This document shows positions 1-33,477 of a stretch of DNA of 33,477 bases, piece after piece. The stretch spans positions 1 through 33,477 of the forward strand of contig JAMPGO010000012.1 in assembly GCA_023663905.1 (NCBI GenBank), given 5' to 3'. Under the pieces are notes generated by a model. It was given only the letters and a program-made list of their open reading frames with translations, was not told the origin of the DNA and did no database searches. The position numbers and the translations under genes are program-made. Positions within the stretch are counted from its first letter, which is position 1; every line of letters begins with the position of its first letter. Source of the stretch: Ruminococcus flavefaciens. GTDB taxonomy: Bacteria; Bacillota; Clostridia; Oscillospirales; Ruminococcaceae.

Positions 1-8
1 TATAGAAA

Positions 9-35
9 TGAGGGATTATACCTCACTATCCCTCA
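9..35. repeat. Perfect 8-bp inverted repeat, 11-nt loop
   Basis: TGAGGGAT at 9-16 is matched by ATCCCTCA at 28-35, so the RNA of either strand could form a hairpin. It sits just before an AAAGGAG ribosome binding site (about 40-46). No T-run follows it on the plus strand, so it is not a convincing terminator. Its function is unknown. It may belong to the same mosaic intergenic sequence as the 34-bp repeat at 53-86. Confidence 0.5.
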
Positions 36-51
36 CCCGAAAGGAGATGAT

Positions 52-477
52 ATGAGAATCGTTCTCAGTTTCAGGGACTGTGATTCCGCAAGGCGAAGTG
101 CATTAATGTTCAGTAACGGCAACTGCACTAAAATAAAGTATTACACGGCTGTTTACAGTTTCAAATCGGCTTTTGACTGCAATATCAGCAGTACTATAAA
201 AGAAAAGTACGACGTTTTTCTGTCCCATATCGGTGTTGAGCAGACGGATTACAGCGGAAACTATGGTATTTGGCAGTACAGCTGGACGGGGAAAATCAAC
301 GGTATCTCAGGCGATGTCGATTTGGATTACGCTTACAAAGATTACCCCTCTATTATCAGGAGTACAGGACTGAACGGATTTTCCGCTGATTCCTTGTCCT
401 CTGAATCGCCGTCCGACAAAAATACTCTTGAAAAAATTCTTGAACACGTTTCGAGTATTGACAAGAAGATGAAGTAA
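52..477 (+). pseudogene. C-terminal fragment of a GH25 muramidase (phage-type endolysin)
   Basis: The 141-residue frame matches only the last part of the GH25 lysozyme TIM barrel, in about residues 28-110. The recognisable elements are a GIWQYS strand, a GKINGISGDVDLDY segment and a YPSIIRSTGLNGF ending. The N-terminal barrel with the catalytic Asp-x-Glu is missing, and a normal GH25 domain is about 190 residues. The last 30 residues (KNTLEKILEHV, SIDKKMK) form a short charged helix like those at the end of some phage lysins. The first dozen codons are the dispersed 34-bp repeat, although an SD-like AAAGGAG precedes the ATG. The frame also stays open to the window edge, so a longer upstream reading cannot be excluded. 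A decayed lysin of a lost prophage is the best reading. Confidence 0.6.
53..86 (+). repeat. Dispersed 34-bp repeat, copy 1, with Fur-box-like core
   Basis: These 34 bases match 17227-17260 (opposite strand) at 31 of 34 positions, and the last 25 are identical. The first 15 (TGAGAATCGTTCTCA, 53-67) are a near-perfect 7-1-7 palindrome that resembles Fur-family operators. The conserved tail (68-86) is not part of any Fur consensus, so the unit is longer than a simple operator. Here it overlaps the first codons of the muramidase remnant, so the N-terminal residues of that reading frame are probably non-coding in origin. Confidence 0.6.
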
Positions 478-514
478 TAATTATATAAAAATGGTACGAG
501 TGTCGTAATAACAA

Positions 515-561
515 AAATAAAAAAATCCCGACTTCACGAAACAACATAAAATCGGGATTTT
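515..561 (-). terminator. Intrinsic terminator downstream of tRNA-Pro
   Basis: On the minus strand AAAATCCCGA (561-552) pairs with TCGGGATTTT (531-522) across a loop of about 20 nt, followed by a T-rich tract. It lies directly 3' of the tRNA. It could also act on plus-strand transcripts from the muramidase remnant, but the T-run is better on the minus strand. Confidence 0.7.
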
Positions 562-564
562 AAA

Positions 565-640
565 TGGTCTGAGTGACGGGACTTGAACCCACGGCCTCTA
601 CCACCCCAAGGTAGCGCGCTACCAACTGCGCCACACCCAG
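565..640 (-). tRNA. tRNA-Pro (anticodon GGG)
   Basis: A complete cloverleaf can be drawn on the minus strand. The acceptor stem is CTGGGTG/CACTCAG, the D stem GCGC/GCGC, and the anticodon stem CTACC/GGTAG has the 7-nt loop TTGGGGT, which places GGG at positions 34-36. The T arm is GTGGG-TTCAAGT-CCCGT. Discriminator A and an encoded CCA (565-567) complete it, 76 nt in all. It has its own sigma-A promoter (704-732), a strong leader hairpin (656-699) and a terminator (515-561). A truncated lysin gene lies just beyond its 3' end, a common position for integrated elements. Confidence 0.95.
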
Positions 641-655
641 ACTTTTATAGGGGGT

Positions 656-699
656 ATCGTTGAGTACTTCAAACTTCAACGTCTGTCGTACTCAACGAT
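656..699 (-). other. 12-bp perfect hairpin in the 5' leader of tRNA-Pro
   Basis: ATCGTTGAGTAC (656-667) and GTACTCAACGAT (688-699) form a perfect 12-bp stem with a 20-nt loop. Given the -10 box at 704-709, transcription on the minus strand should begin at or next to the first base of this stem, so the tRNA precursor would carry a 5'-terminal hairpin. No T-run follows, so it is not a terminator. Its role is unknown. Confidence 0.7.
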
Positions 700-703
700 A
701 TAT

Positions 704-732
704 ATTATAGCACAGGTTTTCGGATTTGTCAA
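704..732 (-). promoter_or_regulatory. Sigma-A promoter of tRNA-Pro
   Basis: On the minus strand the -35 box is TTGACA (732-727) and the -10 box is TATAAT (709-704), both perfect, with a 17-bp spacer. The -35 box overlaps the stop codon of the membrane-protein gene ending at 729. Confidence 0.9.
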
Positions 733-1604
733 GCGGTTTTAATATATTTTTTATTTTTAACTAAAAATATGTAAATTATGACAAAAACGATACCGACGAC
801 AGCAGAAATCAGTGCAAATGTCATAAAATTATTGACGAAAGCGGTCATAGCACTGGTATATGCGGAATAAACCTGCGCCTGCTTGATAGTAAACGCACTG
901 AAATAGTCAGTAGCCTTGAGATAGAAGCAGGGGACAGCACCTGCGATACCTGAGACAAGGGCGGAAATTCCAATCCACCAAAAAGCGGTTGAAGATGATT
1001 TTATGTTAATCAGCACGAGCAGGAGAGCGAGGAAAACCATCGCACCGCAGATAATCAGGACAGCCGTCGGGAGCTTGGAATAGAACGGGGCGATTTTTTT
1101 AAGAATACCGTGATTCTCCATTGCCCTGAGCTTGAAAACGTCGCAGTAATCGGCAATAATCTCATTGGCATTTTCTTTTGCCTCGCTGAGTTTTTCGTCG
1201 TACTTCGCATCTTTCGGCGCACCGATACTGTCGGCATAGTCGCTGTAGAAGTCGCTGAGAGCCGTTTCGAGAGCTGTATTTACAACGCTGTCGGCCTGTT
1301 CCCAGTCTGTAAGAACATAGAATCCGTTATCAATCTGAGTACGGATAACATCGTCGAGATAGTTCTCGCTGATAGCATTCATATAGACATCGGCAGGAAT
1401 CCCTGTAGTGTTGTATCTTTTGGAATAGTATTTCTCCAGCTCCGTCCAGACAGTATGGCTGAGATTTTTTTCCCGTGTGATGTCATAAAGCTTGTCGGGA
1501 CTGGCGAAATTCATAGCGACAAGGGCAATCAGCGAGCCGAGAAGCGACAGCACAAGCAGGACTGAGGTTATAAAAGAGAGAATATAGCTGACGGGCTTAT
1601 TCAT
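729..1604 (-). CDS. Membrane protein of the sortase cluster (function unknown)
   Basis: The 291-residue product has one N-terminal membrane helix (about residues 5-32). A charged, probably extracellular domain of about 150 residues follows, then three more hydrophobic helices (about 175-200, 207-230 and 255-283) and a lysine-rich end. I recognise no catalytic motif or named family. The start at 1604 is chosen because an AGGAGG lies 9 nt upstream and because only one base then separates it from the sortase stop codon. The frame could be read from 1661, but that would overlap the sortase by more than 50 bases. As the last gene of a secreted protein-sortase-membrane protein operon it is probably an accessory or partner of the sortase system, which is an inference from position only. 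Confidence 0.8.
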   Translation of the reverse strand: MNKPVSYILSFITSVLLVLSLLGSLIALVAMNFASPDKLYDITREKNLSHTVWTELEKYYSKRYNTTGIPADVYMNAISENYLDDVIRTQIDNGFYVLTDWEQADSVVNTALETALSDFYSDYADSIGAPKDAKYDEKLSEAKENANEIIADYCDVFKLRAMENHGILKKIAPFYSKLPTAVLIICGAMVFLALLLVLINIKSSSTAFWWIGISALVSGIAGAVPCFYLKATDYFSAFTIKQAQVYSAYTSAMTAFVNNFMTFALISAVVGIVFVIIYIFLVKNKKYIKTA

Positions 1605-1605
1605 A

Positions 1606-2274
1606 TTATTCATCCTCCTTTTCGGCATAGAATCGGCTTTCGGCGAGGTCGCAGATAACACCTATACGCTGGTCGGAAGCCCCGAGCAGGTCTCTTTTGC
1701 AGGTGTAAAGCGTAAGGCGGTTGTCATCTTTCGGGGTTATGTACTTCTTGCTGGAGCTTGAAAACGAAATCGTTTCACGGACTTTGTACTCAAATTCGCC
1801 GTAATTCGTACGCACTGTCACAATATCGCCCTCTTTTAGCTTATCGAGGTCGGCAAAGAATGTATCAACGTGAGCGGAGATGACGGAATTTCCCTCTGTT
1901 CCGACGATTACGGAGCTTGAAGAATGGCACGCACCACGTTCAAGCAGCTCGGAGTTGCTACCCCAGTAAACAGGAATATCAAGCCCTATAACGTCGCTGT
2001 TGAGGGTGGCATAGAGTTCGCCGAATTTCGGGCGGATAACCTCACCCGTTTCGGAAGTCTCGCCCTGATAGTCGGATTTGATTTCATTTTCACGGATAAC
2101 AAGCCCGGTATTATCGCTTGCCGGGTCGGATTTAAGGCTGTCCATAAATGCGATATTGACAAAGACTTTGAGCTTGTCGGCAGGCTTAATCATAGCGACT
2201 ATAAGGATTCCGACCGAGACCAGCGCAAGCAGGAACGGGGTTGCAATATGCAGGACGATATTTTTTTTATTCAT
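1606..2274 (-). CDS. Sortase (class not assigned)
   Basis: This is a membrane-anchored cysteine transpeptidase of 222 residues. An N-terminal helix (about 8-29) is followed by the sortase beta-barrel. The catalytic triad is visible: His135 in SVISAH, Cys192 in LTLYTC and Arg203 in SDQRIGV. The VDTFFADLDKLKEGD stretch after the histidine is typical of the family. The region before it (ERGACHSSSS) lacks the usual GHxP-type sequence. Such enzymes cleave a C-terminal sorting signal and attach the protein to the cell wall or to another protein. Its ATG at 2274 lies inside the 3' end of the upstream gene (8-bp overlap, ATGAATAA) with a GGAG 9 nt before it, so the two are translationally coupled. 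The likely substrate is that upstream product. Confidence 0.9.
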   Translation of the reverse strand: MNKKNIVLHIATPFLLALVSVGILIVAMIKPADKLKVFVNIAFMDSLKSDPASDNTGLVIRENEIKSDYQGETSETGEVIRPKFGELYATLNSDVIGLDIPVYWGSNSELLERGACHSSSSVIVGTEGNSVISAHVDTFFADLDKLKEGDIVTVRTNYGEFEYKVRETISFSSSSKKYITPKDDNRLTLYTCKRDLLGASDQRIGVICDLAESRFYAEKEDE

Positions 2275-3088
2275 TGCAGTTCTCTCCAAGGCATTTTTTT
2301 ACGAGCAGAAACAGTCCTGCGAATCCTGACATAATCAGCGCACCTGCGAATCCCAGAATGCCTCTGCGGTCGTAGCCTGTTTCCTCGATAGTATCGTTTA
2401 TTGAGCCGACCCCGACAAGCTCGCCGTCCTGATTCTTCATAGAAAAGGAAACGCTGTCGTCGGTCAGCTCGTCAACGGTAAGATTAACACCGAGCGAATC
2501 GGAGATAGACGAGAGATTGCCGACAACATTGAGCTTGTCCTCCATAGGAAGCTGTTTAAGCATACTCCTGTATTCTTCGGGCGAGAGATTATTGATAATA
2601 ACGGTCTGCTGTTCTTCGGTGAATGTGCTTAAGTAAGTCATTTTCTCGTCATACGACAGGGCAATGAACTGTGCCGAACTGATTCGGGTGAACGTTGAAC
2701 CGTCGGGCATAGTGAGGGTAATGGAATCGTCCGCAGGAGTAGTGGGACTGTCTGTCGGAGCGGTACTTCCCGAGCCTGTAACAGGTACAGCAGTGGTAGT
2801 TGATACCGCAGGCACGGTAGCGTCGGGATTATACGGGACGGTTGTTACAATACTTTTTTGGTACTCTTTGAACTGTGCAATAAGCTCATCGATACGTTCG
2901 GGCGGATAAAGCTCGGGGTTGGTGTAATACTCATTCCAGAACACCTGAATAGTATCTTCGGGAATGCCGTACTGTCTTGCAACAGCTTCGGCTTCCTGCG
3001 GAGTTGCGGAATATGAAGTTGCAGGAACGGCGCAGAGTCCGACGGCAAGAAGCGAGAATGCCAGTATTTTTATGAAATTCTTGTGCAT
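2267..3088 (-). CDS. Secreted protein with noncanonical cell-wall sorting signal (IEETG)
   Basis: The 273-residue product starts with a signal peptide (about 1-27). A helical, acidic domain and a Thr/Ser/Pro-rich linker (about 82-120) follow, then a second domain of about 110 residues. The C-terminus is laid out like a sortase substrate: IEETG (234-238), the polar residues YDRR, a hydrophobic helix (about 243-263) and the tail KKCLGENCNE. IEETG differs from LPxTG in its first two positions. The start at 3088 has AGGAGG 8 nt upstream; the in-frame ATG at 3109 has no such site. I cannot name a family for the domains. The gene is the first of the operon and overlaps the sortase. Confidence 0.8.
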   Translation of the reverse strand: MHKNFIKILAFSLLAVGLCAVPATSYSATPQEAEAVARQYGIPEDTIQVFWNEYYTNPELYPPERIDELIAQFKEYQKSIVTTVPYNPDATVPAVSTTTAVPVTGSGSTAPTDSPTTPADDSITLTMPDGSTFTRISSAQFIALSYDEKMTYLSTFTEEQQTVIINNLSPEEYRSMLKQLPMEDKLNVVGNLSSISDSLGVNLTVDELTDDSVSFSMKNQDGELVGVGSINDTIEETGYDRRGILGFAGALIMSGFAGLFLLVKKCLGENCNE

Positions 3089-3120
3089 AAGAAGTCCTCC
3101 TGATGTCATTTTATATAAAT

Positions 3121-3149
3121 ATTATAACCTTTTGCAGGTTATATGTCAA
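3121..3149 (-). promoter_or_regulatory. Sigma-A promoter of the sortase operon
   Basis: On the minus strand TTGACA (3149-3144), a 17-bp spacer and TATAAT (3126-3121) lie about 30 nt before the first gene's start codon. It is divergent from the trmB promoter. Confidence 0.9.
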
Positions 3150-3170
3150 GAAAAAATTTTGTCCAAAGTA

Positions 3171-3199
3171 TTGGAATTTTCTGAAAAGTATGTTATAAT
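3171..3199 (+). promoter_or_regulatory. Sigma-A promoter of trmB
   Basis: TTGGAA (3171-3176), a 17-bp spacer and TATAAT (3194-3199) are followed by AGGAGG about 8 nt before the trmB ATG. The -35 box matches consensus at four of six positions. Confidence 0.75.
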
Positions 3200-3232
3200 A
3201 TAGTGAAATAATTTTCACAGGAGGTATTTTTT

Positions 3233-3892
3233 ATGAGAATCAGGCATAAACCCTGGGCAAAGCCCGAGCTTGAAGCCTGTCCGTTTTATGTTGCGGATAC
3301 GGCAGGGCAGAAAGGTAAGTGGACGGAGCTTTTTGAGAATCCCGAACGACCGCTTTATGTTGAGCTTGGATGCGGAAAGGGCGGATTTATTTCCCAGATT
3401 GCACCGTCACATCCCGAAATCAACTTCATCGCTATGGATATAAAGAACGAAATGCTGGTGCTTGCAAAGAGAAAGCTGGAGAATGCCTATAAATCGGCGG
3501 AAATTCCTATGGACAACATCAGGATTGCAATACAGAACATCGAGCGGATTGACCTTGCGTGGGATGAGAACGACAGGGCGGACAGGATTTACATAAACTT
3601 CTGCAATCCCTGGGGCAAGGCGAAGCACAAGAAGCGCCGTCTGACCCATACCCGACAGCTTGTCAATTATAAAAAGTTTCTCAGGGGCGAAATCTGGTTC
3701 AAGACCGATGACGACGAGCTTTTTGAGGAATCTTTTGAGTATTTCGCAGAGGCAGGCTATAGAATCAAGTTCAGCACGCACGATTTGCACAGCGAAGAGG
3801 GCATTGAGAATTACATAACGGAACACGAACAGATGTTCACCGACGAGGGCAAGACGATAAAATTCCTGATTGCCGAGCCTGTTGAGGAGTGA
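3233..3892 (+). CDS. trmB: tRNA (guanine-N7-)-methyltransferase TrmB
   Basis: The enzyme uses S-adenosylmethionine to methylate G46 in the variable loop of tRNAs. The 219-residue protein is of normal length for the family. The SAM-binding loop ELGCGKGGF is at about residues 44-52, and the tRNA-binding signature appears as INFCNPWGKAKHKKRRLTH at about 122-140. Most family members read DPWPK where this one has NPWGK; Asn for Asp is known in other Firmicutes as far as I recall. An AGGAGG precedes the ATG. Its 3' end contains the ribosome binding site of the next small gene, so the two are probably coupled. Confidence 0.95.
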   Translation: MRIRHKPWAKPELEACPFYVADTAGQKGKWTELFENPERPLYVELGCGKGGFISQIAPSHPEINFIAMDIKNEMLVLAKRKLENAYKSAEIPMDNIRIAIQNIERIDLAWDENDRADRIYINFCNPWGKAKHKKRRLTHTRQLVNYKKFLRGEIWFKTDDDELFEESFEYFAEAGYRIKFSTHDLHSEEGIENYITEHEQMFTDEGKTIKFLIAEPVEE

Positions 3893-3896
3893 GACT

Positions 3897-4088
3897 ATGG
3901 AATATAAAAAAGAGTGGAATAAGTTCTCGTTCGGTTTCGGAAGCCAGAAAGTTGCAGGAGCAGGTAATCTCGCAGAAGCCGAAAGTGCCGAAACATCGAC
4001 AAAAAAGCTGGTTGCTTCGGTTATCCTCTTCGCCGCTGCCTGTCTGCTGAAATTTATAGCGGGAAAACTTCTCGGACTGAAAAAATAA
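3897..4088 (+). CDS. Small single-helix membrane protein (unknown)
   Basis: This is a 63-residue protein starting MEYKKEWNKF. A polar, Ala/Glu-rich N-terminal half ends at about residue 40 and is followed by one hydrophobic helix (about 42-60, ending GKLLGLKK). The ATG at 3897 is 4 nt after the trmB stop, and a GAGGAG inside the trmB end is 7 nt upstream, which supports real translation. I do not recognise a family. It lies between trmB and the separately promoted pyrimidine operon, so it should be read with trmB. Confidence 0.65.
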   Translation: MEYKKEWNKFSFGFGSQKVAGAGNLAEAESAETSTKKLVASVILFAAACLLKFIAGKLLGLKK

Positions 4089-4106
4089 AAAATTTTTGTG
4101 AACCTC

Positions 4107-4135
4107 TTTACAAATCCGATAAGATATGTTATAAT
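4107..4135 (+). promoter_or_regulatory. Sigma-A promoter of the pyr operon
   Basis: TTTACA (4107-4112), a 17-bp spacer and TATAAT (4130-4135) give a transcript with a leader of about 110 nt before pyrC. Confidence 0.9.
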
Positions 4136-4152
4136 TAAAGAAAACCCCGTAA

Positions 4153-4229
4153 CCCTGTCCGCAAGGTTTAACAGGGGGCATAATAAAACTGCTATATCTA
4201 TGCCCGCCTGTTTCAGACGGGTTATTTTT
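4153..4229 (+). promoter_or_regulatory. Attenuator-like leader of the pyr operon
   Basis: Three mutually exclusive hairpins can be drawn. The first is CCCTGT/ACAGGG (4153-4158 with 4171-4176), capped by CC-GCAA-GG. The second is GGGCATA/TATGCCC (4176-4182 with 4199-4205). The third is an intrinsic terminator, CCCGCCTG-TTT-CAGACGGG (4203-4221), with one mismatch and the tail TTATTTTT. The second shares bases with both neighbours, so it can act as antiterminator and the first as anti-antiterminator. That is the logic of PyrR-type attenuation in Firmicutes. I do not see the usual PyrR-binding loop consensus, so the effector is unassigned. Confidence 0.7.
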
Positions 4230-4253
4230 CTGCAAATCAAAGGAGATGAATTT

Positions 4254-5525
4254 ATGGATTCTGTTCTTATAAAAAATATCCGTGCAGTTGATGTCGATTC
4301 TGACTTTACGGCGGATATACTTATAAAAGACGGTAAAATCGCAGAGGTTGCCGATAATATTCAGCATACCGCCGACAAAGTCATTGACGGCTCGGGGCTG
4401 GTGATTATGCCGTCGCTGTTTGATATGCACGTCCATTTCCGTGACCCGGGTCTTACTTATAAAGAGGATATAATTTCGGGCTGTTCATCGGCTCTTGCAG
4501 GCGGAGTAACAGGTGTTCTTGCAATGCCCAACACAAAACCGCCCTGCGATAATCCCGAGACTATCCGCTATATCATCGACAAGGCTGAGGGTACAGGTGT
4601 TGACGTTTACCCTGTCGGCTGTATCACTAACGGAATGAGCGGAGACGGCTTGTGCGATTTCGATGAGCTGAAAAAGGCAGGCTGTATCTGCATTTCAGAT
4701 GACGGCAGACCTGTTGAGAATGCCGAAATGATGAGAAAAGCACTTGAGCTTTCCACAAAAAACGGACTTCTTGTCGCCTCTCACTGCGAGGATTTGAGCA
4801 TTATAGACGGCGGAATTATGAACAGGGGAGAGACTTCCGAAAAGCTGGGCGTAAAGGGTATGGACAGAGCTTCGGAGGATTATATAACCGCCCGTGAGAT
4901 GATTCTTGCCAAATCGGTTGATTCACGAATCCACATATGCCACGTCTCAACAGAGGGAAGTACGGCTATGATTCGCTTTGCGAAGTCCAGAGGAGTAAAA
5001 GTCACCTGCGAGACTGCTCCGCACTATTTTATGCTGACTGACAAGCTTCTCGAAAAGCGTGACGCAGATTACAGAATGAATCCTCCGCTCAGAACTCAGG
5101 CGGATGTTGAGGCTGTAATCGAGGGAATCAAGGACGGCACGATTGATTGCATAATCACCGACCACGCACCTCACGCACCCGAAGAAAAAGCCGATTTCGA
5201 GAAAGCTCCGAACGGTGTTGTAGGGCTTGAAACCTCGCTCGCTGTAACTCTTACGGCGCTGTATCATACAGGAGAAATCAGCCTGAATAAAGTCGTTGAG
5301 CTTATGTGCGTGAATCCGAGAAAGATTCTCGGGCTTGAAATTCCGCAGATAAAAGAGGGAAGCACTGCCGATTTGGTTATCGCCGATATTGACAGGAAGT
5401 GGACTGTTGAGCCTGAGAAGCTCCGTTCAAAGTCGCATAATACGGTTTTCAAGGGTATGACCCTGACAGGCAAGCCCGTTATGACTATCTCAAAGGGCAT
5501 TATCAGATATAACGAAATAAATTAA
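4254..5525 (+). CDS. pyrC: Dihydroorotase
   Basis: It catalyses reversible cyclisation of N-carbamoyl-aspartate to dihydroorotate, the third step of UMP synthesis. The 423-residue length fits type I dihydroorotases. Metal-site motifs are visible: DMHVHFRDPG near residues 57-66, SHCED near 176-180, ICHVST near 231-236, and ITDHAPHA near 301-308. The MNPPLR segment binds substrate in homologues. The start at 4254 is supported by AAGGAGATGAATTT directly upstream; the frame extends back to 4098, but that stretch contains the promoter and the attenuator. It is the first gene of pyrC-pyrF-carA-carB. Genes for pyrB, pyrD, pyrE and pyrK must lie elsewhere. Confidence 0.95.
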   Translation: MDSVLIKNIRAVDVDSDFTADILIKDGKIAEVADNIQHTADKVIDGSGLVIMPSLFDMHVHFRDPGLTYKEDIISGCSSALAGGVTGVLAMPNTKPPCDNPETIRYIIDKAEGTGVDVYPVGCITNGMSGDGLCDFDELKKAGCICISDDGRPVENAEMMRKALELSTKNGLLVASHCEDLSIIDGGIMNRGETSEKLGVKGMDRASEDYITAREMILAKSVDSRIHICHVSTEGSTAMIRFAKSRGVKVTCETAPHYFMLTDKLLEKRDADYRMNPPLRTQADVEAVIEGIKDGTIDCIITDHAPHAPEEKADFEKAPNGVVGLETSLAVTLTALYHTGEISLNKVVELMCVNPRKILGLEIPQIKEGSTADLVIADIDRKWTVEPEKLRSKSHNTVFKGMTLTGKPVMTISKGIIRYNEIN

Positions 5526-5543
5526 ACAAACGGAGGAATTTTT

Positions 5544-6470
5544 ATGTCATTTGACAGACTTATTGATAAGATTATTGAACTCAAGAACCCGACTGTTGTC
5601 GGACTTGACCCGAAGCTCGAATACGTTCCCGCATACATCCAGCGCCGTTACTTTGAAAAGGACGGTATGACCCTGAAATCCGCCGCAAAAGCTATCTATG
5701 ATTTCAATCAGGCTATTATTGACGAGATTCACGACATCGTTCCCGCAATCAAACCGCAGGCGGCTTACTATGAGATGTACGGTCACTATGGTATCAGAAC
5801 GCTCGAAAAGACTATCAGATATGCCAAGCTTAACGGTATGTTCGTTATCACCGACGGCAAGCGCAATGACATCGGCGCAACTATGGAAGCCTATACCAAC
5901 GCTCATCTCGGCACGACTGCAATCGGCGAAAATTCGGCGGAAGCTTTCGGCGCTGACGCTCTTACAGTCAACGGCTATCTCGGTACGGACGGCATAGAGC
6001 CACTGCTTAAAGTCTGCCGTGAGCAGGACAAGGGAATATATGTTCTCGTCAAGACTTCCAATAAGTCAAGCGGAGAGCTTCAGGATTTGAAGCTTGAGGA
6101 CGGTACTCCGATTTATGCTAAAATGGGCGACCTCTGCGAGATGTGGGGCGCTGATACAATAGGAAAATACGGCTATTCCGCAGTCGGCGCAGTTGTCGGA
6201 GCAACGTATCCCGAAATGCTCACGGAACTCCGCCAGAGACTTCCGCATACTATGTTCCTCGTACCGGGCTACGGTGCGCAGGGTGGCGGAGCAGAAGGCT
6301 TGAAGGGCGGATTTGACGAGAACGGTCTCGGCGCAATAGTAAACTCCAGCCGTGCGGTTATGTGCGCCTATAAGAAAGAGGGCTGTGACGAGCGTGATTT
6401 CGCAAAGGCTGCACGTCGTGAGGTTATCCGTATGAGAGACGACATCACCCAGTATATTAATCTTAAATAA
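5544..6470 (+). CDS. pyrF: Orotidine 5'-phosphate decarboxylase (long, type 2)
   Basis: It removes CO2 from OMP to give UMP, the last step of the pathway. The protein is 308 residues, matching the longer type 2 family rather than the roughly 240-residue E. coli form. The catalytic Lys-Asp region is DGKRNDIGATMEAY (about residues 103-116), and an early GLDPKLEYVP segment and KPQAAYYE also fit. Near the C-terminus LVPGYGAQGGG is the phosphate-binding loop. The ATG has a GGAGG 8 nt upstream and lies 18 nt after pyrC, in the same operon. Confidence 0.95.
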   Translation: MSFDRLIDKIIELKNPTVVGLDPKLEYVPAYIQRRYFEKDGMTLKSAAKAIYDFNQAIIDEIHDIVPAIKPQAAYYEMYGHYGIRTLEKTIRYAKLNGMFVITDGKRNDIGATMEAYTNAHLGTTAIGENSAEAFGADALTVNGYLGTDGIEPLLKVCREQDKGIYVLVKTSNKSSGELQDLKLEDGTPIYAKMGDLCEMWGADTIGKYGYSAVGAVVGATYPEMLTELRQRLPHTMFLVPGYGAQGGGAEGLKGGFDENGLGAIVNSSRAVMCAYKKEGCDERDFAKAARREVIRMRDDITQYINLK

Positions 6471-6556
6471 TTTAATTTGTACTTTCAGCTAACTCACTGC
6501 TACAAAGGCGTGGCTGTGTTTTATAAATTTTCAGACTAATTGAAAGGATTGGTAAA

Positions 6557-7663
6557 ATGTCTTTATTTAATCAATCAGAAAAGGCTTATCTTATGCTTGC
6601 CGACGGTCAGGTATTCGAGGGCAGAAGCTTCGGCGCAAAGGGTACTGTAATCGGCGAGGTTGTCTTTACGACAGGACTTACAGGCTATCAGGAAACGCTT
6701 ACCGACCCCAGTTATTACGGGCAGATTGTAACGCAGACTTTTCCGCTTATCGGCAACTACGGAGTGAACAGCGCAGACAACGAGTCCGCAGAATCATACG
6801 TCAGCGGATATATTGTCCGTGAGTGGTGCAATGCTCCGTCAAATTTCCGTTGCGAGGGCAATATAAACGACTTCCTTGTGAAGCACAACATCATCGGTAT
6901 CTGCAATATCGATACACGTCGCCTTACACGCACAATCCGTGAGGCAGGTGTTATGAACGGCATTATCACGACTGAAAACGTTTACGAGAACAGGGACGAG
7001 CTTCTTGAGAAAATCCGTGCATTCAGGATAACAAATGCCGTAAGGACTGTCACTGCGCCTGAAATCCGCACATATAATCCCGAGCAGAAGAAATTCAGGG
7101 TTGTGCTGTTCGATTTCGGCTACAAGCGCAATATCCGTCAGGAACTTGTGAAGCGTGGCTGTGAGGTTATTGTCGTTCCCGCAAATACAACGGCGGAGCA
7201 GGTAAGGGAAATCGCTCCCGACGGAATTATGTTCTCCAACGGACCGGGAGACCCGTCAGAAAATACTGAGGTTATCGCCAATATCAGGGAAATTCAGAAG
7301 CTCGGAATCCCGATTTTCGGCATATGTCTCGGTCATCAGCTTATGGCGCTTGCAAACGGCGGTAAGACCGAGAAGCTCAAGTACGGTCATCGTGGAGCTA
7401 ATCAGCCTGTTATCGACCTCGAAAGCGGTCTGACATACGTTACAAGCCAGAATCACGGCTATGCGGTTATCGGCGAAAGCATTGACCCTGCTGTCGGTCA
7501 CGTCTCGCATATCAATGCCAACGACAAGACCTGCGAGGGCATACGCTACACGGCTGTCAACGCAAGAACGGTACAGTTTCACCCCGAAGCTCACGGCGGT
7601 CCGCTTGATACTGCATACCTTTTTGATGAATTTATAGAGACTATGGAAAGGGCTGGTGAATGA
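6557..7663 (+). CDS. carA: Carbamoyl-phosphate synthase small (glutaminase) subunit
   Basis: It hydrolyses glutamine and passes ammonia to CarB for carbamoyl-phosphate, used for pyrimidines and arginine. The 368-residue protein has the N-terminal CPSase-small domain (about 8-145; FTTGLTGYQETLTDPSYYGQI is typical in content) and a C-terminal class I glutamine amidotransferase domain. The triad is Cys257 in GICLGH, His342 and Glu344 in QFHPEA. An 86-bp gap separates it from pyrF, and I see no convincing promoter or terminator there. A GAAAGGA about 8 nt before the ATG supports the start. Confidence 0.96.
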   Translation: MSLFNQSEKAYLMLADGQVFEGRSFGAKGTVIGEVVFTTGLTGYQETLTDPSYYGQIVTQTFPLIGNYGVNSADNESAESYVSGYIVREWCNAPSNFRCEGNINDFLVKHNIIGICNIDTRRLTRTIREAGVMNGIITTENVYENRDELLEKIRAFRITNAVRTVTAPEIRTYNPEQKKFRVVLFDFGYKRNIRQELVKRGCEVIVVPANTTAEQVREIAPDGIMFSNGPGDPSENTEVIANIREIQKLGIPIFGICLGHQLMALANGGKTEKLKYGHRGANQPVIDLESGLTYVTSQNHGYAVIGESIDPAVGHVSHINANDKTCEGIRYTAVNARTVQFHPEAHGGPLDTAYLFDEFIETMERAGE

Positions 7664-7664
7664 T

Positions 7665-10600
7665 ATGCCATTGAGAAGTGATATAAAGAAAGTGCTTGTA
7701 ATCGGCTCAGGACCAATCGTTATAGGACAGGCTGCCGAATTTGACTACGCAGGCACTCAGGCTTGCCGAGCATTGAAGCAGGAGGGACTTGAAGTTGTCC
7801 TGATTAACTCCAACCCTGCGACTATTATGACTGACAAGGCTATGGCGGACAAGGTATATATTGAACCGCTTACGCTTGATGTCGTAAAGAGAATCATCGA
7901 AATCGAACAGCCCGACAGTCTGCTTTCAACTCTCGGAGGACAGACAGGTCTTACGCTGTCAATGCAGTTAGCGGAAGAAGGATTCCTTGAATCCCATAAC
8001 GTCAAGCTTCTCGGTGCTGACCCTGAGACAATCCACAAGGCAGAGGACAGACAGGCTTTCAAGGATACTATGGAGAAAATCGGCGAACCCTGCATTCCGT
8101 CAAAGGTAGTTGAAACGGTTGAGGACGCTATGGATTTCGCACAGGTTATCGGTTACCCTGTAATCGTCCGTCCTGCATTCACACTCGGAGGTACAGGCGG
8201 AGGAATCGCATACAGCGAAGCCGAACTGCACGAGATTGCAACAAACGGTCTCCGTCTCTCTCCTATTACTCAGATACTTGTTGAGAAGTGCATAAGCGGT
8301 TGGAAGGAAATCGAGTTTGAAGTTATCCGTGACGGCAAGGGCAATGTCATCACCGTCTGCTCTATGGAGAACTTCGACCCTGTAGGCGTTCACACGGGCG
8401 ACAGTATTGTTATCGCTCCTGCCGTTACGCTCAGCGACAGAGAGTACCAGATGTTGAGAACCGCCGCAATAAATATCATCAAGGAACTTAAAGTTGAGGG
8501 TGGCTGTAACTGCCAGTTTGCGCTTCACCCGACAAGCTTCGAGTACGCTGTTATTGAAGTAAATCCACGAGTTTCACGCTCATCCGCACTTGCTTCAAAG
8601 GCAACAGGCTATCCGATTGCAAAGACGGCGGCAAAAATAGCTATCGGCTATACTCTCGATGAGATTATCAATCAGGTTACGGGCAAAACCTATGCCTGCT
8701 TTGAACCTGCCCTTGACTACGTGGTAATCAAATTCCCGAAATGGGCATTCGACAAGTTTGTATATGCTAAAAGAACTCTCGGTACGCAGATGAAGGCAAC
8801 GGGCGAGGTTATGGCTATCGGCACGAGTTTTGAGCAGGCTATGATGAAGGCTGTCCGCTCGATTGAACTCGGTCTCGATACGATGAGTATGAAGAAATTC
8901 GCCGATATGACAAGGAAACAGCTTCTTGAAAAGCTTCACGATATTGATGACGAACGTTCGTTCGTGGTATTTGAATCGCTCAAAAAGGGAATCACTCCCG
9001 AAGAAATCCACGAAATCACGAAGATTGACAACTGGTTTTTATATAAGCTCCTCAATCTGGTTGAGCTGGAAAAATGGCTTGCAGAGGGTGAACTTACGGA
9101 AGAAAAGTACGATATGGCTAAGCAGTACGGCTATCTTGACAGCACTATCGAGCGACTTTCGGGACAGAAATGCCCTAAGCACAAGTCCGCAGTCTTTAAA
9201 ATGGTTGATACCTGCGCAGGCGAATTTAAGGCGGAAACTCCGTATTTCTATTCAACTTTCGATGATGAGAACGAAGCCGAGCAGTTTATTGAACGTCAGA
9301 ATACAGGCAAGAAAAAGGTTATCGTTTTCGGCTCAGGTCCTATAAGAATCGGTCAGGGCATTGAGTTCGACTACTGCTCCGTACACTGTGTATGGACTCT
9401 TAAAGAGCTGGGCTATGAAGCCGTAATCTGCAACAACAATCCCGAGACAGTCTCGACGGATTTCGATACAGGCGACCGCCTTTATTTTGACCCGCTCACA
9501 AAAGAGGACGTTGAGGCTATCATCGAGACTGAAAAGCCCTACGGTGTTGTTGTGCAGTTCGGCGGACAGACTGCAATCAAGCTTACACGTCATCTTTCCG
9601 ATATGGGTGTGAATATTCTCGGAACATCGGCGGATATGATTGACGCAGCAGAGGACAGGGAACGTTTTGACGAGGTGCTTGAAAAGTGCGGAATCCCACG
9701 ACCAGCAGGTCACACGGTTATGACTACGGAGGAGGCTGTTGAAGCTGCTGAACAGCTCGGCTATCCTGTACTGCTCCGTCCGTCCTACGTTCTCGGCGGT
9801 CAGAATATGATTATCGCTCACTCAAAAGCCGACGTTATCGAGTATATGGGAATCATCACAAGCCATATGATTGAGAATCCTGTACTTATTGACAAATATA
9901 TGATGGGTACGGAGGTTGAGGTTGACGCAATCTGCGACGGCGAGGACTTTCTCATTCCCGGAATTATGGAGCATATTGAGCGTGCAGGAGTGCATTCGGG
10001 CGACTCTATTTCAATCTATCCCGCACAGCACCTTTCCGAGAGAATCAAGCGCATTATCGTTGAATACACACGCAAGCTCGCAAAGGAACTCAACGTTATC
10101 GGTCTTGTAAATATCCAGTACGTTGTTTATAATCACGAGGTATTTGTAATCGAGGTAAATCCACGTTCATCGAGAACCGTGCCGTATATCAGCAAGGTTA
10201 CGGGCATACCAATGGTTGACATCGCAACAAAAATTATGTTCGGCGCAAAGCTGAAGGATATGGGCTACGAGAGCGGACTTTATCCGTCGGGCGATTATGT
10301 TGCGGTAAAAGTCCCTGTATTCTCATTCGAGAAGCTCACGGACGTTGATACAATGCTTGGTCCTGAGATGAAGTCAACAGGCGAGTGCCTTGGAATCGGC
10401 AGGAATCTTGAGGACGCACTTCTCAAAGGACTTATCGCCGCAGGATTCGACCTCAAGAGAGAGGGCGGAGTGCTTATTTCCGTGCGTGATTCAGACAAGC
10501 GAGAGATACTTCCGATTGCGGATAAATTCGAGCAGATGGGCTTTGAACTCTATGCAACATCAGGTACGCAGAGCTGTCTGACAAGAAATATGATTGCCTC

Positions 10601-10856
10601 GCACCTTGTCCGCAAGATTTCCGACGGCGAGCCTAACGTTGTAACTCTGCTGGAGAGCGGAAAAATCCACTATGTCATCTCAACTTCCGCAAAGGGCAGA
10701 CTTCCCGAGAGAGACAGCGTAAAAATGCGCCGTAAGTCCATTGAGCGTTCTATTTGCAGTCTCACGGCGATTGATACGGCAAAATCGCTTGTAAAAGTCC
10801 TTGAATCGGGCAGAACTATCAAGGATGTTGAGCTTATCGACATCACCAAAATCTGA
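7665..10856 (+). CDS. carB: Carbamoyl-phosphate synthase large subunit
   Basis: It joins bicarbonate, ammonia and two ATP into carbamoyl phosphate. At 1063 residues it is full length. Each half carries an ATP-grasp unit: VLVIGSGPIVIGQAAEFDYAG near residue 10 begins the first, and the second begins with VIVFGSGPIRIGQGIEFDY near 550. The last 140 residues form the MGS-like allosteric domain. The start at 7665 (MPLRSDIKKV) matches the usual N-terminus of the family and lies one base after the carA stop. An in-frame GTG at 7656 overlaps carA and is less likely. carB closes the pyr operon; the next promoter follows immediately. Confidence 0.97.
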   Translation: MPLRSDIKKVLVIGSGPIVIGQAAEFDYAGTQACRALKQEGLEVVLINSNPATIMTDKAMADKVYIEPLTLDVVKRIIEIEQPDSLLSTLGGQTGLTLSMQLAEEGFLESHNVKLLGADPETIHKAEDRQAFKDTMEKIGEPCIPSKVVETVEDAMDFAQVIGYPVIVRPAFTLGGTGGGIAYSEAELHEIATNGLRLSPITQILVEKCISGWKEIEFEVIRDGKGNVITVCSMENFDPVGVHTGDSIVIAPAVTLSDREYQMLRTAAINIIKELKVEGGCNCQFALHPTSFEYAVIEVNPRVSRSSALASKATGYPIAKTAAKIAIGYTLDEIINQVTGKTYACFEPALDYVVIKFPKWAFDKFVYAKRTLGTQMKATGEVMAIGTSFEQAMMKAVRSIELGLDTMSMKKFADMTRKQLLEKLHDIDDERSFVVFESLKKGITPEEIHEITKIDNWFLYKLLNLVELEKWLAEGELTEEKYDMAKQYGYLDSTIERLSGQKCPKHKSAVFKMVDTCAGEFKAETPYFYSTFDDENEAEQFIERQNTGKKKVIVFGSGPIRIGQGIEFDYCSVHCVWTLKELGYEAVICNNNPETVSTDFDTGDRLYFDPLTKEDVEAIIETEKPYGVVVQFGGQTAIKLTRHLSDMGVNILGTSADMIDAAEDRERFDEVLEKCGIPRPAGHTVMTTEEAVEAAEQLGYPVLLRPSYVLGGQNMIIAHSKADVIEYMGIITSHMIENPVLIDKYMMGTEVEVDAICDGEDFLIPGIMEHIERAGVHSGDSISIYPAQHLSERIKRIIVEYTRKLAKELNVIGLVNIQYVVYNHEVFVIEVNPRSSRTVPYISKVTGIPMVDIATKIMFGAKLKDMGYESGLYPSGDYVAVKVPVFSFEKLTDVDTMLGPEMKSTGECLGIGRNLEDALLKGLIAAGFDLKREGGVLISVRDSDKREILPIADKFEQMGFELYATSGTQSCLTRNMIASHLVRKISDGEPNVVTLLESGKIHYVISTSAKGRLPERDSVKMRRKSIERSICSLTAIDTAKSLVKVLESGRTIKDVELIDITKI

Positions 10857-10857
10857 C

Positions 10858-10886
10858 TTGACTAATTCCGCCGTACGTGATATAAT
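10858..10886 (+). promoter_or_regulatory. Sigma-A promoter of the mrp gene
   Basis: TTGACT (10858-10863), a 17-bp spacer and TATAAT (10881-10886) lie right behind the carB stop codon. Confidence 0.85.
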
Positions 10887-10922
10887 ATAATTATCATAAA
10901 TAAAAAGGAGAATTTATTAAAT

Positions 10923-11747
10923 ATGAGCGAATGTACACACGATTGTTCAAGCTGTGGAAGCAGCTGTTCCGACAGAACCGAACCGCAGAGCTTTCTTGAA
11001 AAGCCCAATGCGCTCAGCAAAATCGGCAAGGTTATCGGCATTGTCAGCGGTAAAGGCGGAGTAGGTAAAACTATGGTTTCATCTATGCTTGCCGTTTCAA
11101 TGCAGAGAATGGGCAAAAATGTCGGACTTCTTGACGCTGACATCACAGGTCCGTCCGTTCCGAAGGCATTCGGAATCCACGGACAGGCGGAGGCTTGCGA
11201 GTTCGGTATTATGCCGAAAAAAAGCAAAATGGGCATCGATGTTATGTCGATAAATCTGCTCCTTGAAAACGAAAGCGACCCTGTTGTGTGGCGTGGTCCT
11301 GTTATTGCGGGTGTTGTTAAGCAGTTCTGGACGGACGTAATCTGGAAGGACGTTGACTATCTCTTTGTCGATATGCCTCCCGGAACAGGCGACGTTCCGC
11401 TGACTGTTTTCCAGTCGCTTCCCGTTGACGGTATCGTTATTGTAACTTCACCGCAGGAGCTTGTCTCGATGATTGTTGAAAAGGCGGTTAAAATGGCGAA
11501 GCTTATGAATATCCCGATTCTCGGAATCGTTGAGAATATGAGCTATTTTGAATGCCCTGACTGCGGAAAGAAGCACAAGATTTACGGCGACAGCCATATC
11601 GAGGAAATCGCAAAGGAATACGGTATTCCCGTTCTTGCGCAGATTCCTGTTGATACTCAGCTTGCAAAGCACTGCGACAACGGCACAATCGAACTCTATG
11701 AGGGCGACTGGATGGACTGCGCTGTCAGTCAGATTGCAAATATCTGA
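10923..11747 (+). CDS. mrp: Mrp/NBP35-type Fe-S cluster carrier P-loop ATPase
   Basis: This cytoplasmic ATPase of the Mrp/ApbC family binds a transferable iron-sulfur cluster and helps load Fe-S proteins. The 274-residue protein has the deviant Walker A motif GKGGVGKT at 43-50. DADITGPS (71-78) and VDMPPGTGD (149-157) are the other nucleotide-site segments. The CPDC pair at 211-214 is the expected cluster-bridging motif at the dimer interface. A second Cys set (4, 8, 11, 15) in the first 15 residues resembles the N-terminal ferredoxin-like extension of NBP35-type members, though shortened. It has its own promoter and terminator and so is probably monocistronic. The SD (GGAG) is rather far, 12 nt, from the ATG. 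Confidence 0.93.
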   Translation: MSECTHDCSSCGSSCSDRTEPQSFLEKPNALSKIGKVIGIVSGKGGVGKTMVSSMLAVSMQRMGKNVGLLDADITGPSVPKAFGIHGQAEACEFGIMPKKSKMGIDVMSINLLLENESDPVVWRGPVIAGVVKQFWTDVIWKDVDYLFVDMPPGTGDVPLTVFQSLPVDGIVIVTSPQELVSMIVEKAVKMAKLMNIPILGIVENMSYFECPDCGKKHKIYGDSHIEEIAKEYGIPVLAQIPVDTQLAKHCDNGTIELYEGDWMDCAVSQIANI

Positions 11748-11756
11748 GCGATTAAT

Positions 11757-11789
11757 AAATCCCTGCAAAAAAGCGGGGATTTTATTTTT
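11757..11789 (+). terminator. Intrinsic terminator after mrp
   Basis: AAATCCCTGC (11757-11766) pairs with GCGGGGATTT (11773-11782), with one G-T pair, around a loop of six A, followed by TATTTTT. Confidence 0.9.
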
Positions 11790-11897
11790 ATGAATATACA
11801 CGGATAAAATCGGAAAAATACTCATTGGACAATTTATAGAAAAAGCGTTTTATTTTCTTTGCCGATTATTAAAAACGCTGAAAATCCGATTTCCTGC

Positions 11898-11931
11898 TTG
11901 ACATAATTTGTCATAAATGATATAATGTCAA
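11898..11931 (+). promoter_or_regulatory. Promoter of the yfhO-like gene with overlapping inverted repeats
   Basis: TTGACA (11898-11903) and TATAAT (11921-11926) are perfect boxes with a 17-bp spacer. TGACA-TAATT-TGTCA (11899-11913) is a short palindrome over the -35 box. TTGACAT (11898-11904) is also repeated inverted as ATGTCAA (11925-11931), enclosing the whole promoter. A repressor site is possible but inferred. About 110 bases upstream (11790-11897) are AT-rich with nothing I can name. Confidence 0.8.
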
Positions 11932-11960
11932 AGGAATTTATAACAAAAGAGGTGAGTCTT

Positions 11961-12026
11961 ATGAATAATCAGAACATTCGGGCTTCTGCCGTTGACATAA
12001 ATGTTTTCTGCCGGAATATCCTGTAA
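11961..12026 (+). CDS. Possible 21-residue leader peptide
   Basis: An ATG at 11961 has a strong AAGAGGTGAG ribosome binding site 5-7 nt upstream and opens a 21-codon frame beginning MNNQNIRASAVDI and ending CRNIL, stop TAA at 12024. It lies between a perfect promoter and the YfhO-family gene, whose own ATG is 46 nt after this stop. I see no run of a single amino acid to suggest classical attenuation, and no terminator between them. It may be a leader or small protein, or an SD-like coincidence. Confidence 0.45.
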   Translation: MNNQNIRASAVDINVFCRNIL

Positions 12027-12072
12027 AATCCGCTTTTTTCACTGAAAATTCTGCAAAAAGGAAAACATTACT

Positions 12073-14784
12073 ATGGGTAAAAAAATAATCAAATCTGTCT
12101 CGCCTTATCTTATAGTTTCCGTGATTTCCCTGATAATCGGTCTGATGATGTTCAGGGCAAGGGAAATATATCCTATGGGCGAGAAAAGCGTACTGTGTAT
12201 GGATTTATGGGGACAGTATTTTTCGATGTACGTCAACAACAAGCAGGCGGACAGCATTGCCGATATGATGTATTCGTGGAACGGAGGCTTCGGCTTCAAC
12301 AACTGGGCGCAGAGTGCGTACTACTGCAACAGCATTTTCCTGCTCCTGTTCAAGATACTTCCCGTTGAAGCTCTGGTAAAAGCTCTCTGCGTATTCGTCC
12401 TGCTGAAATTCGCATTCAGCGCCTCGGCATTCCTTGCGTATATGCGCTATAAAGTCAAGGACGGCTCGCTTGTGTTCTCAATGGTCAGCGCTGTGGCTTA
12501 TTCGGTATGCGCCTATATGCTGGCTTATCTCTCGCAGTTTATGTGGACGGACGTTGTTATTTACACTCCGCTCGTTATGCTGGGACTGGAAAAAATCATC
12601 AACGAACGAAAACCGCTGATGTATACCCTGATTCTCGCAGTCACGCTTATATCCAACTTCTATGTCGGCTATGCGGTATGCATTTTCTGCGTGCTGTATT
12701 TCATAAGTCAGACCGCTGTGAAGCTGACTATCGAGAAAAACGATAAGAAAATCCGCATAGGCAACAAGAAAAACGTCCTCAGTTCTATCATCAAATTCAC
12801 CGTTTCATCTCTGATTGCAGGTGCGCTCTCGGCTTTTGTGATAATCCCTGTTTATATGGCTATATCAAACACAATCGCTTCCGAAAGCACTTTCCCTGAG
12901 GAGTTCAAATGGTATCACAGCCTCACGACTGTATTGCAGGACTTAATGCCCGAGCAACCGCTTCATCAAGGCTATGTCGGCGCAAATATCTTCTCGGGAA
13001 CAGTCCTCTTTATAAGTATACCCGTATACTTTGTAAGCAAGAGATTTCCGCTTAAAGAACGAGTTGCGGACTATATCGTTGCGGTTCTGCTCATTTTCTC
13101 GCTCAACTGCAATTACCTCGACTATATCTGGCACGGCTTCCACTTCCCGAACCAGCTTCCTGCAAGGTGGAGCTTCCTTGTGTCGTTCTTCCTGATTATG
13201 ATGAGCTGTAAAGGCTTGTGCGCTCTTAAAGATATTTCCATACCAAGGGCAATAATCGGCTCTGTTGCAGGGCTTGCCGTTTTCTTCCTGACAGCAAACG
13301 GAGCAGGCGGCGGCGAAAAGATTGACATATCAACCACAACGCTTGTTATTGTTATATCATTTGCCGTTGCGGTTATAGCAATCAGCATTCTTTCTTATCA
13401 GAAAAAGAAAAAAGCCGAAGAATCCGAGAATGCCGAGCCTATTGAGGAAGCGCCTGCTGAGAATAACGGCGGTAAATTCAGAATCACCAGAAAAAGTATC
13501 GCACTTGCGGTATCGGTTGTTATGGCTTGCGTGATTGTATTCGATTCGGGCAGTAATTTCATTGACGTATCGCAGTTTGAGGGAGAAAACGGTACTCTCG
13601 TAAGCGATGAGAAAAGCTATACCAATGCGCTTGTGAAGTCCTATAATTACGGCAATCAGTGGAAGAGCGGTGATGACGATTTCTATCGTGTTGAAGCCAA
13701 TAACGGTCACACATTCAACTGCTCGATGACAGGCGATTATCACGGCATAAGATATTACTCGTCAACAATGAACGGCAATGTATTCAGATTCCTCAAGTTT
13801 ATGGGCAACCGTGTATATGCAGACAAGGTAAGCACTGTATATTCGCTCTGCTCGCCTGTCCAGAACAGTCTTTTCGGATTGAAATACTTTATGGACTTTG
13901 ACAGGTATCTCAACAATGTCGTTCCCGATATGACAATGCTTGAAGCTTCCGACGAGGGCAATTTCTTTGAAAATCCCACAGCGCTTCCCATTGCATATGC
14001 GGTTTCGGGCGATGTCCTGAGCTATGAAGTAGACGACCAGATACGTCCTTTCTATAATCAGAATAAGCTTGTAAATGCGATGTACGGCGAGGAAATCAAT
14101 CCCTACAGGGAATGCCCCGTTGAGCTTGTGACGGAGAACGTTGAGCTTATGGAGAGCGATGACTGGAATACGAATTTCTTCACAAACAGCACAGGTCAAC
14201 CGTCGGTTTTCCACTATACGTTTACGGCAGAAGAGGACGGCGCATATTTCATCGAGCATAATTTCAGGGCAGGAACAATCCACGTTACGGGCGAGAATAT
14301 TGACAAAAGCCTCGGAACTGCTCAGGCTATGGAATATCTCGGCAAGCTTGCTCCGGGTGCTGTGGTCAATGTTGAAGTCACGCTGGAGGGTATCGGTCTC
14401 GGCTGTTATGGTCTCAACATCTATAAGCTTGACAATGAAGCCTGGCAGACGGCTTACAACAAGCTTTCGGCTCATTCGCTTGACGTGACGGAGTTCAAAA
14501 CCACAAGCATTACAGGCACTATCAATATGGACAAGCCGGGTGTTATGTTTGCGAGCATTTCGCAGGACGGTGGCTGGAGCGTTTACTGCGACGGCGAAAA
14601 GGTTGATACGTACAGCATTATGGATACGTTCGTGGGTGCGAATATTCCGAAGGGTACGCATACAATTGAGCTGAAATACAGCGTTCCGGGACTTACTGCG
14701 GGACTTGTGATTTCCCTTGTGGCTCTTGCGGTTCTTATTGCGCTGACTGTAATCGACAGGGAAAAAAGTAAAAAGACTGAATAA
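12073..14784 (+). CDS. YfhO-family membrane protein (GT-C-like glycosyltransferase fold)
   Basis: The large polytopic protein (903 residues) has an N-terminal membrane half with about a dozen helices (8-460) and a further helix near 478-495. An extracellular beta-rich domain (about 500-865) follows, then a final helix (about 875-895). The first outer loop carries MDLWGQYF, matching the conserved Asp region that YfhO proteins share with GT-C glycosyltransferases. B. subtilis YfhO is linked to sugar modification of lipoteichoic acid, so decoration of a surface polymer is plausible here; that is inference. The stretch 440-470 is a Lys/Glu-rich cytoplasmic linker. It is read from the 11898 promoter and ends at a strong terminator. 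Confidence 0.85.
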   Translation: MGKKIIKSVSPYLIVSVISLIIGLMMFRAREIYPMGEKSVLCMDLWGQYFSMYVNNKQADSIADMMYSWNGGFGFNNWAQSAYYCNSIFLLLFKILPVEALVKALCVFVLLKFAFSASAFLAYMRYKVKDGSLVFSMVSAVAYSVCAYMLAYLSQFMWTDVVIYTPLVMLGLEKIINERKPLMYTLILAVTLISNFYVGYAVCIFCVLYFISQTAVKLTIEKNDKKIRIGNKKNVLSSIIKFTVSSLIAGALSAFVIIPVYMAISNTIASESTFPEEFKWYHSLTTVLQDLMPEQPLHQGYVGANIFSGTVLFISIPVYFVSKRFPLKERVADYIVAVLLIFSLNCNYLDYIWHGFHFPNQLPARWSFLVSFFLIMMSCKGLCALKDISIPRAIIGSVAGLAVFFLTANGAGGGEKIDISTTTLVIVISFAVAVIAISILSYQKKKKAEESENAEPIEEAPAENNGGKFRITRKSIALAVSVVMACVIVFDSGSNFIDVSQFEGENGTLVSDEKSYTNALVKSYNYGNQWKSGDDDFYRVEANNGHTFNCSMTGDYHGIRYYSSTMNGNVFRFLKFMGNRVYADKVSTVYSLCSPVQNSLFGLKYFMDFDRYLNNVVPDMTMLEASDEGNFFENPTALPIAYAVSGDVLSYEVDDQIRPFYNQNKLVNAMYGEEINPYRECPVELVTENVELMESDDWNTNFFTNSTGQPSVFHYTFTAEEDGAYFIEHNFRAGTIHVTGENIDKSLGTAQAMEYLGKLAPGAVVNVEVTLEGIGLGCYGLNIYKLDNEAWQTAYNKLSAHSLDVTEFKTTSITGTINMDKPGVMFASISQDGGWSVYCDGEKVDTYSIMDTFVGANIPKGTHTIELKYSVPGLTAGLVISLVALAVLIALTVIDREKSKKTE

Positions 14785-14787
14785 ATT

Positions 14788-14817
14788 AAGGCGGAGAATA
14801 ATCTCCGCCTTTTGTTT
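14788..14817 (+). terminator. Terminator between convergent genes
   Basis: AAGGCGGAGA (14788-14797) and TCTCCGCCTT (14802-14811) form a perfect 10-bp stem with a 4-nt loop, followed by TTGTTT on the plus strand. It also lies just past the end of the minus-strand GH44 gene and may serve both. Confidence 0.9.
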
Positions 14818-14822
14818 GATTA

Positions 14823-17120
14823 TTATTCAATTTCGGGAAGTGACTTGATGAGCTTAGCCTTGAGCTTCTGAATTGCGAGCGCATCCATACCCGTAACACC
14901 GTCTCCGGGATTATAGCAGTCTGCGTTAATCTTACCCTGTTCGGAGAGGGCATATTTGTCCTTGTTGCCAAGGGACTGGATTATTGCGGCTGCGTCGGCG
15001 ACATCAACAATACCGTCCTCATTAGCGTCGCCGAGAAGGGTAACGTCGCCCTCGGATGTCGTTGGCTGGCTGTTGTCGTATTCGTAAACAACCTGAATGC
15101 TTGTATAGCTGACGGAGATAATGTCCTCAACTTCCAGCTCCTGCTTTTCGGAAGCTTCCCACCATTTCTGCAGCTCAATCTTGCCGTCGGCGATTATTGC
15201 GGAAACGTCCTCTTCATCCTTGCTGAGAGTGCCGTCAAACAGAATCGTAGCCTTTGAACCGCTTCCCAGACCGAGAGTGTAGCTCTTGGAAGTCCAGAAG
15301 TCCTCGCCGTTATCGTCAACAGCATTTATGCAGACCGCACATCCTGCCGTTCCCCAGCCTGAACCTGCGCTTGATGTAACATCGGCGGTGAGGATAACTT
15401 TCTTGAGGTGTTCGGGGTCTTCAATCGGGACTTCGACAAAGCCGTTCTTGTTAACCAGCGACATAGGGTCGTCAAAAGTAACGGTTTTCTCCTCTTTCTG
15501 AATTTCGTCCGCCTTCTGTTCGCCGTCAAAAGCATTTTCGTCATCGGAAACCACTACCATTGCAACGGAAAATGCAGGAAGCGTAACGTTGACTTCATTG
15601 TCTGCAACATCCACAACATCGAGCAGGCGGATGTCCGAAGAATCGCCGTAAATCGCATAGATACCAGCGGATTTATATTCCGTATCAGTGCCTTTGAGAA
15701 CGATAGAGGCATTCTCTTCGGCATTCATATCCTTGTTTGTTACCATAACGGTAACTTCTGAGCTGTCGTCCGAATCTATTGAAGCATATGCGCTCGATTT
15801 TGAAACGTCCTCGGTTGAAGTTGAAAGAAGCGTATCGCCGAAGCTTCCGCCCTTGCCGTTGTAGTTTGTGTAAAGATTGATAGCGGAAAGAGTATATCCG
15901 CTTCCGCCCCAAAGTGAAGCGAAGTAGACGTTGTGGTCGGCATAACAGCCGAGAGCCTCAGCCTGTGCGATTGCACCCGACGGGTCGTCATCTCCGCCGA
16001 AATGGTACTCGGTAATGCCGAGCTTAGTACCCGGATAGTATTTGTCAATGGAAGCCTGAATCGTCGGAAGAATCGGAACGTTAGCCTGACACCACTGCCC
16101 AATCCAGCTGTTTTCCTCGAATCCCTTTTCATAGAGAGTGCGGACGGACTGAACCCTGTCTTCTGCGCTTACTCTTGCGGATTCTGAATAGTAGTGAATA
16201 TCAAGCACATCAAGCAGGCGGACACCTTCCTCGTCGCTTGCCTTTTTCATTTGGTCGAGATAGCAGTCAAGATACCAGTGGTAGTTGTTTTCGTCCCTTA
16301 TTGTCTCCCATTCGTCGGAATCATCATCATCTGCGAGGTGGTCGTAGGCGGTGTAGCCGTAAAGCGCAGGACCGAAAATTTCAGCGTTCGGGTCGAGCTT
16401 TTTTACGGCAGAAGCCATACTGATTGATTTCTCGGCTATCTCGGCAATAGTAACAGGCTCGGGGTGAATACGTGGATGAGTATGCGCCCAGAGTGCAGGC
16501 TCGTTGTCAAGGCTGTATGCCTGAATGCCTGTTGCGGAAGTTGAATCGCCGAGCTTATTGATAATATAATTAACGTACTCGTCCATATATACCTTGCCGT
16601 CGGTAAGGTCGGGTTCGTCGTCGAACGGTGCGTTTTTGGTGATTACAACCTCGTTCCATCGGTCTGACGGAGCGGATTCCTCTTCGGTAACAATGCCGTC
16701 CTTGTCTGCGGAAACATATCCTGCAAGCTGAAGAGTAGCGAGCTTGTAATCAACGTTGTACTTCGTCGCCTCATCGGAAAACTTCTGAACGCAGTCGGCA
16801 GGTCTGTCGGAGCTGGAAAGATTGTTGTCGGAGCTGTGCTTCCAGTCCGAACCCGCATTTGAAGCGTTATTCTCCCAGTTATAAGCGGTCATACGGTTTC
16901 CGCCCTGACGTAATGCGGTGACGGTCATATTCTTCATATCGTCCTGATGACCGTAGTGGTTGATTCCGTAGATATAGGGGCTGATTTCCTTTGTTTCGCC
17001 CGAAAAATCGACTGTCACGTTCATATCGTACGAGGTTTCGACTGCGGTTGCGGTAAATGTAATCGGAACTGCTGTAACGGTAAGCACCATTGCAGTTAGC
17101 AGGGATTTGAATCTTTTCAT
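14823..17120 (-). CDS. Secreted GH44-type endoglucanase/xyloglucanase with dockerin
   Basis: The 765-residue protein starts with a signal peptide (about 1-27). The GH44 catalytic region spans about 30-530. SLDNEPALW holds the likely acid/base Glu207 and GITEYHFGG the likely nucleophile Glu371; the TIM barrel ends near 420 and a beta-sandwich follows. Residues about 545-682 form a beta-rich module with several Trp and Tyr that looks like a carbohydrate-binding module; CBM76, described with R. flavefaciens GH44 enzymes, is a candidate I cannot confirm. Residues 693-765 are a type I dockerin: repeat 1 has the Ca ligands of DANEDGIVD (698-706), repeat 2 starts NADCYNPGDG (732-741) with an insertion. 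GH44 enzymes cleave beta-1,4 glucans such as xyloglucan. The start has AGGAGG 9 nt upstream. The gene stands alone under its own promoter. Confidence 0.93.
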   Translation of the reverse strand: MKRFKSLLTAMVLTVTAVPITFTATAVETSYDMNVTVDFSGETKEISPYIYGINHYGHQDDMKNMTVTALRQGGNRMTAYNWENNASNAGSDWKHSSDNNLSSSDRPADCVQKFSDEATKYNVDYKLATLQLAGYVSADKDGIVTEEESAPSDRWNEVVITKNAPFDDEPDLTDGKVYMDEYVNYIINKLGDSTSATGIQAYSLDNEPALWAHTHPRIHPEPVTIAEIAEKSISMASAVKKLDPNAEIFGPALYGYTAYDHLADDDDSDEWETIRDENNYHWYLDCYLDQMKKASDEEGVRLLDVLDIHYYSESARVSAEDRVQSVRTLYEKGFEENSWIGQWCQANVPILPTIQASIDKYYPGTKLGITEYHFGGDDDPSGAIAQAEALGCYADHNVYFASLWGGSGYTLSAINLYTNYNGKGGSFGDTLLSTSTEDVSKSSAYASIDSDDSSEVTVMVTNKDMNAEENASIVLKGTDTEYKSAGIYAIYGDSSDIRLLDVVDVADNEVNVTLPAFSVAMVVVSDDENAFDGEQKADEIQKEEKTVTFDDPMSLVNKNGFVEVPIEDPEHLKKVILTADVTSSAGSGWGTAGCAVCINAVDDNGEDFWTSKSYTLGLGSGSKATILFDGTLSKDEEDVSAIIADGKIELQKWWEASEKQELEVEDIISVSYTSIQVVYEYDNSQPTTSEGDVTLLGDANEDGIVDVADAAAIIQSLGNKDKYALSEQGKINADCYNPGDGVTGMDALAIQKLKAKLIKSLPEIE

Positions 17121-17154
17121 AAAATAATTCCTCCTGATAAATTTTTATATATTA

Positions 17155-17195
17155 ATTATATCATAAAAAGTCTAATTTTGCAATACCTTATGCAA
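17155..17195 (-). promoter_or_regulatory. Promoter of the GH44 gene with inverted repeat at -35
   Basis: On the minus strand the -10 box is TATAAT (17160-17155) and, 17 bp before it, the -35 box is TTGCAA (17183-17178), four of six matches. The -35 box begins an imperfect palindrome with TTGCA/TGCAA arms (17178-17195), which could be an operator. The SD is AGGAGG near 17134-17129. Confidence 0.65.
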
Positions 17196-17226
17196 ATATT
17201 TTTATGCTGAACGCAAATGCGAGCCT

Positions 17227-17260
17227 GAATCACAGTCCCTGAAACTGAGAATGGTTTTCA
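17227..17260 (-). repeat. Dispersed 34-bp repeat, copy 2, with Fur-box-like core
   Basis: Read on the minus strand this matches 53-86 at 31 of 34 bases. The palindromic core is TGAGAATGGTTTTCA (plus strand, 17246-17260). It lies about 45 bp upstream of the GH44 -35 box and in the same direction as that gene. Confidence 0.6.
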
Positions 17261-17261
17261 G

Positions 17262-17365
17262 TTTGGATAAAGTGGATAAACTTTTGCTGTTTTCGTATAC
17301 TGATTTTAAAAAATATTTTTGAAATAATTTTTATATTTGAAGAATGTTTATCCAGTTTATCCAAT
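17262..17365. other. Two inverted pairs of DnaA-box-like 9-mers around an AT-rich core
   Basis: On the minus strand two abutting 9-mers read TTATCCACT (17279-17271) and TTATCCAAA (17270-17262). On the plus strand two abutting 9-mers read TTATCCAGT (17348-17356) and TTATCCAAT (17357-17365). Against the DnaA consensus TTATCCACA they match at 8, 8, 7 and 7 of 9 positions. The 68 bp between the pairs are very AT-rich. The arms also form a 19-bp inverted repeat with one mismatch (17263-17281 with 17346-17364), so a short mobile element with terminal repeats, or an operator for another protein, are alternatives. Confidence 0.5.
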
Positions 17366-17395
17366 ATTAAATAAATTAATCAGTGATATACCAAC

Positions 17396-17425
17396 AAAAA
17401 AAGACTGCCGGATTAACCGACAGTC
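17396..17425 (-). terminator. Terminator of the ABC transporter operon
   Basis: On the minus strand GACTGTCGG and CCGGCAGTC form a 9-bp stem (17425-17417 with 17411-17403) with a TTAAT loop, followed by seven T. Confidence 0.92.
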
Positions 17426-17432
17426 CTGTTTA

Positions 17433-19649
17433 TTAATGATATATCGAGAGCAGTTCAGTGTCCCAGCCGTATGTGTCAGGAACAGATTCTCCCGAACCCG
17501 TATGCGATGATTTTGAAATACCAGCCTCACTGAGAAGCTCCGCATTTTCAGGTGTATTTCTGAGGTAGAAGTTTCTGCCATCAACATTTACAACGGCAAG
17601 AGGCATTTCGCCGATAATTATAGGGGTGCAGTTGTTGAGAATTTCGATGACGTTCTTTTTGCCGATTCCAACAGTCGCCGAGTTGTCAATATAAGTCATT
17701 GCAGGATAAATTCTTGTGATTTTATCGGCAAAAGCTGCGGGGTACTCATCATCGTTGTTGTAGTAATAATAGTTGCTTGTACCGTTTTCGCCGTTGATAT
17801 ATGTCTGCACATACGTCAGGATTTCGGGATTCACATCAAATTCAACAAACAATCCTCTGTCCGAGAAAGTCGATGTGCTGATTTCGGGTACGTTAGTATC
17901 AAGCAGGCTGATAGTATTCTCGAATGATTCAAGCACCCATACCTGGTCGATAAAGCAGTAAACATCGCCGTTGAGAAGCTCTTCTTCAGTCATAGCCTGC
18001 ATATCCTTGATATAGGCATTGCGGATTTCATCGAGCTGTTTTTCCGAGACTTTTTTGTCGTCGGCTTCCTTAAGCATAAGCTTATCCATAACGGAGATAC
18101 GGTAATTATTCTTGTTACTGCCGACCTCATAGACCTCATAGCGACCGATACTTGTTGCCTGATAATAAGCATATTCGTCCGACATCACGATAGCTTTCAC
18201 GAGACCGTCAGCCATTCCCGAGTTTATACGGTATCTTCTGCTGACTGTTGAGCCTGAAAGCTTCGTGTATTCAAATTCAATCAGGTAATCATCGGTCTTG
18301 CCGTAATCTTCATATGATTCGGGAACGGTGTTATAGCTGTAATCTTCGGGATTGTAGTGCCTGTCAACTATCTCCTTGTTGAGCGCAATGGCTTCCTTGA
18401 TAACGTCCTTGTCCTTGAAATCAATATCTTCCATATAATTTCCTGCAAGATTGCCGAGGTTTATTGAAACCGAACTTACGTTTATTGCGGACGGCACACG
18501 CTTTGAAGCACCGAATCCGTCAGTAACATCGCACAGCCAGCATACACCGAAAACCGATACGACAGCGACCGTAAAGCTTATGGGTGCAGTCCAGAATTTC
18601 TTGAATCCACGTCTTGTGATGATTTCCATAATGAACCATATTATCGCACACAAAACAATACCTGCGACTATAAATGCATCGGACATTATAAACATCGACA
18701 GCACGCAGAACGTACCCATAGTCATAAGGATATAGAAAAACGACCTGTAAACATAGGGCTTTGAAACGTCCTCTGCTTTTCTGAAACGCTGGAGCAGGTA
18801 AGCTCCGCCGAGATAAAGCGCCGTCACAAGAAGCGTAATTATCATCCATTTCGCATACATTGATGATGTTCCGACCTCGCCGTACAAGTCTATATACATC
18901 ACGAAGAATGCAAACGCTCCGACGGGACTTGTGGTGGTGAAAATGCTTTTCTGAAAGATAGCGTCTCCGACCATTCCGAAAGTGGATGATTCAGTTACCG
19001 CAAACCACAGACAGCCTATTGTTGCGGGAATCATAATGACGAACGCAAGCACGCTGAAATGCGATTCAAAGGTATTTCCGCAGAATGTCAGGGCGAATAT
19101 TGATATTGTGTAATACTCTATCATAGCGGCGATGACGATGAAGACAAGCGACAGTATGAACGGCATTACTTTCCACAATTCCGACATATCCACGAAAATC
19201 GAGCCGACCCCGAGTATTAACAGGCTGAGTGCGACCGATACAAGCGGTATGCCGATGTAAATCGTGAAGCCCGAGAGATAATCGGCGAAAAATCGCTGAG
19301 TACCGCTCAATGGCAGTGAGTAGTTCATATCGGTTATGGTTTTCTTGTAAAGATACGAATACTGCGACAGGGCAATCAGCGAGCCTATAAGCACGCTTGC
19401 CGCAATAGTACAGCAGGCTATCATTGCAAACGGAATACAGCCTGCCATAACAATATCCTGCGTGATTCTCTCTGCGTCGGTCAGTTCCTTGCCTTCAAAG
19501 TAAAAGCCGATTATCAAAATAATGGCGATAACAGGAAGCCCGAGAATCTCAAGAACGCTGTTGATGATGAGTAATTTGTTACTGCTTCTGAGGTTATTGA
19601 GATAGCGTGTGCAGAAGAAATTCTTTTTACTTGATGTCACTGCTGTCAT
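17433..19649 (-). CDS. ABC transporter permease with large C-terminal domain
   Basis: The 738-residue membrane protein is encoded directly after an ABC ATPase. The N-terminal half holds two sets of hydrophobic helices (about 30-300 and 310-380) with the pattern of ABC-2 type permeases. A loop with YSYLYKKTITDMNYSLPLSGTQ content resembles the coupling region of YtrC/YtrD-like proteins. After a helix near 380 comes a soluble, probably extracellular domain of about 340 residues with no motif I recognise. The start at 19649 is preferred because GGAGG lies 9 nt upstream; it overlaps the ATPase gene by 23 nt, so the two are coupled. Substrate unknown; YtrABC-type systems respond to cell-wall-active antibiotics in Bacillus. 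Confidence 0.85.
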   Translation of the reverse strand: MTAVTSSKKNFFCTRYLNNLRSSNKLLIINSVLEILGLPVIAIILIIGFYFEGKELTDAERITQDIVMAGCIPFAMIACCTIAASVLIGSLIALSQYSYLYKKTITDMNYSLPLSGTQRFFADYLSGFTIYIGIPLVSVALSLLILGVGSIFVDMSELWKVMPFILSLVFIVIAAMIEYYTISIFALTFCGNTFESHFSVLAFVIMIPATIGCLWFAVTESSTFGMVGDAIFQKSIFTTTSPVGAFAFFVMYIDLYGEVGTSSMYAKWMIITLLVTALYLGGAYLLQRFRKAEDVSKPYVYRSFFYILMTMGTFCVLSMFIMSDAFIVAGIVLCAIIWFIMEIITRRGFKKFWTAPISFTVAVVSVFGVCWLCDVTDGFGASKRVPSAINVSSVSINLGNLAGNYMEDIDFKDKDVIKEAIALNKEIVDRHYNPEDYSYNTVPESYEDYGKTDDYLIEFEYTKLSGSTVSRRYRINSGMADGLVKAIVMSDEYAYYQATSIGRYEVYEVGSNKNNYRISVMDKLMLKEADDKKVSEKQLDEIRNAYIKDMQAMTEEELLNGDVYCFIDQVWVLESFENTISLLDTNVPEISTSTFSDRGLFVEFDVNPEILTYVQTYINGENGTSNYYYYNNDDEYPAAFADKITRIYPAMTYIDNSATVGIGKKNVIEILNNCTPIIIGEMPLAVVNVDGRNFYLRNTPENAELLSEAGISKSSHTGSGESVPDTYGWDTELLSIYH

Positions 19650-20550
19650 AACCAAGCACCTCCAGTTCATAGATAAATATTTCTTCGAGCGAAAGCGGAA
19701 TCAGCTCCAGAAGTATGGGATTTTTCGGCGCAAAGAATTTTTCAAGCTCCTGTACTTCGCCCTTTGCGATGATGTAGTAGATACTCTGTGTTCTCTCGAA
19801 GTGCAGAATATCAAGACCCTCCTCCGCAAGCTGTTCACGGGTGTATTCAGCAGGCGAACCGTCCGCATTTTTCGGGAAAACAACCTGAACTTTATGCACA
19901 CTGCTCATCACGCTGTCGATTTCACGGGAGAAAATAATCCTGCCGTTATGGAGAAGCGCTGCCGTATCGCATACCTCGTTGATTTCCTTGAGGTTGTGGG
20001 ACGAAATAACCGTTGTGAGCTGTCTGTCGAGCATTGCGTCAACCAGCATTTTCTTGACGATGATACGCATAGTCGGGTCGAGACCGTCAAAAGCTTCGTC
20101 AAGGAGCAGGTAATCTGTTCGGCACGCAAGCCCGATGATAACAATCGCCTGACGTTTCATACCCTTTGAGAAGGTGTTGATTTTCTTGTTGAGCGGTAAA
20201 TTCACACGCTGGCGGAGTTCCTCAAATATCTCTTCGGAAAAATTACTGTAATAGCTCTTGTAGTAATTTTTGAGCGCCCTGAGGGTGTAGCTTCCGAACT
20301 GGACGGTCTCGTCGTTGATGAAAAAGACCTTTTCCTTTGCGGAAGTATTGTCGTAGACAGGTTCGCCGTCAATCAGAACCTCGCCCGATTCCTGCTTGTA
20401 GATTCCCGACAAAAGACGTAAAATCGTCGATTTTCCTGCGCCGTTCGAGCCGAGAAGTCCGAAAGCCGTGCCTTTCTCGATTTGCAGGTCAACTCCGTCA
20501 AGTGCGGTGTAGGTGTCAAATTTCTTGACAGTGTTTTTCAATTCAATCAT
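19627..20550 (-). CDS. ABC transporter ATP-binding protein (YtrB-like)
   Basis: The 307-residue cytoplasmic ATPase has Walker A GSNGAGKST at 34-42, signature FSKGMKRQ (in place of LSGGQ, as in YtrB-like subunits), Walker B LLLDEAFDGLD and the switch histidine in ISSHNL. The last 90 residues are an extra domain of the kind seen in this subfamily. It starts 2 nt after the GntR gene with AAGGAG before the ATG, and its 3' end overlaps the permease gene. The three genes form one operon. Confidence 0.93.
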   Translation of the reverse strand: MIELKNTVKKFDTYTALDGVDLQIEKGTAFGLLGSNGAGKSTILRLLSGIYKQESGEVLIDGEPVYDNTSAKEKVFFINDETVQFGSYTLRALKNYYKSYYSNFSEEIFEELRQRVNLPLNKKINTFSKGMKRQAIVIIGLACRTDYLLLDEAFDGLDPTMRIIVKKMLVDAMLDRQLTTVISSHNLKEINEVCDTAALLHNGRIIFSREIDSVMSSVHKVQVVFPKNADGSPAEYTREQLAEEGLDILHFERTQSIYYIIAKGEVQELEKFFAPKNPILLELIPLSLEEIFIYELEVLGYDSSDIK

Positions 20551-20552
20551 TC

Positions 20553-20924
20553 TTAATCTCCTTTCCTGTGCTGTTCAGCCAGCCCATCAATGCGGTTTTT
20601 CAATGCCTCAGCTGAAATGCCGTGCTTAATAGCGCTGACGGCGGATTTGTCGAAGTCAGCCAGTGCGGTTTCACGGAAAATACTGCTGTCAACTGCGGAA
20701 ACAAAGCTTCCACGTCCCGGAACGGAATAGACAACACCTTTGCGCTCAAGCTCCTGATAAGCCTTTGCGACGGTGTTGGGATTGACTCCCGTATCTTTCG
20801 CAAGGCTTCTCACACTTGGCAGCTGTTCGTTTTCGGCGAGAGTACCCGAAACGGCAAGCTCGATGATTTTGTTGTAAATCTGCTCGTAAATGGGGATTCT
20901 GCTCGTTAAATCAATAGAAAACAT
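20553..20924 (-). CDS. GntR-family regulator, YtrA subfamily
   Basis: The 123-residue DNA-binding protein has an N-terminal winged helix (residues 1-70: IPIYEQIYNKI, LPSVRSLAKD, VNPNTVAKAYQELE). A short helical C-terminal tail replaces the ligand-binding domain, which defines the YtrA subfamily. Such proteins usually repress their own ABC operon. A 16-bp palindrome just downstream of the -10 box (20960-20975) is the obvious operator candidate. Confidence 0.93.
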   Translation of the reverse strand: MFSIDLTSRIPIYEQIYNKIIELAVSGTLAENEQLPSVRSLAKDTGVNPNTVAKAYQELERKGVVYSVPGRGSFVSAVDSSIFRETALADFDKSAVSAIKHGISAEALKNRIDGLAEQHRKGD

Positions 20925-20959
20925 AAACGCTCCTTTCTGTTTGTTGTGTACTATGATAC

Positions 20960-21010
20960 GTAATACAGCTATTACACTTATATAATATCACAGAAATCAC
21001 GGTTTGTCAA
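20960..21010 (-). promoter_or_regulatory. Promoter and likely GntR operator of the ABC operon
   Basis: On the minus strand TTGACA (21010-21005), a 17-bp spacer and TATTAT (20987-20982) form the promoter. GTAATA-CAGC-TATTAC (20960-20975) is a palindrome placed at about the transcription start, where a bound repressor would block initiation. GTGTA at 20946-20950 with TTACAC at 20972-20977 gives a looser outer repeat. Confidence 0.8.
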
Positions 21011-21021
21011 TAGTTTTCCGC

Positions 21022-21057
21022 AAAAAAAATAAAAAGGCAGTTAAAAAACTGCCTTTT
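21022..21057 (-). terminator. Terminator after the 223-residue gene
   Basis: On the minus strand AAAAGGCAGTT pairs with AACTGCCTTTT (21057-21047 with 21042-21032) around a 4-nt loop, followed by a T-rich tract. It starts at the stop codon of the gene ending at 21056. Confidence 0.9.
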
Positions 21058-21727
21058 ATTTATAGCCGTAGATAATAAACACGCCTGATTCGTCGTACTC
21101 ATACGGGATAGAATATTTTTTCATAAGATTAACAAATTCCGCCGTAAAGTCGTGCGGGATTTTCTCGTCGGGAATAAGCATATCTCTGTGTATGCTGTCG
21201 CAGAATTTCGGCTGGACTTTCACCCACTCAATCGACTTGAAATCGTAATTGTTGAAGCACTCGGAATCATAGAAGCGGTCGTAGAGTTCAAAAGGGTCGT
21301 CCTCGAAGAGCGTTTTCAAATCAAAGGGAACATTGCACGGCATTCCATCATCCATTGCGTGGACAAATTCACGCCATTTGGTGTTGTTCATACAGCTCGT
21401 GAGCCGTCTTTCGCTGATTATTTCGGAAACAAGCTCGCTGTCAGTTTTTTTGCGATTAAATTTGCCGTCATCAATCTCATTGACAAAATGCTGTAAAGAG
21501 TTGAAAAAATGCTCATCGGGCTTACATATGGAGTATGGGTATGTAACAGGCTCGCCGTTTCGGTACGCTCCGTACCATATTCTGCCGTTGTACCCGAGAA
21601 GCAGGTGAATATTATGCTGGTATTTAACGTCAAGCAGAGCAGTTTGTCCGCTAGGAGTGATTTCCTGAAAAATACCGCTTCTGAAATCAATTTTTTCCCT
21701 GATTTCCTTAACAAGTTCGCTGTACAT
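21056..21727 (-). CDS. Uncharacterised protein, 223 residues
   Basis: This is a soluble protein without signal peptide or membrane helix, rich in Asp, Glu and aromatic residues. The segment MNNTKWREFVHAMD (about 113-126), followed by a LKTLFEDDP-type stretch, reminds me of the DUF6678 family. I am not sure of this and assign no function. The ATG has AGGAGG about 6 nt upstream. That site lies directly after the T-run of the terminator at 21739-21768, so expression depends on read-through or an unseen promoter in the preceding gene. Confidence 0.75.
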   Translation of the reverse strand: MYSELVKEIREKIDFRSGIFQEITPSGQTALLDVKYQHNIHLLLGYNGRIWYGAYRNGEPVTYPYSICKPDEHFFNSLQHFVNEIDDGKFNRKKTDSELVSEIISERRLTSCMNNTKWREFVHAMDDGMPCNVPFDLKTLFEDDPFELYDRFYDSECFNNYDFKSIEWVKVQPKFCDSIHRDMLIPDEKIPHDFTAEFVNLMKKYSIPYEYDESGVFIIYGYK

Positions 21728-21738
21728 AAATCCTCCTG

Positions 21739-21768
21739 TAAAAAACGGCAGACTTTTCAGTCCGCCGT
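21739..21768 (-). terminator. Intrinsic terminator inside the pnp-distal cluster
   Basis: On the minus strand ACGGCGGACT and AGTCTGCCGT (21768-21759 with 21754-21745) make a 10-bp stem with a GAAA loop, followed by six T. It ends the rpsO-pnp-192aa transcription unit. Confidence 0.9.
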
Positions 21769-21774
21769 AATTTG

Positions 21775-22353
21775 TCAGAATATCATAAATAACAGATTGA
21801 ATTTAGTGAAGTAATAAAATCCGTCTCTCGGCTTTATTCTTTTATTTGCCGATTTCTCAGCCGTCATACGCATAACCCTGTCCCATAGCGCTTCATCGAA
21901 CATTTCCGTCATCTGCCTGACTGCAATTTCGTTGTCGCACAGAAACAGCGGTATCATAGGGACATAGTTAACCCAGTCGTGGGTATATCCTTCGCCCGTG
22001 ATAATATCCTTGGCAACCTTGTCGCCCTCAAAGTAAATATTTGTGGTAACAAGCTTCATACCCTTTTCAAGCTGATACATCCTGACGAGTTCCTGCGGAA
22101 AACGCAGAAGAAGTACAGCGTCCATATCCGATGAGTATGCCGAGATGACAAGAGGGTCAACCGAAGCAACAACAGCGGGCTGTGTATCGCCGTTCAGCAG
22201 ATATTGGTTAATTCTTTTGAACTGCTTGTTGTAATATATTTTTTTCAGAGGCGAGATTTTAAGAACCTCGTCTCTGAGATGAATAAACTTTTGCCTTGAC
22301 AGATTAACGTCGGTAGGTGAAGAGGCGACAGTATTAGGGTCAACGTAATTCAT
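21775..22353 (-). CDS. Uncharacterised protein, 192 residues
   Basis: The protein is soluble, with a basic N-terminal third and a central alpha/beta region (AVVASVDPLVISAYSSDMDA near 60-79), and it ends in aromatic residues (GFYYFTKFNLLFMIF). I recognise no family. Its ATG is 2 nt after the pnp stop and uses the AAAGGG at the end of pnp as a ribosome binding site, so it is coupled to pnp. No transfer signs or damage are seen. Confidence 0.75.
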   Translation of the reverse strand: MNYVDPNTVASSPTDVNLSRQKFIHLRDEVLKISPLKKIYYNKQFKRINQYLLNGDTQPAVVASVDPLVISAYSSDMDAVLLLRFPQELVRMYQLEKGMKLVTTNIYFEGDKVAKDIITGEGYTHDWVNYVPMIPLFLCDNEIAVRQMTEMFDEALWDRVMRMTAEKSANKRIKPRDGFYYFTKFNLLFMIF

Positions 22354-22355
22354 AA

Positions 22356-24470
22356 TCAGCCCTTTTTCTTGGCTTCGATTTCAGCGAGAGCGTCCTTGCG
22401 TGAGAGATTGATTCTGCCCTGACGGTCGATTTCAATAACCTTTACGACAATTTCATCGCCGACTGAAACAATATCATCAACCTTTTCAACCCTTGACTTG
22501 TCAAGCTTCGAAATATGAACGAGTCCGTCCATTCCCGGAACGATTTCAACAAATGCGCCGAAGTCCATAATGCGGACAACCTTGCCACGATAGATTGCGC
22601 CGACTTCCGGACCGTTTGCAATGGTGTCAACAATCTGGAGCGCCTTCTTTGCGTTAGCTCCGTTAAGACCGCTGATGAAAACGTTGCCCTCGTCGTTGAT
22701 GTCAATCTTGACTTCGCAGTCAGCGGAAATCTTCTGGATAATCTTTCCGCCCTGACCGATGACTTCACGGATTTTGTCAACAGGCACTTTGGTCTGGAGC
22801 ATTTTCGGTGCGTATTCGCTTACCTCAGCTCTCGGTGCGGGAATAGCCTTGAGCATTACCTCGTCAAGAATGTGGATACGAGCTTTTCTTGTCTTTTCAA
22901 AAGCTTCCTTGATGATAGCAGGAGTAAGACCGTCAACCTTGATGTCAACCTGAATTGCGGTAATACCCTTATGAGTACCGCCAACCTTGAAGTCCATATC
23001 GCCGAAGAAATCCTCGAGACCCTGAATGTCAACCATAGTCATAAAGTCGTCGCTGTCGGGAAGCGTAATAAGTCCGCAGGAAATGCCTGCAACAGGTGCT
23101 TTAATCGGCACGCCTGCATCCATAAGTGCGAGAGTTGAACCGCAGATTGAACCCTGCGATGTTGAGCCGTTTGAAGAAAGTACCTCGGAAACAAGTCTCA
23201 GGGCATACGGGAACTCCTCAACAGGCGGAATAACGGGAGCTAATGCACGCTCAGCCAGTGCGCCGTGACCGATTTCACGTCGTCCCGGACCTCTGCTGGG
23301 CTTTGTTTCGCCTACTGAATAGCTCGGGAAATTGTACTGGTGCATATATCTCTTTGTCTCTTCCTCGTCGAGTCCGTCGATTCTCTGGGCTTCGCTGACA
23401 GGTGCGAGAGTTGCAACCGTGAGTACCTGAGTCTGACCTCTTGTGAAAAGTCCTGAGCCGTGAACTCTCGGGAGTACACCTGCTTCGGCTGCGAGCGGAC
23501 GGATTTCGTCAATGCCTCTGCCGTCAACACGCTTGCCTTCGTAAAGCCACGCACGTACAATTTTCTTCTGAAGCTTATATACGCACTCGTCAATCATAGC
23601 GGTCTGCTCAGGATATTTCTCGTCAAATTCAGCGTGAATGTCGTCAATAATCGGGGCAAGTCTTGCGTCACGTACAGTTTTGTCATTTGTATCAAGCGCA
23701 ACCTTTACACGGTCGGAAGCGAATGCCTCGATAGCGTCGAACATATCGTGGTCAACTTCCATTGATTCAAACGTAAACTTGGGCTTGCCGATTTCCTTGC
23801 GGATACCGTCAATAAAGGCAACCATTTTCTTGATTTCCTCGTGACCTGTAAGAATAGCGTCAAGCATAACGTCCTCGGGAACTTCATTTGCGCCTGCTTC
23901 AATCATTACGATTTTTTCAGCAGAACCTGCAACAGTAAGAACGAGGTCGGTCTTTGCACGCTGTTCGAGTGTCGGATTGAGGACAAATTTGCCGTCAACA
24001 AGTCCTACGTTGATACTTGCAACAGGACCGTTCCACGGAATATCGGAAATGGAAATAGCGATTGAAGTTGCAATCATACCTGCGATTTCGGGCGAATTGT
24101 CAGGCTCAACGGCGAGAACAGTCATTACAACCGAAACGTCGTTTCTCATATCCTTCGGGAAAAGCGGACGGATAGGTCTGTCAACACATCTGGAAGTGAG
24201 GATAGCCTTTTCGCTGGGCTTGCCCTCACGCTTTGTGAATGAACCCGGGATTTTGCCGACGGAATAAAGTCTTTCCTCGTAGTCAACGGAGAGAGGGAAG
24301 AAATCAACACCCTCACGTGGCTTTGCGCTTGCCGTAACGTTAGCCATAACTACGGTTTCGCCGTATCTTACCCAGCAAGAACCGTTGGAGAGACCGCAGG
24401 TTTTGCCTGTTTCAACTACAACAGGTCTGCCTGCGTAGGTTGTTTCGAATTTTCTGTAATTTTCAAACAT
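22356..24470 (-). CDS. pnp: Polyribonucleotide nucleotidyltransferase (PNPase)
   Basis: This 3'-5' phosphorolytic exoribonuclease is a trimer in RNA turnover. The 704-residue protein has two RNase PH domains (about 10-215 and 315-540) joined by a helical domain. A KH domain follows (KIREVIGQGGKIIQKI near 565-580), then an S1 domain (GKVVRIMDFGAFVEI near 630-644). The active-site GSICGSTLALMDAGVP segment is intact. The start at 24470 has AGGAGG 8 nt upstream; an in-frame ATG at 24518 lacks one. It follows rpsO, the classic rpsO-pnp order. Confidence 0.97.
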   Translation of the reverse strand: MFENYRKFETTYAGRPVVVETGKTCGLSNGSCWVRYGETVVMANVTASAKPREGVDFFPLSVDYEERLYSVGKIPGSFTKREGKPSEKAILTSRCVDRPIRPLFPKDMRNDVSVVMTVLAVEPDNSPEIAGMIATSIAISISDIPWNGPVASINVGLVDGKFVLNPTLEQRAKTDLVLTVAGSAEKIVMIEAGANEVPEDVMLDAILTGHEEIKKMVAFIDGIRKEIGKPKFTFESMEVDHDMFDAIEAFASDRVKVALDTNDKTVRDARLAPIIDDIHAEFDEKYPEQTAMIDECVYKLQKKIVRAWLYEGKRVDGRGIDEIRPLAAEAGVLPRVHGSGLFTRGQTQVLTVATLAPVSEAQRIDGLDEEETKRYMHQYNFPSYSVGETKPSRGPGRREIGHGALAERALAPVIPPVEEFPYALRLVSEVLSSNGSTSQGSICGSTLALMDAGVPIKAPVAGISCGLITLPDSDDFMTMVDIQGLEDFFGDMDFKVGGTHKGITAIQVDIKVDGLTPAIIKEAFEKTRKARIHILDEVMLKAIPAPRAEVSEYAPKMLQTKVPVDKIREVIGQGGKIIQKISADCEVKIDINDEGNVFISGLNGANAKKALQIVDTIANGPEVGAIYRGKVVRIMDFGAFVEIVPGMDGLVHISKLDKSRVEKVDDIVSVGDEIVVKVIEIDRQGRINLSRKDALAEIEAKKKG

Positions 24471-24589
24471 AATTTTCCTCCTGTGAAAATCTGTATCGGC
24501 TTTAGCAATAAACTCCAACTCATATTATTGAAATATGAATCGCAGTTTAATGCTAAAAACCGAAAATTGTACAACTGATTACAGACTTA

Positions 24590-24617
24590 AAGGCAGAGGA
24601 GAAAACCCGTCTGCCTT
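24590..24617 (-). other. Hairpin in the rpsO-pnp intergenic region
   Basis: On the minus strand AAGGCAGA (24617-24610) and TCTGCCTT (24597-24590) form an 8-bp stem with a 12-nt loop. The following TAAGTCTG is a poor T-run. It is either a weak terminator or a processing hairpin, as known between these genes in E. coli where RNase III cuts. Confidence 0.6.
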
Positions 24618-24635
24618 ATAAGTGTGTATAAAAAA

Positions 24636-24902
24636 TTACTTACGGAGACCGAGCTTCTCGATAACAGCACGGTATCTGTTGATGTCCTTCTTCTTGAGAT
24701 AAGCGAGAAGGTTACGTCTGTGACCAACCATCTTGAGAAGTCCACGTCTGGAGTGGTGGTCGTTCTTGTGAATCTTAAGATGTGCGTTAAGGTCGTTGAT
24801 TCTTCTTGTGAGGATAGCAATCTGAACCTCAGGAGAACCTGTGTCGTTTGCGCTTGTTCTGTTAGCCTCGATAACGGCTGTCTTTTCTTCTTTGAGTAAC
24901 AT
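24636..24902 (-). CDS. rpsO: 30S ribosomal protein S15
   Basis: This is the 88-residue S15, of usual length, which binds 16S rRNA and helps order platform assembly. [14 protein letters not shown], the [19 protein letters not shown] segment and [12 protein letters not shown] are diagnostic. GAGGTG lies 8 nt before the ATG. Its transcript has a leader of about 80 nt that may be an S15 autoregulatory element. Confidence 0.98.
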
Positions 24903-24985
24903 TGTGAAAACACCTCATAATAAATATATTCCGCTGACATAGAGAAGGGTGAAATTGAGGTCAAGCCCTGTTCCAAGTAAACGGT
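24903..24985 (-). promoter_or_regulatory. rpsO leader with SD-sequestering complement
   Basis: In the minus-strand leader ACCTCA (24961-24956) is perfectly complementary to TGAGGT (24917-24912), which contains the rpsO Shine-Dalgarno sequence. Pairing would hide the ribosome binding site. Many bacteria use S15-binding leaders of varied structure to control rpsO; assignment of this one is inference. Confidence 0.45.
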
Positions 24986-24991
24986 GAATTT

Positions 24992-25020
24992 ATTATATCA
25001 CAAAAAAACGGATTTGTAAA
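24992..25020 (-). promoter_or_regulatory. Sigma-A promoter of rpsO-pnp
   Basis: On the minus strand TTTACA (25020-25015), a 17-bp spacer and TATAAT (24997-24992). Confidence 0.85.
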
Positions 25021-25087
25021 GGGGTTTTTGAAATTTTTTTGTGGATTTTTTGTTACAAAGATAAATAAAAAAATCAATTTCCGCATA

Positions 25088-25116
25088 TTGACGTTGGGCT
25101 TGAAATATTATATAAT
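25088..25116 (+). promoter_or_regulatory. Sigma-A promoter of the rpe operon
   Basis: TTGACG (25088-25093), a 17-bp spacer and TATAAT (25111-25116). It is divergent from the rpsO promoter and is the only clear promoter I find for the plus-strand genes that follow. Confidence 0.82.
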
Positions 25117-25151
25117 TAGTATATAAACTAATACAAAGGAATGATAAAATT

Positions 25152-25799
25152 TTGACTAATCTTGTTTCAGCATCGATTCTCAGTGCGGATTTGCTCAATC
25201 TGGAATCGGAAATCAGAAAGCTTGAAGAAAACAGCGTTGACTGGATTCACTTTGATGTTATGGACGGCGTTTTTGTGCCGAACATCAGCTACGGAATACC
25301 TGTTCTTGCGCAGATTCGCAGAAAAACGGAGATGTTCCTTGACGTACATCTTATGATTACAAATCCGCTCAGGTACGTCACGGAGTTTGAAAAAGCGGGT
25401 GCGGATATGATTACTTTCCACATCGAGAGCGAGAGCGATACTTCGGAAACGCTTCGGGCATTACAGCAGACCCGTTGCCGTACAGGAATCGCCATAAAAC
25501 CCGGTACTCCTGCGGAAGCTGTTTTTCCATATATCAGCCACGCAGATATGATTCTCGTTATGACTGTTGAACCGGGCTTCGGCGGTCAGTCATTTATGGA
25601 TATGAGCGAAAAAATCCGCAGAATCCGTGAATACGCAGACCTGAACGGCTTCGGGAATCTTATGATACAGGTTGACGGCGGAATTGACGACAGAACCGCT
25701 CCAGTTGTAAAATCGGCAGGCGCAGACGTTCTTGTTTCGGGAAGCTATCTCTTCAAGGCTCAGGATATGGGCAGTGACGTCGGAAAGCTGAAGGAGTAA
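25152..25799 (+). CDS. rpe: Ribulose-phosphate 3-epimerase
   Basis: It interconverts ribulose-5-P and xylulose-5-P in the pentose phosphate pathway. The 215-residue TIM-barrel protein has ASILSAD at the N-terminus, HFDVMDG (33-39), DVHLMI with a metal His at 66, VEPGFGGQ and VDGGI. The only start that fits the family N-terminus is the TTG at 25152, 11 nt after AAAGGA; the ATG at 25141 meets a stop after four codons. The rnfD-like gene begins one base after its stop. Confidence 0.95.
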   Translation: MTNLVSASILSADLLNLESEIRKLEENSVDWIHFDVMDGVFVPNISYGIPVLAQIRRKTEMFLDVHLMITNPLRYVTEFEKAGADMITFHIESESDTSETLRALQQTRCRTGIAIKPGTPAEAVFPYISHADMILVMTVEPGFGGQSFMDMSEKIRRIREYADLNGFGNLMIQVDGGIDDRTAPVVKSAGADVLVSGSYLFKAQDMGSDVGKLKE

Positions 25800-25800
25800 T

Positions 25801-26745
25801 ATGCAGAAAAAAGTAAAATCAGAACGCTTTATATGGCTTGATGTAATGCTCACCCTCATCACGCTTGAGATAATGCAGTTCTTCTACTACGGCATACGCT
25901 CCGTTGCGCTGGTCGGTGTATGCATAGGTGTATCGCTTGTTGCTGAGATTGTTTCCGTCAGGCTTATGAAAAGGCACTTCACGGCAGACGACCTCACCTG
26001 CATTTCCGACGCACTTATAATATCGCTTATGATGCCTGCTGTGATGAATTTCAGGATAGCTGGGATAGCCTGCGTGTTTGCGGTTGTTGTGGCGAAAAAC
26101 GTTTTCGGCGGAAGAAAAAATATGATATTCTCTCCGCCTGCGGTTGCTTATGTATTTATGCTCACTTCGTGGCGAGGTCAGCTTCTTATGTACACAGAAC
26201 CGCACGTTCATACAGGAGTTTTTGAAAAAGCAGGAAATCTTGTAAGCTCCGCAAGCCATACCTTTAATATCTCAGGCAAAATGAATTTCACGGACTTTGA
26301 GATTCTTATGGGCAATGCCACCGGCTCGCTGAGCATACTTCTGCTTGCCGTTTCCGCAGTTATTCTTCTCCTGCGACGTGATATATCGGCAGGTGCATTT
26401 ATCGGGACAATTTCGGGTACTGTGCTTCTTGCGTGCCTTGTGCCGATGTGCAGTGACGTTTACGACTCCGTGAAATATACGCTCTCAACAAATATGGTTC
26501 TCTTTTCGGCAATATATATAATCTCCGACAAAAGAACCGCTCCGAAGCGGAATTATTACGCATTTTTCTACGGATTCTTTATTGCGGTGCTGTCGTATAT
26601 TCTTGTACTGACAACTACAAAGGAAAATATGATTGTCATAGTATCGCTGTTGTTTACTCCTGTCGCTCTCGGCTTCAGAAATCTCGAGAAGCACATAGAC
26701 AGCCTCAGAACGGAGGAAAAAAAGGAGGAAACAGCTGTTGGCTAA
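25801..26745 (+). CDS. RnfD/NqrB-type membrane subunit lacking the flavin site
   Basis: The 314-residue polytopic protein belongs to the NqrB/RnfD family. The family landmarks KNVFGG...IFSPPAVAYVF (99-119) and MGNATGSL (170-177) are present, as is the number of helices. In RnfD the segment just before the second landmark carries an SGAT-type motif whose Thr binds FMN covalently. Here that segment (about 137-165) reads SSASHTFNISGKMNFTDF and no such motif is visible. It starts one base after rpe with AAGGAG upstream and overlaps the next gene by 8 bp. No RnfC, RnfG or RnfB gene is next to it. Function unknown; an Rnf-derived transporter core is one possibility. Confidence 0.8.
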   Translation: MQKKVKSERFIWLDVMLTLITLEIMQFFYYGIRSVALVGVCIGVSLVAEIVSVRLMKRHFTADDLTCISDALIISLMMPAVMNFRIAGIACVFAVVVAKNVFGGRKNMIFSPPAVAYVFMLTSWRGQLLMYTEPHVHTGVFEKAGNLVSSASHTFNISGKMNFTDFEILMGNATGSLSILLLAVSAVILLLRRDISAGAFIGTISGTVLLACLVPMCSDVYDSVKYTLSTNMVLFSAIYIISDKRTAPKRNYYAFFYGFFIAVLSYILVLTTTKENMIVIVSLLFTPVALGFRNLEKHIDSLRTEEKKEETAVG

Positions 26746-27364
26746 GAAAAATTCTGTTTTTGACGGACTTCTCGGCGATAACACAGTCCTGTCGTCGCTT
26801 ATGGTAATATCGCCCGTCATAGTCTGCGGTGATACGCTAAGGAACGCTATAGCGGTAATCTACGCATTTTCGGCGATTACTTTCCTGTCGGTGCTGGCAG
26901 GTTCTTTTGTGCCGAAAAAACTGCCGTATGCGCTGAAAATAATAACCTACACGCTCATTTCCTCGTTGGTATATCTTCCCGTAAAGCTCGCTTCACAGCA
27001 GTTTTTTCCCGAAGTGACGGAACGCATAGGAATATATTTTATGCTCCTTGCCGTAAATTCGCTTATCATAGTCCAGACAGAGGCTAAATTCTACCGTATG
27101 AAGCGTGGAAGGATGATAGTATCGCTTATTTTCTATATTCTCGGCTTTGACGCTGTTATGGTGGCTGTCTCGTTCGTCCGTGAGCTTATTTCGCACGGCA
27201 CGATATACGACAGGGTTGTTGATATAGATACGCTCGTAAGCGGTTTCGGTATGCCCTTCGGAGGATTCATATTCCTCGGGCTTTTCTGCGGAATATACAG
27301 AAAAATACGTTCCGCTCTGAAACGTGAGAATGCAGGAGGTGACGGAAATGTTTCTGATAACTGA
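26738..27364 (+). CDS. RnfE/NqrD-type membrane subunit with cluster cysteines replaced
   Basis: The 208-residue protein with six hydrophobic segments aligns by eye with NqrD/RnfE. NTVLSSLMVISP matches the NPxxxQxLGxC region, FMLLAVNSLIIVQTEA the NCxxxGRAEA region, and FVRELISHGT the FxRELxGSG region. The two cysteines that would ligate the intramembrane Fe-S cluster are Ser25 and Ser108; a Cys at 30 is not at the usual place. The start is TTG at 26738, with GGAGG 9 nt upstream, inside the 3' end of the D gene. Its own 3' end overlaps the A gene by 17 bp. Confidence 0.8.
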   Translation: MAKKNSVFDGLLGDNTVLSSLMVISPVIVCGDTLRNAIAVIYAFSAITFLSVLAGSFVPKKLPYALKIITYTLISSLVYLPVKLASQQFFPEVTERIGIYFMLLAVNSLIIVQTEAKFYRMKRGRMIVSLIFYILGFDAVMVAVSFVRELISHGTIYDRVVDIDTLVSGFGMPFGGFIFLGLFCGIYRKIRSALKRENAGGDGNVSDN

Positions 27365-27917
27365 ATTTATTGTCCTGCTCACCTCAAATCTTATCCTCAC
27401 TCAGGCACTCGGAACGAGTACACTCTTCATAGCTTCGGGAAGCAGAAAAAATCTTCTGTGGACTGCCGTTACAATCACGGTATTCACTACGGCAGGCTCG
27501 GCGGCGGCATATTTCATAAGCAATATACTTCCCGAAAGCGCTGGCGATTTGACCCTGTTCTTCTACTCGCTTGCCGTCGGCATACTGTATGTACTGCTTC
27601 TTACCGTGCTTTATTTCGTCAGCAGAAAGACGTTCAGAAATACCAGAAAATATGTTCACCTTTCTGCTTTCAACTGTGCGGTTATGGGTACTTTATTTAC
27701 TGTGACGGAAAGAGCTGAGAATCCGCAGTTCAACAACATAGGCAGTTTTGTGCTTGCAGGAGCGGAAACAGGACTGGGATTTATTCTTGCGGCGCTGATT
27801 CTTACATCGGCTTACCGCAGACTTAATTCGGCGGACGTTCCATCCGCTTTCAGAGGATTCCCTGCAATGCTGGTTTATATCGGGATAATATCAATGGCAG
27901 TTTATGCACTGACATAA
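27348..27917 (+). CDS. RnfA/NqrE-type membrane subunit with one cluster cysteine lost
   Basis: The 189-residue six-helix protein matches NqrE/RnfA well: SNLILTQALGTSTLF for the ENxxLxxFLGxCTFL region, AFNCAVMG (108-115) for VNCAxxG, then GLGFILAA and ADVPSAFRGFP near the end. Cys110 is kept, but the first cluster cysteine is Ser24. The ATG at 27348 follows AGGAGGTGACGGAA. It completes a D-E-A trio without the peripheral redox subunits. The next gene begins 22 bp later in the same direction. Confidence 0.82.
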   Translation: MFLITEFIVLLTSNLILTQALGTSTLFIASGSRKNLLWTAVTITVFTTAGSAAAYFISNILPESAGDLTLFFYSLAVGILYVLLLTVLYFVSRKTFRNTRKYVHLSAFNCAVMGTLFTVTERAENPQFNNIGSFVLAGAETGLGFILAALILTSAYRRLNSADVPSAFRGFPAMLVYIGIISMAVYALT

Positions 27918-27939
27918 AAACAGGAGAGATAGATATATA

Positions 27940-29163
27940 ATGAAACATAAAGACAAGGGACGGAAAATTTACAGAACAAAAGAAAAAAATTATTACGGAA
28001 AAAGTCCGTTTGAAAAATTTATGTCGGGACTTCTCACCGTGCTTCTTATCGGCGGAATAGGTTTTCTCGGATACAGCGCCGCCGAACCTCTGCTTAAATT
28101 CACGAAGCACCAGGGCGATGAGCCTGAGGAATCAGTTCCCATATCAACAACAGCCGACGAATCCGAGTCCACAACGCAGGAAACGGCTGATACTACCGCT
28201 GAAACGTCGGCGGTAACAACTGAAACAGTTACTACGGAAGCACCCACAGAACCGCCTGTTACTATGGAAGCTTACAGGGCTTTTGCACTTAGCGCAGGCG
28301 ATTTGGCAAGCGACCAGTCGCTGAAAAACGCACTTGACGCAATCCCGAAAAACGAAGGAATAGAGTATGTGGAAGTGCCGTTAAAGACTTCGGACGGTAT
28401 GATTTACTACGTCAGCACCGTTGCAACGCAGGATGAGTACAAGGATTCCCAGAATCTCAATCTTGTCAAGATTTCCGAGGCTGTCAGGAACAGCGGTTAC
28501 AAGCCAGCTGGAATAATCAGCACGTTCAGCGATAATATATTGCCGAATATCGACAAGGAAACAGGGTATATCACTTCCGACGGCTCGCTGTGGTACGACA
28601 GTGCGCTCAAGCCCTGGACTGACCCTTTTTCGCAGAAAACCGTCAGCTATCTCGCTGATATTACCGACGAGATTTCGGGTACGGGCTTCGAGCGCATAAT
28701 ATGCACGGATTTCGTTTTCCCTGAATTTACAGACAGGGAACTTGATATTCTCGATGAAAGGCTTGGCAGGAGCGACAGGTGTATGGCGCTTACTTCAACG
28801 GCGAATCTTCTCTATGATACGTCGGTTTCAAACGGCTCATCTATGTTTATCGAGGTCTCGGCAGCGGATATTCTCAAAGGCAAAGCCGATGTGTTACAGC
28901 CTATGCTTCTTTCGGTCAACACGGTCGTACTCAATATCAACATTGACGAGCTGGGCGACGGTGTTTCTGACGGTCGCAACTACTATGAATTTAAAGGCAC
29001 TCCTGCGGAAAAGGCTGAAAAATGTCTGGGATTCGTTACCGACAGCCTTGCCGATTTCAACGTCGCCGTCAGGGTCTCGGGAAGTACGCTTACGGTTCAG
29101 GAACTTATTGCAGTCAAGGAAAAAATTGCCGGAATGGGATATAATTCGTTCGTTCTCGGCTGA
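27940..29163 (+). CDS. Membrane-anchored protein with glycoside-hydrolase-like (DUF4015-type) domain
   Basis: The 407-residue protein has a basic cytoplasmic start, one membrane helix (about 29-47), an extracellular Thr/Ser/Glu-rich linker (about 60-107) and a domain of about 300 residues. That domain resembles the putative glycoside hydrolase family DUF4015: AGIISTFSD, SLWYDSALKPWTDPFS, then GFERIICTDFVFPEF in place of the usual GFDEIQFDYVRFP. The aspartate and the F-P end of that strand are kept. A role on cell-surface glycans is possible; no activity can be claimed. GGAGAG precedes the ATG. Confidence 0.7.
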   Translation: MKHKDKGRKIYRTKEKNYYGKSPFEKFMSGLLTVLLIGGIGFLGYSAAEPLLKFTKHQGDEPEESVPISTTADESESTTQETADTTAETSAVTTETVTTEAPTEPPVTMEAYRAFALSAGDLASDQSLKNALDAIPKNEGIEYVEVPLKTSDGMIYYVSTVATQDEYKDSQNLNLVKISEAVRNSGYKPAGIISTFSDNILPNIDKETGYITSDGSLWYDSALKPWTDPFSQKTVSYLADITDEISGTGFERIICTDFVFPEFTDRELDILDERLGRSDRCMALTSTANLLYDTSVSNGSSMFIEVSAADILKGKADVLQPMLLSVNTVVLNINIDELGDGVSDGRNYYEFKGTPAEKAEKCLGFVTDSLADFNVAVRVSGSTLTVQELIAVKEKIAGMGYNSFVLG

Positions 29164-29205
29164 TTAAAATAATTTACCGATTAAATCGGGGAATGGAGTA
29201 AAAAT

Positions 29206-30165
29206 ATGGCAGATAATTTTAAGGTCTCACTTTCAAAGGTTATTGAAGAATTTAAGCTTGAAACAATCTATATTCACAAAAATCCCGAGGAAATAATGAT
29301 TGACGAAACAGATGTCAACCGTCCGGGCTTACAGCTTATGGGCTTCTATGAGTATTTCAATCCCGAGCGCATTCAGATTATCGGCAAGGTTGAGTTTGCT
29401 TATCTCTCGACTATTGACGAAAAGACAAGGCACGAGCGACTTCAGATGCTTTTTGCGCAGAAAATTTCCGCTCTTATAATCACCCGTGAGCTTCCGTATT
29501 TCTCGGAAATGCTTGAACTTGCAAAGGAATATGAAGTACCGCTTCTCAGAAGCAAGGAAAGCACGTCCAATTTTATGTCGGGACTTATTGCGTTCCTCAA
29601 CCTCAATCTTGCCCCGAGAGTTACACGTCACGGCGTACTTATTGAGATTTACGGCGAGGGTGTATTTATCACAGGCGAAAGCGGTGTGGGAAAGAGCGAG
29701 ACTGCTATCGAGCTTGTAAAGCGTGGTCACAGACTTGTTGCCGACGACGCTGTTGAAATCCGCAAGGTCTCCAACATAAGCCTTGTGGGAAGCTCTCCCG
29801 ATAATATCCGTCATTTTCTTGAACTTCGTGGCATAGGTATTATAAACGCACGTCGTCTCTTTGGTATCGGCGCAGTAAAGATGACTGAAAAGCTCGACCT
29901 TGTTGTTGAGCTGGAGCAGTGGAATCCCGAAAAGATATACGACAGAATGGGTGTTGATACGGAATATGTCAGCCTTCTCGGAGTAAAAATACCGTCCCTG
30001 ACTATTCCTGTAAAGCCGGGACGTAACCTCGCCGTTATTCTTGAAGTTGCGGCTATGAATAACAGGCAGAAGAAAATGGGCTACAATGCGGCGGCTGAAC
30101 TTCTTCACCGTCTCGGTATGGAATCAGACCCGAAGGAAACTATCAGAAATTATGAATCATTCTGA
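29206..30165 (+). CDS. hprK: HPr kinase/phosphorylase
   Basis: This bifunctional enzyme phosphorylates and dephosphorylates Ser46 of HPr and so sets carbon catabolite control through CcpA. The 319-residue protein has the N-terminal DRTGG-like domain and a kinase domain with the catalytic His142 (RHGVL), Walker A GESGVGKS (157-164), the acidic VADD pair (178-181) and LELRGIGIINARRLFG, which is diagnostic. GGAG lies 7 nt before the ATG. In Firmicutes it often lies with murB, rapZ and whiA, as here. Confidence 0.97.
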   Translation: MADNFKVSLSKVIEEFKLETIYIHKNPEEIMIDETDVNRPGLQLMGFYEYFNPERIQIIGKVEFAYLSTIDEKTRHERLQMLFAQKISALIITRELPYFSEMLELAKEYEVPLLRSKESTSNFMSGLIAFLNLNLAPRVTRHGVLIEIYGEGVFITGESGVGKSETAIELVKRGHRLVADDAVEIRKVSNISLVGSSPDNIRHFLELRGIGIINARRLFGIGAVKMTEKLDLVVELEQWNPEKIYDRMGVDTEYVSLLGVKIPSLTIPVKPGRNLAVILEVAAMNNRQKKMGYNAAAELLHRLGMESDPKETIRNYESF

Positions 30166-30189
30166 TAATCTTTTAATCAGGAGGACAAA

Positions 30190-31095
30190 ATGATAAATAT
30201 AAATGAACTGACAGAACTATGCACAAATCTCGGCTGTAAAATCAGCACGGAGGCGCTTCTCGGCGACTATACTACGTTCAGATTCGGCGGAGCGTGCCGT
30301 GCGCTGATTGATATTGCCTCGGCTGAATCGGCTTCGGAAATCCTGCGCTATATCAGGCAGAACGGTATAAAATACGCTGTAATCGGCAGAGGAAGCAATA
30401 TTATAGCTTCCGACGAGGGCTTTGACGGTGTTGTACTTCATTTCGGAAGCAGTTTTTCGGACATCACAGCTGACGGCGGTATTATTACCGCTCAGGCTGG
30501 CGCAATGCTGTCGGAAGTGTGCAAAAAAGCCAAAGACCTTGAACTTTCGGGAATGGAAAATCTGTTCGGTATTCCCGGAACTGTCGGCGGTGCGTTGTAT
30601 ATGAACGCAGGCGCATACGGAAGCGAGATGAAGGATATTGTCGTTTCGGCTGAATATATCGACGAAAACGGCAGTTTACAGCAGATGTCCGCAGACGATA
30701 TGGATTTGTCATACAGGCACAGTATTTTTGCCGAAAAAAACTGCATAATAACTTCCGTGACGATGAAGCTCGGAGAGGGCAGGGCAGAGGAGATACAGTC
30801 GGCAATGCAGGAGTGTATGCAGAAGCGCAGGGAAAAACAGCCTCTTGAATATCCCAGTGCAGGAAGCACATTCAAGCGTCCGCAGGGCAGTTATGCTTCC
30901 CTGCTTATCGAGCAGTGCGGACTTAAAGGGCTGGCAGTCGGCGGTGCGGAAGTCAGCATAAAGCACAGCGGTTTTGTTATCAACAAGGGCGGTGCAACCT
31001 GTGCGGACGTTCTCGGACTGTGCGAAAAAGTAAGAAATATTGTACTTGAAAAAACAGGCTATACCCTTGAGCTTGAGCCTGTTATACTTAAATAA
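30190..31095 (+). CDS. murB: UDP-N-acetylenolpyruvoylglucosamine reductase
   Basis: This FAD enzyme reduces UDP-GlcNAc-enolpyruvate to UDP-MurNAc with NADPH for peptidoglycan synthesis. The 301-residue length fits type II MurB. FAD-binding GRGSNIIASDEGF (66-78) and GIPGTVGGALYMNAGAYG (127-144) are present. The catalytic residues are Arg176 (SYRHSIF), Ser226 (SAGSTFKRP) and Glu296 (LELEPV). AGGAGG is 5 nt from the ATG. Confidence 0.97.
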   Translation: MININELTELCTNLGCKISTEALLGDYTTFRFGGACRALIDIASAESASEILRYIRQNGIKYAVIGRGSNIIASDEGFDGVVLHFGSSFSDITADGGIITAQAGAMLSEVCKKAKDLELSGMENLFGIPGTVGGALYMNAGAYGSEMKDIVVSAEYIDENGSLQQMSADDMDLSYRHSIFAEKNCIITSVTMKLGEGRAEEIQSAMQECMQKRREKQPLEYPSAGSTFKRPQGSYASLLIEQCGLKGLAVGGAEVSIKHSGFVINKGGATCADVLGLCEKVRNIVLEKTGYTLELEPVILK

Positions 31096-31125
31096 TAAGA
31101 TGTTTTAATTTTTCTGGAGGATAAT

Positions 31126-31989
31126 ATGAAGCTGTTAATTGTTACGGGAATGTCAGGTTCAGGAAAGTCCAGCGTTATGGACGTTATGGAGGATATAGGC
31201 TTTTACTGTATTGACAATATTCCGCCGAAGCTTATTCCGCAGTTTGTTGACCTGTGCCGTAAATCCGAGACAGGCATTGACAAGATTGCGCTTGCGGTTG
31301 ATATAAGAACAGGCGATATGTTTACGGAAATCTTCTATGCGTGGCAGACCCTTAAAAACGAGACCGATGTTGAAGTGAAGGTGCTTTTCATTGAGGCGGA
31401 CGACGAGGTGCTTATAAAGAGATACAAGGAAACCCGTCGCAAGCACCCTCTTGATGAGCAGTTCAACGGAAATATGCACCAGGCTATAAAATACGAGCGC
31501 AGTCAGCTTGCCCAGCTCAGGGAAATCGCTGATTACTATGTTGAAACAACGGACTATTCCACAGCACAGCTCAAAGAAGAAATCCGCTCGATTTTCCTTA
31601 AAAATACGTCGGATTCGATGATTATAAAAATTATGTCGTTCGGATTCAAATACGGCGTTTCAACAGAATCCGACCTCATTTTTGACGTGAGATGTCTGCC
31701 GAATCCCTACTACGACGAATCGCTCAGGGAACACAGAGGTACGGAGGAATGCGTGCAGAAGTACGTTATGGACTCCGAAGATTCACAGGCGCTTTTTGCG
31801 AAGCTGACAGACCTTATTGATTTCCTTATTCCGCTGTATGTCAGAGAGGGCAAAAGTCAGCTGATTATTTCGTTCGGCTGTACAGGCGGAAAGCACCGCT
31901 CGATTACTTTTGCGGAACTTATGGCTAAGCACCTGACTGATAAGAATTATAAGGTTCAGAAATATCATCGTGATATTAAAAAGAGATAA
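31126..31989 (+). CDS. rapZ: RapZ/YvcJ-family nucleotide-binding protein
   Basis: This P-loop protein of 287 residues is related to E. coli RapZ (glmS regulation) and B. subtilis YvcJ (GTP/ATP hydrolysis). Walker A is GMSGSGKS (8-15). FYCIDNIPPKLIP follows, and the C-terminal domain has SFGFKYG, DVRCLPNPYY and SFGCTGGKHRSI. TGGAGG lies just before the ATG, 30 bp behind murB. Confidence 0.96.
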   Translation: MKLLIVTGMSGSGKSSVMDVMEDIGFYCIDNIPPKLIPQFVDLCRKSETGIDKIALAVDIRTGDMFTEIFYAWQTLKNETDVEVKVLFIEADDEVLIKRYKETRRKHPLDEQFNGNMHQAIKYERSQLAQLREIADYYVETTDYSTAQLKEEIRSIFLKNTSDSMIIKIMSFGFKYGVSTESDLIFDVRCLPNPYYDESLREHRGTEECVQKYVMDSEDSQALFAKLTDLIDFLIPLYVREGKSQLIISFGCTGGKHRSITFAELMAKHLTDKNYKVQKYHRDIKKR

Positions 31990-32001
31990 AATTTTAATCA
32001 T

Positions 32002-32029
32002 AAATCCGCATACTTATGTGTGCGGATTT
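32002..32029 (+). terminator. Hairpin between rapZ and whiA
   Basis: AAATCCGCATAC (32002-32013) and GTGTGCGGATTT (32018-32029) form a 12-bp stem with one G-T pair and a TTAT loop. The tail ATTTG is a weak T-run, so it may only reduce transcription into whiA. Alternatively it could influence the weak whiA ribosome site 20 nt downstream. Confidence 0.6.
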
Positions 32030-32051
32030 ATTTGAAACGAGTGTGATTATA

Positions 32052-32963
32052 TTGTCATTTTCAGATAAAGTAAGGGAGGAAATCTGCACCTGTATCACCG
32101 ACAAGGACAAGCGTTTTGCCTGCCTTTACGGTATGATTCTTTTCAGCAGAACCCTGACGGAAAAACAGGTGTATTTTCAGAGCAAAAGCAGGATTTCCGC
32201 CGAAACATTCGGGAAGCTGTTCAAAAGAGTATTTCACATAGAGCTTGAGTGCAAGGAATCGCACGGCAAAAACGGATGTTCCGTCTATATCTATGATATA
32301 AAAGCGCCTGAAATTATCCGTGAGATTTTTTCAAGGTACAGGCTTGCGGAAAATGAACGGCATATTGATTCCGATATAATTTCAACGAGCAGTCTCGGAA
32401 TTTTTACCGCAGGAATTTTTCTTGCGTGCGGAAGCGTGAACGACCCTGAAAAAGAATATCACCTTGAATTTACTGTTGCGGACGAACCGCTTGCCGATGA
32501 GCTTATTGCACTGCTCGGCGACATTGGTGTTACGGCACGTCAGGCGATTCGTCGAGGTCAGCATATCGTGTACATCAAGGGCAGTGAATATATCGAGGAT
32601 ACGCTCACTTTTATCGGCGCACAGCAATGCACTCTTGATATGATAAATGTTAAAATTTATAAGGATATACGCAACAAGGCGAACAGAATCACCAACTGCG
32701 ACAGTGCGAATATTGACAAAACGGTCAATGCTTCGCTCAGACAGATTGAGGACATTTCGCTTATCGCCGAAACTCAGGGACTTGACAGTCTGCCCGATGA
32801 GCTTCTTGAAATCGCACAGCTCAGGCTTGAAAATTCCGTTATGAGCTTACGGGACATCGGCGAAAGTCTCTCCGAGCCGATAAGCCGTTCGGGTGTTAAT
32901 CATCGTTTTCAGCGGATTGCACGGATTGCCGACGAAATCAGGAAGGAACGTGATAAAAATTGA
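32052..32963 (+). CDS. whiA: WhiA-family regulator
   Basis: The 303-residue protein has an N-terminal LAGLIDADG-like region and a C-terminal helix-turn-helix, homologous to Streptomyces WhiA and B. subtilis YvcL, which affect division and chromosome segregation. IFTAGIFLACGSVNDPEKEYHLEF is the characteristic central motif in content, and the C-terminal SLRDIGESLSEPISRSGVNHR is the HTH. The TTG at 32052 gives the usual MSFSDKVREE start. The in-frame ATG at 32016 falls in the hairpin loop region and lacks an SD. The site before TTG is weak (GAGTGTGA). Confidence 0.93.
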   Translation: MSFSDKVREEICTCITDKDKRFACLYGMILFSRTLTEKQVYFQSKSRISAETFGKLFKRVFHIELECKESHGKNGCSVYIYDIKAPEIIREIFSRYRLAENERHIDSDIISTSSLGIFTAGIFLACGSVNDPEKEYHLEFTVADEPLADELIALLGDIGVTARQAIRRGQHIVYIKGSEYIEDTLTFIGAQQCTLDMINVKIYKDIRNKANRITNCDSANIDKTVNASLRQIEDISLIAETQGLDSLPDELLEIAQLRLENSVMSLRDIGESLSEPISRSGVNHRFQRIARIADEIRKERDKN

Positions 32964-33477
32964 AATCAGATGAATTTGTTAATCTTCACGTTCATACGGA
33001 ATACAGTCTGCTTGACGGTGCGTGCAGAATCGGCAGGCTTATTGAGCGTGTAAAGGAACTAGGGCAGACGGCTGTTGCGATAACCGACCACGGCAATATG
33101 TATGGTGTGGCTGAATTTTGGCAGACGGCTTCAAAGGCAGGTATAAAGCCGATTATCGGGTGCGAGGTGTATGTTGCGCCACGTACGAGGTTTGATAAAG
33201 AACCGCAGACGGATTCACGACCTTATCATCTCATACTTCTCTGCGAAAACAACGAGGGCTACAGCAATCTTGTAAAGCTCGTTTCGTATGCGAATATTGA
33301 AGGATTTTACAGCAAGCCACGTGTTGATGTTGAGCTTCTGAAAAAGTACCACAGCGGACTTATATGCCTGTCCGCCTGTCTCGCAGGAGAAATCCCACGC
33401 TTACTGCTGAACGGACAGTACGATTCCGCAAAGGCAAAGGCTCTTGAATACCGTGATATTTTCGGCGATGATAATTA
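32960..33477 (+). CDS. dnaE: DNA polymerase III alpha subunit, 5' part (runs off the window)
   Basis: About 172 codons are present and the frame is open at the window end. The product starts MKSDEFVNLHVHTEYSLLDG, the PHP domain of DnaE-type replicative polymerases; AITDHGNMYGVAEFW, IGCEVYVAP and CLSACLAGEIP continue it. The start is TTG at 32960, overlapping the whiA stop (TTGA). GGAAGGA lies about 13 nt upstream. PolC-type proteins begin differently, so DnaE is favoured. Confidence 0.93.
   Translation, partial: MKSDEFVNLHVHTEYSLLDGACRIGRLIERVKELGQTAVAITDHGNMYGVAEFWQTASKAGIKPIIGCEVYVAPRTRFDKEPQTDSRPYHLILLCENNEGYSNLVKLVSYANIEGFYSKPRVDVELLKKYHSGLICLSACLAGEIPRLLLNGQYDSAKAKALEYRDIFGDDN

Follow-up and report, generated by a model that had tools for sequence, protein, structure and literature searches.

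What does the membrane core of an Rnf pump do when it stands apart from its partner subunits and has lost most of its cofactor ligands? The question is raised by three genes in a stretch of 33,477 nucleotides from Ruminococcus flavefaciens (GenBank assembly GCA_023663905.1, contig JAMPGO010000012.1), the whole of which we refer to as the window. An initial annotation, made from the DNA letters, read the three as overlapping RnfD, RnfE and RnfA genes (hereafter D, E and A) belonging to a conserved but redox-inactive core. Our sequence comparisons indicate that a second, pared-down Rnf membrane core, seemingly without electron transport, has been retained by selection in Ruminococcus and in many related bacteria.

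Gene content of the locus

The open reading frames and coordinates of the three genes were checked and found to be right, and all features described here lie on the forward strand. The genes overlap and encode an RnfD/NqrB-like membrane protein of 314 aa (25801..26745), an RnfE/NqrD-like membrane protein of 208 aa with a TTG start (26738..27364), and an RnfA/NqrE-like membrane protein of 189 aa counted from ATG (27348..27917). All three matched Pfam families above cut-off (D, PF03116, 2.2e-35; E and A, PF02508, 6.2e-24 and 2.9e-18, respectively) and also matched the structures 9eri and 7zc6, with D matching 9eri_D at 1.5e-11 and E and A aligning to 9eri_E and 9eri_A. The NCBIfam rnfD, rnfE and rnfA models matched far below their curated cut-offs and the NqrB/D/E models scored below the rnf/rsx models; the proteins are divergent members of their families. 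The A reading frame opens at GTG 27324, and because Met9 (ATG 27348) is among the near-invariant residues when the genus is aligned, we took this ATG as the likely start, which gives the numbering Ser24 and Cys110 used below.

Gene order in the window is rpe-D-E-A-DUF4015-hprK-murB-rapZ-whiA. The rpe gene (ribulose-phosphate 3-epimerase, 25152..25799) is the usual upstream neighbour of the trio and is itself preceded by a promoter-like site, TTGACG-17-TATAAT (25088..25116, a consensus match only), which is a possible transcript start. Downstream lies a frequent but separable neighbour encoding a DUF4015 (putative glycosyl hydrolase-like) protein (27940..29163; PF13200, 1.6e-14), with one N-terminal hydrophobic segment at residues 26-49 by hydropathy. 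As the initial annotation had stated, no rnfB, rnfC or rnfG (for the subunits of electron input, NAD and electron shuttling, respectively) was found among the neighbours (rpe, DUF4015, hprK, murB, rapZ, whiA), and NqrF and NqrA were also absent from the genes at the locus. The layout of the two-subunit Nqr/Rnf-like complexes was not present, D having PF03116 only, with no PF00175 domain and no FMN-bind neighbour.

Cofactor positions within and beyond the genus

Residues were followed in several sets of loci. An ortholog of the trio was observed in 26 of the 36 genus genomes searched (own genome included), at 54-100% identity, and these 26 genus loci are the window and 25 congeners. The named loci are the best 80 of 287 relatives from one scan of GTDB species genomes; 76 of these 80 are titled Ruminococcus, including R. 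flavefaciens FD-1, 007c and ATCC 19208, and the set overlaps with the genus set (e.g. G008 contig 7 with L127). A further 58 loci, 57 from other genera plus L051, which is an additional copy in congener G020, were collected through their similarity to the cofactor-less E, so this set is not a random sample. Three loci (L035, L038, L094) were left out of the column counts as repeats of L052, L053 and L082, and the 18 canonical rows represent 16 loci, two having been fetched twice (L036/L196 and L037/L195).

The intramembrane [2Fe-2S] cluster of Rnf is described for Acetobacterium woodii as held by C25 and C113 of RnfA and C25 and C108 of RnfE (PMC11889175). HMMER alignment to 9eri_E placed Ser25 (codon 26810..26812) and Ser108 (27059..27061) of our E at Cys25 and Cys108, and alignment to 9eri_A placed Ser24 (27417..27419) of A at Cys25 and Cys110 (27675..27677), the one ligand kept, at Cys113, in agreement with the earlier reading that three of the four cysteines are serine. 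Within the genus, E Ser25 was found in 25 of 26 loci, the remaining E being truncated there, and E Ser108, A Ser24 and A Cys110 were each found in 26 of 26; all four residues were also present in 80/80 among the best 80 of 287 relatives. Among the 58 further loci, E Cys108 was kept in none and E Cys25 in three, and where an A was present the cysteine at position 24 was kept in 0/56 and Cys110 in 29/56. Counting all four positions, every genus locus (26/26, window included) has one ligand; of the 56 other loci in which E and A are both present, 25 have none, 30 have one and 1 has two; and the canonical rows have four (17 of 18) or two (1). An E match of at least 115 bits was observed in 110 of 198 genomes of a family sample (hand count), and in 20 loci hand-picked to span its 115-190 bit range, which are part of the 58, no cysteine was present at either E position (20/20). 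The substitutions are therefore not limited to one genome, the loss being shared by the genus and by other genera.

The trio could keep redox chemistry with a different centre, a metal or flavin bound by genus-specific residues such as Cys30 of E, Cys110 and a His of A, and the Ser remnant of D described below. Cys30 (26825..26827) is not a canonical ligand and was conserved in 25/26 genus loci (the other E is truncated there) and in 80/80 among the best 80 of 287 relatives; the His six residues before the genus-wide Cys110 is likewise near-invariant in the genus; and operons that also hold a C gene keep 4Fe-4S motifs in that protein. However, position 30 of E was Ala in 26 of 36 rows outside the genus, Cys110 was kept in only 29 of the 56 other loci, and a donor or acceptor subunit is absent at the locus. 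We regard such a replacement centre as unlikely.

The statement that no SGAT motif is visible in D was correct as to the motif itself, but its place in the genus D proteins is occupied by a Ser-rich remnant, mostly LVxSAS among the sequences listed. At the FMN-Thr column of RnfD, we observed T in 18/18 canonical rows (16 loci), S in 26/26 genus D, and S, G and T in 27, 23 and 4 of 57 other loci, in a loop that aligns poorly and leaves the exact column uncertain. The ApbE motif is given as D-x-x-[ST]-G-A-[ST] (PMC12052999). This strict form was found in 0/26 genus D, 0/57 other D and only 4 of the 18 canonical rows, and is therefore a weak yardstick; the short form [ST]GA[ST] occurred at some place in D in 3 of 26 genus loci. 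With respect to the riboflavin contacts of A. woodii RnfD (N123, D249), the Asn is replaced by Ser111 and the Asp kept as Asp243 in all 26 genus D. The same Asn was replaced by Ser in 76 of 79 among the best 80 of 287 relatives, and was present in 39 of the 57 other loci, where the Asp243 position held Asp or Glu in 53. In the genus a Ser is still found close to the FMN site, and Ser is reported to be usable by ApbE as well (PMC12052999), an observation that runs against redox-silence.

These contacts also bear on the possibility that the trio is a small-solute transporter (for a flavin, vitamin or metabolite), not ion-coupled, with the old riboflavin/FMN space of D as its pocket. The retained acidic residue at position 243 is in its favour, as is the fold of RnfD/NqrB, which is described as resembling that of urea and ammonium transporters (PMC9588780, PMC10643135). 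The Asn-to-Ser replacement in the genus and its relatives runs against this possibility, a point softened by the Asn of the other loci; in addition, no match to a transporter or vitamin family was obtained for the neighbours of the trio, rpe through whiA, and ion-gate residues in E are retained above average (see below). A solute transporter of this kind seems fairly improbable to us. The missing ligands suggest that the trio would be redox-inactive, and very probably it descends from the Rnf pump as a second copy that is redox-silent.

Selection, canonical Rnf and origin of the trio

A trio without redox ligands might be a decaying relic without function. Losses do occur, as 10 of the 36 genus genomes lack the trio, six of them being less than 85% complete. 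Against decay, median pairwise dN/dS over 31 close pairs was 0.070 for D, 0.090 for E and 0.087 for A, compared with 0.103 for rpe (30 pairs), 0.071 for murB (28 pairs) and 0.008 for hprK (29 pairs), and open frames of at least 100 codons were present for E and A in 80/80 among the best 80 of 287 relatives. With values of approximately 0.07-0.09 the trio is therefore selected and not decaying, and on the dN/dS and the open frames we rejected the relic hypothesis, to which we attach almost no probability. Purifying selection, together with a ligand set missing across the genus and many genera, supports, at the level of sequence, the initial proposal of a conserved core that would be redox-inactive. 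Gene order among the best 80 of 287 relatives was always part of rpe-D-E-A-DUF4015-hprK-murB-rapZ-whiA, with pnp/rpsO before.

The genome that holds the window is 82% complete, and a complete rnfCDGEAB elsewhere in it, for which the initial annotation had advised a search, was found across two contigs: C8 carries C and the first part of D, and C9 the last part of D together with G, E, A and B. In this canonical Rnf the four cluster cysteines are all present, and D contains a TGATP motif. Its presence would fit a trio that acts as an alternative or regulatory core, assembling with the canonical B, C and G to tune or block Rnf, as would four genomes (G530, G501, G138, G377) that hold both kinds of PF02508 pair, judged by score. 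In contrast, five genomes of 93-99% completeness (G222, G540, G578, G550, G489) have only low-scoring PF02508 proteins, two each and all at or below 112.2 bits, in a search in which canonical PF02508 proteins scored at least 193.9 bits. Residues were checked in four of these five (L193, L224, L225, L226; for G489 in E only, and not for G550), and the G540 E match runs over one TGA. Nor did the stretches that were searched around cofactor-less loci contain a G or B gene, although one of these searches reached only some 1.5 kb to either side of E. The five genomes with only low-scoring RnfA/E disfavour an accessory subunit of canonical Rnf, which we judge to have a small chance of being right.

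Gene contents at loci of this kind suggest a ladder of CDGEAB, CDEA and DEA at one place, with rpe upstream and, in most cases, a gene for a membrane-anchored DUF4015 protein downstream. At its top, L103 (family f4) has rpe, a complete canonical C-D-G-E-A-B with a Gly-rich NAD motif in C, and then DUF4015; it is the only one of 15 canonical loci annotated with rpe before rnfC, and DUF4015 follows rnfB in five of the 15 (L100, L101, L103, L192, L195). No DUF4015 gene was found in the 12 kb read at the canonical rnf operons L186-L190, which come from five genomes that also have a cofactor-less locus. Six loci (L052, L094, L096, L098, L104, L193) carry C-D-E-A without G or B, and L053 carries C-D-E up to the contig end, also without G or B. 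In the C proteins of L052, L053, L094, L096, L098 and L104 the GxGG(A)xFP motif is gone and both 4Fe-4S motifs are kept; their retention in the CDEA form runs against redox-silence, since part of the redox function may have persisted after the cluster was lost. The D-E-A form is that of Ruminococcus and many others. For the 20 sampled loci, the stretches fetched contained a C gene in 10, DUF4015 in 14 and rpe in 16, and no G or B gene was found in them. Three genomes of 0.7-0.9 Mb (G465, G529, G477) have one divergent E, a D that lies on a different contig, and no further PF02508 match at E 0.001. A MecA-like gene between rpe and the operon has Pfam support in L051 and L052, and an ORF at the same place in L103 had no Pfam support for this identity.

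The ladder suggests a possible descent of the trio in place from an rpe-linked rnf operon. In a D+E+A tree of 41 loci, 16 canonical loci (E. coli Rsx included) were separated from 25 cofactor-less loci with an ultrafast bootstrap of 100. Attachment of the cofactor-less branch inside the rpe/DUF4015-linked canonical loci was sought in this tree and not found. All canonical loci fall together in the tree, and the split may be a real deep one or a long-branch effect.

The frequent presence of the downstream gene raises the possibility that D-E-A works with the DUF4015 envelope protein, the ion flow changing, or supplying substrate to, an extracytoplasmic glycoside-acting protein. DUF4015 follows A in 79/80 among the best 80 of 287 relatives and, as given above, is present at 14 of the 20 loci sampled from other genera and behind five canonical rnfB genes; a YkyA domain is reported fused to polysaccharide deacetylase and to DUF4015 domains (PMC12700454). 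Yet the two part company in both directions. G026, of the same genus, has rpe-DUF4015-hprK with no trace of D, E or A at the locus, and G428 has rpe-MecA-like-DUF4015 without D-E-A; conversely, G530 has D-E-A with DUF4015 absent from the locus and (as PF13200) from the genome, and G222 and G489 are also without a PF13200 match. These losses disfavour an obligatory partner, and we hold a working partnership to be rather unlikely. We regard the DUF4015 protein as probably a cell-envelope factor whose gene was already a neighbour in the ancestral operon, not as an obligatory subunit. Its family (PF13200) has one strong solved relative, 4s1a, of uncharacterized function, and PMC12700454 was the only literature on DUF4015 that our searches found, with no mention of Rnf in the excerpt available.

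The trio shares with Rnf (RnfABCDGE of A. woodii and C. tetanomorphum, and E. coli Rsx) its homologous D, E and A, their order, and conserved residues such as Arg148-Glu149 of E, Pro248 of D and the Asn just before the kept Cys of A. It differs in being without B, C and G at the locus, without the AE1 [2Fe-2S] ligand set and without the FMN-Thr, and in the long branch that separates it. The closest precedent is the origin of Na+-NQR (NqrABCDEF), described as a duplicated rnf operon in which rnfB was lost and RnfC lost its NAD/FMN sites (PMC4014512). However, NQR recruited NqrF and stayed redox-driven, with an intramembrane cluster and FMN, whereas no donor gene was seen with the trio and its cluster ligands are gone. 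Nqr/Rnf-like two-subunit complexes also have an RnfD-like subunit without the FMN-Thr, but these consist of two subunits only, include an NAD-binding domain together with an RnfG-like flavoprotein, and are considered to carry out electron transfer (PMC8238504, PMC10979944). Our literature searches found no cofactor-less Rnf core, nor an Rnf core without its cluster.

Ion-path residues and a possible function

In A. woodii RnfE, the mutants R67A, L103G and V106G are reported not to grow and N107A to be partly recovered, while E115Q and E115K were impaired and E115A grew like wild type (PMC11889175). In the E protein of the window, the Na+ gate pair corresponds to Lys67 and Glu115. Position 67 was K/R in 26/26 genus loci and R in 53 of 58 other E; L103 was found in 26/26 and 42/58, N107 in 26/26 and 43/58, and E115 in 24/26 and 40/58, being replaced in the other 18. 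With a mean retention of 0.36 (genus) and 0.43 (other loci) over 47 canonical-conserved E columns, these four ion-path residues (R/K67, L103, N107, E115) are mostly retained above average. V106, which is not among the 47 columns, was found in 26/26 genus E and in under half of the others (25/58).

On the A side, the equivalents of the RnfA Na+ path (E88, Q85, T110, T111) were lost in 26/26 genus loci, and those of E88 and T111 were lost in 56/56 other loci too, with T110 lost in 47/56. That the RnfA-side path is not kept, that E115 and V106 are variable outside the genus, and that the E115A mutant grew normally, are observations that run against ion transport. The papers themselves differ on the Na+ route (RnfA/E or RnfD) and on the roles of the flavins and the buried cluster (PMC11889175, PMC9588780, PMC10643135).

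For a redox-silent Rnf descendant we propose that D, E and A would still form the membrane core of the Rnf/Nqr structures. Without an electron path, the core would move a cation (Na+ or H+), alone or with a small solute, and transport would rely on the alternation between inward and outward states that, in Rnf, reduction of the now lost cluster drives. In this way a redox-driven pump would have been converted into a transporter or channel, either passive or secondary and ion-coupled. The D subunit may be the conducting part, because its fold class includes the urea and ammonium transporters. That the trio moves ions in one of these ways is a tentative proposal, and the explanation as a whole, a redox-silent Rnf descendant turned ion transporter or channel, is the best we can offer at a little under even odds. 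A broader and somewhat more doubtful extension is a third, non-redox branch of the Rnf/Nqr superfamily, derived stepwise from CDGEAB through CDEA and DEA to an unlinked E and D without detectable A (in the genomes of 0.7-0.9 Mb), and serving, in a large family of Clostridia from gut and rumen, for secondary ion transport or as a channel.

If annotated by family, these genes would be labelled RnfD, RnfE and RnfA and credited with an electron transport that they may not perform. As a natural core without cofactor ligands that is still selected, the trio offers a ready test of the ion path; if it conducts ions, that path needs no redox centres. If our explanation is true, rumen bacteria such as R. 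flavefaciens FD-1 would provide an example of a redox pump converted to a membrane machine that works without redox chemistry.

Neighboring genes of the D-E-A trio and of canonical rnf

In several relatives, rpe and the operon are separated by an oppositely oriented gene with a MecA domain (11032-11637 in L051, 4461-5036 in L052, with similar genes in further relatives). No MecA-domain gene was observed in this interval within the named Ruminococcus loci (the 80 best of 287 relatives, 76 of them titled Ruminococcus). A congener (L246; G026, contig C17, 7389-9295) carries rpe and the DUF4015 gene without D-E-A between them. In some canonical Rnf operons (L100, L101, L103, L192, L195), the gene immediately downstream of rnfB encodes a DUF4015 protein, and no mention of this adjacency was found in the literature searched. 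Elsewhere in the window, a 745-aa ORF (17436-19670, minus strand) without any Pfam match adjoins a GH44 protein (14826-17120) with a weak dockerin match.

Altered and solitary Rnf proteins in other genomes

The minus-strand L194 operon (G053, contig C9, 67000-79000) is complete (C-D-G-E-A-B), with Gly replacing Cys108 in its E protein (frame 5795-6439) and the first Cys of its A protein (frame 5212-5868) displaced by one position (GCGSFF). The same genome holds a second Rnf (L253), with normal cysteines in the parts seen. L194 may represent a separate instance of cluster loss.

Three genomes of 0.7-0.9 Mb (G465, G529, G477; loci L231, L232, L233, respectively) each contained a single divergent RnfE-like protein standing alone, with an unlinked RnfD-like protein and no second PF02508 match found.

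A histidine near the retained cysteine

The window RnfA-like protein (27348-27917) and its genus relatives share a near-invariant His (column 112 of the genus alignment), six residues before the retained Cys (column 118). The His could be a new functional site.
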